DNA of 64,000 bases from Verrucomicrobiota bacterium (GTDB lineage: Bacteria; Verrucomicrobiota; Verrucomicrobiia; Opitutales; Opitutaceae), in assembly GCA_019136515.1 (NCBI GenBank), contig JAGVUB010000156.1, forward strand, positions 1 through 64,000, written 5' to 3'. A model generated the notes under the pieces. That model was not told the DNA's origin and searched no databases. It worked only from the letters and a program-made list of their open reading frames with translations. This document shows positions 1 through 64,000 of this stretch, piece by piece. Position numbers and translations under genes: made by a program. The stretch's first letter is position 1, and every line of letters begins with the position of its first letter.

Positions 1-504
1 ACTCATGCCCGCCGGGGCCGGTCGCAGACCGGCCCTACTCCAGATGGACGCAGATTCGGAGGCCGGCCTCGGCGCGGCCGGCTACAGGGCGCGGTTTTCT
101 CGATGGTTCAACCCCTCTGCTGCTTCCGAGTCTTCGTTCCCTTCGTTGGCTTCTGTCGGATCCGACCGCATCTGCCGGGTCATCGGTGCAGATCGGTGCG
201 CATCGGTGGCCAATGCTTCCGGTCCACTGCGAGCGGAAGTTCTCGCGCAACGGCGCAGCGGCGCCACGTGCGGAGAACCGGCCTCGCACCACCCCGGGAT
301 CGACCGTGGCGAGCGTGGCGGCGTGAGTCCTTCGCCCGCCGCTTGGGGAGGGAGAAGGACGGGCGGGAGTATTTCCGATCCATCGATTCCTTCTCGCGCC
401 ACGGCGCCACGGCGCGACGCTCAAACCGCGAGCGCAGCCGGAAGGCATGAACAAGGCGGATCGCTACGCTCCGCGGCTCCGCGTGAGGCCGGATCGTGGT
501 GTGG
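1..504. repeat. Gene-free repeat mosaic with palindromic element
   Basis: No credible coding region is seen. Bases 15-35 form a perfect hairpin (arms GGGCCGGTC and GACCGGCCC, loop GCA) that recurs at 4633-4653 and, with loop GAA, at 12647-12667. Bases 45-159 are a degenerate copy of 2312-2425, both starting CGCAGAT and ending near TTGGCTTCTGTCGG. A block at about 240-268 (TTCTCGCGCAACGGCGCAGC and on) recurs near 2787. Open frames here are high-GC artefacts. Confidence 0.75.
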
Positions 505-1788
505 TCAGACGACTCTCCGCGCGGCAGGCAATTCAGGGTGCTCGAAGGCCTCCGCGAACGCCTCGAGTTCCAGCTCGGTCATCCCGAGCTTGCGACCAGC
601 AGCACGCCACGTCGCAACGGCATCGACCACCTCGCGCAGAATCGTTTTGGCGCGTGTGGCGGGGATGCGGAAGTACGGTGTCACCGACAGCAATGCTTCG
701 ATGGTGGCCTCGGGGCCCGTGTCCGCAGAAACCCAGGTCTTCAGCTCGCGGACACGTTCGGGGAACGGATTGAGGTCGAAGGCCGGCGCCAGCCGCCACA
801 GGCCACGCTCGACATGCAGGAAGCCGTGGTTGTGAAGATGGTCGTCGACGTTGGTGATCAGGATCGAGAACGCGATCCGCCGCCAAAGCTCGTCGATATC
901 CTTCTGCACCGCTGCTCCGTGCACCCGGAGCGCGTCGACGATTTCCGTGTAGAAATGTTCCTCCGCGGAGGCCGCCTCGACCCCGAGCAGCGTCGCGGCC
1001 GAGGCGTAGAGGAGGCGTTTGCCGTCGAGGGTGCGGTCGAAGCGGCGGACGAGTGCGACGGGCACGCCGGCGCTGTCGACCAACCGCGTTTCCGCTGCAT
1101 CGATACCGGCCCGGCGGGCCAGCTGCATGGCGAGCACCTCGCCCTTGGTCACCGCCCGGGTGTCCTGCACGCTGGGGAACTTTCCGATGGCGAGCAGGCC
1201 GTCGTCGTCGAGCACGGTGCATTTCGGGCGGAGACCGCCGAGCGAGGTGCCACGCCCGCGCAGGTAGGCGAGGTCCGCGGCGGTCTCGCTCTCGGTCTCG
1301 ACCGCGCGCGAGGCGGCGGCAAGCTGCTTGAGCTCGACCAGCGGCGGCGTGGTGCGGCGGCCCGGCTCGGCCGCGCGCTGGAAGACGCCGTTCTCGTCGC
1401 GAAACCGCAGGGCGCCGACACGGCTGCAGTCGTCGACGGCGAGGAGGAAGTCGACCGCGTCGAGCTGCGCGGTACCGGTCTCCTGGCCGGAACGCCGCGC
1501 CGCCTGGCGGCACTTCGCGTGATCGCGCAGGATCACCCGCCGGCCCCAGCCGTCGGGTTCCGTGTCGGCGATGATCGCATGAAAGACCGAACCTTCGGCC
1601 GCCTTGCGGTGGAACTGCGGCCCCCCCACGAGCGGAAGCCCGGGCTCGATCGGGAAACGATCCGGGGCCGCGAGCCACTCGGGAGCATAGATGAACGCGG
1701 CGTGCTCGCGCGCACCGCTTTGGTCGTGATGCAGCGCGCCCACCAACCGCGGCTCGTCGCCCAGAAGGACTTGGAGCGTGCGTTTCAC
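505..1788 (-). CDS. hipA: HipA-type serine/threonine kinase toxin
   Basis: Toxin kinase of a type II toxin-antitoxin pair. In E. coli, HipA phosphorylates glutamyl-tRNA synthetase and halts translation; the target here is unknown. The 427 residues match the family length of about 440. Visible landmarks are the glycine-rich loop TSLGGLRPK (residues 181-189, with Ser182 at the position of the HipA autophosphorylation serine), the substrate segment LVRRFDR (247-252), the catalytic loop NVDDHLHN (313-320, Asp315 as the catalytic base) and the metal-binding DLNP (Asp338). The start codon overlaps the stop of the upstream hipB-like gene by 4 bases (ATGA), so translation is probably coupled. All kinase landmarks are intact, so the toxin is predicted active. 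Confidence 0.9.
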   Translation of the reverse strand: MKRTLQVLLGDEPRLVGALHHDQSGAREHAAFIYAPEWLAAPDRFPIEPGLPLVGGPQFHRKAAEGSVFHAIIADTEPDGWGRRVILRDHAKCRQAARRSGQETGTAQLDAVDFLLAVDDCSRVGALRFRDENGVFQRAAEPGRRTTPPLVELKQLAAASRAVETESETAADLAYLRGRGTSLGGLRPKCTVLDDDGLLAIGKFPSVQDTRAVTKGEVLAMQLARRAGIDAAETRLVDSAGVPVALVRRFDRTLDGKRLLYASAATLLGVEAASAEEHFYTEIVDALRVHGAAVQKDIDELWRRIAFSILITNVDDHLHNHGFLHVERGLWRLAPAFDLNPFPERVRELKTWVSADTGPEATIEALLSVTPYFRIPATRAKTILREVVDAVATWRAAGRKLGMTELELEAFAEAFEHPELPAARRVV

Positions 1789-2117
1789 AGGGTGGTCGGT
1801 GTTTTTCTAACACGCACCCGCTTGGGCAGCTGCGCATCGTCGAGCTGCAGGCCGATCTCGTCGCGACGCACGTCGGCAATGTCGGCGAGCACCGGCCCGA
1901 AGCCGAGGACGAAGAGCGCCATCGCGTAGGCGCTCAACGCCACCGAGCCGTCGCCTCGCTCGATCCGGCCGTAGGTGTTCAGGCCGACGCCCATCCGCTC
2001 CGCCATCATGGCGAGCGTCAGCCGGCGCTTGCGCCGCGCGCGGGCAATGTCGGCGCCCAGCTTGACCAGTGAACGGCGGACGGCGGGAGGCAGGAGGTCG
2101 TGAACAGCGGAGCGCAT
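1785..2117 (-). CDS. hipB: HipB-like XRE-family antitoxin
   Basis: DNA-binding antitoxin partner of HipA. In this family HipB represses the operon and neutralises the kinase by forming a complex with it. The 110-residue protein has one XRE/Cro helix-turn-helix at about residues 18-75: GADIARARRKRRLTLAMMAE, then the recognition segment GVGLNTYGRIERG. The C-terminal tail is basic (KRVRVRK). The ATG at 2117 lies directly beside a near-palindromic operator and a possible -10 element, and no Shine-Dalgarno sequence precedes it. The message could therefore be leaderless, or initiation could be at a downstream codon. It precedes and overlaps hipA by 4 bases. Confidence 0.85.
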   Translation of the reverse strand: MRSAVHDLLPPAVRRSLVKLGADIARARRKRRLTLAMMAERMGVGLNTYGRIERGDGSVALSAYAMALFVLGFGPVLADIADVRRDEIGLQLDDAQLPKRVRVRKTPTTL

Positions 2118-2177
2118 TTTAGTTACCTATGAATCGATCTTTTCGTTGTCTAAGAACCCATGTATAGATACCTAAAA
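2117..2177 (-). promoter_or_regulatory. hipBA promoter with paired operators
   Basis: Two near-palindromic sites match TAGnTACCTA (plus-strand 2120-2129 TAGTTACCTA and 2165-2174 TAGATACCTA), 45 bases apart. Read outward, the flanks also form a long inverted repeat of the form TTTTAGkTAyCTAT. On the minus strand a TAGACA / 17-base spacer / TAGGTA promoter fits between them, so the hipB-proximal site covers the proposed -10 box. This is the layout expected for autorepression. Promoter boxes are by eye. Confidence 0.6.
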
Positions 2178-2852
2178 TGAAGAGTCGAGCCGATAACCCC
2201 AAGCGGGGCGAGCCGGCGGGCTCAACCCGCTGAAGGGCGCGTGCCACCACGCGCCGCAGGCACGGCGGCGGCTCCCTCTTCCGAAGTTTGTCGCCGCAGA
2301 TTCACACCAATCGACGCAGATCCGGAGGCGGCCCTCGGCGCAGCCGGCCACAGGGCGCGGTGTTCTCCGTGGTTCGAACCATCCGGTGCCTCCAAGTCTT
2401 CGTTCCCTTCGTTGGCTTCTGTCGGTTTCCAAAACAGTGTCGATCGGCCAGAGGGCTGAGCGACTTCGTTGCCCAGCCACGAGGCAAGATCGTTGCCCTC
2501 ACGCGGAGCGCCACAACGCCGCCCGCGATCAGCGGGCGCCCGATCACGACGCCCCGGAGCCGATCAGGCGGAGGACACTTCCAAAGACGCACCGTTGGCG
2601 CGGCCCATCAGTGGTTCCAACACTCCGAGGACCAGAGCCTTGGCGGATTCCGCTACCACAGATGGCCTCACGGCCATCGCCACGACGAAGCTGCACTACG
2701 TCCATCCGTGTTCCTCCCTCCTTCGCCAATAGCTTCGCAGGGTACGGCAGTGGTTCCATTTTCCGGAGTTGCTGAGCCAACCGGAGGTTCTCGCGCAACG
2801 GCGCAGCGGCGCCACGCGCGGAGGCCGGGCACGGGCGCAGTCCCCCGCCCGC
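2178..2852. repeat. Intergenic repeat mosaic between hipBA and GNAT gene
   Basis: No gene is seen. Bases 2312-2425 repeat 45-159. Bases about 2454-2655 repeat 4031-4230; both share GGCTGAGCGACTTCGT, CCCGCGATCAGCGGG, a segment ending TGGTTCCAACACTCCG, and GCCTTGGCGG. Bases about 2787-2815 repeat about 240-268. The 12-base palindrome TGGTTCGAACCA (2370-2381) resembles a tRNA T-arm, but no tRNA surrounds it. Confidence 0.75.
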
Positions 2853-3320
2853 TCAGCACGTGCAGCCGCAGTCGACCTTGGCGCCTGCGGCAACGTTCTT
2901 CTGCAGCACCTTCAGGTTGTCGCGGCCCACCCAGCCCTCGCGCCGCCAGAAACGCTCCCCCTCGACGTTGCTCGTCAGGAGGAAGATGTTGCACTTCTCG
3001 ATCTCGTGCGCGGCCAGGCCCGCGAAGCAGTGGGCCAGCAACGCCCGCGCCACGCCGAGCCGCCGGCGCTCGCGCGTCACCGCCAGATGGTGCAGGTAGC
3101 CGCGCCGGCCGTCGTCGCCGCAGAGCACGGCGCCGATGAGCGTGCCATTGCCCTCTTCGGCGACCGAGCTCAGCCCCGGGTTGCGGTCGAGAAACGCCGC
3201 CAACCGCTCGGGCCGGTCCGAGTCGCCCAAGCCCATCCCCTCCGTCACCCGCCACAATGCCAGCGCCGCCGGGATGTCGGCGACGGTCATCGGACGGACT
3301 TTGTAGCACGCGCAGCTCAT
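2853..3320 (-). CDS. GNAT family N-acetyltransferase
   Basis: Predicted acyl-CoA-dependent N-acetyltransferase of 155 residues, close to the usual GNAT length. The acetyl-CoA pyrophosphate-binding motif A is visible as HLAVTRERRRLGVARALL (the R-x-x-G-x-A turn), preceded by the beta-4 strand GTLIGAVLCGDDG. The distal motif B is GERFWRREGWVGRDNLKVLQK. The frame stays open upstream, but ATG 3320 (MSCACYKVRPMTVADIP) begins exactly at the conserved first strand, so I prefer it. The C-terminus ends CGCTC, a possible metal-binding or disulfide tail. The substrate cannot be told from sequence. Confidence 0.85.
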   Translation of the reverse strand: MSCACYKVRPMTVADIPAALALWRVTEGMGLGDSDRPERLAAFLDRNPGLSSVAEEGNGTLIGAVLCGDDGRRGYLHHLAVTRERRRLGVARALLAHCFAGLAAHEIEKCNIFLLTSNVEGERFWRREGWVGRDNLKVLQKNVAAGAKVDCGCTC

Positions 3321-3422
3321 GCCTGCCACAACGGCGCAACCGCGTCCGGTTTTCAACCTCGCAGCGCCCCCCTGCCCCGCCGTGCGATAACGCCGTACGG
3401 CGGGATTCCCCTCCCCGCTACC

Positions 3423-3866
3423 ATGAACAAACTCCTCGTCACATTCGTGTCCCTCCTCCTCCTCGCCGGCCTGCAGGCCCAGGAACTCCGCAAGGAGAAG
3501 TACCAACTCGGCCCGTGGGAAGACGAGATCGGCTACGCGCAGGCCGTGCGCGTCGGCAACACGCTCTACATCTCAGGTTCCGTCGGCGATGGCGCGATGC
3601 CCCAGGCGGTCGACCAGGCCTTCGGCGCGATCCAGAAGACCCTTGCCCACTACGGATTGGATTTCCGCCACGTCGTGAAGGAGAATGCCTTCACGACCGA
3701 CATCGAGGCGCTGAAGGCGGCGAACGAAGTCCGGAAAAAGTACTACGGCGCCGATTTCCCCGCCGCCACCTGGGTGCAGATCGCCCGGCTCTTCAGCCCG
3801 CAGCATGTGCTTGAGGTCGAGGTGATCGCGGTCTTCCCGGAGAACCCGGCGCCGGAGACGAAGTGA
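3423..3866 (+). CDS. Secreted RidA/YjgF-family protein
   Basis: 147-residue RidA/YjgF/UK114-fold protein with an N-terminal signal peptide (MNKLLVTFVSLLLLAGLQAQ). Typical RidA enzymes are cytosolic trimeric enamine/imine deaminases. The fold-defining segments are present: the AVRVGNTLYISGSVG strand, AFGAIQKTLAHYGLDFRHVVK, and EVEVIAVFPE at the end. The active-site arginine of RidA (Arg105 in E. coli, motif P-A-R-S) is replaced: residues 113-116 read PAAT. Together with the predicted export this argues against canonical imine deaminase activity. It stands alone on the plus strand between repeat-filled gaps. Confidence 0.85.
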   Translation: MNKLLVTFVSLLLLAGLQAQELRKEKYQLGPWEDEIGYAQAVRVGNTLYISGSVGDGAMPQAVDQAFGAIQKTLAHYGLDFRHVVKENAFTTDIEALKAANEVRKKYYGADFPAATWVQIARLFSPQHVLEVEVIAVFPENPAPETK

Positions 3867-4659
3867 GGGCCGATCCGACGCCGTGCTCTGCGGCTCACGC
3901 CTGTCGCGACCGCGCGAAGACCGGTCCTACTTGCCCGCGGTGACCACGGATGGACACCGATCGACAGAGACCCTGTAGCCGGCCTCGGCGCGGCCGGCTA
4001 CAAGGGCCGATGGTCGCCGTGATTCCAGACGGCTGAGCGACTTCGTCGGCCAGCGACGAAGCAAGACGCCGCTCGATCAAGCAGCGCCACCACAACGCCC
4101 GCGATCAGCGGGCCCGACGACAACGCCCCAGAGCCGATGAGGCGAAGGACTTTTCCAAGGCCGCGCCATTGGCGCGGCCCATCAGTGGTTCCAACACTCC
4201 GGGGATTGAAGCCTTGGCGGTTTTCGCTAATCGCCCCGCGATCAGCGGGTCCGGCCACGACGGAGCGATGGTCGCACCCCATCGCCACCAAGGAACTGCA
4301 TCAGCGTTGATCAGCGTTTATCAGCGGTTCCACATTCCGGAGGCGCTCGCCACAGATGAACACAGATGAACACAGATGGACGCAGATCAGGCGGCCGGTC
4401 CGCCCACCCGACTGGACGCGATAGATTCACACCAGCTCCCGGTCCGGCGCTGCCGCTCATCACCGCCACAAAGCGGAGCTCGCGCCGTGCTCTGCGGCTC
4501 ACGCCTGTCGCGACCGGTCGAAGACCGGTCCTACTTGCCCGTAGGTCCAGTCTCCGACTGGACGCCCTGGGTCCACGCCTGCTCACGAGCCCCGCCATGC
4601 ATCGCGCCGTCATTGGTTGCTCACACCCGCCGGGGCCGGTCGCAGACCGGCCCTACACC
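3867..4659. repeat. Repeat-filled gap with tandem CACAGATGAA units and hairpins
   Basis: No gene is seen. Bases 3976-4002 form a GTAGCCGGCC / GGCCGGCTAC hairpin. Bases 4031-4230 copy about 2454-2655. Near 4350-4385 the unit CACAGATGAACA is repeated in tandem, ending CACAGATGGACGCAGATC. Bases 4512-4563 hold two palindromes in a row (GACCGGTC...GACCGGTC, then GTCCAGTC TCC GACTGGAC), and 4633-4653 repeats the 15-35 hairpin. Confidence 0.75.
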
Positions 4660-6750
4660 CTACCGGTGGCCGCGCTGCAACTCGTCCGCCAAGGCGTCGA
4701 CGCCGTAGACATTGCGCAACGCCTCGAGGATACCGCGCGAGTCGACCGAGATCGCCCGTGACTCCACCTCCTCGTACGCGAAGTCGAGAATGAGCCCCTG
4801 CAGGTTGCCGTCGAAGATGATGCCGACGAACTCGCCCGCGCGGTTCACGACCGGGCTGCCGCTGTTGCCGCCGATGATGTCGTGAGTGCTCGCGAAGTTG
4901 AACGGCACCGACAGGTCGAGCGCGCCGCGCTTCGCCACCCAGCGCGCGGGCAGGTCGAACGGCTCGCGCCCGTCGTGCGCCGCGGCGCGGGCGTAGAGTC
5001 CGGCGTAGTCGGTGAACGCCGGGATCGCCTTCCCGGCCTCGGTGTAGCCCTTCACCACGCCGTAGCTCAGGCGCAGCGTGAAGGTGGCGTCGGGCGCGAT
5101 GGCCGTGCCGCTTTGGGCGAAACGCTTCCGTTCAAGATAAGCGTGCGCCTGCTGCTTCGCCTCCCCGATCGCCTCCCAACGCTTCCTCACCTCGCGCGCC
5201 GCCGGATCAACCAGCCGTGCGAGCTCGATCATCGGATCCTTCGCGCTGTCGACCGCCGCTGCGCCGCCGACATAGAGCGCTTTACGGAACGCCACATCGC
5301 GCACCTTCGTGCCGCTGATCAGCTCGTGCGCGCGCTCGCGCGGACTCTTGCCGGCGAGCACCTGCACCACGAGCGGGTCCTGCACCCCGAGTTGCTCCAT
5401 CAGGAAACCGAGCGAGTCGGCGAGCTTCAGCGTCTCGAGGTCCGTGTGGATCGGCTTCTCGGTGAAGAGCTCGAGCTCGAACGACTCGCGCGCCGCATCC
5501 GAGTACTCCTCGAGCCGTTCGCCGTCGGGCTTGGCGCGCTCGACTGCCGTGCGCAGCAAGGTGCGCGCGAGGGCGAACGAGTCGCACCAGAACGCATCGG
5601 GGGCGAAGAGCACCTCGTGCCGGCGTCCGTCGAGGAGGCGCTGGCGGAGGATGAGTTCCTTTTGCTCTTCGACAGTCCGCTCCACCCGACCCAGCGCGTT
5701 CTCCACCCCGAGGTGACATTGGTTCCACTCGCGAAGAGAAGATTGGTCTTCCTGCTTCGCTTCGAACAGCGCCGGCGTCTGCAGCGCCGCCAGCTCGCCG
5801 TCGAAGGCCTTGCGCGAGTTCTGGATATAGAAGTAATCGTCGCGAGCGCGGCGGGCGTTCTCACGGTCGCGCGCGCTCCAGTTGCCCAGCAGCACCTCGA
5901 GCCGCTTCAACCGCGCGAGCGTGTACGGATACTGCACATCGCGCAGGAACCGCAGCTCCTCGAGCGTGAGCTGGCGGTCGGTCCGCCCCGGATGACCGGA
6001 CACGAAGGTCAGCTCCCCCTCGGCCGCGCCGCGCGCCGACCAGCGCAGGTAGTGGTCCACCTTCAGCGGCTGCCCGTTCTCGTACACCCGGAAGAGACAG
6101 ACATCGAGGTTGTAGCGCGGATACTCGAAGTTGTCGGCATCGCCGCCGAAGAACGCGATCTGCGCCTCCGGCGCGAAGACGAGGCGGATATCGGTGTAGC
6201 GCTTGTAGCGGTAGAGGTGGTAGGCGCCGCCCTGGAAGAGCGTGACGACATCGCTGCGCAGCCCGGTCTTCTGCAGCGACTCCTTCTCGATCGCCGCGAT
6301 CGCTGCGCGCCGCGCCTCGGCGGCCTTCTCCGGCGCGAGGTCGGCGCCCACGGCCGCGTTCACGCGCACCGTCACGTCCTCGATCGATTGGAGCACGTTG
6401 AGCTCGAGATCGACACACTTGATCTCGGCCTCGGGCGTGGCCGCATGGAAGCCGTCGCGCAGGTAGTTGTGCTCCGCGCTGGAGAGTTTCTGCAGGTCGT
6501 CGGAGCCGACGTGGTGGTTGGTGATGACGAGGCCGTCGGCCGAGACGAAGGAGCCGGAGCCGCCGCTGTTGAAGCGGACGGACGCCTTCATGAGGTGGTC
6601 GAGCCACGCGTCGGTGGCGTCGAAATCGTACTTTGCCTTGAGCTGCTCGCACGGCGGCGCCGAGAACAGCCACATGCCCTCGTCGGCGCGGAGCCCCAGC
6701 AACGCCGCGTTGAACAGCAGAAAGAAAGCGATCGTCCGCGCGATAGTCAT
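4660..6750 (-). CDS. S46 family dipeptidyl-peptidase (DPP7-like)
   Basis: Exported serine exopeptidase that removes dipeptides from peptide N-termini, best known in periplasmic peptide use by Bacteroidota. The 696 residues match the family (about 700-720). There is a signal peptide (to about residue 22). The catalytic His is in ITNHHV (about residue 80), the Asp in the DADNFEYPR stretch, and the nucleophile is Ser630 in GGNSGSP. The residue 18 positions after the serine, which is Arg in acidic-specific DPP11, is Gly here (within IIFDGN). This matches DPP7, which prefers hydrophobic P1 residues. It is transcribed towards the repeat gap and probably forms its own unit. Confidence 0.93.
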   Translation of the reverse strand: MTIARTIAFFLLFNAALLGLRADEGMWLFSAPPCEQLKAKYDFDATDAWLDHLMKASVRFNSGGSGSFVSADGLVITNHHVGSDDLQKLSSAEHNYLRDGFHAATPEAEIKCVDLELNVLQSIEDVTVRVNAAVGADLAPEKAAEARRAAIAAIEKESLQKTGLRSDVVTLFQGGAYHLYRYKRYTDIRLVFAPEAQIAFFGGDADNFEYPRYNLDVCLFRVYENGQPLKVDHYLRWSARGAAEGELTFVSGHPGRTDRQLTLEELRFLRDVQYPYTLARLKRLEVLLGNWSARDRENARRARDDYFYIQNSRKAFDGELAALQTPALFEAKQEDQSSLREWNQCHLGVENALGRVERTVEEQKELILRQRLLDGRRHEVLFAPDAFWCDSFALARTLLRTAVERAKPDGERLEEYSDAARESFELELFTEKPIHTDLETLKLADSLGFLMEQLGVQDPLVVQVLAGKSPRERAHELISGTKVRDVAFRKALYVGGAAAVDSAKDPMIELARLVDPAAREVRKRWEAIGEAKQQAHAYLERKRFAQSGTAIAPDATFTLRLSYGVVKGYTEAGKAIPAFTDYAGLYARAAAHDGREPFDLPARWVAKRGALDLSVPFNFASTHDIIGGNSGSPVVNRAGEFVGIIFDGNLQGLILDFAYEEVESRAISVDSRGILEALRNVYGVDALADELQRGHR

Positions 6751-6912
6751 CGCCGGCCATCTCAGCGGGGCGAGGGCGTTCCCGCGAGCTGGAACTCGGT
6801 CCGACGTAGGTCCAGTCTCCGACTGGACCCCGCCGGGTCACGCCAACTCCCGCGCCCCCACCGCCCCGCATCGCCACCGCAGGCCGGAGCTCGCGCCCCC
6901 CGCCTTGGTGGA
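6751..6912. repeat. Intergenic palindrome (GTAGGTCC family)
   Basis: Bases 6809-6829 are GGTCCAGTC TCC GACTGGACC, a 9-bp perfect stem with a 3-base loop. The right flank (GGGTCACGCCAACTCCCGCG and beyond) resembles the right flank of the copy at 12527-12547. Confidence 0.8.
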
Positions 6913-9201
6913 TCACGGCATATGCGGTGGGGTCCAGCGGTAGACCATGACCTTCCCGGCGCCGTTCTCCTCGACCATGATGATCTTCTCGCCGTTGGCG
7001 CGAGTCGTGACGTTGATCGGGTTCACCAGATCCATCGCACCGGAGTAGCCGCCGGTCTCCTCGCCGGGCACGATCCAGCCGACTTGGTGGCCGTCGCGGG
7101 CGTCGTAGATCGTGACCTCGCCGCGCACACGGGCGTTCCGACCGTTGTCGAGGTACACAACATAGATGTAGTCCTCGTCGGCGGTGAAACCGTGCGGGAT
7201 GGTCATCTCCGCCGTGCCCTGGTCGAGATGGACCTCGCGGCCGCGGTCATCGTAGCCGAGATCGACGGTAAACGCCTGCGTCCGCCGTGCAGGATCGCTG
7301 AAGTGGTCGTAGCGGTAAATGACGCGGTCATACCACGAGTCATAACTCCCCGAGACAAACAGCGTATCGGTGGCGGGCAGATATCTCAGGCGCATGGTCG
7401 CAGCACCATGATCGGAGAACGGCACCGCCGGCCGTTCGAGCGCTGCGAGCGGATAGCGTGGCACGCCATTCGCATCGAGTCCGCCCGGCCCGAGGCGGGT
7501 CATGCCGCCGTCGCGGAAATAGTCCGAGTACGCGCCCACCCCGCCGTACCAGATCGCGCCGTTCTCATCCACATCGACACAGGAGCCGGCCATCGCCCCC
7601 ACGTAGAACTCCGCGAACTCGTCGGTTTGGGGGTGGCCATCGCCGTTGGTGTCGAGCCAGCGCCAGCGACGGTTCTTGTTCGACTCGTCCGCCGGCCAGT
7701 TCGGGTGCAGGCCCGCGAAGATCTCCGAGTTGTTGCCGCTTACGCCGAGGTTGAAGAACGCGGTCGGGATGCCGATCTCGCTGCCGGGTTCGAACCGCAC
7801 CACATAGATGATCCCACCGTACATCGTGCCGAGGAAGAGAAACTTCCGCCCCTCGATCCACCGCACCCACACCGACTCCATCGCGGACTGGAGCCCCAGG
7901 TCGTCGGGAAAGCGGAACGGATCGAGCGTGACGGCGGCGAAGCTCCAGCTCGCGCCCGGTCCTTTCGTGTAGTCCAACGCATAGCGTTTCGCGTTGAGGT
8001 ACACGGAAGTGCCGTCGCTCGCCGGGTCGGCGTCGCCGGCGTTGGTGAAGGTGGAGTTCACCATCCACAGGAAGGTGCCGTCGGCGGCGTACGCGCGGAT
8101 GTCGGTGCCGCCCATCATCAGGCTGCTCATGCCGGTACCGCCAACATAGACGTTTCCGGCCGCATCGTGCCCGATTCCCACCGGGCCCCAGAAGCGCTTC
8201 TTGCCCCATGCTCCCGGTACCGGACCGGCAAACACGCCGCCGGTTTCGCCGAAGGTGCCGACCAGCGTCGGCGCCCCGCTGCCGACAACATCGAAGATTT
8301 TCACGTTCTGGTCGGGACCGTTGTCGGTTATCCAGAGGCGGCCCTGCAGATCGAACGACACCGCGGTCGGATCCACGACCGAACGGATCGCGCGCCCATC
8401 GCTCAGTTCGACGTACGGCGCGTCGGCGCCGGTCGGCGGCGGAGTGAGCCGCAGCGGAATGGGCGTGTCCGGCGGCGCGTCCTCCGGCATGGCGATCCGG
8501 AGAAAGAAGCCGCGCCCCCAGAGGTTGCGCACGGTGGCCGTGAGCGTGCCCGTGCGGTTGGTGGCCGTGCGGTTGTCGATCGGGCCGTGCTCGCCGAACG
8601 CCTTGCCGAGGCAGTGTCCGTCCTGATACACCGCGCCCAAGTTTGGATTGTTGCCGAGCCCGGTCTCATCGTACTCGTTGCTCGTGACCACGAGAGCATT
8701 GCCGCCCTGCTGGTCGATCACCCGCAGCCCGGTCAGATGGTTGCCGGCGTTGCCGTCCCACGCCACCGGATCGGCGCCGTACGGCCGATAGTTGGTGGGG
8801 CGGCCGCCGCTGTTCGCCACCCAGTGGTTTTCCACGGAGAGCTGAAACGGCGTGGGGTCGCCCGCGAGCTTCACGCGGTAGAACTTCCGCGGCCCGCTCG
8901 CCGCGAGATCGACGATGGTGCGCCGGCCGTTCGCGTCGCTCTGCGCGATCGTGGTGAGCGGCTGCCAGTTGCCGGCGGTGAGATCGGTGCAGAACTCGGG
9001 CGTGTATGTACGCCCGGCGTAGATCGGGCCGAAGGAGAAGCTCAGCTGGTTCGGCTGCCCTGCGATCGGGGCGAACTGAAGATCGAAATACGGCGGCTGC
9101 GCGTGCGGCGTGCCGGCCGGGAGCGGACCGGCCGCTGCGAGAGCGAGGAGGACGAGCGCGGCGACGCGCCGAGCGAATGAAGACTGGGGTGTCGTTTCCA
9201 T
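6913..9201 (-). CDS. Secreted beta-propeller (NHL-like) protein with N-terminal RFYRV module
   Basis: 762-residue exported protein of unknown function. After a signal peptide (to about residue 30) comes a module of about 75 residues: SFSFGPIYAGRTYTPEFCTD, W, then RKFYRVKLAG. The same module closes the GH30 protein at 26800. From about residue 260 there are NHL-like blade motifs: GRLWITDNGPDQNVKIFDV, GNVYVGGTG, GAIWYGGVG and DYIYVVYLDNG. Blocks such as GGVFAGPVPGAWG are almost identical in the neighbour at 9208, so the two are paralogues. The context (S46 peptidase, GH16) suggests a surface or periplasmic role in polymer use. Enzymatic activity cannot be inferred. Confidence 0.75.
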   Translation of the reverse strand: METTPQSSFARRVAALVLLALAAAGPLPAGTPHAQPPYFDLQFAPIAGQPNQLSFSFGPIYAGRTYTPEFCTDLTAGNWQPLTTIAQSDANGRRTIVDLAASGPRKFYRVKLAGDPTPFQLSVENHWVANSGGRPTNYRPYGADPVAWDGNAGNHLTGLRVIDQQGGNALVVTSNEYDETGLGNNPNLGAVYQDGHCLGKAFGEHGPIDNRTATNRTGTLTATVRNLWGRGFFLRIAMPEDAPPDTPIPLRLTPPPTGADAPYVELSDGRAIRSVVDPTAVSFDLQGRLWITDNGPDQNVKIFDVVGSGAPTLVGTFGETGGVFAGPVPGAWGKKRFWGPVGIGHDAAGNVYVGGTGMSSLMMGGTDIRAYAADGTFLWMVNSTFTNAGDADPASDGTSVYLNAKRYALDYTKGPGASWSFAAVTLDPFRFPDDLGLQSAMESVWVRWIEGRKFLFLGTMYGGIIYVVRFEPGSEIGIPTAFFNLGVSGNNSEIFAGLHPNWPADESNKNRRWRWLDTNGDGHPQTDEFAEFYVGAMAGSCVDVDENGAIWYGGVGAYSDYFRDGGMTRLGPGGLDANGVPRYPLAALERPAVPFSDHGAATMRLRYLPATDTLFVSGSYDSWYDRVIYRYDHFSDPARRTQAFTVDLGYDDRGREVHLDQGTAEMTIPHGFTADEDYIYVVYLDNGRNARVRGEVTIYDARDGHQVGWIVPGEETGGYSGAMDLVNPINVTTRANGEKIIMVEENGAGKVMVYRWTPPHMP

Positions 9202-9207
9202 CGAAGA

Positions 9208-12200
9208 TCAGGGCTCCGTGACACGCACGCGCAGGAATTGCCGCGGCTTCGTGGCGAGCGTCGCCGTGCTGCGGAAAGTCACCGTCTCGAAGAGGCCCGA
9301 GGCGTCGGGCACCGCTTCGCCCACCTGCACAAGCGCGGCGTTCGCGCTGCTCCAGGTGATGAGGTCATTCGAAATCTCGGCGACGACGGACACGCCCGTC
9401 GCACGCCTGAACGCCAGCGCCAGGTACTGGTTCCCGGAGACACTCACGAGTGTCGGCACAAGCGCCGGCTCGCGCACGTTGGGCGCGCGGGCGAGCCCAT
9501 ACTCGAGAAGATTGCTCAGGCCGTCGCCGTCCGGATCGGCCGTCGGGCCGGTCTGCGCAGCGGAACCCGCGGGGTAGTATCCCGCGATCCACTCCGCAAA
9601 CGACGCCGAAGCCGCCGACACCACCGCGGTGGAGCTGGTGGCACTGCCGACGATCGAAGCCGTGCGATGGCTGCGATTTTGTACCACGACGTGGTAGGTG
9701 CCGGCGTCGGCTTCGGTCGCAGCCGCCACCGTGTAGGTGGAGGCGTTCGCGCCGGGAATGGCGGCATCGCCCTTGTACCACTGATACAGCAGAACGTCCT
9801 CGCCGGTGGCGCCGACCGAGAGAGTGAAGGATGCGCCGTTGCGAAAATAGGTCCGCGCCGCCGGTTGGTCCGTGATGACCGGGGGATAGACGAGCGAGAC
9901 CGTCGTGGCCCTGCTGGTGAGCGAGCCGCTGTCGTTGTACACCCGCACGGTGTAGCTCCCCGCATCTGCTTCGGTGATGTTCTCCTTGTGGAACTCGGCG
10001 CCGGTCGCGCCGGGGATCTCCACACCGTTGTGCGACCACTGGTATTTGAGGTTCGTCCCCACAGTGACCACGAACAGGTCGATGCTGCCGCGATCGCGCG
10101 CGTGGAAGAGCCGCTGCGGCGGCGTCACGATGACGGGGCCGGTGGCGCCCGGTCCGGTGGTGCTAGGAAAGGTACCCTGAGCAGGCGGCGTCCAGCGATA
10201 GACCATCACCTTGCCGCTGCCATCGTCCTCGACGCAGATCACGCGGGTGCCGTCATCCTGGACCGCGACCTGGACGCCGATCGTGAGATCGGAGCCGGCG
10301 CAGGCGAAGTTGGTGTCGGCGTTGGGGACGATCCAGCCGACCTTGTGGCCGTCCTGCAGGCTGTACACGGTGACCTCGCCGCGCACGCGCGCATCGGGCC
10401 CGATGTCGAGACAGACGACATAAAGGTAGTCCTTGTCGGCGGCGAAAGTCATGGGGAGCACCATCGACGCCGTCCCTTGGTCGAGATGCACCGCCCAAGC
10501 GCCCGCGGCATCGTAGCCGACATCGAAAACGCAGCGCCGCTTCGGCGGGGTCGAGTGCCGATAGCCGTCGATCACATAGATGCGCCGCGTGTGGTACGGG
10601 TCGAAGCCCACCCCGAGGATCAGCGTATCGGTCTCGGGCAGGTAGCGCAGACGCGTGGCGCTGCGCGAGATCTCGTGGTCGACCGGCAGGAACACCTCCT
10701 CACCGACACTCAGGTGCTCGACCGTGGAGCCGTCGTACTGCGGCACACCGTTCGCATCGAGGCCGAGGCAGGGCATCACCCATTGGCCGCCCATCCCCGG
10801 GCCCCAGTGTTCCGTGTACTCGCCCTGCCCGCCCGCCATCCAGATGTTGCCGTCGGCATCGAAGTCATAACCTTCCGAGTACGGATTGGCCACCCGGAAG
10901 CCGGAGAACTCGCCGGCATCGGGCGCACCGTTGCCGTTCTTGTCGAGCCACATGACGTTGCCCTCGAGGTTGTCGGGGCGCACGCTCCGGCCCCAGTCCG
11001 AGCCCTGACCGTTGTCGTAGAGGAAGATGAGCCCCGCGGGGATCGCGATCTCCGAACCCTCCTCGAAACGGAAGATTCCGAGATAGCCGCTGTACATATT
11101 GGTGCAGTACAGGAACTTTTTGTCGTCGATCCGGCGTACGAAGGCGGTTTCGAACGGCATCGACAACCGGGGATCCTGGGGAAACCGGAACGGGTCCAGG
11201 CTGACGCCGGAGATCTTCCAGCCCTGGTCCGTCGGCTTCGTATAGTCCATCGTGTAGTGCAGGGCCGCGTGGTAGAGCTCCGTGCCGTTGCTGTCCGGGT
11301 CGAAATCGGCCACGTGGACGAACGTACTGATCGACTGCGCGGTCATCGCCGCGGTTGAGAGGCGCTTGGCCAAGGTGGAGCTGTCGGTGCTGTCGAACCA
11401 ACGGATGTCGGTGCCGCCCTGGACCTGGCCGGGGATGCCGCTGCACCCGACGATGATCTGGCCGTTGTCGGGGAAGCAGACGCCGCGCAGACCCCAGAAA
11501 CGCTTCGGTCCCCACGCGCCGGGCACCGGTCCGGCGAACACACCGCCCGTCTCGCCAAAGGTGGTCTTGAGCACTGGCGCACCAGAGGCAGGCACCTCGA
11601 AGATCTTGAAGTTCTGGTCGGGGCCGTTGTCGGCCACCCAGAGGTTGCCGGCGGCGTCGAAGGCGACGTTGGTCGGATACGCGACGGACTTGATCGTGCG
11701 GCCGTCGCTGAGCGCCACGAACGGCAGGTTGTCTTGGAAGTCGGTGAGCGGGCAGCCCTGATCCTCGAGGTTCTGCTGCACGATGTCCCGCCGCTGCTGC
11801 GGCGTGGTGTTCGGGTCCCACTGGTTGTGGTTGGTATCGAGGACGTGCGGGCGGGCGATCGTGGCCGTGAGGCCGTCGCTGGTGCGGGTCGTCGTGTCGA
11901 AGGCGATGTTCTTGTTGAAGAACTCGCCCTTGGAGACGCGCTGTCCCTGGAAATAGGCGCCGTCGCCCCAGTTGGTCTCGTCCCAATAGCTCTTGGTGAT
12001 CACCAGTGGTGCGTACCGCTCGAACTGCCAGTCCAACTGCGAGGCGTTGAGCACGCCGAGATCGACCACGAAGTTGCTGATGGTGTTGTCGTTCTCGCCG
12101 TGCCCGCCCTTGCCCCCCGTGTTGCCCGCCCAATAGTTGGCGTAGTTCAGCAGCGCCGGGGGCGGTGGCGTGTCGCCGTACGATGTGCCCACGACCAGTC

Positions 12201-12252
12201 CCAGAACGACGAGACTGCCGCGGACGAACGCCCCAAGCGCTGCTGGTTTCAT
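9208..12252 (-). CDS. Secreted beta-propeller protein with Ig-like domains and C-terminal RQFLRV module
   Basis: 1014-residue paralogue of the adjacent gene, separated by only 6 bases. I chose ATG 12252 (MKPAALGAF), which begins the signal peptide; the frame could extend 10 codons upstream. The propeller covers roughly residues 180-690 (GNLWVADNGPDQNFKIFEV, GGVFAGPVPGAWG, DYLYVVCLDIG). Two Ig-like repeats follow; each ends with a DAGSYTVRVYN or DAGTYHVVVQN pattern and carries the Q-W motif. The C-terminus is the linker DPDGDGLSNLLEYGLAR and an RQFLRVRVTEP module shared with the GH16 enzyme. It is probably co-transcribed with the 6913 gene. The function is unknown, but adhesion or glycan binding is plausible from the domains. 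Confidence 0.75.
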   Translation of the reverse strand: MKPAALGAFVRGSLVVLGLVVGTSYGDTPPPPALLNYANYWAGNTGGKGGHGENDNTISNFVVDLGVLNASQLDWQFERYAPLVITKSYWDETNWGDGAYFQGQRVSKGEFFNKNIAFDTTTRTSDGLTATIARPHVLDTNHNQWDPNTTPQQRRDIVQQNLEDQGCPLTDFQDNLPFVALSDGRTIKSVAYPTNVAFDAAGNLWVADNGPDQNFKIFEVPASGAPVLKTTFGETGGVFAGPVPGAWGPKRFWGLRGVCFPDNGQIIVGCSGIPGQVQGGTDIRWFDSTDSSTLAKRLSTAAMTAQSISTFVHVADFDPDSNGTELYHAALHYTMDYTKPTDQGWKISGVSLDPFRFPQDPRLSMPFETAFVRRIDDKKFLYCTNMYSGYLGIFRFEEGSEIAIPAGLIFLYDNGQGSDWGRSVRPDNLEGNVMWLDKNGNGAPDAGEFSGFRVANPYSEGYDFDADGNIWMAGGQGEYTEHWGPGMGGQWVMPCLGLDANGVPQYDGSTVEHLSVGEEVFLPVDHEISRSATRLRYLPETDTLILGVGFDPYHTRRIYVIDGYRHSTPPKRRCVFDVGYDAAGAWAVHLDQGTASMVLPMTFAADKDYLYVVCLDIGPDARVRGEVTVYSLQDGHKVGWIVPNADTNFACAGSDLTIGVQVAVQDDGTRVICVEDDGSGKVMVYRWTPPAQGTFPSTTGPGATGPVIVTPPQRLFHARDRGSIDLFVVTVGTNLKYQWSHNGVEIPGATGAEFHKENITEADAGSYTVRVYNDSGSLTSRATTVSLVYPPVITDQPAARTYFRNGASFTLSVGATGEDVLLYQWYKGDAAIPGANASTYTVAAATEADAGTYHVVVQNRSHRTASIVGSATSSTAVVSAASASFAEWIAGYYPAGSAAQTGPTADPDGDGLSNLLEYGLARAPNVREPALVPTLVSVSGNQYLALAFRRATGVSVVAEISNDLITWSSANAALVQVGEAVPDASGLFETVTFRSTATLATKPRQFLRVRVTEP

Positions 12253-12674
12253 GAACTGAAAACGGCTGACCGGTTTGCACATATCTTCGAATTCGAGAAC
12301 CCAGCACCAAGGACCGCAACCAATCCGCGGGCGGGGTCTGCATCTTTACCAATTTGAGATACGGTCGCCGCCGCCGTTTTCGCCCCGCGCCCCGGGCGCA
12401 ATTCGATAAATCCCGTTCATCGCCACCCATGCGTCCGCCCTTTTGATACGCGAGACTGAGCTCGCGCCGCCCCCTGCGGCTCACGCCCAGCGCGACCGGT
12501 CGAAGACCGGCCCTGCTTGCCCCGTAGGTCCAGTCTCCGACTGGACCCGGCCGACCCACGCCGACTCCCGCGCCCCACGCCACTCCCCGCCCGGCAGCGC
12601 CACCGCAGACCGGAGCGCACGCCGTCCCCTGCGGCTCACGCCGGAGGGGCCGGTCGAAGACCGGCCCTACGTGG
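12253..12674. repeat. Upstream region of propeller operon with composite palindromic repeats
   Basis: No gene is seen. Bases 12459-12547 form a composite element: a GAGCTCGCGCCG...GCGGCTCACGCC leader, GACCGGTC GAA GACCGG at 12494, then GGTCCAGTC TCC GACTGGACC at 12527-12547. The same order occurs at about 4480-4563. Bases 12647-12667 are GGGCCGGTC GAA GACCGGCCC. The less GC-rich stretch at about 12253-12420 should hold the promoter of the minus-strand propeller pair. I could not fix its boxes. Confidence 0.7.
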
Positions 12675-15600
12675 TCAGGGGACAATCACGCGCACCCGCA
12701 GGAACTGGCGCGGCTTCGCGGCAACAGCCACCGCACTGCGGAAGGTCACCGTCTCGTACAGGCCCGAGGCATCCGTGATCGCGGCTCCGACCTGAACGAT
12801 CGCGCCCTCAGCGCTGCTCCAGGTGACGAGGTTGTCCGAAATCTCGGCGACGACACTCACGCCTACCGCCCGCGTGAACGTGAGTGCGGCATATTGGTCT
12901 CCACCCACGGTCACAGACATCAGCGCGAGCGCCGGCTCGGCGACATCGGGTCGACGGCCCAAGCCGTATTCGAGGAGGTTGTTCAGCCCGTCGCCGTCGG
13001 GATCGGCCGTCGGGCCGATGATCGCCGCGTTGCCGCTGGCGCCCGGGAAGTAACCGGCGATCCAGCTCGCAAACGTCTGTACAGATGGCGCGGGTACGAA
13101 CTCGATCCAGTTGCAGTCGAACCCGCCGGTGTTGCAGTCGAGCTGCAACAGGTCGGTGCCCGCGGCGAGCGCGATACCCGGCACGTCGAGATCCACGAAG
13201 GTGTCCCAGCTTCCGGTGTTTGGCACCGTCAGCGGACCGACCACCACGGCACCCTTCCAGCGCAACGAGATCGCACCGGTCGAGGCGGCGCCGGAACCGT
13301 TGGCGACCCGCAGGCGCACGTTGTAGCTCCCGGTGAGCGGCACCGTCAGCGTATAGCGCAACCACTCGCCCGCCTCCACGTAGCCAATCTTCAGTCCCGG
13401 AGCGTCCGCCCCCGGCTCGATCGCCACGATGTCGACATCGTGGTCGCTGCCATCGGTGCGCACCGTCGATAGCCCTTGGCGGGAATCGGTGTCGTGGTAC
13501 GCCACGCCCTCGCCGCCCTCGTCGTAGTTCTCCGCTTCGAGCCGCAACGTGCCGGTACCGGCAGCCCATGGAGCGCCGCCGTTACCAAAAGTCCCGGCTG
13601 TGCCGACGACGACCGACACGGTGCCAGTGGCCGTCTGCGTGTCGTTGCCGTAGGCGGTGGCCGTGAGCGTCTGGCGGCCGAGCGCCGAGGGCACCCATGC
13701 GAGCCTCCAAGTACCGCTGGCGGAATCGTAGGTCGCGTTGCCGATGGCCGCACCGTCGAGGGTGAACGCCACATGGTCGATCGGATGCCCGGTTCCGGGC
13801 ACCACCGAGGCCGCAAGCGTGATCGTCGCCCCGGGCGCGGACACGAACGCCGGCGAGGCCGTGACCGCCGTGACTTGGGGCGCGGTGCTCGTGACAGTGC
13901 AGTCAACCGTGATGGTGTCCGTACCGCCATGCCCGTCCGCGACGCGCACGACGAACGAATCGGTGCCGACATAGCCGCTCGCCGGCGTGTACCGCGCCAG
14001 TCCAGCGGCGCCGACCGTCGCGGCGCCGTGTGTCGGAGCCGTGGCGACGCTCCACGTGAGCGTGTCGCCGGAGTCGGTGTCGGTGGCGGCAAGTTGCACG
14101 GTGCCGGCATTGTTCCGCGTGCAGGCCAGCGTCGCCGGCTTCGCCGTGGTGATCGTCGGGGCGTGGTTGCCGGAGCCGCCCACGACCACGGTGAGCGTGT
14201 CGCTCGCAGTGGCGGCACCGTCGGTGGCGGTGAGCCGCAGCACGTAGGTGCCGGCGGTGTTGAAGGTCGCGGAGGTGTTCACCCAGGTCGGGTGCGCGAT
14301 CGCGGCCGTGGCGGGCCCGCTGACCTGCGTCCACTGCTGGGTGGTGCGAAACTCCGGATACCCGTCGTCGCTCACCGTGCCCGGCAGCTCGATGGTGGCG
14401 CCGAGCGCAATGTTCAGCGCGTCGCCGGCGGAGACCTGCGGAGCCTGGTTCTCGGCCGCGGGAACAACCGTCACGTTCACCATCGCCTCGGTGCTGTCGA
14501 GCGCACCGTCGTTGGCCGTCACGCCGAGCAACACCGTGCCGGGGTAATCGAATGTCACGGTGGGCGTGCGGGAGTGCACATCGGAGAAGGTCGGCTCCTG
14601 GCCCAGCATCTTGTACCACGTCACGGTGGGCGTGCCTCCCGGACGGCCATCGTCGGCCACCGCCACCTCCATTTTCATCGGATGGCCGGCCATCACCTTC
14701 CGATCGGAGGCCGCCACCTGCGGAGGCGTGTTGCCGGAGCCGTCAGTTACGACGACGCGTCGCCACGCATAGGATCCATACTGCCCATCGTGCCCGACCG
14801 CGCGGATATCGTACATCCCGGCCACTGGGAACGTTACGGTGGTCTGCGTCGCCGTCGTCGTGGTGAAGGTCGCCCGCGCCGGCCCGTTAAGCTGCTGCCA
14901 CTCGACGGTGAGGCCGCCGCCCGGCATACCGTCGCCCTCGACGGTGCAGACGAGCGGCAGCGGTTGGTTGGTGAACGCCGAGAGTGTCTCTCCCGTCCAC
15001 CAGTTCCCGCCCAGGCCCACACTCGGCGGCGCGTGAACGCGCACGCCGGGCTGCAACTGGAACTCGCGGACATAGTCCACGTACATCTTCAGGTCGGTGA
15101 TCGGCGAGTCCGCCCCGCCATCGAACGCGAGATTGAGGCGCAGGGCCTGCCGGATGGTGGAGAGCTCGCTGCGGACGGCCGGCGTGAGATCGGTGGAGGC
15201 ATAGCACACGTCGTCGTAGAAATAGCGGATCGCCTCTGCATCCCACTCCATGGCGTAGATGTGCCAGTCGGCGCTGGGATCGGGGCACGGATAATAGTTC
15301 ATCTCCCAGACATGCCGGTCCCAAGGATTGTCCCCGGGGCGCGACTCGTCGTCCCAATGGGAGGTGCCGGCGATCACGAACGGCATCGCGAGACTCTGGT
15401 TCTCCTGGCTCCCCCAAAACTCCATGACGTCGATCTCGCCGCCCGCCGGCCAATAGTACTGGTTGCCGGTGGACCACAGCGCCGGCCACGAGCCCGAGCC
15501 GATCGGCAGCTTTGCGCGAAACTCGATGCGGCCGAAGAGAAAGTCCTTCTTCTCCGGGTTGCTGTAGATGAACCCGGAGGTGTACCCGCCGTGCCCCTCG

Positions 15601-15959
15601 TAGCTGCCAATCCAATCGGACGCACCGGCCGGGATCGCGTTGTCCTTGCGCAGCTCGAGGATGAGTGCGCCGCCCTCGACGCGGACGTTCTCCGGTCGGT
15701 CAGTGTAATACTGCTGCTCCTGCACGTTGTTGCGGCTGGCAAGCTGGTACGACCACACGTTCGGATCCGGCGCGCCATCGATATCGAATTCCTCCGACCA
15801 CACCGGACTGCCCCAGTGTGGGATGAGCTTTCCGGAGCCGACCGGCTCGGCGGCTTGGGTCAACGCGACCAGGGCGATGATCGCCGGAGCCAGGAGCGCG
15901 ATAACGCGGAGACGGCCAGCAATGCTGCCGGATCGGCTGGAACGAAGACTGAGGTTCAT
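12675..15959 (-). CDS. Multidomain secreted GH16 glucanase with PKD/Ig-like domains and CBM6
   Basis: 1094-residue exported glycoside hydrolase. A signal peptide (to about residue 37) precedes a GH16 catalytic domain (about 45-335) with the retaining-enzyme signature EIDVME: Glu175 as nucleophile, Asp177, Glu180 as acid/base. GH16 members cut beta-1,3(4)-glucans such as laminarin, agar or carrageenan; the EIDVME spacing suits laminarinase-type enzymes. Four or five PKD, Ig or cadherin-like domains follow. Next is a CBM6-type module (LRLEAENYDEGGEGVAYHD ... NWIEFVPAP), then the linker DPDGDGLNNLLEYGLGR and the terminal RQFLRVRVIVP module. ATG 15959 starts the signal peptide; the open frame upstream to 16334 is spurious. 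Confidence 0.92.
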   Translation of the reverse strand: MNLSLRSSRSGSIAGRLRVIALLAPAIIALVALTQAAEPVGSGKLIPHWGSPVWSEEFDIDGAPDPNVWSYQLASRNNVQEQQYYTDRPENVRVEGGALILELRKDNAIPAGASDWIGSYEGHGGYTSGFIYSNPEKKDFLFGRIEFRAKLPIGSGSWPALWSTGNQYYWPAGGEIDVMEFWGSQENQSLAMPFVIAGTSHWDDESRPGDNPWDRHVWEMNYYPCPDPSADWHIYAMEWDAEAIRYFYDDVCYASTDLTPAVRSELSTIRQALRLNLAFDGGADSPITDLKMYVDYVREFQLQPGVRVHAPPSVGLGGNWWTGETLSAFTNQPLPLVCTVEGDGMPGGGLTVEWQQLNGPARATFTTTTATQTTVTFPVAGMYDIRAVGHDGQYGSYAWRRVVVTDGSGNTPPQVAASDRKVMAGHPMKMEVAVADDGRPGGTPTVTWYKMLGQEPTFSDVHSRTPTVTFDYPGTVLLGVTANDGALDSTEAMVNVTVVPAAENQAPQVSAGDALNIALGATIELPGTVSDDGYPEFRTTQQWTQVSGPATAAIAHPTWVNTSATFNTAGTYVLRLTATDGAATASDTLTVVVGGSGNHAPTITTAKPATLACTRNNAGTVQLAATDTDSGDTLTWSVATAPTHGAATVGAAGLARYTPASGYVGTDSFVVRVADGHGGTDTITVDCTVTSTAPQVTAVTASPAFVSAPGATITLAASVVPGTGHPIDHVAFTLDGAAIGNATYDSASGTWRLAWVPSALGRQTLTATAYGNDTQTATGTVSVVVGTAGTFGNGGAPWAAGTGTLRLEAENYDEGGEGVAYHDTDSRQGLSTVRTDGSDHDVDIVAIEPGADAPGLKIGYVEAGEWLRYTLTVPLTGSYNVRLRVANGSGAASTGAISLRWKGAVVVGPLTVPNTGSWDTFVDLDVPGIALAAGTDLLQLDCNTGGFDCNWIEFVPAPSVQTFASWIAGYFPGASGNAAIIGPTADPDGDGLNNLLEYGLGRRPDVAEPALALMSVTVGGDQYAALTFTRAVGVSVVAEISDNLVTWSSAEGAIVQVGAAITDASGLYETVTFRSAVAVAAKPRQFLRVRVIVP

Positions 15960-16425
15960 GGCGAAGAAGGTTGCGGCACTTCTGAGGCGAGACGGAGGAA
16001 GTCGTGATCTTCGAGGCCTGTTCAGGGCTGCGTCACTCGCACGCGCAGGAACTGGCGCCGCTTCGCGGCGAGCGTTGCCGCGCTGCGGAAGGTCGTGGGC
16101 CAGTGTGCCGGCGCAGCTCCCGCCGGGAGACTCGCGCCAGACACAACGAGCACCAGCGCGGCAGGCAGACCCGCTCGCGCCAAGCGCATGTGGATTGGAA
16201 ACAGGATAGGCATGGGACTGGACAATGCCGTCGGTCGGACCACGCGACGGCATCATTGCGCCGACGATGCCGCCGTCCCCCGGCGAGTCCAGTAACCGAA
16301 TGCAGCAAGCCTGGGTTTCACACTTCGCTCGCAAACCGGCCGGCCGCGCCCTCCCGGGCGCACGACGCCTTGCCCGCGCGCATTTCGTTCTTCATCGCCC
16401 CCCGGTCCTGCGCCATCGTGGCCGC
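15960..16425. other. Intergenic between GH16 and pfkB-like genes
   Basis: Apart from the relic ORF at 16022-16189, no gene is recognised. The segment 16190-16425 separates divergently transcribed units and should hold the promoter of the plus-strand sugar kinase. No clear boxes, palindromes or T-tracts were seen. Confidence 0.5.
16022..16189 (-). pseudogene. Relic ORF: signal peptide joined to an export-module tail
   Basis: A 55-residue ORF begins with a credible signal peptide (MRLARAGLPAALVLVVSGAS). It then jumps straight into TTFRSAATLAAKRRQFLRVR, which is the last 20 or so residues of the C-terminal module in the GH16 and 9208 proteins. The tail DNA also resembles 12690-12750 and 9208-9275. 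The simplest reading is a third secreted paralogue that lost its whole middle by deletion, leaving both ends in frame. A short functional peptide is possible but less likely. Confidence 0.6.
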
Positions 16426-17313
16426 ATGAGCACCGCCACCAGTTCCCAACCGCTCGTCGTCTGCTTCGGCGAAATCCTCTGGGATTTCCTGCCCGAAGGT
16501 CTCTTTCCCGGCGGTGCTCCGTTCAACGTCGCGTACCATCTCTCCCGCCACGGCTGCTCCGTCCATCTCGCCTCCGCCGTGGGCACCGATGTGCTCGGCG
16601 AGGAGCTCCGCCGGCGCGTCGCCTCCTGGGGGATCGAGACCTCCGGGCTGCGCCGCCAGCCGCATCGACCCACCGGCTACGTCCGCGCCCAGCTGGGGGC
16701 CGAGGGCGCCCCCGCCTACGACATCGCCCGCAACGTCGCCTGGGACGGCATCGAGCCCGGCGGCCGCACGCTCGCCGCCACCCGCAAGGCCGACGCTTTC
16801 GTCTTCGGTTCGCTCGCCCAGCGCAGCTCCGCCAACCAGCAGTCCCTCGAACAGCTCCTGGCCGAGCTGCCCGAAACCGCCTTGCGCGTGTTCGACGTCA
16901 ACCTCCGCCCGCCGCACATCGACCGATCACTGCTGCGCCGCCTCGCCCGCAAGGCCTCGCTGCTCAAGCTCAACTCCGCCGAGGCCGCGTACCTCGCGGG
17001 CAACGACGACGAAGCGTCCGGCCACGAGGAGCGCCACGCCCGCGCCCTCTTCGAGCGCAACGGCTGCCCGTCCATCGTCATCACCGCCGGCGCCAGCGGC
17101 GCGGGCTGGCTGCGCGACGGCATTTGGCACTGGGAGCCCGCCCGCCCGGTCAAGGTCGTGGATACGATCGGCGCCGGCGACGCCTTCCTCGCCGCGCTCG
17201 TCGCCGGTCTGCTGCTCACCCCCGCCGCCGCCCCGGCCAAGCTGCTCGCCGCCGCCTGCCGTCGCGGCGAATGGGTCGCCCACCACCGCGGCGCCACTCC
17301 GGCCTACGTCTAG
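16426..17313 (+). CDS. PfkB family carbohydrate kinase (fructokinase-like)
   Basis: 295-residue cytosolic sugar kinase of the PfkB/ribokinase family, transferring phosphate from ATP to a sugar. The N-terminal signature GEILWDF and the substrate-lid segment FPGGAPFNVAYHLSRHG are typical of bacterial fructokinases. The family signature 2 is DTIGAGDAF (residues 246-254) with the catalytic base Asp252. I chose ATG 16426 because it places the first beta strand (PLVVCFGEILWDF) at the usual distance from the N-terminus; the longer frame upstream has no family match. The neighbouring secreted glycosidases suggest use of released hexoses. The exact sugar is not provable here. Confidence 0.88.
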   Translation: MSTATSSQPLVVCFGEILWDFLPEGLFPGGAPFNVAYHLSRHGCSVHLASAVGTDVLGEELRRRVASWGIETSGLRRQPHRPTGYVRAQLGAEGAPAYDIARNVAWDGIEPGGRTLAATRKADAFVFGSLAQRSSANQQSLEQLLAELPETALRVFDVNLRPPHIDRSLLRRLARKASLLKLNSAEAAYLAGNDDEASGHEERHARALFERNGCPSIVITAGASGAGWLRDGIWHWEPARPVKVVDTIGAGDAFLAALVAGLLLTPAAAPAKLLAAACRRGEWVAHHRGATPAYV

Positions 17314-17392
17314 CCCCGCCGTGTTCGGTGTTCGGCGCGGCAACCGGGCCCCGCCTTGACGAAGGCCGGACCGACCGGCATGCGCTTGGGTC

Positions 17393-18435
17393 ATGCTGCA
17401 CCCCGCCCGCCCCTGCCTCGCCTTCGCGGTCGCGCTTCTGTCGGCCATCCCCGCATTGGCCGCCCCTCCACCGACGCTTCTCTCCCCCGAGGTCACCACC
17501 GAAAGCGCCACCTTCCGCTACTACGCCCCCGCGGCCACGACCGTCGCGCTCGTGGGCCTGCGCCGCCCCGATCCGATCCCGATGACCAAGGACCCCGACG
17601 GTCTCTGGTCCGTCGCCATCGCCGACCTCGTTCCCGACATCTACAGCTACACATTCGCCGTCGACGGCGCGATGGCCCTCGACCCGCGCAACCGTGCAAC
17701 GAAGAAATGGATCAACTCGGAGAACGCCTTCGAGTTCACCGGCGGTACCGCGCCGGTGTGGTCGCTCCAACCCGTGCCGCACGGCACCGTGCACCGCCAC
17801 ACGATCACCTCCGCCATCGCCGGTCGCGAGTACTCGTTCCAGATCTACACCCCACCCGGCTACGACCCGCGCGCGGCCCAAACCTATCCGGTGGTCGTGC
17901 TCCTGCACGGATACGGCGACGACGAGACGGCCTGGGTGGAGAACGGCCGCGCACACCTCATCGCCGACAACCTCATCGCCGCCGGAAAAATGCGACCCGC
18001 CGTGATCGTCATGCCCCACGGCCACCCGATCCCCTTCCCGCTTGATCGCGTCGAGGAGTATTTCCTCAAGAATCTTCCGGCGACGGAGCGCGTCGTGACC
18101 GACGAGCTCCTGCCCTTCGTCGAGCGCGAGTACCGTGTCGGCACCGCTCCCGCCCAACGCGCGATCGTCGGCCTCTCGATGGGCGGCCCGCCGTGCCCGC
18201 CGGCGACCCGCTCACGTTCTTCCCCGCCGCGGCGACCGCCGGCGATCCACTCCGGCCACGCCTGCTCTGGATCGGCATCGGCCGCGAAGACTTCCTCCTC
18301 GCACGCAACGAGACCTTCCGCGACTGGCTCGCGCAGCAGAACGTGAACTTCACCTACACGCTCACCGACGGCGGCCACGAGTGGACCAACTGGCGCAACT
18401 ACCTCGAACAATTCCTCCAGCTCACGTTCCGCTGA
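17393..18435 (+). pseudogene. Secreted CBM48-esterase, frame-broken
   Basis: Feruloyl/acetyl-esterase-like alpha/beta hydrolase (esterase D superfamily). It has a signal peptide, an N-terminal CBM48/E-set-like domain (about residues 28-115, SATFRYYAPAATTVALVG) and a catalytic domain. The frame that starts at 17393 carries the HGYGDDE turn and the nucleophile elbow GLSMGG, then leaves family sequence near 18186. The rest of the domain (LRPRLLWIGIGREDFLLARN, then GGHEWTNWRNYLEQFL with the catalytic His) continues in another frame to 18435. Between the two, the expected 30-40 residues are absent. This is therefore a frame-shifting internal deletion, not a single-base slip. It is either a true pseudogene or a consensus error. 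Confidence 0.8.
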
Positions 18436-18527
18436 GCGGTGCGCTCCGGCGCCGCGGGATTCCCGCCGCCACCGACAACGCAGGGTTGCAAACGTCCGCC
18501 GGGGGCGAAAGGTGACTCCGTTCCCGC

Positions 18528-19769
18528 ATGACGATCCTCGAAGGCGCCGTCCTCCTCCTGTTGCTCCTGCTCGCGCTGCCCGACTTCTGCCGGCGGCTCG
18601 AGCGGCCGGGACTGCTCTACCCGCTCTACATCGCGGCGGGCATCGTGGCGGGCGCGTTCATGGGCGAGCCCGTGCGGCACGTCTGGCGCGAGATCGGGCA
18701 GTTCGGCTTTGTGCTGCTGCTGTTCTCGGTCGGCCTCGAGATCGAGTTGCCACAGCGGCGGCGAACCTTGAAGGCCGTGCGCCGCGCCGCGCTGTGGATG
18801 GTCTGGCAGATTCCGCCGCTCACCGGCCTGGGCTGGCTGGCGGGCGTGCCGTGGCCGCACGCGCTCGTGGCCGCCATCGCGCTGGCCAGCACCTCGGTGG
18901 GCATGGCCTACCCGCTCTGGCTCAACCACGGGTTTCCGGACTCGGGCAGCCGGCGCCGGTTTCTCGAATGGATCGTGGCGGTGGAGGTGCTCGGCATCCT
19001 CCTGCTCGCCGCCGCCGGCCCGGTGCTGGGGGGCGCGGTGTGGTGGAAGGTTGTGCTGAAGATGTTCGGACTGCTGGCCGCGGCGGTCGTCGCGGCGTTG
19101 GTCGCCGTGCGCGGCGCTCCGCACCTCACCCGGCTGCTCGGCTACGGCCTGAAGATCCAGGTCCACTTCCTCGTGCTAGCGATCTTCGCCATCGCCGCGT
19201 TGGGCGACCGCCTCGGGTTGGCCGCACCGAAGACGGCGTTCGTGCTCGGCCTGTTCATCAGCCGCGCCACCGATCAGGAGGCCCAACTGAGCCATCGGCT
19301 CGAGCCGCTGCGCGACCGGTTGTTCGTGCCGGTGTTCTTCTTCAGCCTCGGCACGCTCGTCGAACCGCGCCTCATCCTCACGCTGGTCTTCCCGCTCGCC
19401 GTGCTCACCGGTGTGCTGCTCTTCGCCCTGCGGCGCAGCACCTACGGGTGGTTCTTCGCCCGTATGTTGGGCACCGCCCCCGCCGCCCATGTCATCGCTG
19501 CACCGATGCTCACCATCGCCGCCGTCGCCGTGGAGGTCCTCGCGCGCGCTGGCGCCGACCAGCGCGCGCTGGCCTGGACGCTCGCCTCGGGGCTCAGCCT
19601 CACGTTGGCCGCCGCGTTCGCGCGCATCGGCACCGCCGCGCCGCTCGCCGAGATCGAGCCGACGATGGCCGCGCCGCAGGCCTGGGATCACACTGGCGTG
19701 CAATCCACGCTCGACCTCGAGGATTCGCCTCTTGCCGGGCCCGCGCCCGCGGAAAAGAAAGATGGATGA
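18528..19769 (+). CDS. CPA2-type Na+(K+)/H+ antiporter
   Basis: 413-residue inner-membrane cation:proton antiporter (KefB/NapA-like CPA2 family). About 11-12 hydrophobic helices run through the first 370 residues, including FVLLLFSVGLEIELPQRRR, ALASTSVGMAYPLWL and KTAFVLGLFISRATDQE, with the RLEPLRDRLFVPVFFFSLG segment that closes the family core. A short polar tail (about 380-413) replaces the large TrkA domain of KefB. Its stop codon overlaps the start of the ClC gene (ATGA, 19766-19769), so the two are co-translated. It is the first gene of the ion-transport cluster. Ion specificity is inferred from family only. Confidence 0.85.
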   Translation: MTILEGAVLLLLLLLALPDFCRRLERPGLLYPLYIAAGIVAGAFMGEPVRHVWREIGQFGFVLLLFSVGLEIELPQRRRTLKAVRRAALWMVWQIPPLTGLGWLAGVPWPHALVAAIALASTSVGMAYPLWLNHGFPDSGSRRRFLEWIVAVEVLGILLLAAAGPVLGGAVWWKVVLKMFGLLAAAVVAALVAVRGAPHLTRLLGYGLKIQVHFLVLAIFAIAALGDRLGLAAPKTAFVLGLFISRATDQEAQLSHRLEPLRDRLFVPVFFFSLGTLVEPRLILTLVFPLAVLTGVLLFALRRSTYGWFFARMLGTAPAAHVIAAPMLTIAAVAVEVLARAGADQRALAWTLASGLSLTLAAAFARIGTAAPLAEIEPTMAAPQAWDHTGVQSTLDLEDSPLAGPAPAEKKDG

Positions 19770-21404
19770 GTTCGAACCCGGTCGCGGCCTTCTTCGCCCG
19801 CCTGCCGCCCACCGCCCGCCTGATCCTCCGCACCACGCTCTACGGCCTCGCCGCCGGTCTGGCGGCGGTCGCCTTCCAGACCGGGATCCATGTATTCTAC
19901 CGACACGGACTGGTCGAACTCTCGCATCTGGGCCGGCCGCAGTTCCTCGTCGCCAGCCTCGTGCTCGTGGTCGGCACCGCCGCCTTCTCGAGCTGGCTGC
20001 TCGCCCGTTTCTGCCCCGAGGCCGGCGGCGGCGGTATCCCGCGCCTGAAACTCACCTTCTGGAAGGACTTCGGCCTGGTGCGCCACCGCCTCGGCCCGCT
20101 GAAGTTCCTCGGCAGCCTGATCGCTGTCGGCGGCGGTTCCAGCCTCGGGCCCGAAGGCCCCGCGCTCCAGATCGGCGGCAGTGTCGCCTCCAGCCTCGCC
20201 GCCGCCACCGGTGAGCCGGTCCACCATCGCCGTGCCGCCACCGCCGCCGGTGCCGCCGCCGGCCTCGCCGCCGCCTTCAACGCCCCGCTGGCCGCCGTCA
20301 CCTTCGTGCTCGAGGAGATCGTCGGCGACCTCAACAGCCGGCTCATCGGCGGCATCCTGCTCGCCTCCGTGGTGGCCGCACTGGTGGCCCACGGCCTCGT
20401 GGGCGAACAACCCGCTTTCGCCCTCGGCGCGATCAACGGCGTGCACTGGGCCACCTACCTCGCCGTGCCCGTGGTCGCCGCGACCGTGGCGGTGGTCGGC
20501 CATCTCTTCCAACGCGGCGCGCTCGCCTTGCGCGGCTGGAACCGCCAACCCCGGGCCCTGCCGCCCTGGGTCCGCGCCGGGATCGGCGGGCTCGCGGTCT
20601 GGGCGCTCGGCGTCGGCGTATTCGTTTTCACCGGCCGGCTGGGCGTCTTCAGCGGCGGCTACGACGATCTCGCCGCCTCCCTGCGCGGCGCCGTGCCGCT
20701 CGACGACGCTGCCCTGCTCCTCGCCGCCAAGGTCGTCGCCACCGCGATCTGCTTCGGCCTCGGCGGCAGCGGCGGGCTCTTCGCCCCCACGCTTTTCTTC
20801 GGCGGGCTCGCCGGCGCCAGCGTGGCCGGGCTCATCAACCTCGTCCATCCGCTCGCGCCCAACGACATGGCACTGGCACGAGTTCGCCATCGTGCCGCCG
20901 CTGGTCATCGCCGCCCTCGTCGCCCGACCGCTCACGCTGCTGCTCTCCCGCCACAACATCTACGACGCCATCCTCGAGCAGGACGGCCAGGACCTCGAGC
21001 GCATCATGCCCCCGCGCGATCTGCATTCCTGGCAGCACACCCCGGTCAGCCGCATCGCCAACTTCCGGCCGGTCCTCGTCCGCGACACCGCGCCCGCCGC
21101 CCTCGCCCCCCTGCTCGCGGAACACCCCTACGCCTGTTTCCCCGTGGTCGATGCCGACGCCCGCCCGCTCGGCTTGCTCACGCGCGCCGAGGCCAAGGCC
21201 GCCGCGGCGGAGAACCGTGCCCCGCAGCTGCTGCCCGCCCCCACCGCCCGCCGCGAGACCTCCATCCACGACGTCCAGCAGCTCCTCATCGACTCGCCGG
21301 CCGGCATGGTCCTCATCCAGGCCGGCGTCGACCACCGCATCATCGGCTTGGTGACACTGCACGACCTCCTCCGCGCCGAGACCGCCTTCGACCAGGGGGA
21401 ATGA
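19766..21404 (+). pseudogene. ClC chloride channel/antiporter with CBS domains, frame-broken
   Basis: ClC family membrane protein with all early selectivity motifs: GGGGIPR (residues 87-93), GPEGP (gating Glu130) and GSGGLFAPTLFFGG. Glu183/184 in VLEEIVGD sits at the internal proton glutamate of exchangers, so a 2Cl-/H+ antiporter is predicted. After LVHPLAPNDMAL (near 20870) the frame changes: HEFAIVPPLVIAALVARPL, the last helix and a CBS pair continue in another frame to 21404. About 25-30 residues normally found between these segments are missing. Upstream coupling (ATGA) and downstream genes are intact. True disruption cannot be told from sequence error. Confidence 0.8.
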
Positions 21405-21458
21405 TCCCGCGCATCCGGTTCTTGCCGCCACCGGCGCGCCGCGCACGTTTCTCCACCG

Positions 21459-22844
21459 ATGCCGCTCACCGACCAACAACGCACCCGCCTCGTCGGCCAG
21501 ATCCGCGGCATCCCGCTGGGTTTCGGCGCGCTGATCCTCTTCGGCGCCGTGCTGCTCTGGCTGCCGTGGATGCACCGCGCCGGCGCCGCCCTCCCCCCGC
21601 TCGACGCGCTCTTCCTCTCCACCTCCGCTGTCTGCGTGACCGGGCTCTCGACGGTCAACGTCGCCGAGACCTTCAACTTCGCCGGCCAGTTCGTCCTCCT
21701 CGGCCTCATCCAGGTGGGCGGCGTCGGCATCATGACTGCCGGCACGCTCTTCCTGATCCTGAGCGGCCGCCGCCTCTCCCTCGCCGACGAACATCTCATC
21801 CGCAACACCGTCGGCGGCCTGCGCACCGTCACCCCCTTCGCGGTCTTTCTCCACGCGCTGGGTTTCGTCCTTGTGCTCGAGTTGATCGGCGCCACCGCGC
21901 TCTACCTCCTGCCTGTCGCCGGCGCGGCCGCCCGCTCACCCGCCGACCTGTGGGACGCCGTCTTCCATTCCGTCAGCGCCTTCTGCAACGCCGGCATTTC
22001 CACCTTCCCCGAGGGTCTGGTCCGTTGGCGCCACGAACCCTGGCGACTCACCGTGATCGGGCTGCTCGTCGTCGCCGGCGGCATCGGGTTGCTCGCGTTG
22101 GTGAATCTGCGTTTCTACTACTTCTGGCGCCGCGACCGGCGGGCTCGCGGCTACCTCACGATCCAGACGCGCCTGTCGCTGGTCGTCGCCGCGATTCTCC
22201 TCGCCGCCGGCACCGCGTTCACCTTCGCCGCCGACTGGAACGGTGCCCTCAGCACCAGCGACCTGCCCGCCCGCCTCGGCGAGGCAGCCTTCCACTCCAC
22301 GATGGCGCGCACCGCCGGCTTCAACACCGTCGATGTCGGCGCGATGAGCCCCGCCACCCTGCTCGGCACGATGGCGCTCATGTTCGTCGGCGGCGCGCCC
22401 GGCTCCATGGCCGGCGGCATCAAGACCGTCACCTTCGCCCTGCTCGCGCTCGCCGCGTGGACCGCCCTGCGCCGCCGCTCCGCCATCGTGTTGTGGGGAC
22501 GCTCGATCCCCGAGAAGCAGGCCTCGACCGCGATCCTCTTCACCCTCATCGCCGGCACCTTCCTGCTGGTCGGCACGATCCTGCTGCTCGTCTCCGAGCA
22601 GAACGCCCCCTCCGGCGCCACGCCCCACCACTGGCTCGGCCTGATGTTCGAGGCCGTCTCCGCCTTCGGCACCGTCGGCCTGTCCACCGGCGTCACCCCG
22701 TTGCTCACCGCCGCCGGCAAGCTCATCGTCGTCGCGCTCATGTTCGGCGGCCGCGTGGGCCCGCTCATGCTCGCCCTCTACCTCGCCCGCCCGCCCGCCT
22801 TCTCCGGCGTGCGGTACCCGCCCGAAACCCTCACCCTCGGCTGA
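21459..22844 (+). CDS. ktrB: TrkH/KtrB potassium transporter subunit
   Basis: 461-residue K+-translocating subunit of the TrkH/KtrB/HKT family in the inner membrane. The four pore-loop repeats are visible: FLSTSAVCVTGLST, FHSVSAFCNAGIST, FHSTMARTAGFNT and FEAVSAFGTVGLST, each with the conserved filter glycine. The third M2 region shows the gate-type stretch APGSMAGGIKT. The length is typical of KtrB. Its partner, a TrkA/KtrA-like RCK protein, begins 17 bases after it ends, so they should form one uptake system. Confidence 0.93.
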   Translation: MPLTDQQRTRLVGQIRGIPLGFGALILFGAVLLWLPWMHRAGAALPPLDALFLSTSAVCVTGLSTVNVAETFNFAGQFVLLGLIQVGGVGIMTAGTLFLILSGRRLSLADEHLIRNTVGGLRTVTPFAVFLHALGFVLVLELIGATALYLLPVAGAAARSPADLWDAVFHSVSAFCNAGISTFPEGLVRWRHEPWRLTVIGLLVVAGGIGLLALVNLRFYYFWRRDRRARGYLTIQTRLSLVVAAILLAAGTAFTFAADWNGALSTSDLPARLGEAAFHSTMARTAGFNTVDVGAMSPATLLGTMALMFVGGAPGSMAGGIKTVTFALLALAAWTALRRRSAIVLWGRSIPEKQASTAILFTLIAGTFLLVGTILLLVSEQNAPSGATPHHWLGLMFEAVSAFGTVGLSTGVTPLLTAAGKLIVVALMFGGRVGPLMLALYLARPPAFSGVRYPPETLTLG

Positions 22845-22861
22845 GCCTCCTCCTTTCTCCC

Positions 22862-23530
22862 ATGGCCAAACGCACCTTCATCGTCGGCGGCGGACGCTTC
22901 GGCTCCAGCCTCGCCACCCGCCTGAGCGAACTCGGCTGCGAGGTCGTCGTCGCCGACGCCAACGCGCAGCGCGTGCAGGAACTCGCCGAGGACGGCTTCC
23001 GCGCCGTCGAGCTCGACTGCGAAAACGCCGACGCCCTGCGCGCCGCCGGCGCCCTCGAGGCCGATGTCGTCGTGGTCGCCGTGGGCGAGAACATGAAGGG
23101 CAGCGTGCTCGCGACGCTCACGCTCAAGGAACTCCAGGTGAAGCACCTGATCGCCCGCGCGATGGACGAGCGCCACGCCGCCGTGCTCACCCGCCTGGGC
23201 GCCGACGAGGTGATCGTGCCCGGCCGCGACATGGCCTACCGCCTCGCCGAGCGCATCCGCCGCGACTCCTTCAGCATCCGCATGCCGCTCCCCGGCGAAT
23301 ACCAGATGGGTGAGACCGTGCTCGGCGCCGCGCTGGCCGGCCGCCCCCTCGGCGAACTGCATCTGCCCTCCAAGTACAAGATCAACATCGTGCTCGTCTG
23401 CCGCAGCGTGGGCGACGAGCGCCGTGTCATCGAACCCGCCCCCGACCTCCGGCTCGAGCGCGGCGACACCCTCATCGTCGTCGGCCTCGCCGACCGGCTC
23501 GACACCTTCGAGAAGGCCGCCCGGGAGTAG
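22862..23530 (+). CDS. ktrA: TrkA/KtrA family RCK regulatory subunit
   Basis: 222-residue cytosolic regulator that binds nucleotides and gates the TrkH/KtrB pore. The RCK_N Rossmann domain starts with TFIVGGGRFGSSLATRLSELG (G-x-G-x-x-G) and has the acidic ribose-binding Asp in VVVADANAQR. The RCK_C (TrkA_C) domain occupies about residues 140-222 (GRPLGELHLPSKYKINIVLV, RGDTLIVVGLADRLDTFEK). One RCK_N plus one RCK_C is the KtrA architecture, rather than the doubled TrkA of E. coli. It sits between ktrB and a carrier that also has RCK_C domains. Confidence 0.92.
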   Translation: MAKRTFIVGGGRFGSSLATRLSELGCEVVVADANAQRVQELAEDGFRAVELDCENADALRAAGALEADVVVVAVGENMKGSVLATLTLKELQVKHLIARAMDERHAAVLTRLGADEVIVPGRDMAYRLAERIRRDSFSIRMPLPGEYQMGETVLGAALAGRPLGELHLPSKYKINIVLVCRSVGDERRVIEPAPDLRLERGDTLIVVGLADRLDTFEKAARE

Positions 23531-23552
23531 GCCCCGCACCACACCGCCGCCC

Positions 23553-25319
23553 ATGACGCCCGACACCTGGATCGTCCTCGGCCTAGTCGTCGCCATGATG
23601 GTGGCGTTCTTCACCGAGAAATTTCCGCCCGAGGCCGTCGGGCTGGCCGGCGCCGTCGTATTGCTGCTCTCCGGCATCCTCTCGCCCGTCGAGATGCTCT
23701 CGGGCTTCGGCAACCCAGCCACCGTCACCGTGGCCTGCATGTTCATCCTCAGCGCCGGTCTCCAGAAGACGGGTGCACTGACGGCCCTCGGCGCCGTGCT
23801 CATGCGCACGGCCCGCTGGCCCTGGCTGTTGTTGTTGCTGATCATGGTCGTGACCGGTGCGATCTCGGCGTTCGTCAACAACACCGCCGCCGTCGCCGTG
23901 CTGTTGCCACTGGTCCTGCTCGCCGCCCGCGAGCGCAAGCTGCCCGCCTCGCGTTTCCTCATCCCGCTCTCCTACGCCTCGCAGTTCGGCGGCGCCTGCA
24001 CGCTCATCGGCACCTCCACCAACCTGCTGGTGAACTCCATCGCGATGAAGGCAGGCGTGCCCGCGTTCTCGATGTTCGAGTTCGCCCAGCTCGGCCTGCT
24101 GCTCTTCGCCGCTGGCACACTCTACCTCTGGGTCCTCGGCCCCTGGCTGCTGCCCGACCGCGCCGCCACCGAGATGGTCGAGCGCTACGGTCTGGGCGAG
24201 TTCATCACCGAGCTGCGCGTCATGCCCGGCTCGCCGCTGATCGGCCGCACGCTCGGCGCCGGCCGGCTCCCGGGCGATTCCGCCGCCCTCGTCGAGATCG
24301 TGCGCAACAAGTGCCACCTGCTCTCGCCGCTCGACGAGCCCCTGCAGGCCGGGGACCTCCTGCTCGTGCGCGGCGAGGCCAAGGCCCTGCTCGCCCTCAA
24401 GGACCGCCACGGCCTCGCCCTCAACCCCGAGTTCAAGCTGCGCGACGCGGTGCTGCAAGGCGGCGACCTCATGCTCGCCGAGGCCATCGTCGCCCCGGGC
24501 GCCCCCTTCGCCGGCCAGACCGTGGGCGACCTGCGCTTCGGCGACGAGCACGAGCTGGCCGTCCTGGCCTTGCAGCGCCACGGCGCCGTGCTGCGCCAGC
24601 GCCTCGCGCACACCCCACTGGAGATCGGCGACATCCTGCTCGTGCTCGGCCGCCGCGCCGCGGTGCACCGGCTCACCCACGACCGCGACTTCATCCTGCT
24701 CGGCGAAGTCTCCGCCCCGAAGCTCACCCGCGGCCGCGTGCCGTGGGCGCTGGGCATCATGGCCACCGTCGTCGCCGCCGCCGCGCTCGGCTGGATCGAC
24801 ATCCTCCCCGCCGCCATCCTCGGCGGCCTGGCGCTCTGGGCCACCGGTTGCCTCAAGACCGAGGAGATTTTCGAGTCGGTGCAATGGCGGGTCGTCGTGC
24901 TGCTCGCCGCGATGATCCCGCTCGGCACCGCCCTCGAGAAGACCGGCGGCGCCGCGTGGTTGGCGCAGCACGCGCTCGGGCTCGCGGGCAACAGCTCGCC
25001 CCTCTACGCCCTCGGCGCGGTCTACCTGCTCACCGCCGTGCTCACGGAGTTCATGAGCAACAACGCCACCGCCGTGCTCATCGCCCCGCTGGCCATCGGC
25101 ATCGCCCACTCGCTCGGCCTCGACCCGAAGCCCTTCCTGATGGCCGTGGCTTTCGCCGCCTCCACCAGCTTCGCCACCCCGGTCGGTTACCAGACCAACG
25201 CCATGGTCTACACCGCCGGCGGGTATCGGTTCTCCGACTTCGCCCGCCTCGGCATCCCGCTCAATCTGCTGTTCTTCGCGATCGCCGTGTGGGGCATCCC
25301 GCGCTTCTGGCCGTTCTGA
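23553..25319 (+). CDS. SLC13/DASS-type anion permease with two internal TrkA_C domains
   Basis: 588-residue inner-membrane carrier. The N-terminal half has the first helices and the re-entrant hairpin ISAFVNNTAAVAVLLPLV, typical of the sodium/dicarboxylate-sulfate (SLC13) superfamily, and GGACTLIGTSTNLLVN. Two RCK_C (TrkA_C) domains lie at about residues 215-385 (RVMPGSPLIGRTLG, then VAPGAPFAGQTVGDLRF). The second half-transporter follows, with the matching hairpin TEFMSNNATAVLIAPLA and ATPVGYQTNAMVY. This layout matches bacterial putative sulfate/citrate permeases. The substrate is unknown. The start is ATG 23553, 22 bases after ktrA. Confidence 0.88.
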   Translation: MTPDTWIVLGLVVAMMVAFFTEKFPPEAVGLAGAVVLLLSGILSPVEMLSGFGNPATVTVACMFILSAGLQKTGALTALGAVLMRTARWPWLLLLLIMVVTGAISAFVNNTAAVAVLLPLVLLAARERKLPASRFLIPLSYASQFGGACTLIGTSTNLLVNSIAMKAGVPAFSMFEFAQLGLLLFAAGTLYLWVLGPWLLPDRAATEMVERYGLGEFITELRVMPGSPLIGRTLGAGRLPGDSAALVEIVRNKCHLLSPLDEPLQAGDLLLVRGEAKALLALKDRHGLALNPEFKLRDAVLQGGDLMLAEAIVAPGAPFAGQTVGDLRFGDEHELAVLALQRHGAVLRQRLAHTPLEIGDILLVLGRRAAVHRLTHDRDFILLGEVSAPKLTRGRVPWALGIMATVVAAAALGWIDILPAAILGGLALWATGCLKTEEIFESVQWRVVVLLAAMIPLGTALEKTGGAAWLAQHALGLAGNSSPLYALGAVYLLTAVLTEFMSNNATAVLIAPLAIGIAHSLGLDPKPFLMAVAFAASTSFATPVGYQTNAMVYTAGGYRFSDFARLGIPLNLLFFAIAVWGIPRFWPF

Positions 25320-25340
25320 CACCAGACCCCGCCGTGCCGC

Positions 25341-25949
25341 TCACCCCACCTTCGCGGCCGGGGAGTCACCCTCGACCACCGGCGCCTCCCCCGCGGCTGG
25401 CGCCGCCGGAGTTCCAGGCAACGGCTGCGTCGTCCCGGCGCGCCGCCGAACGGCCACGCGCTGGAAGAAGAGATTGTTGGGGATCTGCACGAGCCGCCCG
25501 TCATCGGTGGCCAACGTCGTGAAGAAGAGGTTCAGGTCGGTCACGCGGCCGCGCACCGGATCGGGCAGCAGCTCCACCTCGTCGCCCATGTGGAACGGGC
25601 GCACGGTCAGCAGGAACAACGAGCACAGGACGTTGCTCAACGTGCTCCACACCGCGAAGAACCCGATGGCGATCAACGCCAGCACGCCCCCCATCAGCGC
25701 AAAGAAATCCACGCCGAAGAAATGGTCCGCGAAAGTGCTCAGCGCGATCAGCAGCACCAGAAACCGGCCGGTGACCACCAGCGGCCGCAGCGTGAGTCGC
25801 GGGGCCTGCAACCGCACCGCGAGCCACTCCACCGCGCGCCCGACCAGCGCCGACGCGCCCAGTGCGAACGCCGCCACCAGCACGACAAACACCACCTCCC
25901 GCAGATGGGCGACGAGTTCCGGGGGCAGTGCGACAAAGAGGCGAGTCAC
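25341..25949 (-). CDS. Small MscS-family mechanosensitive channel
   Basis: 202-residue inner-membrane channel of the MscS family, expected to release solutes on hypo-osmotic shock. There are about three N-terminal helices, a pore-lining helix ending in AIGFFAVWSTLSNVLCSLFL, then the beta domain TVRPFHMGDEVELLPDPVRGRVTDLNLFFTTL and QIPNNLFFQRVAVRR. The tail is short and Pro/Ala-rich instead of the full alpha/beta cage. I chose GTG 25949 because AGGA stands 6 bases ahead of it. It is convergent with the SLC13 gene, so it is not in that operon but extends the ion theme. Confidence 0.87.
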   Translation of the reverse strand: MTRLFVALPPELVAHLREVVFVVLVAAFALGASALVGRAVEWLAVRLQAPRLTLRPLVVTGRFLVLLIALSTFADHFFGVDFFALMGGVLALIAIGFFAVWSTLSNVLCSLFLLTVRPFHMGDEVELLPDPVRGRVTDLNLFFTTLATDDGRLVQIPNNLFFQRVAVRRRAGTTQPLPGTPAAPAAGEAPVVEGDSPAAKVG

Positions 25950-26119
25950 GGTCGTTCCTTTCTTGCTGAGGGTTCTCCGGCCAGGGCGGTGGCGACGGCA
26001 CACGCGCCGCACCGATCGACAGGCGAATCGAGCGGCCCGTCAAGACCCCACACGCCGAGCCGGTCCTTTTCCCGTCTTCCGCCTCGCCCCCTGCGCCCCG
26101 CTCCGCCACACCGATACGC

Positions 26120-26683
26120 ATGCCCGGCTCCGCTCCCCGCAACGCCCTGCTCGTGATCGACATCCAGTGTGGCTGGTACAACGCCACCCCCGGCCCGCAC
26201 GACGCCGCCGGCACGCTCGCCCGGATCAACGACCTGATCGCCCGCGCGCGCACCGCGGGCCGGCCCGTGTTCTTCATCCAGCATGCCGAGCCGCCCGACT
26301 ACACGCCCGGCACCGCCGGTTGGGAGCTGCATCCGGATCTCCACCGCCAGCCCGGCGATCCGGTGATCGCCAAGACCGCCTGCGACTCCTTCCTCGGCAC
26401 CACGCTCGCCGCCGAGCTGCGCCACCGGGGGATTGATACGCTCGTGGTCTGCGGCGCCGCCACGGAGTTCTGCGTCGACACCACGATCCGCCGCGCCGCC
26501 AGCGAGGGCTACCGCGTCGTCGCCGCCGCCGATGCGCACGCGACCAAGGACCGCCCGGTGTTGGCCGCCGCGCAGATCATCGCCCACCACAACTGGGTCT
26601 GGGCGGAGCTCTCCGCGCCGCACCCGCCAGTGGTCGTGCCTGCCGCCGCGATCACCTTCGGGCCAGATGCCGCACGCGCCTGA
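26120..26683 (+). CDS. Isochorismatase-family cysteine hydrolase
   Basis: 187-residue cytosolic hydrolase of the isochorismatase/nicotinamidase superfamily. The catalytic triad is intact: Asp14 (LVIDIQ), Lys85 (VIAKTACDSF) and Cys118 (GAATEFCVDTT), and the cis-peptide GAAT precedes the cysteine. Substrates in this family include nicotinamide, isochorismate and ureidoacrylate; nothing local decides between them. It is the only gene in its unit and converges on the GH30 gene. Confidence 0.88.
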   Translation: MPGSAPRNALLVIDIQCGWYNATPGPHDAAGTLARINDLIARARTAGRPVFFIQHAEPPDYTPGTAGWELHPDLHRQPGDPVIAKTACDSFLGTTLAAELRHRGIDTLVVCGAATEFCVDTTIRRAASEGYRVVAAADAHATKDRPVLAAAQIIAHHNWVWAELSAPHPPVVVPAAAITFGPDAARA

Positions 26684-26697
26684 CCTCGGACCCGGCC

Positions 26698-26726
26698 GAG
26701 TTTGTCACGTAATACGTGACAAACTC
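26698..26726. terminator. Perfect 29-base palindrome between convergent genes
   Basis: Arms GAGTTTGTCACGTA and TACGTGACAAACTC (14 bp each) flank one central A. It lies between the ends of the isochorismatase-like (plus) and GH30 (minus) genes. There is no T-tract, so a bidirectional terminator, mRNA-protecting hairpin or protein-binding site are all possible. It is AT-richer than its surroundings. Confidence 0.6.
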
Positions 26727-26799
26727 CGGGGGCTCCGCGCCCTAGACTCCAGGCACCGTGCGGGACCAACCCGAATAACGCGGCGCCAAAACCTGCACT

Positions 26800-28863
26800 C
26801 TACGGCGTCGGTGTCGTGCGGACGCGGTAGAAACGCCGCGAGCCAGAGACGTCCACGCCGGTGATGGTGCGCTCGGTTCCGGTGGTGCTCTCCGTGTAGC
26901 CGGTGAGCGTCTGCCAGTTGCCGGCGTCGAGGTCCGTGCAGTATTCCGGGGTGTACGTCCAACCGCTCCGCACCGGTCCGAAGACCAGGCGGTATTGCTC
27001 CGGTTGCCCGGCGATCGCGCTGATCGCGAGGTTCAGCTCCCCGTGCGGCAGGCGGCCCGCAAAAGTCACCACCGAGGTGGCCGGCAGAGTGTAGGTGAAC
27101 GCCCCATTCGCCACCGCCACCGCGGGCTGCGCCTCGAGCGACTGACTCGCCGATGTCACCCACGGTGTGACCGTGTCGAGCTCGAGCCCCTGGAGTCGGA
27201 ACTGGTGCTGCACCGGAACGGAGATGGTGTTGACCGCCACGATCGCCACCCGACCGGAGGCCGCGTCCACGAAGGCGGTGATCCCGAGCGGACCGGTGTT
27301 GTTCGCGACCCCGATGCGGAAGTCGCCCGGGCGCGCAAACCGGCTGAACTGGCCCATCACGTAACCACGGCGTTGGGGCACGGCGTCGTTGTCGAGCAGG
27401 CCGTTGGCGGTGCCGATGCACTTCCACCAGATGTAGGCGCTCATGTTCCCCACGGTGAGGCAGTCGACGATCTGCTGCGCGGTGCCGACGGCGGAGGCGA
27501 TCGTCTGCTCGTTGACGAGGTATTCCGTCATCCAGATCGGCTTCCCTTTCGCGCGCGCCAGCGGGTAGTCGCGAATCGTGGCGCCGTAGAGATGGCCGCC
27601 GATGTAGTCGACGTTGGCGGCGGCCGCGGCGTCGTTGAGCGTCGCGTCCGACACCGTCTGGCTGAAGCCGTACGCCTCCGGCATCATCACCGGCGCGGCG
27701 ATCCCGCCGGCGAAGTCGCGGCAGAACGTCTGGAACTGCGCGGCGCTCCACTGGCAGCCCTCGTAGTCGGGATCGTAGTCGGGCTCGTTCTGCAGCGAGA
27801 CGACGGAGACCGGCGCGCCGCCGGCGGACATTGTGGCGAGAAACTGGTTAAGGTAGGCGACGTAGTCGGCATATTTCTCGGGCAACAGGTAGCCGTGGAT
27901 CGTGCTGGCGTTGCTTTTCATGGACGACGGGGGCGTCCACGGGGTGGCGAGGATGCGCGCCCCGCGGGCGTGGGCCCGGCTGCCGTTGATGACGGAGTTG
28001 GTGAAATTACCGTCGGGCGAGATGCGCACGCGGATGAGCGTGAGACCGAACTGCCCCGGGCCCGTGCCGTAGAGCTGATCCATCTGCGACTCGGGCAGTG
28101 GGTCCTGGCCGTCGTAGAGGAACACGACACCCGCTCCGAATCCGTCGATCTGCTGGTGCACGACTCCGGCATCGACGGTGCACTCGGTGGGCGGCAGCGG
28201 GGAGTTGTCGACGGTGCCGTAGACGGCGAGGCCGAAGTCGCGCGCATTGCTGCCGTTGATCCACGCGCGGTCGCGGTACGCCGCGCCGCCGGAATAGGTG
28301 TCGGCCGTGGAGCGAAGCCAATTGAGTGGCATCGTGCCGCCGACTCCCTCGAGTTCGAGAACGTACATGTAGCCCGCCAGCAACCGCACCTGGTCGACGC
28401 CGGTGAAGTCGAACCGCAAGATTCCGTTCGTCTGTGTCGTGTACGTGATCGGCAACCCGGCGCCCCCGCCGAGCAGATTGTTGCCGGCGGTGTAGGAGCT
28501 CGGATCCGGGGCGACTCCCGTCACGCGATAGAGGTTGAGCCGCACGGTCGCCGCCTCGGTCGTCCCCGTACCGCCTCCGGCGTAGAGGCAGATCGACTGC
28601 AGCTTGTAGCTGTCGCTGCCGGCGATGGTGAACGACTGCCCGTAGCTGGTGGTCGTGGCGCCGCCGAAACTCTCGGCGACGGTCAGCTGCGATTGCGGGT
28701 TGGCGGCGCCGCTCAGCAGCGGCGTGCCGGGCCAGCTGGTGGCGCCGGGGCCGGTGTTCTGCACGACCGTCACACCGGCAAAAAGCGGAACGGGGCAGAG
28801 TCCGAGCAGAAGAAACGGAACGACAAGGCGGAGCCAGGCGGGAAGCGAGCGGTGCGGCAACAT
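26800..28863 (-). CDS. Secreted GH30 glycoside hydrolase
   Basis: 687-residue exported enzyme (ATG 28863 starts the signal peptide; a 13-codon longer start exists). After an N-terminal beta domain of about 190 residues comes a GH30 (beta/alpha)8 barrel with side beta domain. Landmarks are QQIDGFGAG, acid/base Glu360 in SLQNEPDY and nucleophile Glu447 in WMTEYL. GH30 enzymes include beta-1,6-glucanases, glucosylceramidases and glucuronoxylanases; the local sequence does not settle which. The last 75 or so residues (LVFGPVRSGWTYTPEYCTD ... RRFYRVRTTPTP) are the module found at the N-terminus of the 6913 propeller protein. Confidence 0.9.
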   Translation of the reverse strand: MLPHRSLPAWLRLVVPFLLLGLCPVPLFAGVTVVQNTGPGATSWPGTPLLSGAANPQSQLTVAESFGGATTTSYGQSFTIAGSDSYKLQSICLYAGGGTGTTEAATVRLNLYRVTGVAPDPSSYTAGNNLLGGGAGLPITYTTQTNGILRFDFTGVDQVRLLAGYMYVLELEGVGGTMPLNWLRSTADTYSGGAAYRDRAWINGSNARDFGLAVYGTVDNSPLPPTECTVDAGVVHQQIDGFGAGVVFLYDGQDPLPESQMDQLYGTGPGQFGLTLIRVRISPDGNFTNSVINGSRAHARGARILATPWTPPSSMKSNASTIHGYLLPEKYADYVAYLNQFLATMSAGGAPVSVVSLQNEPDYDPDYEGCQWSAAQFQTFCRDFAGGIAAPVMMPEAYGFSQTVSDATLNDAAAAANVDYIGGHLYGATIRDYPLARAKGKPIWMTEYLVNEQTIASAVGTAQQIVDCLTVGNMSAYIWWKCIGTANGLLDNDAVPQRRGYVMGQFSRFARPGDFRIGVANNTGPLGITAFVDAASGRVAIVAVNTISVPVQHQFRLQGLELDTVTPWVTSASQSLEAQPAVAVANGAFTYTLPATSVVTFAGRLPHGELNLAISAIAGQPEQYRLVFGPVRSGWTYTPEYCTDLDAGNWQTLTGYTESTTGTERTITGVDVSGSRRFYRVRTTPTP

Positions 28864-29067
28864 GTGGGGAAACGGCGCGGCGTAAGCAGAGGACGACGCC
28901 AAGCACCTTCAAGTTTTGGGGTGGTGGGAGAACGCGGCAACTTGCAGCGCGAATGATTCCACCGCGTCCCTCCGACACGATCCGCGGTGCGGTGGACGTG
29001 CACGAACCCGCGAGGCGGGATCGGCTACACTTGGCCGGAAAAGCCGTGCAGGGCCCGCGGCGCACCG

Positions 29068-29580
29068 TCAGACGTTCCGTTTCGGCGCCCGGAGCCGCCG
29101 CAGGAAACCACGGCCCTGCCAGAGCACGAGCAGCAGGTTGGCCACGGCCACGGCGAGTGCGGCGTCGCCGCGTCTCAAGCACAAGGCGACCACGGCCCCG
29201 CCAAGCGCCGGTGCGGCCAGCAGCGCGTACAGGAAGGCATCGCTCGCGCGCAGCCACCGGCTGCGCCACTGCCACGCCAGCGTCGCAAGATAAAGCAGCC
29301 CGCCGAGCCCGGCCGAGAGCAGCACGCAGAGCACCGCAGCGTCCGCCTTGCCGTCGCGTCGCAGGGCCGTCGCAAGCAGCACGAGCAGGAACTGGTTGAA
29401 GACACCGAACCCGAGCACCAGGTCGAAGATGAGCTGCGGCGAGATCGGGAACTTCTCGCCCTCGATGCCGAGCTGGTCGGCCAGCGCGCAACCGGAGCAA
29501 CAATACGCCTTCGCGCCCGCCGCCGGCCGGGCCGGCGCGCGGAACGGCAGCCCGCAGTAGTCGCAGGTCAGCCGTTCCAT
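29068..29580 (-). CDS. Zinc-ribbon membrane protein (P-type ATPase metal-binding-like N-domain)
   Basis: 170-residue protein starting MERLTCDYCGLPF. The N-terminus carries two CxxC pairs (CDYC and CCSGC, residues 6-9 and about 27-31) in the pattern of the metal-binding domain that precedes some CcoI-type copper ATPases. Here no ATPase follows. Instead there are about four hydrophobic helices (LIFDLVLGFGVFNQFLLVLL, AAVLCVLLSAGLGGLLYLATL, AFLYALLAAPALGGAVVAL, AVAVANLLLVLW) and a basic end. The function is unknown; a metal-responsive membrane protein is a guess. Confidence 0.7.
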   Translation of the reverse strand: MERLTCDYCGLPFRAPARPAAGAKAYCCSGCALADQLGIEGEKFPISPQLIFDLVLGFGVFNQFLLVLLATALRRDGKADAAVLCVLLSAGLGGLLYLATLAWQWRSRWLRASDAFLYALLAAPALGGAVVALCLRRGDAALAVAVANLLLVLWQGRGFLRRLRAPKRNV

Positions 29581-29593
29581 GAGAGTCTCCGGA

Positions 29594-29665
29594 GTAGGAG
29601 CCTGCTTGCAGGCGATTCCGTGTTCCACGTCACTTGCCCCGGATCGCCTGCAAGCAGACTCCTAC
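29594..29665. repeat. Inverted repeat pair (GTAGGAG...CTCCTAC)
   Basis: A 23-base arm at 29594-29616 (GTAGGAGCCTGCTTG then CAGGCGAT) pairs with 29643-29665 at 22 of 23 positions, with a 26-base spacer. Each arm also contains the small palindrome CTGCTTGCAG. This is the layout of a REP doublet. It lies between two minus-strand genes. Confidence 0.85.
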
Positions 29666-29695
29666 AGGTGATGGCTACAGCGCTCATTCCGCCCC

Positions 29696-30166
29696 TCACT
29701 CCTCCCCGCTCGGGTCGAGGTGGCGGATGATGATCTCCTGCAGCGAGGCCAGCAGCATGTACGAAGTGACGGCGATGCGCTCCTCCTTGTTCAACCGCGC
29801 GAAATCGATCTCCCCGGTCTCGAGCGCGGAGTCCGCGATCGCGCCGAGTTTGCGGGTCCGCAGCTTCAGCCGCAGCGCCGAGGCCGCCCGCAGCATCGGC
29901 TCGCAGTCCTCCGGGCCGAACTCCGCCGTACCGTCTCGCCGGAACTCCTCGGTATCGAAGATCGCCGCGAAGCGCGTCTGGTCGTCCTGGCTCTGGTTGG
30001 CGATGTCGGCGCGCCAGTCGGCGCGGAAGTCCTCCTCGATCGCGTCGAGGCTCGGCTCGAAGGCGAGCGCGGCGTCGCCGGTTTCCCGGGCCAGCGGCAG
30101 CAGGAACTCGAGCAACGGGCCCACGACCGGCACCGGCAGTTTCAGTTCGAGACGCTTATTTTCCAT
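29696..30166 (-). CDS. Unknown acidic protein encoded directly after clpS
   Basis: 156-residue soluble protein, ATG 30166 (MENKRLELKLPVPVVGPLLE), overlapping the end of clpS by 11 bases. It is helical and acidic in the centre (LDAIEEDFRADWRADIAN, EEFRRDGTAEFGPED). It ends in a conserved-looking segment, LNKEERIAVTSYMLLASLQEIIIRHL. No enzyme motif, membrane segment or signal is seen. In actinobacteria, clpS is followed by a DUF2017 gene of similar size and helical character, so it may be a distant counterpart. That is inference from position, not from a match I can show. Confidence 0.65.
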   Translation of the reverse strand: MENKRLELKLPVPVVGPLLEFLLPLARETGDAALAFEPSLDAIEEDFRADWRADIANQSQDDQTRFAAIFDTEEFRRDGTAEFGPEDCEPMLRAASALRLKLRTRKLGAIADSALETGEIDFARLNKEERIAVTSYMLLASLQEIIIRHLDPSGEE

Positions 30167-30464
30167 CGGAGCTGTGCTCGATCCGCGCGGAGAGCTGCCA
30201 GGTCTGGAGCGTCTGCGCATACGCTTCGGCCCGCTCGCGTTCACCGGACCACACGACAGTGCGGCCCTTGCGGTGCACCTCGAGCATGTGTTTGCGCGCC
30301 TTGGCCTCGGTGAAGCCGAGCACCTTTTTGAAGACGAGCACGACGTACGACATGAGGTTGACCGGGTCGTTGTGCACGACGACCAGCCACGGCGAAGTCG
30401 GCTGCGGCACAGTCTTCTTCCGTGTCGCCGTCTTCCGCTTGGTCTTGGGCGCCGCGACGCTCAT
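30156..30464 (-). CDS. clpS: ATP-dependent Clp protease adaptor ClpS
   Basis: 102-residue adaptor that delivers N-end-rule substrates to ClpAP. After a basic flexible tail (PKTKRKTATRKK) the core is unmistakable: LVVVHNDPVNLMSYVVLVFKKV, then TEAKARKHMLEVHRKGRTVV and the closing strand. The N-degron pocket residues (N-D-P in HNDPVN, M in HMLEVH) are present. ATG 30464 overlaps the proS stop (TCAT on the plus strand) by 4 bases, so it is translationally coupled to proS. Confidence 0.93.
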   Translation of the reverse strand: MSVAAPKTKRKTATRKKTVPQPTSPWLVVVHNDPVNLMSYVVLVFKKVLGFTEAKARKHMLEVHRKGRTVVWSGERERAEAYAQTLQTWQLSARIEHSSDGK

Positions 30465-32239
30465 GCCACCGGATTCGCCGCCGCCGCACAGTCGCGCACG
30501 GTCCGGGCGAGCTTCTCGGCCGCCTCGGCCACGGGCACCTTGGCGACGTCCTTGGAGTTGCGCAGCTTCAGCTCGACGACGCCCTCCTTCAGGCCCTTGC
30601 CGCCGATCGTCACGCGAACCGGGATACCGATGAGGTCGGCGTCCTTGAACTTCACGCCCGGCCGCTCGTCGCGGTCGTCGATGAGCACCTCGGCGCCGGC
30701 GGCCTCGGCCGCGGCGGCGAGCGTCTTCCCGAGCTCGGCGATCTCCGGCACCTTCGGGTCGAGCAGCGTGATGATCACGTGGTACGGGGCGACGTTCCAC
30801 GGCCAGCGCAGGCCGTCGGCATCGTTGGCCTGCTCGATCACGGCCTGCAGGGTGCGGCTGATTCCAATGCCGTAGCAGCCCATGACCATCGGCTTCACCT
30901 GCTTCTGGTCGTCGGTGTAGGTGGCGTTGAACTTCTCCGAATACTTCGTGCCGAGCTTGAAGACGTGGCCGACCTCGATCGCGCGGGCGATCTTGAGCGG
31001 CTGGCCGGACTTCGGGCAGGGCTCGCCCTCGCGCACGCGGCGGAAGTCGCCGAACCTCGTGATCGCGAGGTCGCGGGTCACGTTGACGTTGCGCAGGTGG
31101 AAACCGTCCTTGTTGGCACCGGTGACGCCGTTGCCGATCAGGCGGATGGCGTTGTCGGCGAAGATGCCGGCGAGCGCGCCCGCGTTGGCAATCGAGCCCT
31201 TGACGGCGCCGAGCGAACCGGGCTTCGCACCCATCACCGGCACGATCTCCTCCGGCGTGGCCGGACGGAAAAGGGTGAACCCGAGCGAGCCGAGCTTCGC
31301 CTCCTCGAGGTCGTCGCAGCCGCGCAGGATCACGAGGAACGGCTTGCCGTCGCCCATGTAGACGAGCGTCTTGAACTGCCGGTCGGCGGCCACGTTGTAC
31401 GGCTCCTTCGCGAGCGCGTTGATCGTCGTGGCGCCGGGCGTGGCGAACTCCTCGATCGCGCCCGCCGGGGCGGCGTCGGCGAGATCCGCCGGGATGATAC
31501 CGCTGGTGGCCTTCTCGCGGTTGGCCGCGTAGCCGCTGGCCTCGCAATAGACGACATCGTCGTCGCCCACTTCCGCGGGCACCATGAACTCGTGCGAGAA
31601 CGCGCCGCCCATCACGCCGGTGTCGGCCTCCACGCTGATGGCCTTGAGCCCGCAGCGGGCGAAGAACTTCTGGTAGGCCTCCTTCATCTTCTGGTAGCTG
31701 ACGATCGCGCCGGCGTCGTCGGCGTCGAAGGAGTAGCCGTCCTTCATGACGAACTCGCGGGCACGCATCAGGCCGTAGCGGGGGCGGATCTCGTTCCGGA
31801 ACTTGGTCTGGATCTGGAAAATGTTCTTCGGCAGGTCGCGGTAGCTGGTGACGTCGCCGGCGACGAGCGGAGTGACGACCTCCTCGTGGGTCGGCCCGAG
31901 GACCATCTCGGGCTCAGCCGGGCCGCGTTTGCCCGCGCCGGCGCTGGAAACCGAGTACATGACCTCGCGCACGGCGTTCCAGCGCGGGCCCGCCTGCCAG
32001 GTCTCCGCCGGGTGGAGATGCGGCATGAGCACCTCGATCGCGCCGGCGCGCTCCATCTCCTCGCGGCAGATCTGGCTGATCTTCTGGAGGGCCTTCAGGC
32101 CGAGCGGCAGGTAGGTGTAGACGCCGCCGGTGAGCTTGCGTACCAGGCCGGCGCGCAGCAGCAGCTTGTGCGACGCGATCTCGGCGTCGGCGGGACTCTC
32201 CTTGAGAGTGGGGATGAAGGTCTGCGACCAGAGTTTCAT
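30461..32239 (-). CDS. proS: Prolyl-tRNA synthetase (bacterial type with editing domain)
   Basis: 592-residue class II aminoacyl-tRNA synthetase charging tRNA-Pro. Motif 2 region RNEIRPRYGLMRAREFVMKDGYSFD and motif 3 GCYGIGISRTLQAVIEQ are intact. The insertion (editing) domain lies between them (about residues 215-400, GCDDLEEAKLGSLGF, NAIRLIGNG). The C-terminal anticodon-binding domain begins near VIITLLDPKVPEIAELG. ATG 32239 (MKLWSQTFIPTLKESPADAE) is the family start; the longer frame upstream runs through the divergent promoter. First gene of proS-clpS-unknown. Confidence 0.96.
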   Translation of the reverse strand: MKLWSQTFIPTLKESPADAEIASHKLLLRAGLVRKLTGGVYTYLPLGLKALQKISQICREEMERAGAIEVLMPHLHPAETWQAGPRWNAVREVMYSVSSAGAGKRGPAEPEMVLGPTHEEVVTPLVAGDVTSYRDLPKNIFQIQTKFRNEIRPRYGLMRAREFVMKDGYSFDADDAGAIVSYQKMKEAYQKFFARCGLKAISVEADTGVMGGAFSHEFMVPAEVGDDDVVYCEASGYAANREKATSGIIPADLADAAPAGAIEEFATPGATTINALAKEPYNVAADRQFKTLVYMGDGKPFLVILRGCDDLEEAKLGSLGFTLFRPATPEEIVPVMGAKPGSLGAVKGSIANAGALAGIFADNAIRLIGNGVTGANKDGFHLRNVNVTRDLAITRFGDFRRVREGEPCPKSGQPLKIARAIEVGHVFKLGTKYSEKFNATYTDDQKQVKPMVMGCYGIGISRTLQAVIEQANDADGLRWPWNVAPYHVIITLLDPKVPEIAELGKTLAAAAEAAGAEVLIDDRDERPGVKFKDADLIGIPVRVTIGGKGLKEGVVELKLRNSKDVAKVPVAEAAEKLARTVRDCAAAANPVA

Positions 32240-32321
32240 GCGAAACGCCGAGGAGAAGCACCGCCCCCAGCCGGGGCAAATGCTATTTGCGGCACCCTGC
32301 CCCACCGCCAACCTCCCACCC
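32240..32321. promoter_or_regulatory. Short divergent promoter region with hairpin
   Basis: Only 82 bases separate the divergent proS and GH9 starts. Bases 32276-32290 form the perfect hairpin GCAAAT GCT ATTTGC, about 30 bases before the GH9 ATG. It could be an operator or a 5' mRNA hairpin. No clear -35/-10 boxes were assigned. Confidence 0.45.
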
Positions 32322-34061
32322 ATGCGCTGCGTCTCCCTACCCCTTGCGCTATTGCTCGCCGCCATGACTCCCCGCCCCGCCACCGCCGAAATACTCCTGC
32401 GCTGGAACCAGGCCGGCTACGCGCCCGACCGCCCGAAATCGCTCGTCGCCATGAGCGACACCGACCTCGCCGGCCAACGCTGGACGATCATGCGGGCCGA
32501 TTTCGTCGGGCTCGCCGAGCCGGTGCGGCAGGGCGAACTCGGCCCGAGCCTCGTCGGCACCGGTGACCACACGCCATTGCCCTTCAACCACACCGCCGAC
32601 TTCTCGGCACTCTCCGAGCCGGGGCTCTACCATTTCATCGTCGCCAGTGCGCCGCCCGCCGAATTCCGCATCGCCGCCGAGCCCTACGCCGAGCTGCTCG
32701 CCCTGCCGCTGCAGCACCTCCGGCTCATGCGTTCCGGCCCGGACGTGGTCGCGCCGCGCCAACCCTCGCACCTCGGCGACGCCCGCGCCCCGGTCTTCGT
32801 GCCGGCCGGCGATCCGGCCGAAGGAAAATGGCGCACCGCCGCGCCCGCACGCACCGTCGACGTCAGCGGCGGTTGGTATGATGCGGGCGACCAGATCAAG
32901 TTCACCCTCAACATCGCCTACACGACCTACCACCTGCTCTTCGCCTACGATCTCGCGCCGGAACTCCACGGTCGCCCCACAGCCGGTCAGCCCCTGCCGC
33001 CGCTGCTCGCCGAGGCCCGCCACGGACTCGCCTTCCTCCTGCGCACCTTCCCCGATCGCGACACGTTCATCATCCAGGTCGGCGACGAGCGCGACCACGA
33101 GCAACCGCTCCGCCTGCCGGAGCACGACGCGCTCGACGGCCGCCGGCCCGCGCTCTGCGCGCTCTCCCGCACGCACATGGCCGCGGCCGCCGCCGCGCTC
33201 GCCCGCGGGGCGCGCACGTTCCGCGAACTCGGCTTCGCCGCCGAAGCCCGGGGCTACGCGCAACTCGCCGCCGCCCTCCACGCCCGCACCCACGATGCGG
33301 ACACGATCGCGACGGCCTTCGAACGAGGGAAGGTCAACGACTTCTACCGCGACCCCACCGAGGTCGACCAGCGCGCCCTCGCCGCCGCCGAGCTTTTCGC
33401 CCTCACCGGCGAGCGCGCCTACCTCGACGAGGCAATCGCGCTCGCCCCGCCACCCAGCCCGGAGGTGAGCTGGGGCAACTGGCATTGGCTGGCCAACTAC
33501 GCCCTCGCGCCGCACGACCCCGCCGCCCGCCAGCGCCTGCTCGCCGAGACCGGCGCCTACGCGCGCCACGCCGCCGGTCCCGGCCGCCCATGGGGCGTGC
33601 CCGGGGGCTACGTGTGGGGCAGTCTCCACCGCTGGATCGGCGCCGCCAACGCCGCCCGCCTCGCCGCCCGCCGTTGCGGTGCGCCCGCCGACCACGACGC
33701 GCTCTTCTTCGGCATGCTCGACTACACTCTCGGCCGCAGCAACTGGGGGGTTTCGTTCCTCTTCTCCGAACGGCTGCCCAACACCGTCCGCCACATCTAC
33801 AGCCCCGCCTACCGACTGCTCGGGATCTTCCCCACCGGAGCGCTTTCCGAGGGCGCCGGCGACCGCGCCACCCACGCTGCGATGGAAAAGCATTTCGCCG
33901 CCAACCCGGCCGACCCGCTCGGGCGATTCGACACCGCCGTCGCCGTGTTCCGCGACAGCGCGGAGGATTTCATGTGCCAGGAGTCGACGATCGGCGGCCA
34001 GGCCGATGCCGTGTTGCTGCTGACGCTCGCCTCGGCCGAAGCGCCTGCGTTGCCGCGGTAG
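32322..34061 (+). CDS. Secreted GH9 endoglucanase-like glycosidase
   Basis: 579-residue exported enzyme with a signal peptide (to about residue 22), a cellulase Ig-like N-domain (EILLRWNQAGYAPDRPKSLVAM, up to about 105) and a GH9 (alpha/alpha)6 barrel. The inverting nucleophile region GGWYDAGDQIKFTLNIAYTT carries the two catalytic aspartates. The acid Glu is in the closing segment CQESTIGGQADAVLLL. GH9 enzymes mostly cut beta-1,4-glucan; some trim cello-oligosaccharides or glucosamine oligomers, and the Ig plus GH9 layout fits either. Together with GH16 and GH30 it completes a beta-glucan-degrading set. Confidence 0.9.
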   Translation: MRCVSLPLALLLAAMTPRPATAEILLRWNQAGYAPDRPKSLVAMSDTDLAGQRWTIMRADFVGLAEPVRQGELGPSLVGTGDHTPLPFNHTADFSALSEPGLYHFIVASAPPAEFRIAAEPYAELLALPLQHLRLMRSGPDVVAPRQPSHLGDARAPVFVPAGDPAEGKWRTAAPARTVDVSGGWYDAGDQIKFTLNIAYTTYHLLFAYDLAPELHGRPTAGQPLPPLLAEARHGLAFLLRTFPDRDTFIIQVGDERDHEQPLRLPEHDALDGRRPALCALSRTHMAAAAAALARGARTFRELGFAAEARGYAQLAAALHARTHDADTIATAFERGKVNDFYRDPTEVDQRALAAAELFALTGERAYLDEAIALAPPPSPEVSWGNWHWLANYALAPHDPAARQRLLAETGAYARHAAGPGRPWGVPGGYVWGSLHRWIGAANAARLAARRCGAPADHDALFFGMLDYTLGRSNWGVSFLFSERLPNTVRHIYSPAYRLLGIFPTGALSEGAGDRATHAAMEKHFAANPADPLGRFDTAVAVFRDSAEDFMCQESTIGGQADAVLLLTLASAEAPALPR

Positions 34062-34307
34062 CGCACTGGCCCCGGCCGCCGCTCGGTCAATCAGTCACTC
34101 GACCGTCGAACACACCCGCGACGAACGCCCGTAGACCGAGAATTTGCCGGCGCCGACAAGCGGCTCGACCAATCAGGCAGTCGAGGGTCGAGGCGACGAG
34201 GGTCGAGAGCCGGAGTGCCGAGGCAAGTGACCGCGCCGATCAGCACCCCGGATCGCACCACCAATGGTTTGGCGCTCGTCACTCGACGCTCGCCTCTCGT
34301 CGGCCAC
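34062..34307. repeat. Intergenic CTCGAC-rich degenerate repeats
   Basis: Short repeats of CTCGACCCTCG / CGAGGGTCGAG type run in both orientations (for example about 34185-34212 against 34281-34310). No coding sequence or terminator was recognised between the convergent GH9 and receiver genes. Confidence 0.5.
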
Positions 34308-34718
34308 TCAGGCCGCCGTGGTCTTCTCCGCGCGACTGGCGTGCGTGAACGCCACGACCTTCTGCAACGCCTCGCCCAGCACCGGAAAACTGGTCGGCTT
34401 CTGCATCCGGTAGAGCAGCGACGGGTGCTCGCGGTGGTCCGACATCGCATCGTCCTGCTGCGCGGTCAGCAGCATGCAACCGAGGTGGGGATCGACCGAC
34501 TCGAGCCACGTGACGAACTCCAGCCCATCCATCCGGGGCATCCGCAGGTCCACGACAATCGCATCGTAGGCGGTCGGGCCGGCGGTACGCAGCTTGGCCT
34601 GGGCCTCGATCGCATCCGGGCAGGCCTCGACCACGAATCCCATGCGTTGCAGCCCGCGCGACAACATCATGCGCGAGGGCGGATCGTCCTCGATGACAAG
34701 GACTCGGGCGCTGCTCAT
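34308..34718 (-). CDS. CheY-like single-domain response regulator
   Basis: 136-residue receiver domain without output domain. All phosphorylation residues are present: acidic pair Asp11-Asp12 (VIEDDPPS), phospho-acceptor Asp57 (IVVDLRMP), Thr85 (LLTAQ) and Lys107 (QKPTS). It lies 17 bases after the HDOD gene and follows cheA in the same operon, so CheA is the likely phosphodonor. With no flagellar or MCP genes nearby, the output could be protein-protein signalling rather than classical chemotaxis. Confidence 0.9.
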   Translation of the reverse strand: MSSARVLVIEDDPPSRMMLSRGLQRMGFVVEACPDAIEAQAKLRTAGPTAYDAIVVDLRMPRMDGLEFVTWLESVDPHLGCMLLTAQQDDAMSDHREHPSLLYRMQKPTSFPVLGEALQKVVAFTHASRAEKTTAA

Positions 34719-34735
34719 GGTGGGGAGGAAGGGGA

Positions 34736-35617
34736 TCACAACTTGACGGCTCCGTGGGTTATCTGGTCGCGCAACAGCTTCGTCACCGCTTCGAGCACAT
34801 CGGGTTGGACGGCGAGCAGGCGGTCGGGGGCGAAGCCCTGCGCGAGCAGCAGTTCCGAATCGAGCTCCATCAGGAAACCGTCCTCGGCGACACCGGGGCC
34901 GATCGCAGTCGCCACAAACTTCGCGGCGTGCAGATGGGCCATGAGCACCCGATGCTGCGCGGGGATGCCGGCCGGGTGGTCGGAGTGGCGCACGACCTCG
35001 GTGAGATTCTCGGGAAACTTCCAGATCTCCAGCAGCCGGGCGCCGACGAGCGACTGATGGTAGCCGAGGATCTCCGCCTCGGCCTGCCACCACGCGCAGT
35101 TGCTCGCCTTCTGGTGGTCGCGGACCGCACCGAAGAAGTCGCCGCAGGCGAAGGCGATGGCGAGCTTGCCGATGCCCTGGATGAGGCCGGCGGTGTAGGC
35201 GAGTTCCTTGTCCACCTTGCCGGAGTCCTCCGCCAGCTTCTCGGCCGCCACGGCGACACAGAGCGAATGGCGGCAAAAGTCCCCGGGTTCCCAACCGTAG
35301 CCCTCGACGGGATGGTTGAACCAGCGGCTGCCGAGCGTGGTCACGGCGAGCCGGTAGATTTCCCGGAATCCGAGCCGTAGGATCGCCTCGGAGACAGTTT
35401 CGCACTCCGCGCCCACGCCGAAGAACGCCGAGTTGGCCAGCCGCAGCGTGGCGCTGGCGAGCGCGGGATCGACCACGATGATCGCCTCGAGCTCGTCGGC
35501 CGTCGTGCCCTCGTTGGCCAGCGCCTTCGAGAGACGCGGCAACAGCACCGGCGAGCACGGAAGGCGGGCGGCCTTCTCGCAAACCTCCTCGATGCGGGGC
35601 ACGTTGGGCAGTGGCAT
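34736..35617 (-). CDS. HDOD domain signalling protein
   Basis: 293-residue protein built on one HDOD domain, a catalytically dead relative of HD phosphohydrolases used in bacterial signalling. The hallmarks are LPRLSKALANEGTTADELEA, IIVVDPALASATLRLANSAFF, AILRLGFREIYRLAV and the H-D-like helix YTAGLIQGIGKLAIAFA, where metal ligands are largely absent. It is flanked by cheA (10 bases upstream) and a CheY-like gene, so it may scaffold or read the phosphorelay. No N- or C-terminal output domain is seen. Confidence 0.88.
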   Translation of the reverse strand: MPLPNVPRIEEVCEKAARLPCSPVLLPRLSKALANEGTTADELEAIIVVDPALASATLRLANSAFFGVGAECETVSEAILRLGFREIYRLAVTTLGSRWFNHPVEGYGWEPGDFCRHSLCVAVAAEKLAEDSGKVDKELAYTAGLIQGIGKLAIAFACGDFFGAVRDHQKASNCAWWQAEAEILGYHQSLVGARLLEIWKFPENLTEVVRHSDHPAGIPAQHRVLMAHLHAAKFVATAIGPGVAEDGFLMELDSELLLAQGFAPDRLLAVQPDVLEAVTKLLRDQITHGAVKL

Positions 35618-35627
35618 GGTGGTTTCC

Positions 35628-37802
35628 TCAGGCGGCGCTCAGCAGCGAGGCCGGATCCAGAATCAACGCAATGTTGCCATCGCCCAGGATGGCGCAACCG
35701 GCCACGCCGGGCAGGCCCTGCATCAGCGCCCCCAGGCTCTTGATGACGACCTCCTGCTTGCTGACCATCTCGTCGACCAGCAGGCCGCTGGTCCGACCCG
35801 AGAACTCGACGATGACGACGATGCCCTCGGAGGGGTTGTGCGCCTTCGGCTCGATGGCGAACTTCTGGTGCAGGCGGTGCAGCGGGATGATCTTGCCGCG
35901 CAAGTCGAGCACCTCGCCGCGGCCCTGCACGGTGGAAAGCGTCTCGGCGGCCGGCCGATAGGCCATCTTCACCGAGGTCGTCGGCAGGATGAAACGGTCC
36001 TCGCCCACTTTCACGATCAGGCCGTCGATGATCGCCATCGTCAGCGGCAGGATGATACGGAAGCGCGATCCCTTGCCGAACTCCGATTCGATCTCGATCT
36101 TGCCCCGCAGCTTCTCGATGTTGCGACGGACGACGTCCATGCCCACCCCGCGGCCGGAGATCGAGGTGACCTTCTCGGCGGTCGAGAAGCCCGGCAGGAA
36201 GATCAGGTTGAGAATCTCGTCCTCGGAGAGCTTCTGCCCCTCGGTGACCAGCCCTTGCTTGATCGCCTTGGCGAGCACCTTCTGGGCATCGATGCCGCGG
36301 CCGTCGTCGGACAACTCGAGCACGATGTTGCTGCCCTGATGGTAGGCCTTCAGCTGCACTTTGCCGGCCTCGGGCTTGCCCGCACTCAGGCGATCTGCCG
36401 CGGGCTCAAGCCCGTGGTCGAGCGAGTTGCGCACCATGTGGACCAGCGGGTCGTTGATCTCCTCGACAACCGTACGGTCGAGTTCGGTGTCCTCGCCCTC
36501 GACGCTGAAACTCACCTTCTTGCCGCAATCGCGCGCGAGATCGCGCGCCAGGCGCTCCATCTTCTGGAACGTCGCCTTCACGGGGATCATGCGCAGCGAC
36601 ATCGAGGTGTGCTGCAGCTCCTTGGTGATGCGGGTGACCTGCGCGAGGTTGCGCTGGAGGGAGTTGTTGGAGTCGAGCAGGTGCCGCGCACTCTCCTGCA
36701 ACTGGCTCTGCACGATCACCAGTTCGCCCACGACATCCATGAGCGAGTCGAGCTTCTCGGTGTTGACGCGGATGGTCGACGGGCCGCCGGACTTCTTCGT
36801 CGCGGCCGCCATGGCGTTCGCGCTGCCATTCTGGGCCACAGCAGCGACCGCGGCCGGGGCACCGCCCGGCTCCAGGGCGACTTCCGCAGGTGCCACGGAC
36901 TCAACCGTGGCCGCAGACTCCGCAACGGGCACCGGGGCGGCCGGCGCCACCGATGGCGGCGGCTGTGCGACGGCGGGGGCGACGGCGTTGCCGCCGGCGG
37001 CCAGCGTCTTCACCGCGACGATCAGGTGTCCCACAGGAACAATCTCGGTCGGCAACTCGCCCTTCTCCAGCGCCACGGTGATCTGGCCCACGAGCGCCTG
37101 CAGCGCGTCGCGCGCCTTGAGCATCTCGGTGATGATCGTCGACGTCAGCGCGAGCTTGTTGTTGCGCACCAGGTCCAGCAACGACTCCACCTCGTGCGTC
37201 AAGGTGTGCATCGGCGTGAGCTGGAGGAACCCGGAGACGCCCTTGATCGTGTGGAACGAGCGGAAGATGGAGCTGATCGCCTCGGCGTCGGTCGGGTTGT
37301 TCTCGAGCTGGAGCAGCGCAGCCTCGATCTGGGACAGATGGTCGACCGCCTCGGAATGGAACTCGGTGAGCAACTCACGATTCTCCTCCAGCCGCAGGTC
37401 CATCAACGCATCGGGCGGCGCCGTGAAGCCCGATCGCACCGGGGCCGCAGCCGGAGTCTCCGCCGCGGCGACCGCCGGTTTCATCTCCTTGTACTGGACC
37501 GGCTTGCCGGCGCGCATCGCGTCGACGACACGGGGATAGTGCTCCGCGAAATGTTGGAGTTGCGCGAGGGATTCGTCGTCGAACGGTTGCGCCGCATCGA
37601 GGCGCCGCTCCAACACCTCACGCACATTGTGCGGCGGCTGCAGGGCATCGGGGTGGTCCACGAGCAAGTCGCAGAGCTGGCCAAGCAGGCTGTAGGCAGG
37701 GATCAGACCGTCGTCGCGGCCGGGCTGGGCCAGGATGGCCTCTGCGGCGATGCGATTGATGATGTCGTCAACCTGCTGCAGGAGAACGGGGGCGATGCTC
37801 AT
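35628..37802 (-). CDS. cheA: CheA-type sensor histidine kinase
   Basis: 724-residue cytosolic hybrid-free kinase. ATG 37802 (MSIAPVLLQQVDD) is preferred over an upstream start. An N-terminal region of about 130 residues precedes the Hpt domain, whose phosphorylated histidine is His184 in SIFRSFHTIKGVSGF. A Pro/Ala linker of about 100 residues replaces a P2 domain. Then come dimerisation, the ATPase boxes (N: HMVRNSLDHGLEP; G1: DDGRGID; G2: GRGVGMDVVRR) and a C-terminal CheW-like domain. No MCP, CheW, CheR or CheB is adjacent. Operon order is cheA, HDOD, receiver. Confidence 0.93.
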   Translation of the reverse strand: MSIAPVLLQQVDDIINRIAAEAILAQPGRDDGLIPAYSLLGQLCDLLVDHPDALQPPHNVREVLERRLDAAQPFDDESLAQLQHFAEHYPRVVDAMRAGKPVQYKEMKPAVAAAETPAAAPVRSGFTAPPDALMDLRLEENRELLTEFHSEAVDHLSQIEAALLQLENNPTDAEAISSIFRSFHTIKGVSGFLQLTPMHTLTHEVESLLDLVRNNKLALTSTIITEMLKARDALQALVGQITVALEKGELPTEIVPVGHLIVAVKTLAAGGNAVAPAVAQPPPSVAPAAPVPVAESAATVESVAPAEVALEPGGAPAAVAAVAQNGSANAMAAATKKSGGPSTIRVNTEKLDSLMDVVGELVIVQSQLQESARHLLDSNNSLQRNLAQVTRITKELQHTSMSLRMIPVKATFQKMERLARDLARDCGKKVSFSVEGEDTELDRTVVEEINDPLVHMVRNSLDHGLEPAADRLSAGKPEAGKVQLKAYHQGSNIVLELSDDGRGIDAQKVLAKAIKQGLVTEGQKLSEDEILNLIFLPGFSTAEKVTSISGRGVGMDVVRRNIEKLRGKIEIESEFGKGSRFRIILPLTMAIIDGLIVKVGEDRFILPTTSVKMAYRPAAETLSTVQGRGEVLDLRGKIIPLHRLHQKFAIEPKAHNPSEGIVVIVEFSGRTSGLLVDEMVSKQEVVIKSLGALMQGLPGVAGCAILGDGNIALILDPASLLSAA

Positions 37803-37927
37803 GGGTACACTCTGGGTGCGGCGATCGAATCGGCCCGTTCCGCCCAAACTTTACCGCTGGACGCCACGAACTTGCGTGCGTCCCGCGCCCACCCGCTCCG
37901 CCCCCTGCCAGCATGCTCTCCCCGTGG

Positions 37928-38007
37928 GTCCGGTCTCCGACCGGACACCGCCGATTCCAGCCGTGACCGCCGGCTCACGTGTTCGGGCGTCCAGTCAGAG
38001 ACTGGAC
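37928..38007. repeat. Two palindromes of the GTAGGTCC family
   Basis: GTCCGGTC TCC GACCGGAC at 37928-37946 and GTCCAGTC AGA GACTGGAC at 37989-38007, between the cheA start and the helicase stop. Note the matched change in both arms (A to G with T to C), a compensatory pattern that preserves the stem. Confidence 0.85.
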
Positions 38008-38033
38008 CTACTCGCGGACTGCATGATCACGCC

Positions 38034-40805
38034 TCAGTACGCCCCGATCGGTCGCAACTCGACCAGCCGCAGCACCACGCCCTGGGCCGCGCGCGAGGCG
38101 TTGAGGTCCACCGCGAAGACCAGCTCCCAGTCGTTCGCCTCCTCGGGATCGACGAGCACCTGCGCCACGGTGAGTTCGTTGGCTTCACGGTTCTCCTCGA
38201 CCCAATGGGTGTGCCCGGCCGCGCGTCCCGCCGGGTCGAGCCGGAACCGCCCGCGCGCCTCGAAGTACGGCGCGAACCGCTCCTCCAGCTGCCGCACCGC
38301 CACCTTCTTCGCCAACTCGATGCTCTCGCCAAGAACGGCAGCGACCGGCGCCATCTCCGCCTTTCCGACCTCCGCCGCTGGTCCTCCGTCTTCCGTCTTT
38401 CCGGTTTCCGCTCTCCGTTCTCCGGTTTCCGCCAGCCGCTCCGCCGCCGCCTCCCAATCGCGCACGTTCACGTCCTGCAGGAAGCCGAAGATCGCTGCGC
38501 GGATCTGTCGCCGGAACGCCGGCACGTCGCGCGTGAGGTCGTAGCTCGACGGCCGCGCCGGTTTGTCGCCGGTCTCCTCGGCCACGAAATCGGGGTTTCG
38601 CATCTTCTCCCACTCCTCGAGCAGCGAGGAGTCGATGCCGCGGATCAGTTCGCGGAAATACGTCTCCATTTCCAGGACTTCCTCGGTCTTGCACGACTCC
38701 GGCACGGTCTGGGATAGCACTTTCCACGTCTGCGAGAGGTGCCGCAGCAACAGTCCCTCCATGCGCTCCAGCCCGTAGTCGCGCACGTGCTCGGCGAACG
38801 ACTGGTAGCGCTCGAACATCTCGCGCGCGATCGACTTGGGCCGGATGTTCTCGCCCTCGATCCATGGATGCGCCGCGGCGAAGCGGTTGAACGTTTCGTA
38901 CACGAACTCGCGCAACGGCTTCGGGTACTCGACCTGCTCGAGCTTCTCCATCCGCTCGTCGTACTCCACGCCCGCGGCCTTCAGCTCCGCCACGAGCTCG
39001 CCCTTCAGCTTGCTCACCTGCTGGCGCAGGATCGCGTCGGGATCCTCGACGATCGACTCGCACAACGTGAGCACGTCGACGGCGTACGTCGGCGACGCCC
39101 GGTCGAGCAGCGGCAACGTGTCGAGCAGCCACAGCGAGAGCGTCTGGTGCAGCGAGAAATCCTCCTGGAGTTCCACGTTCACGCACAGCTTCCGACCCGT
39201 CGGGCGCGCCTCCAGTCCCCTCATACCAGAGACCAACAGAGTCTCTACGCCCCCGCTCATCCGCTCTCCTCCGTCCGCCGCACCGTCCGGTGCGGCGGAC
39301 CTACGTTTCGCCGGCCACGGCGAAACGAACTCCACGATCTTGCGCTCGATGAGCGAGCGGAAGAGCTGCCACGTCTTCTTCCGCAGGTAACTCTTCCGCG
39401 GCGCGGTCTCGTGGCACGCCGCAATGATCGCCCGCATCGCGCGGCAACCGTCGCCGTCGCGCGCGAGCACCTGCAGGAGCATGCCGTGCGAGACGTCGAA
39501 GTGCGACGTGAGCACCTCCGGCGGCGCGGTGCGCAGGCGCTCCAGCGTCTTCTGGTCCCAGCCGACGAAGCCCTCCGGCGGGCGCTCCTTCACAAGCTTC
39601 TTCTGCTTCTTCGGGTCGCCCGCCGCCTTCTCCTCGGCGCGCTTGTTGGCGATCATGTGCTCCGGCGCCTGGATCACGACGTAACCGACATTGTCGTACC
39701 CGCGCCGCCCCGCCCGACCGGAGATCTGGCGGAAATCGCGCACGCTGAGGATCGCCGACTTCTGGCCGTCGTACTTCCAGAGCTGCGTGAACAGCACCGT
39801 GCGGATCGGTACGTTGATGCCGACGCCGAGGGTATCCGTGCCGCAGATGACCTTCAGCAGGCCGCGTTGCGCGAGCTGTTCGACGAGCACGCGGTACTTC
39901 GGCAACAGGCCCGCGTGGTGCACGCCGATGCCGTGGCGCAGCCAGCGTTTCACTTCCTTGCCGTACGGGCTGTTGAATTTGACCTTCTCCAGTTCGACCC
40001 CGAGCGCCGCCCGCTCCTCGCGCGTGCAGATGTTCAGGCTCATCAGGTCCTGCGCCGCCTCGCTGGCCGAGCGCTGGGTGAAATAGACGAGGTAGACCGG
40101 CGCGCGCTGACCGTCGAGCAGCGCCTGCACCTTCTCGGCGAGCGGCGTCTCCGAGTATTCGAACTCCAGCGGCACCGGCCGCCGGTCGCCGCGCACCGTG
40201 ACCGACTCCGCGCCGGTCAGCCGCGTCATCTCCTCCTCGAAGAACGTCGTCGTCGAGAGCGTGGCCGACATGAGCAGGAAGCGCGCGCCGGGCATGGTGA
40301 GCAGCGGCGTCTGCCAGGCGTAGCCGCGCTCGCGGTCCGAGTAGTAATGGAACTCGTCCATGATCACCGCGCGGATGTCGCTCTCGTGGCCGCGGTGCAG
40401 CGCGATGTTGGCCAAAATCTCGGCGGTGCAGCAGAGCACCTTCGCCTGCGGGTTCACCGAGGCGTCGCCGGTCATCATGCCCACGTTGTCCGGCCCGAAG
40501 TCGCGGCAGAGCGAGAGGAACTTCTCGTTCACCAGCGCCTTGATCGGGCACGTGTACACCGAGCGCTCGCCGGCGCACAGCGCGCGGAAATGCATCGCGG
40601 CCGCCACGAGCGATTTGCCCGAGCCGGTGGGCGTGTTGAGCACGACGTTCTTGCCCGCGAACAGCTCCAGGATCGCCTCCTCCTGCTCCGGGTAGAGCGA
40701 GAGCCCGCGTTCGCCCATCACCGTGAGGAAACGGTCGAGCACCGCGTCGGCATTGTACGGGCCGGGCAGCGGCGCGAGCGGGTGGTTCTGGGCGGTGGCA
40801 GTCAC
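38034..40805 (-). CDS. Ski2/Mtr4-like DExH-box RNA helicase (DUF3516-type)
   Basis: 923-residue superfamily 2 helicase. Motif I TPTGSGKS (58-65), II DEFH (150-153), III SAT (180-182), the C-terminal RecA motifs [16 protein letters not shown] and [13 protein letters not shown] are intact, followed by a long helical C-terminal region of the kind called DUF3516 in actinobacterial homologues. Ski2-like proteins unwind structured RNA or DNA for decay or repair. Two odd segments interrupt the protein: residues about 496-533, encoded by palindromic repeat DNA (39228-39246 and 39273-39300), and residues about 788-812 (repeats of AETG and E-rich units) encoded by a TTCCG-rich simple repeat. Both keep the frame. 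Confidence 0.88.
39228..39300. repeat. Palindromic element inside the helicase gene
   Basis: Two hairpins lie in the coding sequence: AGAGAC...GTCTCT (39228-39246) and GTCCGCCGCACC GTCC GGTGCGGCGGAC (39273-39300), a 12-bp perfect stem. On the minus strand the latter is preceded by GTAG, giving the same GTAGGTCC opening as the intergenic family. The reading frame is kept. Confidence 0.8.
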
Positions 40806-41128
40806 CCGTCCAGCAACGCACGCCGCACTTGTTACTGTCCAGCACGCGATGCGCAGCTTTTCGCCAGCAACAACAATGACTTGTTACAGAAACCGCACGG
40901 ATGTGCCGATGCCCAGATAAATCTGTGGCCCAAAATCCGAGACACTATCCCCCTGACCTAGCGCGAGAAGCGATGGGACACAGGCCACGACCAGCCCAAT
41001 GCCCTGATGAGTTATCCTCATTGGTCCACTCGCTTGAGCTAAAGCGGTATTCCACGAACCGCAGCGGAGCAATCCCCGTCCCGGCATAAACCAGTGGGCA
41101 CCAAGCATAGCCCGCAGATATTTCTCCC
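40806..41128. other. Gene-free gap of lower GC
   Basis: No convincing gene is seen; minus-strand frames of 61-74 codons have no recognisable motif. The stretch is less GC-rich than the helicase and contains a near-repeat of CTTGTTAC (about 40830 and 40880). It should carry the promoters of the divergent helicase and GYF_2 genes. Confidence 0.4.
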
Positions 41129-41797
41129 ATGAACTACTACTACTCGAACGCCAACAACCAGCCGACTGGCCCAGTCACGTTTGCCGATCTCCAGAAACTC
41201 GCTGCAACCGGTGCCATCACCGCGCGCACTCCGATCATCGTCGAAGGATCGCCGCAATGGACCACTTGGGCCGAAGTGCAGAAGAGCAGCGTCACCAGTG
41301 CAACTCCAGCCCCTGCCACGCCTGCAGCCGATTCTGACCCCAGTGCTCTGGTGGCCGAAAGAGTTGTTTCTTCGGTGAAGAGTCTGCCCATCGGCGATGC
41401 CGTGATCGGCATCCTCCTCATCGTCGTCTCTTTCTTCACGACGCCGTTTACCGTACTGGTCCGAGCCTGCATGAATCTCGCCGAATGGGGGAAGGCCCGT
41501 CGGCTACCGACCGCGGAGAGTGAGATTCCCGTGCTCACCTACTTCACGGTCGTTGGGCGCCCTCTCGCCCATGTGCTTTGGCTGTGCGTCCTGTTCATCG
41601 CCGGCATCGTCATGCTGTTCACCGGCGGCATCTTCGCGCCGCGCTACTACGGATACAGCTTCGGCTCGGCATTCGGCACGATGTTGCTCTGCTGGCTGGC
41701 CGCCTACTTCGGCCAACTGGTCGTCGGATTGATCTGCGAGTCAGGCAGCGTGCTGGTCCGAATGGCCAACGACGTGAACAAAATCGCGAAACGCTGA
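41129..41797 (+). CDS. GYF_2 domain membrane protein
   Basis: 222-residue protein with an N-terminal GYF_2 domain (about 1-50: MNYYYSNANNQPTGPVTFAD, LAATGAITARTPIIVEG, QWTTWAEV), a fold that in bacteria is thought to bind proline-rich peptides. A Pro/Ala linker and two or three hydrophobic helices follow (AVIGILLIVVSFFTTPFTVL, AHVLWLCVLFIAGIVMLFTGG, GTMLLCWLAAYFGQLVVGLI). The gene directly downstream (25-base gap) encodes a membrane protein with a very proline-rich N-terminus, an obvious candidate ligand. Confidence 0.8.
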   Translation: MNYYYSNANNQPTGPVTFADLQKLAATGAITARTPIIVEGSPQWTTWAEVQKSSVTSATPAPATPAADSDPSALVAERVVSSVKSLPIGDAVIGILLIVVSFFTTPFTVLVRACMNLAEWGKARRLPTAESEIPVLTYFTVVGRPLAHVLWLCVLFIAGIVMLFTGGIFAPRYYGYSFGSAFGTMLLCWLAAYFGQLVVGLICESGSVLVRMANDVNKIAKR

Positions 41798-41822
41798 CAC
41801 GATCCCCCAACCACGCGCATCG

Positions 41823-44447
41823 ATGAACAACCTTCCACCTTTGCCTCCGGTTCCCCCATCCGACAACTCCTCGCCCGGCGGATGGACACCGCCGCCCTCG
41901 CCATCCGGCACACCACTGCCGCCAATGCCTCCGCCAACATCCCTTCCGCCCCCGCCGTCCACAGCCGCCTACACGCCCCCTCCTCCGCGAAAGCCGCTCA
42001 ACAAAGCGCTACTTGCAGGCATCGCCGCAGCCGCCGTGGTTGCCATCGGTGCCGGCGTTTGGTTCGCTGTTAATGCCGGCAAGCCCACCAGCGCCGACGT
42101 CGCCCGCGCACTCACCGATCACCTCGATCGGCGCACCTGGAGCGCCCCGAGTATCGGATCTATCTCCGTCTCGCGAAATCCCGGCCTGCCGTCGGTCACG
42201 GTTTCCGCGGTCGTGACAACGGCCCTCACCGAGGATCATTTTCTGCGCGTGGACACCGAGGAGTGGTGCAAGGCCAATGGGGCCGACATCTCCGGCACGG
42301 CCGAGGCGCTTGCCGCCACCTCTCAAGCGCAGTGGCCCAAGTTGGCCCCCTTCGTCAAAGCCGAACGCCCCTCCCTGAACATCGCAGAGGCAACGCTCGT
42401 CCGGCGTACCGCCAACAAAGCAGAAGCCGTGACCTTCGATGCGCGGTTCATCGCCCAGAAATCCGAGTCGGGTTGGGTGTTCGCCGATTGCACTTTGGAG
42501 CCCCGGAAAGAAGTGGAAGGGCGAAGCCGCAGCGCGTTCGGCGCCTCGACGCTCTGCATCGACGACCCGTCAGACAAGGAAACGGCCAGAACCGCCGCCA
42601 GCGCGGCGGTCGCCTTCGCCAAGGCCTACAAGGATGGCGTCGTCGCCTACAAGGAGGACCTCGCCCGCAAGAAGGAAGCGGCCATCAAAGACTTCCTGTC
42701 GGCGGTTTCCGCCAAGACGCTCTATCGCGGCTACGCCAGACCCAAGAATGGCAACGGGGAACAGACCGTTCTGTTTCTCGAATTCGCCCAGGTCCGCGGC
42801 GGCGAGAATCGCCTCGCCGCGGTCTTGCGCGACGAAGCCGGTTGGGCAGAAGCCCGGCCCTTCAGCGGCACTTGGAGCTACGACGACAACTCCGGCGATT
42901 TCACGATCGCACTGAACACACGCGGTGCCGACCGCATCGAAAATTGTGGGCCGTTTGTCGGGGGCGACACCTACCGCAGCTGGGGCATGACCCTCGCCTA
43001 CTCCGGCGACAAGCTCGTCGGAGGGAACGACTCGTTCAACTACGAGTTCACCCGTCGGTCCGGGGCTGAAGCCGAACAAGACCGGGCGGAGGTCGAGGCC
43101 CCGTGGCGCGAGATGATCGCGGCGACCGCGAAAGGCGCGATCTTCAAAGGCATCGGCACCGCCAAGGACGGTTCCACCTCGTTCGACATGATGCTCCGCA
43201 TCACCCGCAACGACAACGGGGGCATTGTCACGGCCGTCGCCGAGAACCCGCTCGATCCGCGCGATAATCGCACGTTCAAAGGCATGATTATCGGGAACGC
43301 GCACCGCAACGATGGCAGTCCGCTCCGCCTCAATAGTGGCAACGACGATCACGGCTCCACGGGGCATGATTGGTTCCGCTTCTACGGCGTGGAGACATGG
43401 TGGAACCTGGAAGGGACCACCCTCTCCGGGGCTTCATCACGCTACACCTACAACCTCACGAAGTTGACCGAAGCCGAGGTCGCAGACTTCAACGCCGCAC
43501 GCGCAGCCGCCCAGAACGCGTTGCTCGCCTGCGTGCAGCCCGGGCGGGCCTATGCTGGCATCGCCACCAGTGACAGGGGGAAGTACTCCACCAAGGTAGG
43601 TTTGCGCTTCAGCCGCCTTGAGGGCGCCGGATCGCTGATCGAGTTCGGCATCTTCTCGGTCCGTGATCCGCGAAGCGCGGTCACCTATAACGGCTCATTC
43701 TCGCCCATCGACGGAAAGATCACCGCGAGCCGGAAGAGCAAAAACTTCAACGACGGCGACCGGGCTTTTCAGGAGGCGTTTCTATACCGCGGCGAACTCG
43801 TACTCTACGTTCGCGATGACGCCATTCGCGTCGAGTACGAGAACGCCGCGCTTACCTTGAATTTTCCCTACGGGGGCATCGTCGAGAAGGTCGCGCTGGA
43901 CGGCTCCGGCGGTCCGGAACTCACGGTACCGGACCAGCAAGGCGCCTTTGCGCTGATCGAGGGAAAATGGGTGCCACTGCCCCGCAACAATGGCCGCGGA
44001 CGGCAATCGGCCGGCGACATCGCCGGTGCCCTCTTCGGAGGCCTCTTCAAGCCGATCGCCGATGCCGGAAATCCAAGTGCAGCCAGTCAACCGGAAGATG
44101 TCGGTGAAATCATCATCGACGGTACCTCACCGGTGCCCGTGGTCAGCGGACAGTTGATCGTGTTTTTCCGAGGAACACCCGAAGACTTCGTCCAGCCCAA
44201 GGGACTTCCCGCGGACTATCCCCTCGTCGAAGCCGCGCCGCTCAGGGTCGACGAAAAAGGAATACGCCACGCCCGCATCTACACTATCGCACCCGGACTT
44301 GCCGGCTTGGCACAAAGCCGCACGCCGGGCCAGATACTGCCCGTGGCGGAAGATGCGGTCGTTTACCGCACCACCGCCTACCTCGAACCCGGCCTCTACT
44401 GCTTCACCGCCGGTAACGGCAAAATCTACGAGGTGCGCGTGAAATAG
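41823..44447 (+). CDS. Large membrane-anchored protein with proline-rich N-terminus
   Basis: 874-residue protein of unknown function. Residues 1-58 are packed with PP repeats (LPPLPPVPPSD, PPPRKPLNK). One transmembrane helix follows (ALLAGIAAAAVVAIGAGVWFAV, about 63-85). The remaining 785 or so residues are polar and probably extracytoplasmic. They include two related-looking beta segments (FSGTWSYDDNSGDFTIALN and ISTFVR-like strands later), but no catalytic motif was recognised. It forms a pair with the upstream GYF_2 gene and is closed by a strong terminator. Base composition is a little lower in GC than the flanking core genes. Confidence 0.7.
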   Translation: MNNLPPLPPVPPSDNSSPGGWTPPPSPSGTPLPPMPPPTSLPPPPSTAAYTPPPPRKPLNKALLAGIAAAAVVAIGAGVWFAVNAGKPTSADVARALTDHLDRRTWSAPSIGSISVSRNPGLPSVTVSAVVTTALTEDHFLRVDTEEWCKANGADISGTAEALAATSQAQWPKLAPFVKAERPSLNIAEATLVRRTANKAEAVTFDARFIAQKSESGWVFADCTLEPRKEVEGRSRSAFGASTLCIDDPSDKETARTAASAAVAFAKAYKDGVVAYKEDLARKKEAAIKDFLSAVSAKTLYRGYARPKNGNGEQTVLFLEFAQVRGGENRLAAVLRDEAGWAEARPFSGTWSYDDNSGDFTIALNTRGADRIENCGPFVGGDTYRSWGMTLAYSGDKLVGGNDSFNYEFTRRSGAEAEQDRAEVEAPWREMIAATAKGAIFKGIGTAKDGSTSFDMMLRITRNDNGGIVTAVAENPLDPRDNRTFKGMIIGNAHRNDGSPLRLNSGNDDHGSTGHDWFRFYGVETWWNLEGTTLSGASSRYTYNLTKLTEAEVADFNAARAAAQNALLACVQPGRAYAGIATSDRGKYSTKVGLRFSRLEGAGSLIEFGIFSVRDPRSAVTYNGSFSPIDGKITASRKSKNFNDGDRAFQEAFLYRGELVLYVRDDAIRVEYENAALTLNFPYGGIVEKVALDGSGGPELTVPDQQGAFALIEGKWVPLPRNNGRGRQSAGDIAGALFGGLFKPIADAGNPSAASQPEDVGEIIIDGTSPVPVVSGQLIVFFRGTPEDFVQPKGLPADYPLVEAAPLRVDEKGIRHARIYTIAPGLAGLAQSRTPGQILPVAEDAVVYRTTAYLEPGLYCFTAGNGKIYEVRVK

Positions 44448-44474
44448 GACGACCAGGAAGTTCCCCCACTCAAG

Positions 44475-44505
44475 AGGCCCTGCTTTGGCGGGGCCTTTTT
44501 CGTTA
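44475..44505 (+). terminator. Rho-independent terminator
   Basis: Stem AGGCCCTGC (44475-44483) pairs with GCGGGGCCT (44488-44496) around loop TTTG, with one G-T wobble, followed by a run of five T. It starts 28 bases after the stop of the Pro-rich membrane protein gene. This is the clearest intrinsic terminator in the window. Confidence 0.92.
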
Positions 44506-44733
44506 TGCTGTCGTGACGCATCGACTTCTCCGGCACGACCGCTGTCGGTCCAGTCTCCGACTGGCCCCCACGCGCCCCCACCATCCCCTGCGGCGCTGCC
44601 CCAACCCGACCGGTCAAAGACCGGTCCCACCCGCCATCCGCGCGATCCTCCCCGCTCCGCCCAGAACCGCTCCCCGGTTCCCCCGCGATTTTTCGCTGCA
44701 ATTTTTCCGCTCCCGCTCCAGTTTTCCGCTCCC
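44506..44733. repeat. Intergenic palindromes upstream of HTH-EIIA gene
   Basis: CCAGTC TCC GACTGG (44550-44564) and GACCGGTC AAA GACCGGTC (44608-44626) are members of the palindrome family, in the reverse order to the copies near 4512 and 12494. Confidence 0.75.
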
Positions 44734-45483
44734 ATGCCCCACCGGACTCTCTCCTTCGAGGAGGTCGCGGACTATCTCCACCTTCGGCCCGAAGATATCC
44801 ACCGCCTGCTCAAAACCGCCGACATGCCGCACCAGATGCGCGGCAACCGGCCGGTGTTCCTGCGCGGCGACATCGACGCGTGGGCCTCCTGCCGCATCCT
44901 CGGGCTGCCCGACCGCCGGCTTACCGCCTTCCACGAGCAGAGCACCGCCCAGATCCGCCATATCCGCGACGAGGATGCGCTCATGCCGGAGCTTCTGCGC
45001 ACGGAGTACATCAAGCTCGACCTCGCCTCGCGCACCAAGTCGGCCGTCATCCGCGACATGGTCGATTTCGCCGCCACCACCGGCCGCGTCTACGACCCGA
45101 AGGCGCTGCTCGCCAGCGTGCAGGAGCGCGAGGAGCTCTGCACCACCGCACTGCCCGGCGGCATGGCGTTGCTGCACGCCCGCCACCACGAGGAGTACGC
45201 GTTCGACGGTTCCTTCCTGCTGCTCGGCCGCACCATCGCCACCATCCCCTTCGGCGCCTGCGACGGCGGCCACACCCGCCTCTTCTTCCTGCTCTGCTGC
45301 CAGGACGACCAACTGCACCTGCACACCCTCGCCCGCCTGTGCATGATGGCCTCGAAGACCGATCTGCTCGCCCAGCTCTGGCACGCCCCCGACGCCGACT
45401 CCGCCCACGCGATCCTCGGCGAATGCGAGCAGACCACCCTCCTCGGCAAGAAGCCCGAGGAAGCCGAAGCGGAGACCGGCTGA
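44734..45483 (+). CDS. HTH-PTS EIIA fusion (PTS-Ntr-like regulator)
   Basis: 249-residue protein joining an N-terminal helix-turn-helix of the excisionase/MerR-like type (LSFEEVADYLHLRPEDIHRLL, MRGNRPVFLRGDIDAW, residues 6-50) to an EIIA(Ntr/mannitol) domain (about 90-235). The phosphorylatable histidine is His148 in LPGGMALLHARHHEEYAF. Such fusions are thought to tie DNA binding or protein contacts to PTS phosphorylation state. No EIIB, EIIC, HPr or EI is in the window. ATG 44734 is the first codon in frame after the repeat-filled upstream gap. Confidence 0.85.
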   Translation: MPHRTLSFEEVADYLHLRPEDIHRLLKTADMPHQMRGNRPVFLRGDIDAWASCRILGLPDRRLTAFHEQSTAQIRHIRDEDALMPELLRTEYIKLDLASRTKSAVIRDMVDFAATTGRVYDPKALLASVQEREELCTTALPGGMALLHARHHEEYAFDGSFLLLGRTIATIPFGACDGGHTRLFFLLCCQDDQLHLHTLARLCMMASKTDLLAQLWHAPDADSAHAILGECEQTTLLGKKPEEAEAETG

Positions 45484-45608
45484 GCGAGACGCGCTCCACG
45501 CCAGGAATTCCCCCTGGAATTCTCAACCCCTCGAACCAAGCAGTCCTCCGCACCAAGGTCGTGAAACGAGGTCCGGGTGAATAAGGCTATTGGGCGAAAG
45601 AACAGCCG

Positions 45609-46091
45609 ATGAATCTCCGAGTTCTCATCTTCCTGCTCGCGATGCTCCTTGGGCCCGAAGGCTACGCGCGAAACGATTTCTGGCTTGGGGAGCGCTATTC
45701 CGTCCGGCTGTCCTTCGATGCGACTGATCTCGGAAGAATCAACGCTCCGAAGCCGGCATCTCTGCCGACACCAGAATACCCTGCCGAGATGTTCCGCTGC
45801 GCGGTAGCTGGCGTCGTCGTGCTTGACTATGTCGTGAAGGAAGATGGCAGCGTGACTGATGTGACAGTGGTTTCGTCGACGCTTCCCGATTTTGCGGAGT
45901 CGGCAAAGAAGTCGGTTGCTGGATGGCGCTTCATCCCAGCTAACGATCTGTCCACGGGAGCAGAGGTCAGTGCCAGAATGCGGTGCTGGGTGGAGTTCAC
46001 GATCGATGCAGGAAAGCCCAATAAGCCACTACATGGAACGTCGGCAAAGGCCCCGTCCTCTTCGACCGAGCCTGAGAGCCGGCGTCCCTGA
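45609..46091 (+). CDS. Periplasmic TonB C-terminal domain protein
   Basis: 160-residue exported protein: signal peptide (to about residue 21), then a TonB_C fold (about 45-130) with PTPEYPAEMFRCAVAGVVVL, VVKEDGSVTDVTVVSSTLPDF and AAGW-like AKKSVAGWRFIPA. There is no membrane anchor of TonB type. The last 25 residues (from PNKPLHGT) are polar, repetitive and unlike the fold, and look as if encoded by foreign or repeat DNA. GC is visibly lower than in the core genes. The function is unknown; a TonB-like adaptor without energy-coupling helix. Confidence 0.72.
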   Translation: MNLRVLIFLLAMLLGPEGYARNDFWLGERYSVRLSFDATDLGRINAPKPASLPTPEYPAEMFRCAVAGVVVLDYVVKEDGSVTDVTVVSSTLPDFAESAKKSVAGWRFIPANDLSTGAEVSARMRCWVEFTIDAGKPNKPLHGTSAKAPSSSTEPESRRP

Positions 46092-46109
46092 CCTGAATCG
46101 TTTCGCCAA

Positions 46110-46556
46110 ATGAAAACCGCCGCCGGAATTCTCGTCGTTTCGCTGCTGAGTGGCTGTTCCAGCTCCCATACTCGCGAGCCTGCAGCGGCTACCACAGACA
46201 CTGGGCCCAAGATCGCAATTCTTGAGGAGTCGATAGCCCGAAGTAAAAACGAGTTCTCATTAGGCTTCTGTGTCGGTGTTTGGCGCAGTGCTGATGGTTC
46301 GCAGGATGTTGTTGTGGGGATTGAGCCGCATCGGCTGCTTCTGTGCCGTGCCGGCGTCCGGGACGAGTACCTGATCCCTGCAGGTAAAGGGCCTGTGGCC
46401 GAACACGCCGGTAAAGAGTTCAGAATATCGTTTATGCGGAAGTTCGATGAGATGAGCCTCGATATCGGCGATGAGAGCTTCCAGCTAAGGCTTGTCTCTG
46501 AGCAGATTCCGGAAGAAATGAGATGCCGACCGAATCGGGTAGCCGGTGGTAGTTAG
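46110..46556 (+). CDS. Putative lipoprotein of unknown function
   Basis: 148-residue protein with a lipobox (LVVSLLSGC, Cys16) and therefore a predicted lipid anchor. The body has no recognisable domain; it contains a W-R-S-A-D-G-S strand pair and beta-rich segments (DEYLIPAGKGPVAEHAGKEF, MSLDIGDESFQLRLV). It begins 18 bases after the TonB_C gene and shares its lower GC, so the pair may be co-transcribed and acquired together. Confidence 0.65.
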   Translation: MKTAAGILVVSLLSGCSSSHTREPAAATTDTGPKIAILEESIARSKNEFSLGFCVGVWRSADGSQDVVVGIEPHRLLLCRAGVRDEYLIPAGKGPVAEHAGKEFRISFMRKFDEMSLDIGDESFQLRLVSEQIPEEMRCRPNRVAGGS

Positions 46557-46770
46557 CCTCCGGCCCCACACCACCCGGCGGACGGGTCCCTCCTCCGCCG
46601 AGGCTCCGGTGGGCGGTCCGTACCGGGCGATTCCGGTCTCCATCTCCTGACGACGCGCACGGCGCAACCGACCATCCTCGTCCGGGCGGGACTTCGGGGC
46701 GTCTGAAACAGGTTCGCCCTCCAGAACCTCGGCACTTGCGAACCACCGCACCCTCGGCGATCCGTCCACC

Positions 46771-47169
46771 ATGGACTCGGCTCTTGCCACGCTCCGCCTC
46801 GAAACCCCCAAACGGCCCGACCTTCAGCCGTTCGAAGCGGAGGCGTTGGCCGACACCGGTTCGCTCTTTCTCTGCCTCCCCGACGCGGTGCGCGTGCAGC
46901 TCCAGCTCGAATCGACTTCACAGAAGGACGTGACCACCGCCGACGGCAAACGCGTGCTCTGCGACTACGTCGGCCCGATCCGCGTGACCTTCGAAAACCG
47001 CGAGTGCTATGTCGGTGCGGTCGTGCTGGGCGACGAAGTCCTGCTCGGCGCCGTGCCGATGGAGGACATGGATCTGGTGGTCGTTCCCTCGGCCCGCCGC
47101 GTGATCGTCAATCCGCAGCACCCGAACTTCGCCAGCGGCCCCGCAAAAGGTTTCGCGGCGCGGCACTAA
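46771..47169 (+). CDS. Retropepsin-like aspartic protease (clan AA)
   Basis: 132-residue single-lobe aspartyl-protease-fold protein. The motif ALADTGSLFLCLP (Asp28-Thr-Gly) is the catalytic triplet. Strand ... GPIRVTFENRECYVGAVVLGDEVLLGAVPMEDM carries the hydrophobic-Gly flap-side motif (L-L-G). Single-lobe proteins of this type must dimerise to build the active site. Bacterial relatives are sometimes linked to toxin-antitoxin loci or to plasmid and genome islands, but nothing of that kind adjoins here. The upstream 46557-46770 holds no gene. Confidence 0.75.
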   Translation: MDSALATLRLETPKRPDLQPFEAEALADTGSLFLCLPDAVRVQLQLESTSQKDVTTADGKRVLCDYVGPIRVTFENRECYVGAVVLGDEVLLGAVPMEDMDLVVVPSARRVIVNPQHPNFASGPAKGFAARH

Positions 47170-47200
47170 GCCGACGGCACGCCCGCGATCGCGGTTCTGT

Positions 47201-47668
47201 TCAGTCCACCTTCACCCGCAACCCCGGGACTTGGCCGGCGGCGCGCACCACGATCTCCACATCCTTCTCGCCGCGGAAACCCGAGAACGCCGCCGCGAAC
47301 AACTGCCCGTCCGGCCCATGGAGCGCCACGCCGCCCTCCCAGCCGATGAAGTCCGGACGCATGATGCCGAACGGACCGTCGTCGAGCTTCTTGGCATAGA
47401 CCAACTCCTCGAAGCGCCCCGTGGCGTAGCCGGTCGCGCGCACCTGGCTCACCTTGCGCGCCGCGATGCCGAAGACCCAGCGGCCCTTGCCTGTATCGGT
47501 CCCGAAGATGCGGCCCACGAACCGCCCGTCCGGCGCGATCACGCACACCGCGGCGTTGCCGTTGCCCGACATCTCGCGGTCCACCGGATCGCGCAGGTAC
47601 TCCGGGAGCAGCCGCGCGACTTCGTCGACGAGTTGCTGGGCGAGGTCGATGCCGGGAGGATTCGTCAT
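47201..47668 (-). CDS. GlcG/HbpS-like (DUF336) protein
   Basis: 155-residue protein with ATG 47668 (MTNPPGIDLAQQLVDEVARL). The pattern of a first helix, AAVCVIAPDGRFVGRIFGTDTGKG, a helix with A-x-x-K (FGIAARKVSQV), and closing VEIVVRAAG fits the GlcG/HbpS fold, which binds haem or acts in glycolate loci. The match is by pattern only. It converges on the retropepsin-like gene with a 31-base gap. The frame is open further upstream but begins with low-complexity arginine-rich sequence that I do not accept. Confidence 0.6.
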   Translation of the reverse strand: MTNPPGIDLAQQLVDEVARLLPEYLRDPVDREMSGNGNAAVCVIAPDGRFVGRIFGTDTGKGRWVFGIAARKVSQVRATGYATGRFEELVYAKKLDDGPFGIMRPDFIGWEGGVALHGPDGQLFAAAFSGFRGEKDVEIVVRAAGQVPGLRVKVD

Positions 47669-47789
47669 GGTGTCGCCAGCCGAACCGCCTGTCCCCGCCG
47701 CGTCGACCGCGAACCGCGCCCGATGCATTCCGTGGCGACGAAACCGGCGGCGCCTTGCCCCGCTCCGCCGAGTCGGCTTCGCTCCCGCC

Positions 47790-48133
47790 ATGCGCCTCGA
47801 ACACCTCGCGCTCTGGACGCCCCGGCTGGAACTGCTCCGCGACTTCTACGTGCGCCAACTCGGCTGCACCGCGGGCCCGCTCTACTCCAGCGCCACACGG
47901 CCGTTCCGCTCGTGCCCGACCTCGCTGCCCAACCGCCCGCCGCCGCGCCCGACCACACCGGCTACGCCCATTTCGCCCTCGCGCTCGGCAGCGAAGCGGC
48001 GGTGCGCGCCGAGACCGAACGACTCCGCCACGCCGGCGTGCGCGTGCTCGGTGAGCCGCGCCGCACCGGCGACGGCTACTACGAGAGCGTCGTGCTCGAC
48101 CCCGACGGCAACCGCATCGAGCTCACGGCCTGA
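47790..48133 (+). pseudogene. Glyoxalase/bleomycin-resistance-fold protein, frame-broken
   Basis: Small VOC-family protein (glyoxalase I fold, metal-binding, often a lyase or dioxygenase). The first half MRLEHLALWTPRLELLRDFY carries the first metal His. Near 47905 the frame changes: TGYAHFALALGSEAAVR, GEPRRTGDGYYESVVLDPDGNRIEL, with the last metal Glu, continue in another frame. The second strand pair, about 20 residues (normally with an R-x-E-L motif), is missing. As in other broken genes here, the defect combines lost bases with a frame change. Confidence 0.75.
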
Positions 48134-48235
48134 ACCCCGCCGCGCCCGCGGCGCAGCTCCCCGAGGGATTCCGTCTCGCTCCGAATCACGGCCCCGGCTG
48201 GCGATTTCTCCAACCTGCCCTAGCCTCCCGCCATC

Positions 48236-50693
48236 ATGCGGCGCCTCCGAGCCCCTCTGCACCTCATCGTCCTGCTGGTCCTCGCCGCCGGCGCGGCCCT
48301 GCACGCCGCCCCGCCCACCGCCGACGCCTTCGACGCCACGCCCGCCTGGCCCGCGGCTTTCACCCTGCGCCTCAAACCCGCCGATACCGCCACTGGCGAC
48401 GTCCTCCGGCTGCTGACCGTCGAGGAACGCACCGGCGAGCCCCGCGCCGACGAACTCGTCCGCGCGCCGATGTTCCTCCACGAGGACGAGCCGGGCGATC
48501 CCGCCGACTGGGCGCTCTTCGCCGAGACCGACACCGCCCGCCAGCACCCACTCGCCTTCCAGCTCGACGATCTCCGCCGCAACGAGGCCGGTCGCCTGAC
48601 CCGCTGCCATCTCTATTTTCCGGTGACACTCGCCGCCTGGGAGCGCCAGCGCTTCATGCTTGTCCGGCGCACCGCCGCCGTCCCCCCGCAACCGCCCGCT
48701 CTCGCCTGCCAGCGCGACGGGGATCGCGTCACACTGGCCGGTCGCGACCTCGCCATCACCTTCCTCGCCGCCGGCCCGCGCGCCGGTGCGATCACCGCCA
48801 TGCAGGTGTTCGGCCGCGCCCTCGAACTGCCCGACGGTTGGATCGCCCCCGCGCTCACGCTCGTCCGCCAAGCGCCCGACTGCACCATCATCCGCCGCAC
48901 CGAGCTCACCTACGCCGAGCCCGAAGACCTCGAGATCCGCGATGTGCGTTACGGCAGCGGTCCGCTCTTCGCCAAGTTCACCGTGCGTATCGGGCCGCGC
49001 GGTCTGCCCGACTCCGCCGAATTCACCTACCGGATCCCGGCCCACGGCGCCGTGCTCATCCAGACCGAGCGCCTCGCTCCCGAGGGCGAGCCCTCCGCCG
49101 AGGTCGTCGGCGCCGATGCCCACCGCCTGCTCGCCGGCCGGCTCCGCCTCGGCCCCGGTCGCAACGCCGAGGTGGTGCGTGTCCCCGCCGGTTTGCGCCG
49201 TCTCACCCGGGCCACCCAGGGCCATTTCCTCGACGCGCTCGTCGACCGCCCCGCCGGCCTCGGCCTGCTGCCCGTGCCGTATGTGCAGACCGGTGGCGGG
49301 AAGGTGACACTCGACGGCGGCACGGTGGCGATCGCCGGCGCCTCCTCCTTCCGCCGCAACACCGACGGCCACAGCGCCTCTTTGCGCGCGTTCTGGGGGG
49401 AGCTGCGATTCGCCTTCACCACCGCGCTCGACGCCGAGTCCCTCTGGCAGCTGGCGCGCCGCCAGTTCCAGCCGCTGGTCGCGGTCGTCGACGAACCCGC
49501 GCTCGGCCCCGCCGACTGCCTAGCCTTCATGCCGGCGATCGCCCGGCGCTTCCGCGAGATCCCGTATTGGGGCCGCAACTGGACGCAGGACGCCGCGCTG
49601 CTGCGGCTCGAACGCAACCGCCCGCAATACGACGCGCTGCTCGCCCGCCGGCCCGGAGCCTCCGAGTCCAACCCTTCGGTACACCTGCCCGGCTGGGCCC
49701 GGGCCACGCCGCCCCAACCGCGCAACCCGAAGGACCAGGGCCGCATCGACCCCTACCATCTCGCCTACGGCAGCAGCGTCATCCCGCTGCTCCACCGGTG
49801 GGCGCCCCACCCGCGCCTGCCGTCCGTCGCGCGCGCGATCGGCGCCGCCTCGCACCAGGCGTTCGGCCGCGTGAACGCCGCCGGTTTCCCCCGGGTCGAC
49901 TGCTTCGCCTCGGCCCTGAACATGCAGCTCGGCCCGCTCGGCCTCGCCCTGTTCGGCGCCACCGAGACCGGCGACACCGCCCTCGCCGCCTGGGCGCGCG
50001 ACGCCCTCCACGCCCCCGGCGTCACCGCCATCTACGGACACGGCCAGCGGCCCTACCCCGGCGAGATCGGCCGGCCCGACCGCCGCTCTCGGCCGGTACT
50101 TCGACTGCGTCGATGTGACCGCCGACCTCCAGCATCGCGCGGCACCCGGGTCCGAGACGCGCAGCTGGTCTCGGGCGAACTTCTTCCGCGGGCAGGCCCA
50201 CGACCACCGCTGGGAGGGTTGGTCGTGCAACCCGCTCGTCGGGCTGTTCGCGCACGCCGCCGACCGCGGCCGGATCGGCACCACCGAGGCCGCCTACTGG
50301 CTCGACGAAGCGTCCCGCCGCAAGCAGGCGTGGTCCGAATTGATGTGGTACACCCACGCCGACCTCCTGCTCGCCCTGGCCGACCAGCCCGTGCCGCGCC
50401 GGCCCGCCCCGCCGCTGCCGGCCGACCTCACGGTCCGCCGCGCGCGCGGCGCCAACCACCTCGCCTGGTCCGCCGTGGCCGAAGCCACCGGATACAGAAT
50501 CTACCGCGCCCCGGCCGTCGGCGGCCCGTGGACCTGGCTCAACTCGCCGTACCGCGAGACGCCCGCCCCGCTGGTGACCGGCACCGCGTTCGACGATCCC
50601 GACGGGCACGCCGGTGACGAGTATCTCGTGACAGCGGTCGACGCCGCCGGCCGCGAGAGTCGCTGGTACGCCGACGAGCCGCCGCGGGACTGA
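48236..50693 (+). pseudogene. Large secreted carbohydrate-active-like protein, frame-broken
   Basis: Exported protein of about 820 residues (signal peptide to residue 24). The body has long beta stretches (48300-49500) then alpha-toroid-like segments (MPAIARRFREIPYWGRNW, AARARDALHAPG), reminiscent of heparinase or rhamnosidase-like enzymes, but no family signature is firm. After YGHGQRPYPGEIGRPD (near 50080) the frame changes: GRYFDCVDVTADLQ, EGWSCNPLVGLFAHAADRG and a fibronectin-type end (ATGYRIYRAPAVGGPWTWLN) read in another frame to 50693. Catalytic residues cannot be named. The downstream uppP is separate. Confidence 0.6.
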
Positions 50694-50807
50694 CCCCGCG
50701 GGCACGCGCCCAGGCGCAGCACCACAGTCGGGCCGCGCCCGCCCGCGCCGGCCGCGGCGCGGCTGCGCCGGAGAACGGAACTCGACACCCCCGCGACCAT
50801 CGCGACC

Positions 50808-51845
50808 ATGCGCGCCATGCGTATCGTCGGTAGCCTGCTCGCCTTCCTGCTCGCCCTCGCGGCCGCCCACGGCCAGGCGCCGTCGGTGCCGCTCGCCGCG
50901 GACCGCGCGCCCGATGCGCCCGCCGCGACCACGACCCGCGAACTCACGTTGGGCGAGGCCGTCGTGCTCGGGTTGGTCGAGGGCATCACCGAGTTTCTCC
51001 CGGTCTCCTCCACCGGCCATCTCATCATCGCCAACCACTTCCTCGGCCTCGACGACGAGCGTCAGCTCACCGACTCCGCCGGCCGACCACGCTGGATCAA
51101 GCCCCCCTCCGCCGAACACCCGGAGGGCCAGCCCCTCACCACCGCCGCCGCCGCCAACACCTACACCGTCGTCATCCAGATCGGCGGCATCGCGGCGGTT
51201 GTGGTGCTTTACTGGAGCCAGCTGTGGAGCCTCGCCCTCGGGGCCGTCGGCCTGGACCGCGAGGGCACGAAGCTCCTGCGCAACATCGTGCTGGGGGTGC
51301 TGCCGGCCGTCGTCTGCGGGCTCACGCTCGACGACTGGATCGAGGCCAAGCTCTTCGGTCTCTGGCCCGTGGTCGCGGCCCTCGTCGCCGGCGCCGCCTT
51401 CATGATCTACGTCGACCGCCGCCGGAAACACTCGCAATGGCACCAGTCCAACGGTCGCAAGCCCTCCGAGCTGCGCCCGAGCGAGGCGCTGTTCGTCGGC
51501 GCCCTCCAGTGCGTGGCGATGTGGCCCGGCACCAGCCGCTCGATGATGACGATCGTCGGCGGCTATATTGTCGGGCTGAAACCGGCGCAGGCCGCCGAGT
51601 TCAGTTTCCTGCTCGGCCTGCCCACCCTCGCCGGCGCCGCCCTCCTGAAGGGCTGGAAGACCGGCCCGGCCATGATGGAGGTCTTCGGCTGGGCGCCAGT
51701 CCTGCTCGGCATCCTCGTGGCGTTCGGGGCCGCCGCCCTCGCCATCAAGTTCCTCGTCGCCACGCTCACCCGTTTCGGCCTCACGCCTTTCGCCGTGTAC
51801 CGTATCGTCCTGGCGCTCGCGCTCGTCCTCGTGTTCGCCTTCTGA
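50808..51845 (+). CDS. uppP: Undecaprenyl-diphosphatase (UppP/BacA)
   Basis: 345-residue inner-membrane pyrophosphatase that recycles undecaprenyl pyrophosphate for peptidoglycan and LPS synthesis. The two family signatures are present: EGITEFLPVSSTGHLI (catalytic Glu in the first) and PGTSRSMMTI (Arg and Ser). It has an N-terminal extension of about 45 residues with a signal-like helix (MRIVGSLLAFLLALAAAHGQ), unusual for UppP of about 270 residues. A polar loop of about 40 residues follows the first signature (DDERQLTDSAGRPRWIKPP). Length and extras suggest a lineage-specific form. The next gene is rpmF. Confidence 0.92.
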   Translation: MRAMRIVGSLLAFLLALAAAHGQAPSVPLAADRAPDAPAATTTRELTLGEAVVLGLVEGITEFLPVSSTGHLIIANHFLGLDDERQLTDSAGRPRWIKPPSAEHPEGQPLTTAAAANTYTVVIQIGGIAAVVVLYWSQLWSLALGAVGLDREGTKLLRNIVLGVLPAVVCGLTLDDWIEAKLFGLWPVVAALVAGAAFMIYVDRRRKHSQWHQSNGRKPSELRPSEALFVGALQCVAMWPGTSRSMMTIVGGYIVGLKPAQAAEFSFLLGLPTLAGAALLKGWKTGPAMMEVFGWAPVLLGILVAFGAAALAIKFLVATLTRFGLTPFAVYRIVLALALVLVFAF

Positions 51846-52033
51846 TCTCGCGCTCCGCCGCGCCCGCACCTGTTTTTGAACACCGAGGGCCTGCCCGGCG
51901 TCCCTTCTTTCGCCACAGGGCCCGGTTTCTCACCGAGTCCCTGCTTGACCCGCCCTCCCCCCGATCTTTACTCGCACCCCTTCCGCGCCCGGAACGTCTC
52001 GTTCTGCGGCCGAAGCACCGACCCAAATTCATC

Positions 52034-52210
52034 ATGGCCAATCCGAAACGTAAACAGTCCAAGCGCCGCAGCGCTCTCCGTCGCGCCGCCAACGCCTTCA
52101 AGGCTCCCCAATTCGCCCGCGACGCCGACGGCTCCCTCGTCCGCCCGCACCGCGTCAACCCGAAGACCGGGATGTACCGCGGCCGCCAAGTGCTCGACGT
52201 CGAAGTCTGA
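52034..52210 (+). CDS. rpmF: Ribosomal protein bL32
   Basis: 58-residue large-subunit protein: MANPKRKQSKRRSALRRAAN followed by FKAPQFARDADGSLVRPHRV and VNPKTGMYRGRQVLD. The first basic helix, the H-R-V-N-P-K-T-G-M-Y turn and the absence of zinc cysteines are typical of many bL32. It stands 46 bases ahead of plsX, the common rpmF-plsX-fabH order. Confidence 0.95.
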   Translation: MANPKRKQSKRRSALRRAANAFKAPQFARDADGSLVRPHRVNPKTGMYRGRQVLDVEV

Positions 52211-52256
52211 CCCGGGGGACCCCTCCCGTCCGGCCCCCACGCCGTAAAAGCCAGCA

Positions 52257-53221
52257 ATGAGCGACTCCGCCCCCGCCACCGGTAGCATCGCGGTGGACGC
52301 CATGGGGGGCGACCTCGGCCCGTCCGAGGTCGTCGCCGCATTGCAGCTTGCCCTCGATGCTTTTCCCGACTTGTGCCCCGTCACCCTCGTGGGTGACGAG
52401 GCGCAGTTGAAGCCGCTGCTCGCCTCGGCCGGTCTCGCCGACCACCCGAAGCTCCGCGTGCTGCACGCCTCCGATGTCGTCTCCATGGAGGACGACGTCA
52501 TGACCGCCATCCGGCGCAAAAAGGATGCGTCCATGCTCCGCGCGATGGACCTGGTCAAGGACGGCACCGCCTCGCTCCGGTCGTCCCCCGCGAGGGCGGC
52601 CATTTCATTCTCATCGACGGCGGCGCCAACCCCGAGGCCAGCGCGCGCCACCTCGTCCACAACGCCATCCTCGGCACGCACTACTGCCGCGTCGAACTCG
52701 GCATCGAGCGGCCCCGCGTCGGCCTGCTCACCATCGGCACCGAGGAAGGCAAGGGCAACGCGCTCATCAACGAGACGCACGAGTCCCTCAAGGCGCTCGG
52801 CCATCTCATCAACTACGTCGGCCCGGTCGAGGGCTTCCAAGTGTTCCGCGACGAGATCGACGTCGTCGTCTGCGACGGCTTCACCGGCAACATCTGCCTG
52901 AAGACGTGGGAGTCGCTCGTGAAGTTCGTCGGCCGCGAGCTCAAGACCCTCTTCACCGCCAACCCCGCGCGCATGTTCGCCGCGTTTCTGGGCAAGGGCG
53001 CCCTCCGCGGCCTCAAACACCGCATCCAGCCCGAGCGCTTCGGCGGCGCCCCCTTGCTCGGCCTGCGCGGCTGCGTCATCAAGGCCCACGGTTCCGCCAA
53101 CCGCCACGCGCTGATGAACGCCATCCACGACGCCAGCGAGTTTCTCCGCACCGACCTCGTCCACCACATCGAGGCCGATATCGGCGCCGCCAACACCCTT
53201 CTCGGCAAACCCAACGCCTAA
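52257..53221 (+). pseudogene. plsX: Phosphate acyltransferase PlsX, frame-broken
   Basis: PlsX makes acyl-phosphate from acyl-ACP for phospholipid synthesis. Frame one carries IAVDAMGGDLGPSEVVAALQ and SMEDDVMTAIRRKKDASML. Near 52580, after DLVKDGTASLRS, the frame changes. GGHFILIDGGANPEASARHL, IGTEEGKGNALINETHESL and GSANRHALMNAI then continue in another frame to 53221. The expected A-G-N-T-G-A segment of about 35 residues is absent, so bases are lost as well. PlsX is usually essential and rpmF and fabH on either side are intact, so a consensus or assembly error is the more likely explanation. Confidence 0.85.
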
Positions 53222-53275
53222 ACTCCCCGCGCGCCCGCCCCTCGGCACCGCCGCGCTCCGCACACTCGTTTCTGC

Positions 53276-54274
53276 ATGAACCCTGTCGGCCAATCAGTCG
53301 TCATCCTCGGAACCGGCTCCTACGCCCCTGAACGCATCCTCACCAACGAGGAGCTGTCCCGCATCGTCGAGACCACCGACGAGTGGATCGTCTCCCGCTC
53401 CGGGATCCGCGAGCGCCACGTCGCCGCCCCCGACGAGGCGACCTCCGACCTCGCCCTCAAGGCCTGCCAGGCCGCCCTCGCCGCCGCCACACTCACCCCG
53501 GCCGACATCGACCTGCTCATCGTCGCCACCTGCACGCCCGACTCCCCGCTGCCCTCCGCCTCGACCGTCCTGCACCGGAAACTCGGCCTCGGCCCCTGCG
53601 CCTGCTTCGACCTCGTCGCCGCCTGCAGCGGCTTCCTCTACAACCTCGAGGTTGCCAGCGCCATGCTCACCTCGGGCCGCTACCGCCGCGCCCTCGTCGT
53701 CGGCGCCGACAAGCTCACCTCCATCACCGACTACCAGGACCGCACCACCTGCGTGCTCTTCGGCGACGGCGCCGGCGCCGTCGTCCTCGGCGTCCAGCCG
53801 GGCACGGGCACCGGCATCATCGGCACCAAGCTCTACGCCGACGGCAACGCCGGCGACCTCATCAAGATCACCTCCGGCGGCTCCCTCCACCCCGCCTCCG
53901 CCGAGACCGTCGCCCGTCGCGAACACTACCTGCAGATGCGCGGCAAGGAGGTCTTCAAGCTCGCCGTCACCGCGATGCAGGACGCCGCCGTTGAACTTCT
54001 CGAGAAAAGCGGTGTCTCCCCCGACCAGGTGAAGCTGCTCATCCCGCACCAGGCCAACCAGCGTATCATCGACGCCATCGCGCAGCGCATGAAGCTGCCG
54101 CCCGAACGCGTCTTCATGAACCTGGAACGCTACGGGAACACTTCCGCCGCCTCCATCCCCATCGCCCTCGACGAGGCGGTCCGCACCGGCCGTATCGTCT
54201 CGGGCGACTACGTCCTGTTCGTCGCCTTCGGCGCCGGCTTGACCTGGGCATCCGCCCTGATTCGCTGGTCCTAA
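53276..54274 (+). CDS. fabH: 3-oxoacyl-ACP synthase III
   Basis: 332-residue condensing enzyme that starts fatty-acid chains from acetyl-CoA and malonyl-ACP. The triad is Cys117 (AACSGF), His258 (LIPHQANQR) and Asn288 (YGNTSAASIPIAL). The C-terminal GDYVLFVAFGAGLTWASALI loop is typical FabH. Length is standard. It follows plsX in the fatty-acid and phospholipid operon, with the bamD-like gene next (5-base gap). Confidence 0.97.
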   Translation: MNPVGQSVVILGTGSYAPERILTNEELSRIVETTDEWIVSRSGIRERHVAAPDEATSDLALKACQAALAAATLTPADIDLLIVATCTPDSPLPSASTVLHRKLGLGPCACFDLVAACSGFLYNLEVASAMLTSGRYRRALVVGADKLTSITDYQDRTTCVLFGDGAGAVVLGVQPGTGTGIIGTKLYADGNAGDLIKITSGGSLHPASAETVARREHYLQMRGKEVFKLAVTAMQDAAVELLEKSGVSPDQVKLLIPHQANQRIIDAIAQRMKLPPERVFMNLERYGNTSAASIPIALDEAVRTGRIVSGDYVLFVAFGAGLTWASALIRWS

Positions 54275-54279
54275 AAATT

Positions 54280-55347
54280 ATGCGCCACTCGCGCCTGTTC
54301 CCCCTCCTCGGTTTGCTCCTGGCCACCCTGTTCGCCCCCGTGGCCCTGCGCGCCGGCCTCGTCTGGACCCCCGGCACCGGCTGGCAGGTCGAAGGCGGCG
54401 CCCTCGCGGCCATCGCCGGCGAGGACGGCCGCAACGCCCTCGACCTCATGAACCGCGCGCGCACCGCCGAGGAGGCCGGCCACAACGGCCGCGCCCTGCG
54501 CCTCTACAAGCGCGTCACCAAAGACTACGGCAAGTCGATCTACGGCCCCGAGGCCTGGTTCCGCATCGCCCAGATCCGCCTCGCGCAGCGCAACTACGCC
54601 AAGGCGTTCGAAGCCTACCAGCAGATCGTCGGCCAGTATCCGAACTACGAGAAGTTCAACGACGTCATCGCCGAGCAGTACCGTATCGCCTCCGCCATCG
54701 CCGACGGCGCCCGCCGCCGCTGGCTCTGGGGCCTGCTCCCCGGTTTCCCCAAGCGCGAGCGCGCCATCGGCTATTTCGAATACGTCGTGGCCAACGGTCC
54801 GTACAGCGACTACGCGCCCCTCGCCCTCATGCGCATCGCCCAGCTGCACAAGCGCTTCAGCAGCAAGATCGAGGCCGTCGACGCCCTCGACCGCATGATC
54901 AACTTCTACCCGCAGAGCATCCTCACCCCCGATGCCTACCTGCGCATGGCTCAGGTCCAGGCCTCGCTCGTCGACGGCCCCGAGTACGACCAGTTCTCCG
55001 CCAAGGAGTCCGCCACCTACTTCCAGGACTTCCTCATCCTCTACCCCAAGGACCCCGGCGTCGCCACCGCCGAGACCGGTCTCCATGATATGAAGACCGA
55101 GCTCGCGATGAGCAAGATGAAGCTCGCCGAATTCTACCACTACAAGCGCCACAACTACATCGCGGCCAAGATCTTCTACAACGAGGCGATCACCACCTAT
55201 CCGAACTCCGCGGTCGCCGACAAAGCCAAGGCGCGCCTCGAGAAGATCGCGCCCAAGCTCGCCGAGCAGGAGGCCGCCGCGGCCGCCCGCGCCAACCGCA
55301 TCGAGCCGCCCAAGCCCAAGAAGAAGAAGGTGCTCTGGCTCTTCTGA
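54280..55347 (+). CDS. BamD/YfiO-like TPR outer-membrane assembly lipoprotein family
   Basis: 355-residue exported TPR protein. The signal peptide ends near residue 25 (ALRAG) without a lipobox cysteine, unlike canonical BamD. At least four TPR pairs are visible (ALDLMNRARTAEEAGHNGRAL, EAWFRIAQIRLAQRNYAKAFEAY, ALDRMINFYPQSILTPDAY, AAKIFYNEAITTYPNSAVAD). The tail is lysine-rich (PPKPKKKKVLW). In related organisms BamD helps insert beta-barrel proteins, and the neighbouring LptE-like gene supports an envelope role. Confidence 0.82.
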   Translation: MRHSRLFPLLGLLLATLFAPVALRAGLVWTPGTGWQVEGGALAAIAGEDGRNALDLMNRARTAEEAGHNGRALRLYKRVTKDYGKSIYGPEAWFRIAQIRLAQRNYAKAFEAYQQIVGQYPNYEKFNDVIAEQYRIASAIADGARRRWLWGLLPGFPKRERAIGYFEYVVANGPYSDYAPLALMRIAQLHKRFSSKIEAVDALDRMINFYPQSILTPDAYLRMAQVQASLVDGPEYDQFSAKESATYFQDFLILYPKDPGVATAETGLHDMKTELAMSKMKLAEFYHYKRHNYIAAKIFYNEAITTYPNSAVADKAKARLEKIAPKLAEQEAAAAARANRIEPPKPKKKKVLWLF

Positions 55348-55384
55348 GCGCGGGCCCCAATGCCGCGCCCTCCGGCTACCCGCC

Positions 55385-55894
55385 ATGCGCCTCCTCTTCC
55401 GTAGCCTGTTCGCCCTCGCGCTGCTCGCCGGCCTCGCCGCCTGTTCCCATTACCATCTCGGCGCGCCCGGCCGCCCCGTCGCCCAGTCGCTGTTCGTCGT
55501 TCCCGCGACCAACTCCGCCTTTGCTCCGCAGGCTGGCCCGCTCGTCACCGACGCCGTCCGCCTCGCCCTCGCCCGCGACGGCCGCATCACCCTTGCCGCC
55601 GACACCGAGGCCGCCGAGGCCCGCCTCCAGATCCATCTCGTCCGCTTCGAGCGCGACGTGCTCGCCGCCCGCCACGACGACACCGCCCTCGCCCGCAAGT
55701 TCGCCGCCAAGCTCACCGCCGAGATCACCGTCCGCGATCGCAACGACAAGATCCTGATCGACCGCCGCACCATCGCCGTCGCCCGCGATGTCTTCGTCGA
55801 CGGCGGCCTCCAGCCCGCCGAATACCAGACGATGCCGCTCCTCGCCGACGCGCTCGCCGTCGAGATCGCGCACGCCGTACTCGACACCTGGTGA
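55385..55894 (+). CDS. LptE-like LPS-assembly lipoprotein
   Basis: 169-residue predicted outer-membrane lipoprotein. The lipobox is LAGLAAC with Cys20, followed by SHYHLG, the usual beginning of LptE. The rest (SLFVVPATNSAF, VTDAVRLALARDGRI, ARLQIHLVRFERDV, DRRTIAVARDVFV, LADALAVEIAHAVLD) follows the alpha/beta order of the family. LptE plugs the LptD barrel during LPS export. Its stop overlaps the likely GTG of rpe. Confidence 0.82.
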   Translation: MRLLFRSLFALALLAGLAACSHYHLGAPGRPVAQSLFVVPATNSAFAPQAGPLVTDAVRLALARDGRITLAADTEAAEARLQIHLVRFERDVLAARHDDTALARKFAAKLTAEITVRDRNDKILIDRRTIAVARDVFVDGGLQPAEYQTMPLLADALAVEIAHAVLDTW

Positions 55895-56562
55895 CCGCGC
55901 CCGCCGTGGCCATGCCCGCCCCCCTCCTCGCGCCCTCGCTGCTCGCCGGCGACCACGCCAACCTCGCCGGCAGCGCCGCCGAGGCCGCCGCCGCCGGTGC
56001 CTCTTGGCTGCACCTCGACATCATGGACGGGCATTTCGTGCCCAACCTCACCTTCGGCCCCGGCACCGCCGCCGCCCTCCGCCGGCACACCCCCCTCTTC
56101 CTCGACACCCACCTGATGCTCGACAACCCCGGCGATCACGTCGAGGCCTTCGCCCGCGCCGGCAGCGACCTGATCAGCATCCACGTCGAGCCCGCCTACG
56201 ACCACGCCGCCGTCCTCGCGCAGATCCGCGCACTGGGAAAACAGAACGGCGTCGTGCTCAACCCCGGCACGCCCGCGGCCGCCGCCGAGCCCTTCCTCGC
56301 CCAAGTCGACCTCGTGCTGCTCATGACGGTCCAGCCCGGCTTCGGCGGCCAATCCTTCCGGCACGACGTATTGCCGAAGATCGAGCAGATCGCCCGCTGG
56401 CGCCGCGAACGCAACCTCGCCTTCCGCATCGAGGTCGACGGCGGCGTCGACGAGAAGACCGCCCCGCTCTGCCGCGCCGCCGGCGCCGACACCTTCGTCG
56501 CCGGCACCGCCTTTTTCCGCGCCGCCGACCGCGTCGCCTTCCGCCGCTCGATCGAGGGCTGA
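55891..56562 (+). CDS. rpe: Ribulose-phosphate 3-epimerase
   Basis: 223-residue TIM-barrel enzyme interconverting ribulose-5-phosphate and xylulose-5-phosphate. The metal and catalytic residues are seen: SLLAGDHANL, HLDIMDGHFVPNLTFGP (His, Asp), DTHLMLDNP (His), and VQPGFGGQSF with IEVDGGVDEKT (second Asp, phosphate loop). The GTG at 55891 overlaps the lptE stop; ATG 55912 (MPAPLLAPSLLAGD) is equally possible. Confidence 0.95.
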   Translation: MTAPAVAMPAPLLAPSLLAGDHANLAGSAAEAAAAGASWLHLDIMDGHFVPNLTFGPGTAAALRRHTPLFLDTHLMLDNPGDHVEAFARAGSDLISIHVEPAYDHAAVLAQIRALGKQNGVVLNPGTPAAAAEPFLAQVDLVLLMTVQPGFGGQSFRHDVLPKIEQIARWRRERNLAFRIEVDGGVDEKTAPLCRAAGADTFVAGTAFFRAADRVAFRRSIEG

Positions 56563-56588
56563 GGCGCGGTGATTGCGGCCGTCGTCGG

Positions 56589-56602
56589 GAGCCAGCTGGC
56601 TC
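56589..56602. other. Short palindrome between convergent rpe and tonB genes
   Basis: GAGCCAGCTGGCTC is a perfect 14-base palindrome in the 61-base gap between two stops. No T-tract follows on either strand, so a terminator role is only possible. Confidence 0.35.
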
Positions 56603-56623
56603 GCGCCGCCGGCGCCCCGCCGC

Positions 56624-57448
56624 TCACTCGGTCATCTTGAAGTTGATGACGTACGTCCCGCTCTTCGCGCCCGGCACGGCGCCGATCGAACGCACCTTGC
56701 GGAAGGCGTCGATCACCGAGTCGTCGTAGTCGGTGCTCCCCGACGACTTCACGATCTTCACCGCCGAGATCGAGCCGTCGGCCGCGAGGTAGAAGGAGAC
56801 CTTTGCCACGAGCAGGTCGTTGACCGAGTCGGGCATCTCGTGCGCCGCGCGCAGGGCGCTGATCAACCGGCTGAAATACGCGTCGAGCGCCGCGATCATC
56901 ACCTTGCTCCCGCCGGTGCCGCCGCCATCGCCACGCGGACCGGCGGCGGACTCCATCAGGTCGTCGACGATGCCCTTCGCATCGATGCCGGGCGCGGGCT
57001 TGCCGCCGCCCGCGCTGCGGGTCTTCTGGTTGGCGGCGAGTTGCTTCGAGTTCTTCTTCTGAAAATCGGCGTATGAGGTCGTCTTGTTGCGGGACGCGGC
57101 AGTGGTCGAAGTTGGCGTGCTCTTCGTGTCCTTCGCCGCCTGCGCCGCCGCCTTCGCCTCGGCCGCGGCGATCTCCTTCGCGGTCGGGATCTTCACCCGC
57201 TTCACCTTCGGCCGGTTGAACTTCACACCGGAGTCCTTGACCCCGGGATTTTTCGACGGCGCTCCGGGCATCTCGAAATGGTCGCCGATCTCGATGTCCT
57301 CGGGATTCACCAGATCCGCCACCCAAGGATTGATCTCCGTCGCGCGCCGCACCCACAGCGAAAATATCACGATCGCCCCGATCACGACCGCGTGGAAGGC
57401 GGCCGAGAGGACGAAGGCTCCGGGGGAACTGGCGCGCATGGTGGACAC
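56624..57448 (-). CDS. TonB family energy-transducing protein
   Basis: 274-residue protein with one N-terminal membrane anchor (AFVLSAAFHAVVIGAIVIFSL; the S-x-x-x-H of TonB/TolA is SAAFHAV), a charged Ala/Lys-rich stretch at about 75-130, and a C-terminal TonB-like domain (LVAKVSFYLAADGSISAVKI, DSVIDAFRKVRSIGAVP). Located last in exbB-exbD-tonB, so it should be driven by ExbB/ExbD and reach across the periplasm to TonB-dependent receptors or to a Tol-Pal partner; the domain does not discriminate. Confidence 0.87.
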   Translation of the reverse strand: MSTMRASSPGAFVLSAAFHAVVIGAIVIFSLWVRRATEINPWVADLVNPEDIEIGDHFEMPGAPSKNPGVKDSGVKFNRPKVKRVKIPTAKEIAAAEAKAAAQAAKDTKSTPTSTTAASRNKTTSYADFQKKNSKQLAANQKTRSAGGGKPAPGIDAKGIVDDLMESAAGPRGDGGGTGGSKVMIAALDAYFSRLISALRAAHEMPDSVNDLLVAKVSFYLAADGSISAVKIVKSSGSTDYDDSVIDAFRKVRSIGAVPGAKSGTYVINFKMTE

Positions 57449-57469
57449 GGTAGTTTACGCCGCTTGCGC

Positions 57470-57892
57470 CTACTTCGCCTGCTGGGTGTTGAGGCTGATC
57501 TTCGACAGCCCCGCGTTCTTAACCTCATCCAGCACCGCGACCACCTGCTGGTACTGCAGGCGGAAGTCCGCATCGATGAAGATCACCGGCGGCTTCGGGT
57601 TTTCCGCCATCGCCTGGAGGTTGACGCGGATCTGCGCGAGGCTCGTGCGATTGTCGCCCCAGTAGTAGTTGCCATTCCGATCCACCGCGATCCGCTGCGC
57701 CTGCTCCTTCGTCGGCTTGTCCGGCTTCGAGCCCTGCACCGGCAGCTCGAGCGGCAGCGACGACGACGACTGGATCAGCGGCGTGGCGATCATGAAGATG
57801 ATCAGCAGCGTGAAGCCGAGATCGACCAGGTTGGTGATGTTGAGCTCCGCCACCGGATGCAGCTGGCGCTGCCTGCGAAAGGAACGTGCCAT
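57470..57892 (-). CDS. ExbD/TolR family biopolymer transporter
   Basis: 140-residue protein with one transmembrane helix. The proton-carrying aspartate is Asp24 in TNLVDLGFTLLIIFMIATP. The periplasmic domain follows, with LELPVQGSKPDKPT and the family segment VFIDADFRLQYQQVVAVLDE-like helix. It is 12 bases from exbB and 21 from tonB. Confidence 0.92.
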   Translation of the reverse strand: MARSFRRQRQLHPVAELNITNLVDLGFTLLIIFMIATPLIQSSSSLPLELPVQGSKPDKPTKEQAQRIAVDRNGNYYWGDNRTSLAQIRVNLQAMAENPKPPVIFIDADFRLQYQQVVAVLDEVKNAGLSKISLNTQQAK

Positions 57893-57904
57893 GGTCGGGC
57901 TCCG

Positions 57905-58651
57905 TCAGTCCTGCGGGGCGGTGGAGGTGCTGTGCGTGACCGCACCGGTCGTCTCGAGCTCGAGGCGGTCCGCCATGCTGCTGGCGTAGTTCTCCAGTTC
58001 GGTGATCAGCACCTTCACCTGGTTGAGCAGGTAGTTGTAGCCGAACACCGCCGGGATGGCGACGATCAGACCCGCGATGGTCGTGGTCAGCGCCGCGCAC
58101 ACGCCGGGGGCGAGCGTCTGGATCGACGCCTGTTGCGAGGTCGCCACTGCGCTGAACGCCACCATCACGCCCCACACCGTGCCGAGCAGGCCGAGAAACG
58201 GCGCTCCGGATACGATCGAGGCGAGGAAGATCATGCTGGATTCGTAGCGCAGCGTCTGCCGGGCGAGCGCGCGCTGGAGGGCGTTCTCGGCGTGCTCGAT
58301 GCGCGAGCGCACGTTCTGCTCGCCGCGTTCCTGTCCGATCTGCGCCGCCCGCCAGTACGCGTCGAGCGCGTCCGCGAAGAGGTCGCCGTACGGGATCGTG
58401 CGCTTGGCGCGGAACGACTCGTGGATGTCGAGCAGCCTGCGCTCCTCGCGCAGCCTGTATTCGAAGGCTTGGTTGAGCTGCTTGAGTTTCCGCAGCTCAA
58501 GGAACTTCCCGAACATCGTCGACCAGCCGAAAATGCTGAACACGCCCAGCAGGATCGTGATGCCCTGGCCGACATTGTCGGTGTTGGCGAAGACCTGCAC
58601 GAGGTCCACCTCGGTGGCGAGAAACGGAACCGCGGAAAGTGGGACTGACAT
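57905..58651 (-). CDS. ExbB/TolQ family proton channel protein
   Basis: 248-residue inner-membrane protein (ATG 58651, MSVPLSAVPF). Three helices are visible: ITILLGVFSIFGWSTMFGKF, then SMIFLASIVSGAPFLGLLGTVWGVMVAFS with the family G-x-x-G-x-x-G-T-V pattern, and LTTTIAGLIVAIPAVFGYNY. A cytoplasmic loop of about 100 residues lies between the first two. First gene of the exbB-exbD-tonB operon, divergent from tmk. Confidence 0.92.
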   Translation of the reverse strand: MSVPLSAVPFLATEVDLVQVFANTDNVGQGITILLGVFSIFGWSTMFGKFLELRKLKQLNQAFEYRLREERRLLDIHESFRAKRTIPYGDLFADALDAYWRAAQIGQERGEQNVRSRIEHAENALQRALARQTLRYESSMIFLASIVSGAPFLGLLGTVWGVMVAFSAVATSQQASIQTLAPGVCAALTTTIAGLIVAIPAVFGYNYLLNQVKVLITELENYASSMADRLELETTGAVTHSTSTAPQD

Positions 58652-58803
58652 GGCGCGCAGTGTTGCGCACACCGCCGCGGCGCTTCAACGGAATTTCCCC
58701 CGAAAACAGCGCGCCCGCCGCGGTCTTTTCCGTTGCCGCGCGTTTTCACCGGCCTTTCCCTAGCCGCCCCGCCATCCGCTCCCCTCGCCCAACCGACCCA
58801 CCT

Positions 58804-59439
58804 GTGAACCTCCGCGGCAAATTCATCACCTTCGAAGGCTCCGAGGGCAGCGGCAAAAGCACCCAGATCGAGCGCCTCGTCGCCCGCCTCCACGAGAACG
58901 GTCTCGAGACCTTCGTCACCCGCGAACCGGGCGGCACCGAGCTGGGCGAGGAGATCCGCAACCTGCTCCTCCACCACCGCGCCGGCGGCGCCATGGCCGC
59001 CGAGACCGAGCTCCTCCTCTTCGCCGCCGCACGCGCCCAGCTCGTCCGCGAACGCATCGCCCCCGCGCTGACCGCCGGCAAGGTCGTCATCAGCGACCGT
59101 TTCCTCGATTCCACCACGGTCTACCAGGGCGCCGCACGCCGCCTCGCGCCCGAGGCCGTCGCCCGCATCAACCACTTCGCCGTCGGCCACCACCTGCCCG
59201 ACCTCACCCTCCTGCTCGACGTCCCCGTCGAGGTCAGCCACACCCGCGTGCGCAACCGCGGCACCGGCCAGCCCGACCGCATCGAGAAGGAGTCCTCCGA
59301 ATTCTTCACCCGCGTGCGCGACGGCTACCTCGCCCTCGCACGTGCCGAGTCCCGCCGCATCGCCGTCGTCGACAGCACCCAGCCTCTCGACACCGTCGCC
59401 GCCCTCATCTGGAAAACTGTCCATGAACGCCTGGCCTGA
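58804..59439 (+). CDS. tmk: Thymidylate kinase
   Basis: 211-residue kinase converting dTMP to dTDP. P-loop FEGSEGSGKST, REPGGTELGEEIRNLLLH, and DRFLDSTTVYQGAAR are diagnostic; the lid segment is NRGTGQPDRIEKES. I chose GTG 58804 (VNLRGKFITFEG), which starts the family; the frame upstream runs into the divergent promoter. It overlaps the holB start by 17 bases, an arrangement seen in many genomes. Confidence 0.95.
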   Translation: MNLRGKFITFEGSEGSGKSTQIERLVARLHENGLETFVTREPGGTELGEEIRNLLLHHRAGGAMAAETELLLFAAARAQLVRERIAPALTAGKVVISDRFLDSTTVYQGAARRLAPEAVARINHFAVGHHLPDLTLLLDVPVEVSHTRVRNRGTGQPDRIEKESSEFFTRVRDGYLALARAESRRIAVVDSTQPLDTVAALIWKTVHERLA

Positions 59440-60424
59440 TTCCGTCGCCAAGACCCCCGCCGTCGCCGTACTCGACCGCGCCCTGCGCGACGGACGCCTC
59501 GCGCACAGCCTCATCTTCCAGGGCGACAACCTCGCCCTCCTCGAGACCGCCGCGCTCGCGCTCGCCGACCGCCTCCTCAACCCGGCCGACACCCCTCAGG
59601 TGTACCCGCCGCTCAAGCACCCCGACTTCATCGCGCTCCGCCCCGAGGGGAAGATGCGCCAGATCAAGATCGGCGAGTCCGGCGGCGGCGCCGAAGAGAA
59701 CACCATGCGCGGTTTCCTCTCCCGCATCGACCTCACCCCGCAGGTCGGCCGCCACAAGGTCGGCGTCATCTACGAGGCCGACCGGATGAACGCGCAAACC
59801 TCCAACGCCTTCCTCAAGACCCTCGAGGAGCCGCCGCGCGACACCACGCTCATCCTCCTCACCACGCACCCGTATTCTCTGCTGGCGACGATCCTCAGCC
59901 GCTGCCTGCGCTTCCGTTTTCCCTCCGTCGCCTCGCCCGTCACCCACCCCGACCTCCAGCCCTGGCTCGATCTCTACCGTGGCTGGCTGCGCCAGCTCAC
60001 CGAGGGCGTGTCCGACAAGAAGGGCGCCGCCGCCCAGATCTTCACCCTCTACGCCCTCATCGCCCGCTTCGAGCGCATCCTCGACGAGACCGCCGCCGCC
60101 ACATTGAAACAGGAAACCGGCGACGCAAAGGACACGATGACCGACGACGAGCTTGAGGCACTCGAAACCGGCATCTCCGTGGGCGTACGCCAGTCGCTCC
60201 TCTCCGAGATCGAGCACGCCACCCGCGCCTTCGTCGCCACCCAGCCCGAGAGCGCAGCCCAGTTGCGCGTCCCGCTCGTCGCCTCGATCCGCAAGCTCGA
60301 GGAATGCGCCGGCCTGCTCCGCGCCAACCTCAGCACGACCAACGCGCTCGAGGAGTTCTTCCTCACCTCGCTGCGCCTCTGGGCCCAAGTCGGCGTCACC
60401 CGCCGCGCCGCCGCCGCGGCGTGA
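59423..60424 (+). CDS. holB: DNA polymerase III delta' subunit
   Basis: 333-residue clamp-loader subunit. The sensor-1 region (NAFLKTLEEPPRDTTLILLT) and S-R-C motif (LSRCLRFRFPS) are clear. The classic P-loop is not kept (HSLIFQGDNLALLETAALAL), which is acceptable because delta' does not hydrolyse ATP. The C-terminal collar domain (about 230-320) is helical. The start overlaps tmk. Confidence 0.87.
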   Translation: MNAWPDSVAKTPAVAVLDRALRDGRLAHSLIFQGDNLALLETAALALADRLLNPADTPQVYPPLKHPDFIALRPEGKMRQIKIGESGGGAEENTMRGFLSRIDLTPQVGRHKVGVIYEADRMNAQTSNAFLKTLEEPPRDTTLILLTTHPYSLLATILSRCLRFRFPSVASPVTHPDLQPWLDLYRGWLRQLTEGVSDKKGAAAQIFTLYALIARFERILDETAAATLKQETGDAKDTMTDDELEALETGISVGVRQSLLSEIEHATRAFVATQPESAAQLRVPLVASIRKLEECAGLLRANLSTTNALEEFFLTSLRLWAQVGVTRRAAAAA

Positions 60425-60446
60425 GGTAGGAGCACAAGAATGTGGC

Positions 60447-60527
60447 GCCGCTCGCCAGAGCGGCGATCCGTGTAGCGATACTCGCCAGAGTTTCGACTCT
60501 CCGCGTAGCGATGCCCGTGAGGGCATC
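60447..60527. repeat. Small hairpins of a GTAGCGATGCCC family
   Basis: GCCGCTC GCCA GAGCGGC (60447-60464), ACTC GCCA GAGT (60480-60491) and GATGCCC GTGA GGGCATC (60510-60527) are three successive stem-loops with a GCCA or GTGA tetraloop, each preceded by GTAGCGAT or similar. They fill the convergent holB/metallopeptidase gap. Confidence 0.7.
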
Positions 60528-60641
60528 GAAGCCATGCCGCTACGCGCAAGGGCGTCCTTCACCGTAGGTCGCGCCTTCAGGCCGACCCGGCAGATGGCGC
60601 CTCGCCCCGCGCACAGCCCAATCGAAAACCGCCGATCCACC

Positions 60642-62042
60642 CTACTTCGCCGCCACCGGCACCGGCGCCGTCTCGGCGTACTTCAGCACCTCGCCGAGCT
60701 TCTTGCCGGTGAGCTTCCGATACGCCTTCTCGACGGTCTCCATCCGCACCTTCTTCCGCGGCGTCTTCGCCACTTCCTGGAAAAGCTTGGGGAGAAAGTC
60801 CTCGCCGTGCTGCCGCGCCATTTCGAACACGGCCCGAGTCGCGAATGCGTAGTGCGCCTTCATCAACGGCGTGCCGTTCTCCTCCTCCTTCGTATTCTCC
60901 GCCGCACGCCACTTTTTCAGATCGATCTGCTTTTGCTGGGCAGCGTGTTGGGCGAGTCGCGTATCGAAAGGATAGCTCTCCTGCGCAAACTCAGCACCGC
61001 AGCGGTCGCGTACAAATTTCCACGCCACATAGTTCGCCGCCCCGTCGCAAAGCCAGCGCCGATCCGCGCTACCGATGAAGTTCTCCACGATACCCACCTC
61101 GGCGACTTCGTGCAGGATCACATGCAAGAGGACCGGATTGCGGTATCCCGGATTGTCCGGTTGCCCAAACGGTTCGCGCAACCGGTCCACAAACTCACGC
61201 GCCACGGTGTCCGGCGACTTCCCGTCATCCTCCGGTTTGAGCACGATCGGCCAGGAAGTATCTCTGAGGTCTTTGAAATACCCTCTAACCTTGGCCGTGT
61301 AGAGGTCCCACCGGAACGCCCTTTCCGCCGGCTGCAACGGCTGCGGGTGGCCATCCTTGTCGAAGGTGACCGATGCCGCGATGTTCACCACCCCATCCGC
61401 ACCAGGCCGGTAGTTGAAAGAGTGTTCGAGGCGCGCAGCCTCGAACTTCTGTGCCGCTTCCTCCTGATTCACGGGAGATTCAAACTCCAGCATCCCGATC
61501 CGGTAGTCGAGAGCCTGCGTTTCGGGATCCCAACTGAATCCCTCGAGCTTCTCCCCCGCAACAAGCCGCTGCGACAGGTCCGCCTTGGTCCAGATCTGGG
61601 CATCTCGGCACCTTCCCATCGGAAGGGCCGTCACCGGCAGAAGATCCATGAACACTTCGACCATCGCGTAGTACCCAACCATCGTATCAAACACGCGCCC
61701 CTGCAGCGCCGTCGGCGCGGGCAAGCCGATCTCCTTCGCCACTGTCGTCAGGATATCATCGCGATGGGCGATCAGATCCTTCGCGCTTCCGGGCAACACC
61801 GCCGGCTCCTTCGCAAGAATCTCCGCTTCCTTCTCGGCAAACTCCTGTCGCCACGCCGCCAGCGGCGCAAACACCGCCTCCGCGTACGCCTCCTGACCGG
61901 GCGAATACTCGACGCGCAGACCATCCCGCTCGTCCACCAGCCGGCCCTCACGCGTGGGATGCGGCACCGGCGCCGCAAGCGCCGTCGCGGCAATCCAACA
62001 CACCGCCAACCCGCAGCGCCCCAGCAGGGATAATGTCGTCAT
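60642..62042 (-). CDS. Secreted metallopeptidase-like protein with degenerate zinc motif
   Basis: 466-residue exported protein; ATG 62042 (MTTLSLLGRCGLAVCWIAAT) begins the signal peptide. At residues 311-315 the helix reads HEVAE, and at 330-338 WLCDGAANY. This is the layout of gluzincin peptidases (HExxH, then W-L-x-E-G-x-A-x-Y), but the second zinc His is Glu and the third-ligand Glu is Asp. Zinc binding is therefore doubtful, and it may be a non-catalytic relative. The rest is helical with no other domain. Its direct neighbours do not explain a role. Confidence 0.68.
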   Translation of the reverse strand: MTTLSLLGRCGLAVCWIAATALAAPVPHPTREGRLVDERDGLRVEYSPGQEAYAEAVFAPLAAWRQEFAEKEAEILAKEPAVLPGSAKDLIAHRDDILTTVAKEIGLPAPTALQGRVFDTMVGYYAMVEVFMDLLPVTALPMGRCRDAQIWTKADLSQRLVAGEKLEGFSWDPETQALDYRIGMLEFESPVNQEEAAQKFEAARLEHSFNYRPGADGVVNIAASVTFDKDGHPQPLQPAERAFRWDLYTAKVRGYFKDLRDTSWPIVLKPEDDGKSPDTVAREFVDRLREPFGQPDNPGYRNPVLLHVILHEVAEVGIVENFIGSADRRWLCDGAANYVAWKFVRDRCGAEFAQESYPFDTRLAQHAAQQKQIDLKKWRAAENTKEEENGTPLMKAHYAFATRAVFEMARQHGEDFLPKLFQEVAKTPRKKVRMETVEKAYRKLTGKKLGEVLKYAETAPVPVAAK

Positions 62043-62435
62043 GTGCCGCCGAGGCTCGCGGCAGGTAGCCACAATCTCAAGCCGGGACTGGCGCCTCCCG
62101 TGGCTCGTCCCTTCAGGGCGCACGCGAGCGGTCCTTCCTCGAGGCATTGTTCAGCCGAACGGCAGAATGCCGGCGAAATCCGCTTCCGCAGCAACGGAGG
62201 CCTGCGCCACGCCCTGGGGCTCCGACGACGCACGCGCACGCGTGAAACCGTGCGCACAATGCAGTGCTCTCAGTGATAAATGCAGGCCGAGTCTGCCGGA
62301 GCGTGCTGAAGTTCACCCGCCTTCGGCGGCGCCGTAGGCGACCAGGGCAGCGCCCCACGTCCGACCACTCCGCACTCTACCGGCCCCACTTTCCGGCCAA
62401 TCCGCATTCCGCAATCCGCACTCCGCACTCCGCAA
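62043..62435. other. Gene-free gap with TTCCGC simple repeats
   Basis: No gene is seen. Near 62398-62440 a run of CCGCATT/CCGCACT units (TCCGCAATCCGCACTCCGC) forms a degenerate tandem repeat. The promoter of the metallopeptidase-like gene should lie at 62043-62250. Confidence 0.5.
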
Positions 62436-63212
62436 TCAGCGGAGAAACTCCGCCACCGCTTCCACAAACGCCGCCCGCGCCTCGATGTGCGGATTGTGGC
62501 CGCTCTCGGCCACGGTCACGATGCGCGACTGCGGGAAACGCACCGCGATCTCCGGCCGGTCCTCCTCGCGCACATGCCGCGAGTACCCGCCGATCACGAA
62601 CAACGTCGGCCCGTCGTAATGATCATCCGGAGTCAGCGAAGTGCGGGCGATCTCGTCGAGCTCCGCGTGCAGCGCGGCCACGTTCACCCGCCACTGGAAA
62701 CGCCCGTCCTCCCCGCGCTCCAGGTTCGTGGTGAGAAACTTGATCATCGCCCAGTCCTTCACCGTCGCCGCGAGCTGTTCCTCGGCCTCGGCGCGCGAGG
62801 CGAGCGTCTCCGGCTGGATCGCCAGCATTGCGTCGAGGATGCCGCGGAACTTCGAAGCGTCGTAGTCGCGCGGCGCGATGTCGACCGACACCAACCGCTC
62901 GACGCGCTCGGGGTGGTGACAGGCCAGCGCCATGGCCACTTTGCCACCCATGCTATGGCCCATCACCGCCGCGCGGTCGATCTTCTGCGCGTCCATCCAG
63001 CGCAGCACGTCCGCCTCCATCGTGGCGAAATCGTGATTGTCCGCATGCGGCGACAGCCCGTGGTTGCGCAGATCCAGCGCGAGCACATGGCGCTGCCCGC
63101 TCAGATCCGCGCCGACCGTCTGCCAGTTGCGCGACGAGCCCAGCAGACCGTGGATGACCACCAGCGGCGGTCTGCCCGCCCCGCCGAAGTCGCGATGATG
63201 GAGTTTCAACAC
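62436..63212 (-). CDS. Alpha/beta hydrolase, YbfF-like
   Basis: About 258 residues of an alpha/beta hydrolase of the YbfF/ABHD11 type: VIHGLLGSSRNWQTV, LALDLRNHGLSPH, nucleophile elbow GHSMGGKVAMALA, catalytic Asp region VIGGYSRHV, His in ESGHNPHIEA. Substrates are esters or acyl compounds of unknown identity. The frame is open to 63356, but that N-terminus is arginine-rich junk. GTG 63212 (or TTG 63209) is used because the domain begins directly at LKLHHRDFG; this start is uncertain. Confidence 0.82.
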   Translation of the reverse strand: MLKLHHRDFGGAGRPPLVVIHGLLGSSRNWQTVGADLSGQRHVLALDLRNHGLSPHADNHDFATMEADVLRWMDAQKIDRAAVMGHSMGGKVAMALACHHPERVERLVSVDIAPRDYDASKFRGILDAMLAIQPETLASRAEAEEQLAATVKDWAMIKFLTTNLERGEDGRFQWRVNVAALHAELDEIARTSLTPDDHYDGPTLFVIGGYSRHVREEDRPEIAVRFPQSRIVTVAESGHNPHIEARAAFVEAVAEFLR

Positions 63213-63367
63213 CCCACCAGAAAACACCCCCCGCCCGTCCTCCGCCAAGCCCCGAGTGGCCGGCGTGCCCGGTAGTCGGTGAACTGTGGACGGTGACCGG
63301 TGGACCGGGATCCCTCGCTCCGCCCCACCGCTCACAGTCCACCGCCCACGGTTCACCGTCCGCTCCC

Positions 63368-63410
63368 ATTTCCGACTTCCGCCTTCGGCTTTCCGCCTTC
63401 AGCCTTCGCC
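63368..63410. repeat. TTCCG(A/C)CTTC simple repeat
   Basis: Units of TTCCGACTTCCGCCTTC-type run just before the mutS start. The same kind of repeat is coding at 38361-38432 in the helicase gene and is related to the CCGCATT repeat near 62400. Confidence 0.6.
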
Positions 63411-63416
63411 CACCCA

Positions 63417-64000
63417 ATGGCCGACGAGAAGCTCACGCCGATGCTGCAGCAGTATTTCGAGGTGAAACGCTCCCTCGCGCCCAACACCCTGCTGCTCTTC
63501 CGCCTCGGCGATTTCTACGAGATGTTCTTCGAGGACGCCGAGATCGGCGCCAAGCTCCTCGGCATCACGCTGACCGGGCGCAACGGCCACCCAATGGCCG
63601 GCATCCCCTTCCACGCCGCCGACAACTACGTCGGCAAGATCCTCGCCGCCGGCCGCAAGGTCGCCATCTGCGACCAGACCGAGGCGCCCCAGGCCGGCAA
63701 ACTCGTCCGCCGCGCGCTCACGCGCATCCTGAGCCCGGGCACGACACTCGACGCCAACCAGCTCGACTCCGCCCGCAACCGCTACCTCGCCGCGCTCGCG
63801 CGCGACAGCCGCGGTCTCCACGCCGCCTGGATGGATCTCTCCACCGGCGAGTTCCGCCTCGCGACCGACCCGAAGCCGGAAAACCTCCTCCCCGTGCTCC
63901 ACGCCCTCGCGCCGAGCGAGATCGTGCTGGCCGAGGGCGCGCTCGATGTCTGGCGCGCCGCCCCGCACTCCGAGACCGCGCTCCACGCCCTCGAACGTTT
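63417..64000 (+). CDS. mutS: DNA mismatch repair protein MutS (N-terminal part)
   Basis: The first 194 codons of MutS; the gene runs off the window. The mismatch-binding domain I is clear: TPMLQQYFEVKRSLAPNTLL, then the DFYEMFFEDA segment with the Phe-x-Glu that inserts at mismatches, and GRNGHPMAGIPFHAAD, AICDQTE. ATG 63417 matches the family start and is 6 bases after the TTCCG repeat. Confidence 0.95.
   Translation, partial: MADEKLTPMLQQYFEVKRSLAPNTLLLFRLGDFYEMFFEDAEIGAKLLGITLTGRNGHPMAGIPFHAADNYVGKILAAGRKVAICDQTEAPQAGKLVRRALTRILSPGTTLDANQLDSARNRYLAALARDSRGLHAAWMDLSTGEFRLATDPKPENLLPVLHALAPSEIVLAEGALDVWRAAPHSETALHALER

Follow-up and report, generated by a model that had tools for sequence, protein, structure and literature searches.

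A putative REP-like palindromic insert translated in a loop of a Ski2/Mtr4-like helicase from an Opitutaceae genome

The helicase gene and its insert

The window (the whole stretch of 64,000 nucleotides analysed here) comes from a metagenome-assembled genome, G000, which comprises 4.1 Mb in 202 contigs at 94% completeness; among named genomes, MAGs of the Opitutaceae are its nearest relatives. On its minus strand, at positions 38034..40805, it carries a gene for a helicase of 923 aa, with Pfam matches to PF12029 (E 7e-147) and PF00270 (E 7e-20). The DEAD, Helicase_C and DUF3516 domains are all present, which places the protein in the Ski2/Mtr4-like class, and its relatives of known structure, both by sequence and by fold, are Mtr4, Ski2 and Hel308. 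Alignment with the helicases of G001 and G002, two genomes of the same genus and the nearest relatives (helicase identity 96% and 89%), revealed a net insert of 111 bp, or 37 codons (codons 499-535; about 39201..39311, minus strand), that has no counterpart in either of them: across this site both read IVEFVPP[LA]PNGRKLRVN, with FVPP[LA]PNGRK at the core. The left junction is ambiguous by 3 codons, and it is equally good to draw 40 codons (39204-39323) in place of 3 native ones. The reading frame is intact and the gene is otherwise whole at 923 codons. A first-pass annotation had described about 38 extra residues that do not break the frame and are expected to be missing from close relatives; the intact frame, the extra coding sequence and the absence in G001 and G002 are all borne out, and the exact count is revised to a net 37 codons. 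The codon adaptation of the insert is 0.29 versus 0.72 in the remainder of the gene, which suggests that this segment has not been coding for long. A search for a target-site duplication at the insert found nothing convincing, and no insertion signature can be read there. Judged by the alignment with its closest known relatives, the species gained the insert recently, after the split from them. Near the C-terminus of the helicase there is a second variable segment, a purine-rich tract (GGAAACCGGAAAGACGG...; 38378-38409, minus strand), which is longer in G002.

Three hairpins were found in the region of the insert, all on the minus strand. Hairpin 1 (39273..39304) consists of GTAG followed by GTCCGCCGCACC-GGAC-GGTGCGGCGGAC and has a perfect stem of 12 bp and a loop of 4 nt. 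Hairpin 2 (GTAGAGACTCTGTTGGTCTCT; 39228..39248) is weak, with a stem of 6-7 bp, and has the same orientation. GTAG lies immediately 5' of both, and the two stand in direct order with no CTAC partner. This pair, including the perfect 12-bp stem of one member, had been reported in the first-pass annotation and was located as described; the third hairpin, CGTTTCGCCG-TGGC-CGGCGAAACG (39304..39327; 10-bp stem), which spans the left insert junction, had not been named there. As DNA, the region folds into a much more stable structure than its dinucleotide-shuffled versions (z = -6.8). When the insert was shuffled among synonymous codons, its minimum free energy was not significant (z -0.3), because the preferred codons of the genome are themselves GC-rich; this test, non-discriminating in a GC-rich genome, was replaced by a test of stem length, in which a perfect stem of at least 12 bp was reached in 34 of 5000 synonymous shuffles. 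In a 464-kb sample of the genome, divided into coding and non-coding DNA with a simple home-made gene finder, hairpin 1 is the sole perfect hairpin of such size in predicted CDS, and nine others lie in non-coding DNA.

In the AlphaFold2 model (44 sequences, mean pLDDT 73) residues 494-539 are unstructured, with pLDDT about 32-42, and form a loop flanked by the short strands 491-493 and 540-542. From its position, this loop probably corresponds to the wing of the helicase's winged-helix domain, and the 37 inserted residues are most likely a disordered extension that is neutral for the protein.

GTAG repeats and transposases of the genome

The genome contains about 90 copies of a resident GTAG repeat, GTAGGTCCRGTCTYYGACYGGAC. 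Within the window, a scan for repeats and their positions located GTAGGTCC copies at 4541..4563, 6806-6828 and 12524-12546 (plus strand), and a further member of the family (GTAGGTCCAGTCTCTGACTGGAC; 37989..38011, minus strand) directly follows the stop codon of the helicase on the 3' side, where it forms an inverted pair with GTGGGTCCGGTCTCCGACCGGAC. In the 464-kb sample GTAG-tagged hairpins are enriched, numbering 63 (57 of them non-coding) versus 10-25 for five other tetranucleotide tags; they belong to many stem types, some of which are singletons. Hairpin 1 shares the GTAGGTCC...GGAC frame with the ~90-copy family and differs from it in stem and loop. It is single-copy in its exact form, both in its own genome and across the 252 genomes of the family, and searches of the same genomes with the insert yielded no more than short matches, either by chance or to part of a hairpin; of the matches inspected, most lay in ordinary GC-rich DNA. 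The earlier statement that the palindrome shares its GTAGGTCC opening with the intergenic family holds for that opening and no further; with a different stem and loop and a single copy, membership is not supported. Two other repeats were noted in passing: an inverted pair, GTAGGAGCCTGCTTGCAGGCGAT / ATCGCCTGCAAGCAGACTCCTAC, at 29594-29665 of the window, which resembles the Pseudomonas-type GTAGGAGC REPs (e.g. in PMC2817692), and a tandem array of GGAAACCG in predicted non-coding DNA of another contig of this genome (C2:33571-33620).

As criteria for GTAG-tagged REPs we used a palindrome with a terminal GTAG (or GTGG/GYRG) tag, a size of 20-40 bp, a stem of 5-13 bp, a loop of 2-20, repetition in the genome, the inverted pairing known as BIME, the presence of a RAYT/TnpA-REP gene, and a cognate RAYT with the same palindrome at its flanks. 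REPs (repetitive extragenic palindromes) are defined by repetition. The window element has the tag as well as the size, stem and loop (12 bp and 4 nt), and its genome encodes Y1_Tnp proteins, including a REP-associated transposase; the hairpin is not repeated, and the two GTAG hairpins of the insert are direct rather than inverted. According to Di Nocera et al. 2013 (PMC3733652), inverted pairs are frequent in REP families and not obligatory. Since the hairpin is single-copy and has only the GTAGGTCC...GGAC frame in common with the resident family, we call it REP-like and place it in no named REP family.

The mobilisation of REPs is attributed to HuH transposases of the RAYT/TnpA-REP type, which recognise GTAG together with a single-stranded hairpin (PMC2817692, PMC8266576). 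There are 13 Y1_Tnp matches in the genome; one of them, L069 (G000:C170:66224-66493), is a REP-associated tyrosine transposase (NCBIfam NF047646, REP_Tyr_transpos, 102 bits versus a cut-off of 80) that sits about 2.2 kb past the right end of the window. Several Y1_Tnp/transposase genes are flanked by GTAG, GTGG or GGAG palindromes, and the flanking palindromes differ among the loci L065, L068, L071, L072, L073 and L074 (GGAG, GTGG, GTAGGGACG, GTAGCGA), which suggests that more than one REP system is present, indeed several. None of the Y1_Tnp loci examined in this 94% complete genome is a RAYT flanked by GTAGGTCC palindromes.

In-frame palindromes in other genomes and genes

The helicase is present in 183 of the 252 family genomes. 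The homologous loop is most often 11 aa long (11-14 aa in most family members), with an overall range of 10-102 aa, and many of the long loops owe their extra DNA to a tagged, in-frame palindrome, of differing GTAG, GTGG and GGAG types: GTAGGGCCGG..CGGCCCTAC in G005, GTAGGGGCGCAGTC..GACTGCGCCCCTAC in G113, GTAGCGGCGAGCGCC.. in G106, GTGGGGCCG..CGGCCCCAC in G032, G026 and G249, and GGAGCGCGGGC.. in G132, G104 and G137. The loop of the G136 helicase (L143) contains a 42-bp unit of the GTAGCGGCGAGCGCCAGCAAGCC type in seven tandem copies, each encoding 14 aa and all in frame. Tagged inverted repeats with arms of at least 8 occur in 14 of the 34 distinct loops that measure 20 aa or more, versus 139 of 2173 control windows of the same length (6.4%). 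There are also long loops without a palindrome, e.g. L034, L131, L158 and L160, and the peptide inserted in the window's helicase is common to no other loop in the survey. Of the five relatives' inserts tested, four are clearly present in multiple copies in the genome they come from, with at least about 14 places in G005, at least 8 in G106, at least 5 in G113 and at least 14 in G032, helicase copy included; the G137 insert was found in at least 2 places. These counts are lower bounds, with 40 candidates scored per genome. On a quick tree built without the loop, with palindrome types labelled by eye and long loops preferentially fetched, the presence of a palindrome requires 16 changes of state, of which at least 8 are forced by well-supported branches, and its type requires 21. 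Palindromes have thus landed in this loop recurrently, by repeated and independent insertions in other Opitutaceae. In the genus g26 a second loop of the helicase also bears a tagged hairpin (GTGGCACGGGTCTCCCGACCCGTG in G027). One relative's helicase copy (G084:C6:46495-47110) is interrupted by several stop codons and is probably a pseudogene.

The 464-kb sample of the window's genome contains three further genes with tagged palindromes in predicted CDS, encoding a VWA-domain protein (with an inverted pair), a DUF748 protein and a B12/radical-SAM protein, and another tagged-palindrome match at C2:102750. The radical-SAM gene (G000:C2:118643-120391; homologues L284 in G002 and L285 in G001) provides a second hot loop: at the same site there is GTAGGACCGGTC in the window's genome and a different GTAG palindrome, GTAGCGGAACCGTTCCGGTTCCG, in G002, both in frame, and the G001 homologue has a short loop and no palindrome. 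The DUF748 homologue in G002 has a different loop that lacks the palindrome of the window's genome. A search of other coding regions, proposed at the outset as a check, gave a divided answer: the exact palindrome of the helicase recurs nowhere, and other in-frame GTAG palindromes do occur.

Frame-preserving insertions are tolerated in the helicase loop. It is possible, if somewhat doubtful, that translated REPs land preferentially in this loop throughout the Opitutaceae, and that palindromes of different types have reached it many times independently. Should target choice be at work, and not mere tolerance, REP transposition and its target preference could be read from protein alignments.

Origin of the insert

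We consider it probable that a REP-like mobile palindrome pair was inserted into the helicase loop and is now translated in frame. A GTAG-tagged, hairpin-forming pair, putatively mobilised via single-stranded DNA by a RAYT/TnpA-REP HuH transposase, would have entered a solvent-exposed, sequence-tolerant loop of the Ski2/Mtr4-like helicase; its length and reading phase would keep the frame open, with the translation of a 37-residue disordered extension as a result. Selection may retain only those insertions in the loop that preserve the frame, and the extension itself would be neutral.

The insert could instead be ordinary non-REP DNA, a product of recombination, filler or loop expansion in which GTAG and the hairpins arose by chance, given that a hypervariable loop accepts any in-frame DNA. 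The single-copy state of the hairpin in its own and the 252 family genomes, the 10-102 aa range of loop lengths and the long loops that lack a palindrome would all fit this explanation. Against it, GTAG directly abuts a 12-bp stem that is perfect and has the GTCC of the resident family, no other perfect 12-bp hairpin was found in the predicted CDS of 464 kb, and bona fide multi-copy palindromes occupy the identical loop in relatives; we regard it as unlikely. Assembly or binning is a conceivable source of error in a metagenome-assembled genome of 202 contigs at 94% completeness, but the insert is exactly in frame in an otherwise intact gene of 923 codons, and comparable inserts turn up in genomes assembled independently, some of them in a single contig (G005); we regard an artefact as very improbable.

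Hardly more probable is an adaptive origin, in which diversified loop extensions would be selected for changing how the helicase binds RNA or its partners. The length does change again and again at one loop of the Ski2/Mtr4-like fold, and the G136 palindrome has been amplified to 7 in-frame units of 14 aa, as such selection might produce; most family members, however, keep a loop of 11-14 aa, the inserted peptides have no overall sequence in common, the inserted segment is predicted to be disordered, and similar palindromes occur in the unrelated radical-SAM protein. Insertion of a REP-like palindrome pair remains the explanation that we favour.

Relation to known palindromic elements

The Rickettsia palindromic elements (PMC10969869), to which the insert had been likened, are palindromic DNA in frame within proteins, and the resemblance holds for this in-frame carriage; the window insert is also absent in relatives. 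It does not extend to membership: the tag, the sequence and the phylum differ, and the peptides here are not conserved. RPE-4/6 are CGTC-tagged REPs, and RPE-1 is a longer element with a conserved peptide (PMC3733652; review PMC10969869). With its GTAG tag and unshared peptide, the insert was rejected as a member of the RPEs. The REPtrons of TnpA-REP/RAYT (PMC2817692, PMC8266576) are alike in combining GTAG with a hairpin, and the genome has palindrome-flanked transposase genes, but the Y1_Tnp loci examined include no REPtron that carries the GTAGGTCC palindrome of the window. The way in which REPs are spread by RAYTs is still an open question (PMC8266576).

The closest precedent is the set of intragenic GTAG REPs reported in PMC3733652. 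They lie within ORFs, are most abundant in Opitutus terrae, and have RNA helicases as some of their targets. Such GTAG/GTGG elements typically add 20-30 aa, and the recB genes of two Xanthomonas species carry a REP at about the same site. The likeness comprises tagged palindromes in frame in ORFs, the same bacterial family and RNA helicases as targets; the window hairpin differs in being single-copy. The kind is therefore already known from 2013, and the first-pass description of the insert as a rare case does not apply in this bacterial family, where the survey also found the same loop hit many times. The main text of that paper contains no description of one loop hit repeatedly across many genera. 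New here are the window example, the empty sites at the level of the genus and the repeated use of one helicase loop across many genera. In one conserved gene, species with an empty site and species with an occupied one alternate along the tree, and this yields insertion events that can be oriented against known empty sites and could be used for studying junctions, target choice and frame constraints, and for testing whether proteins gain disordered segments via REPs.
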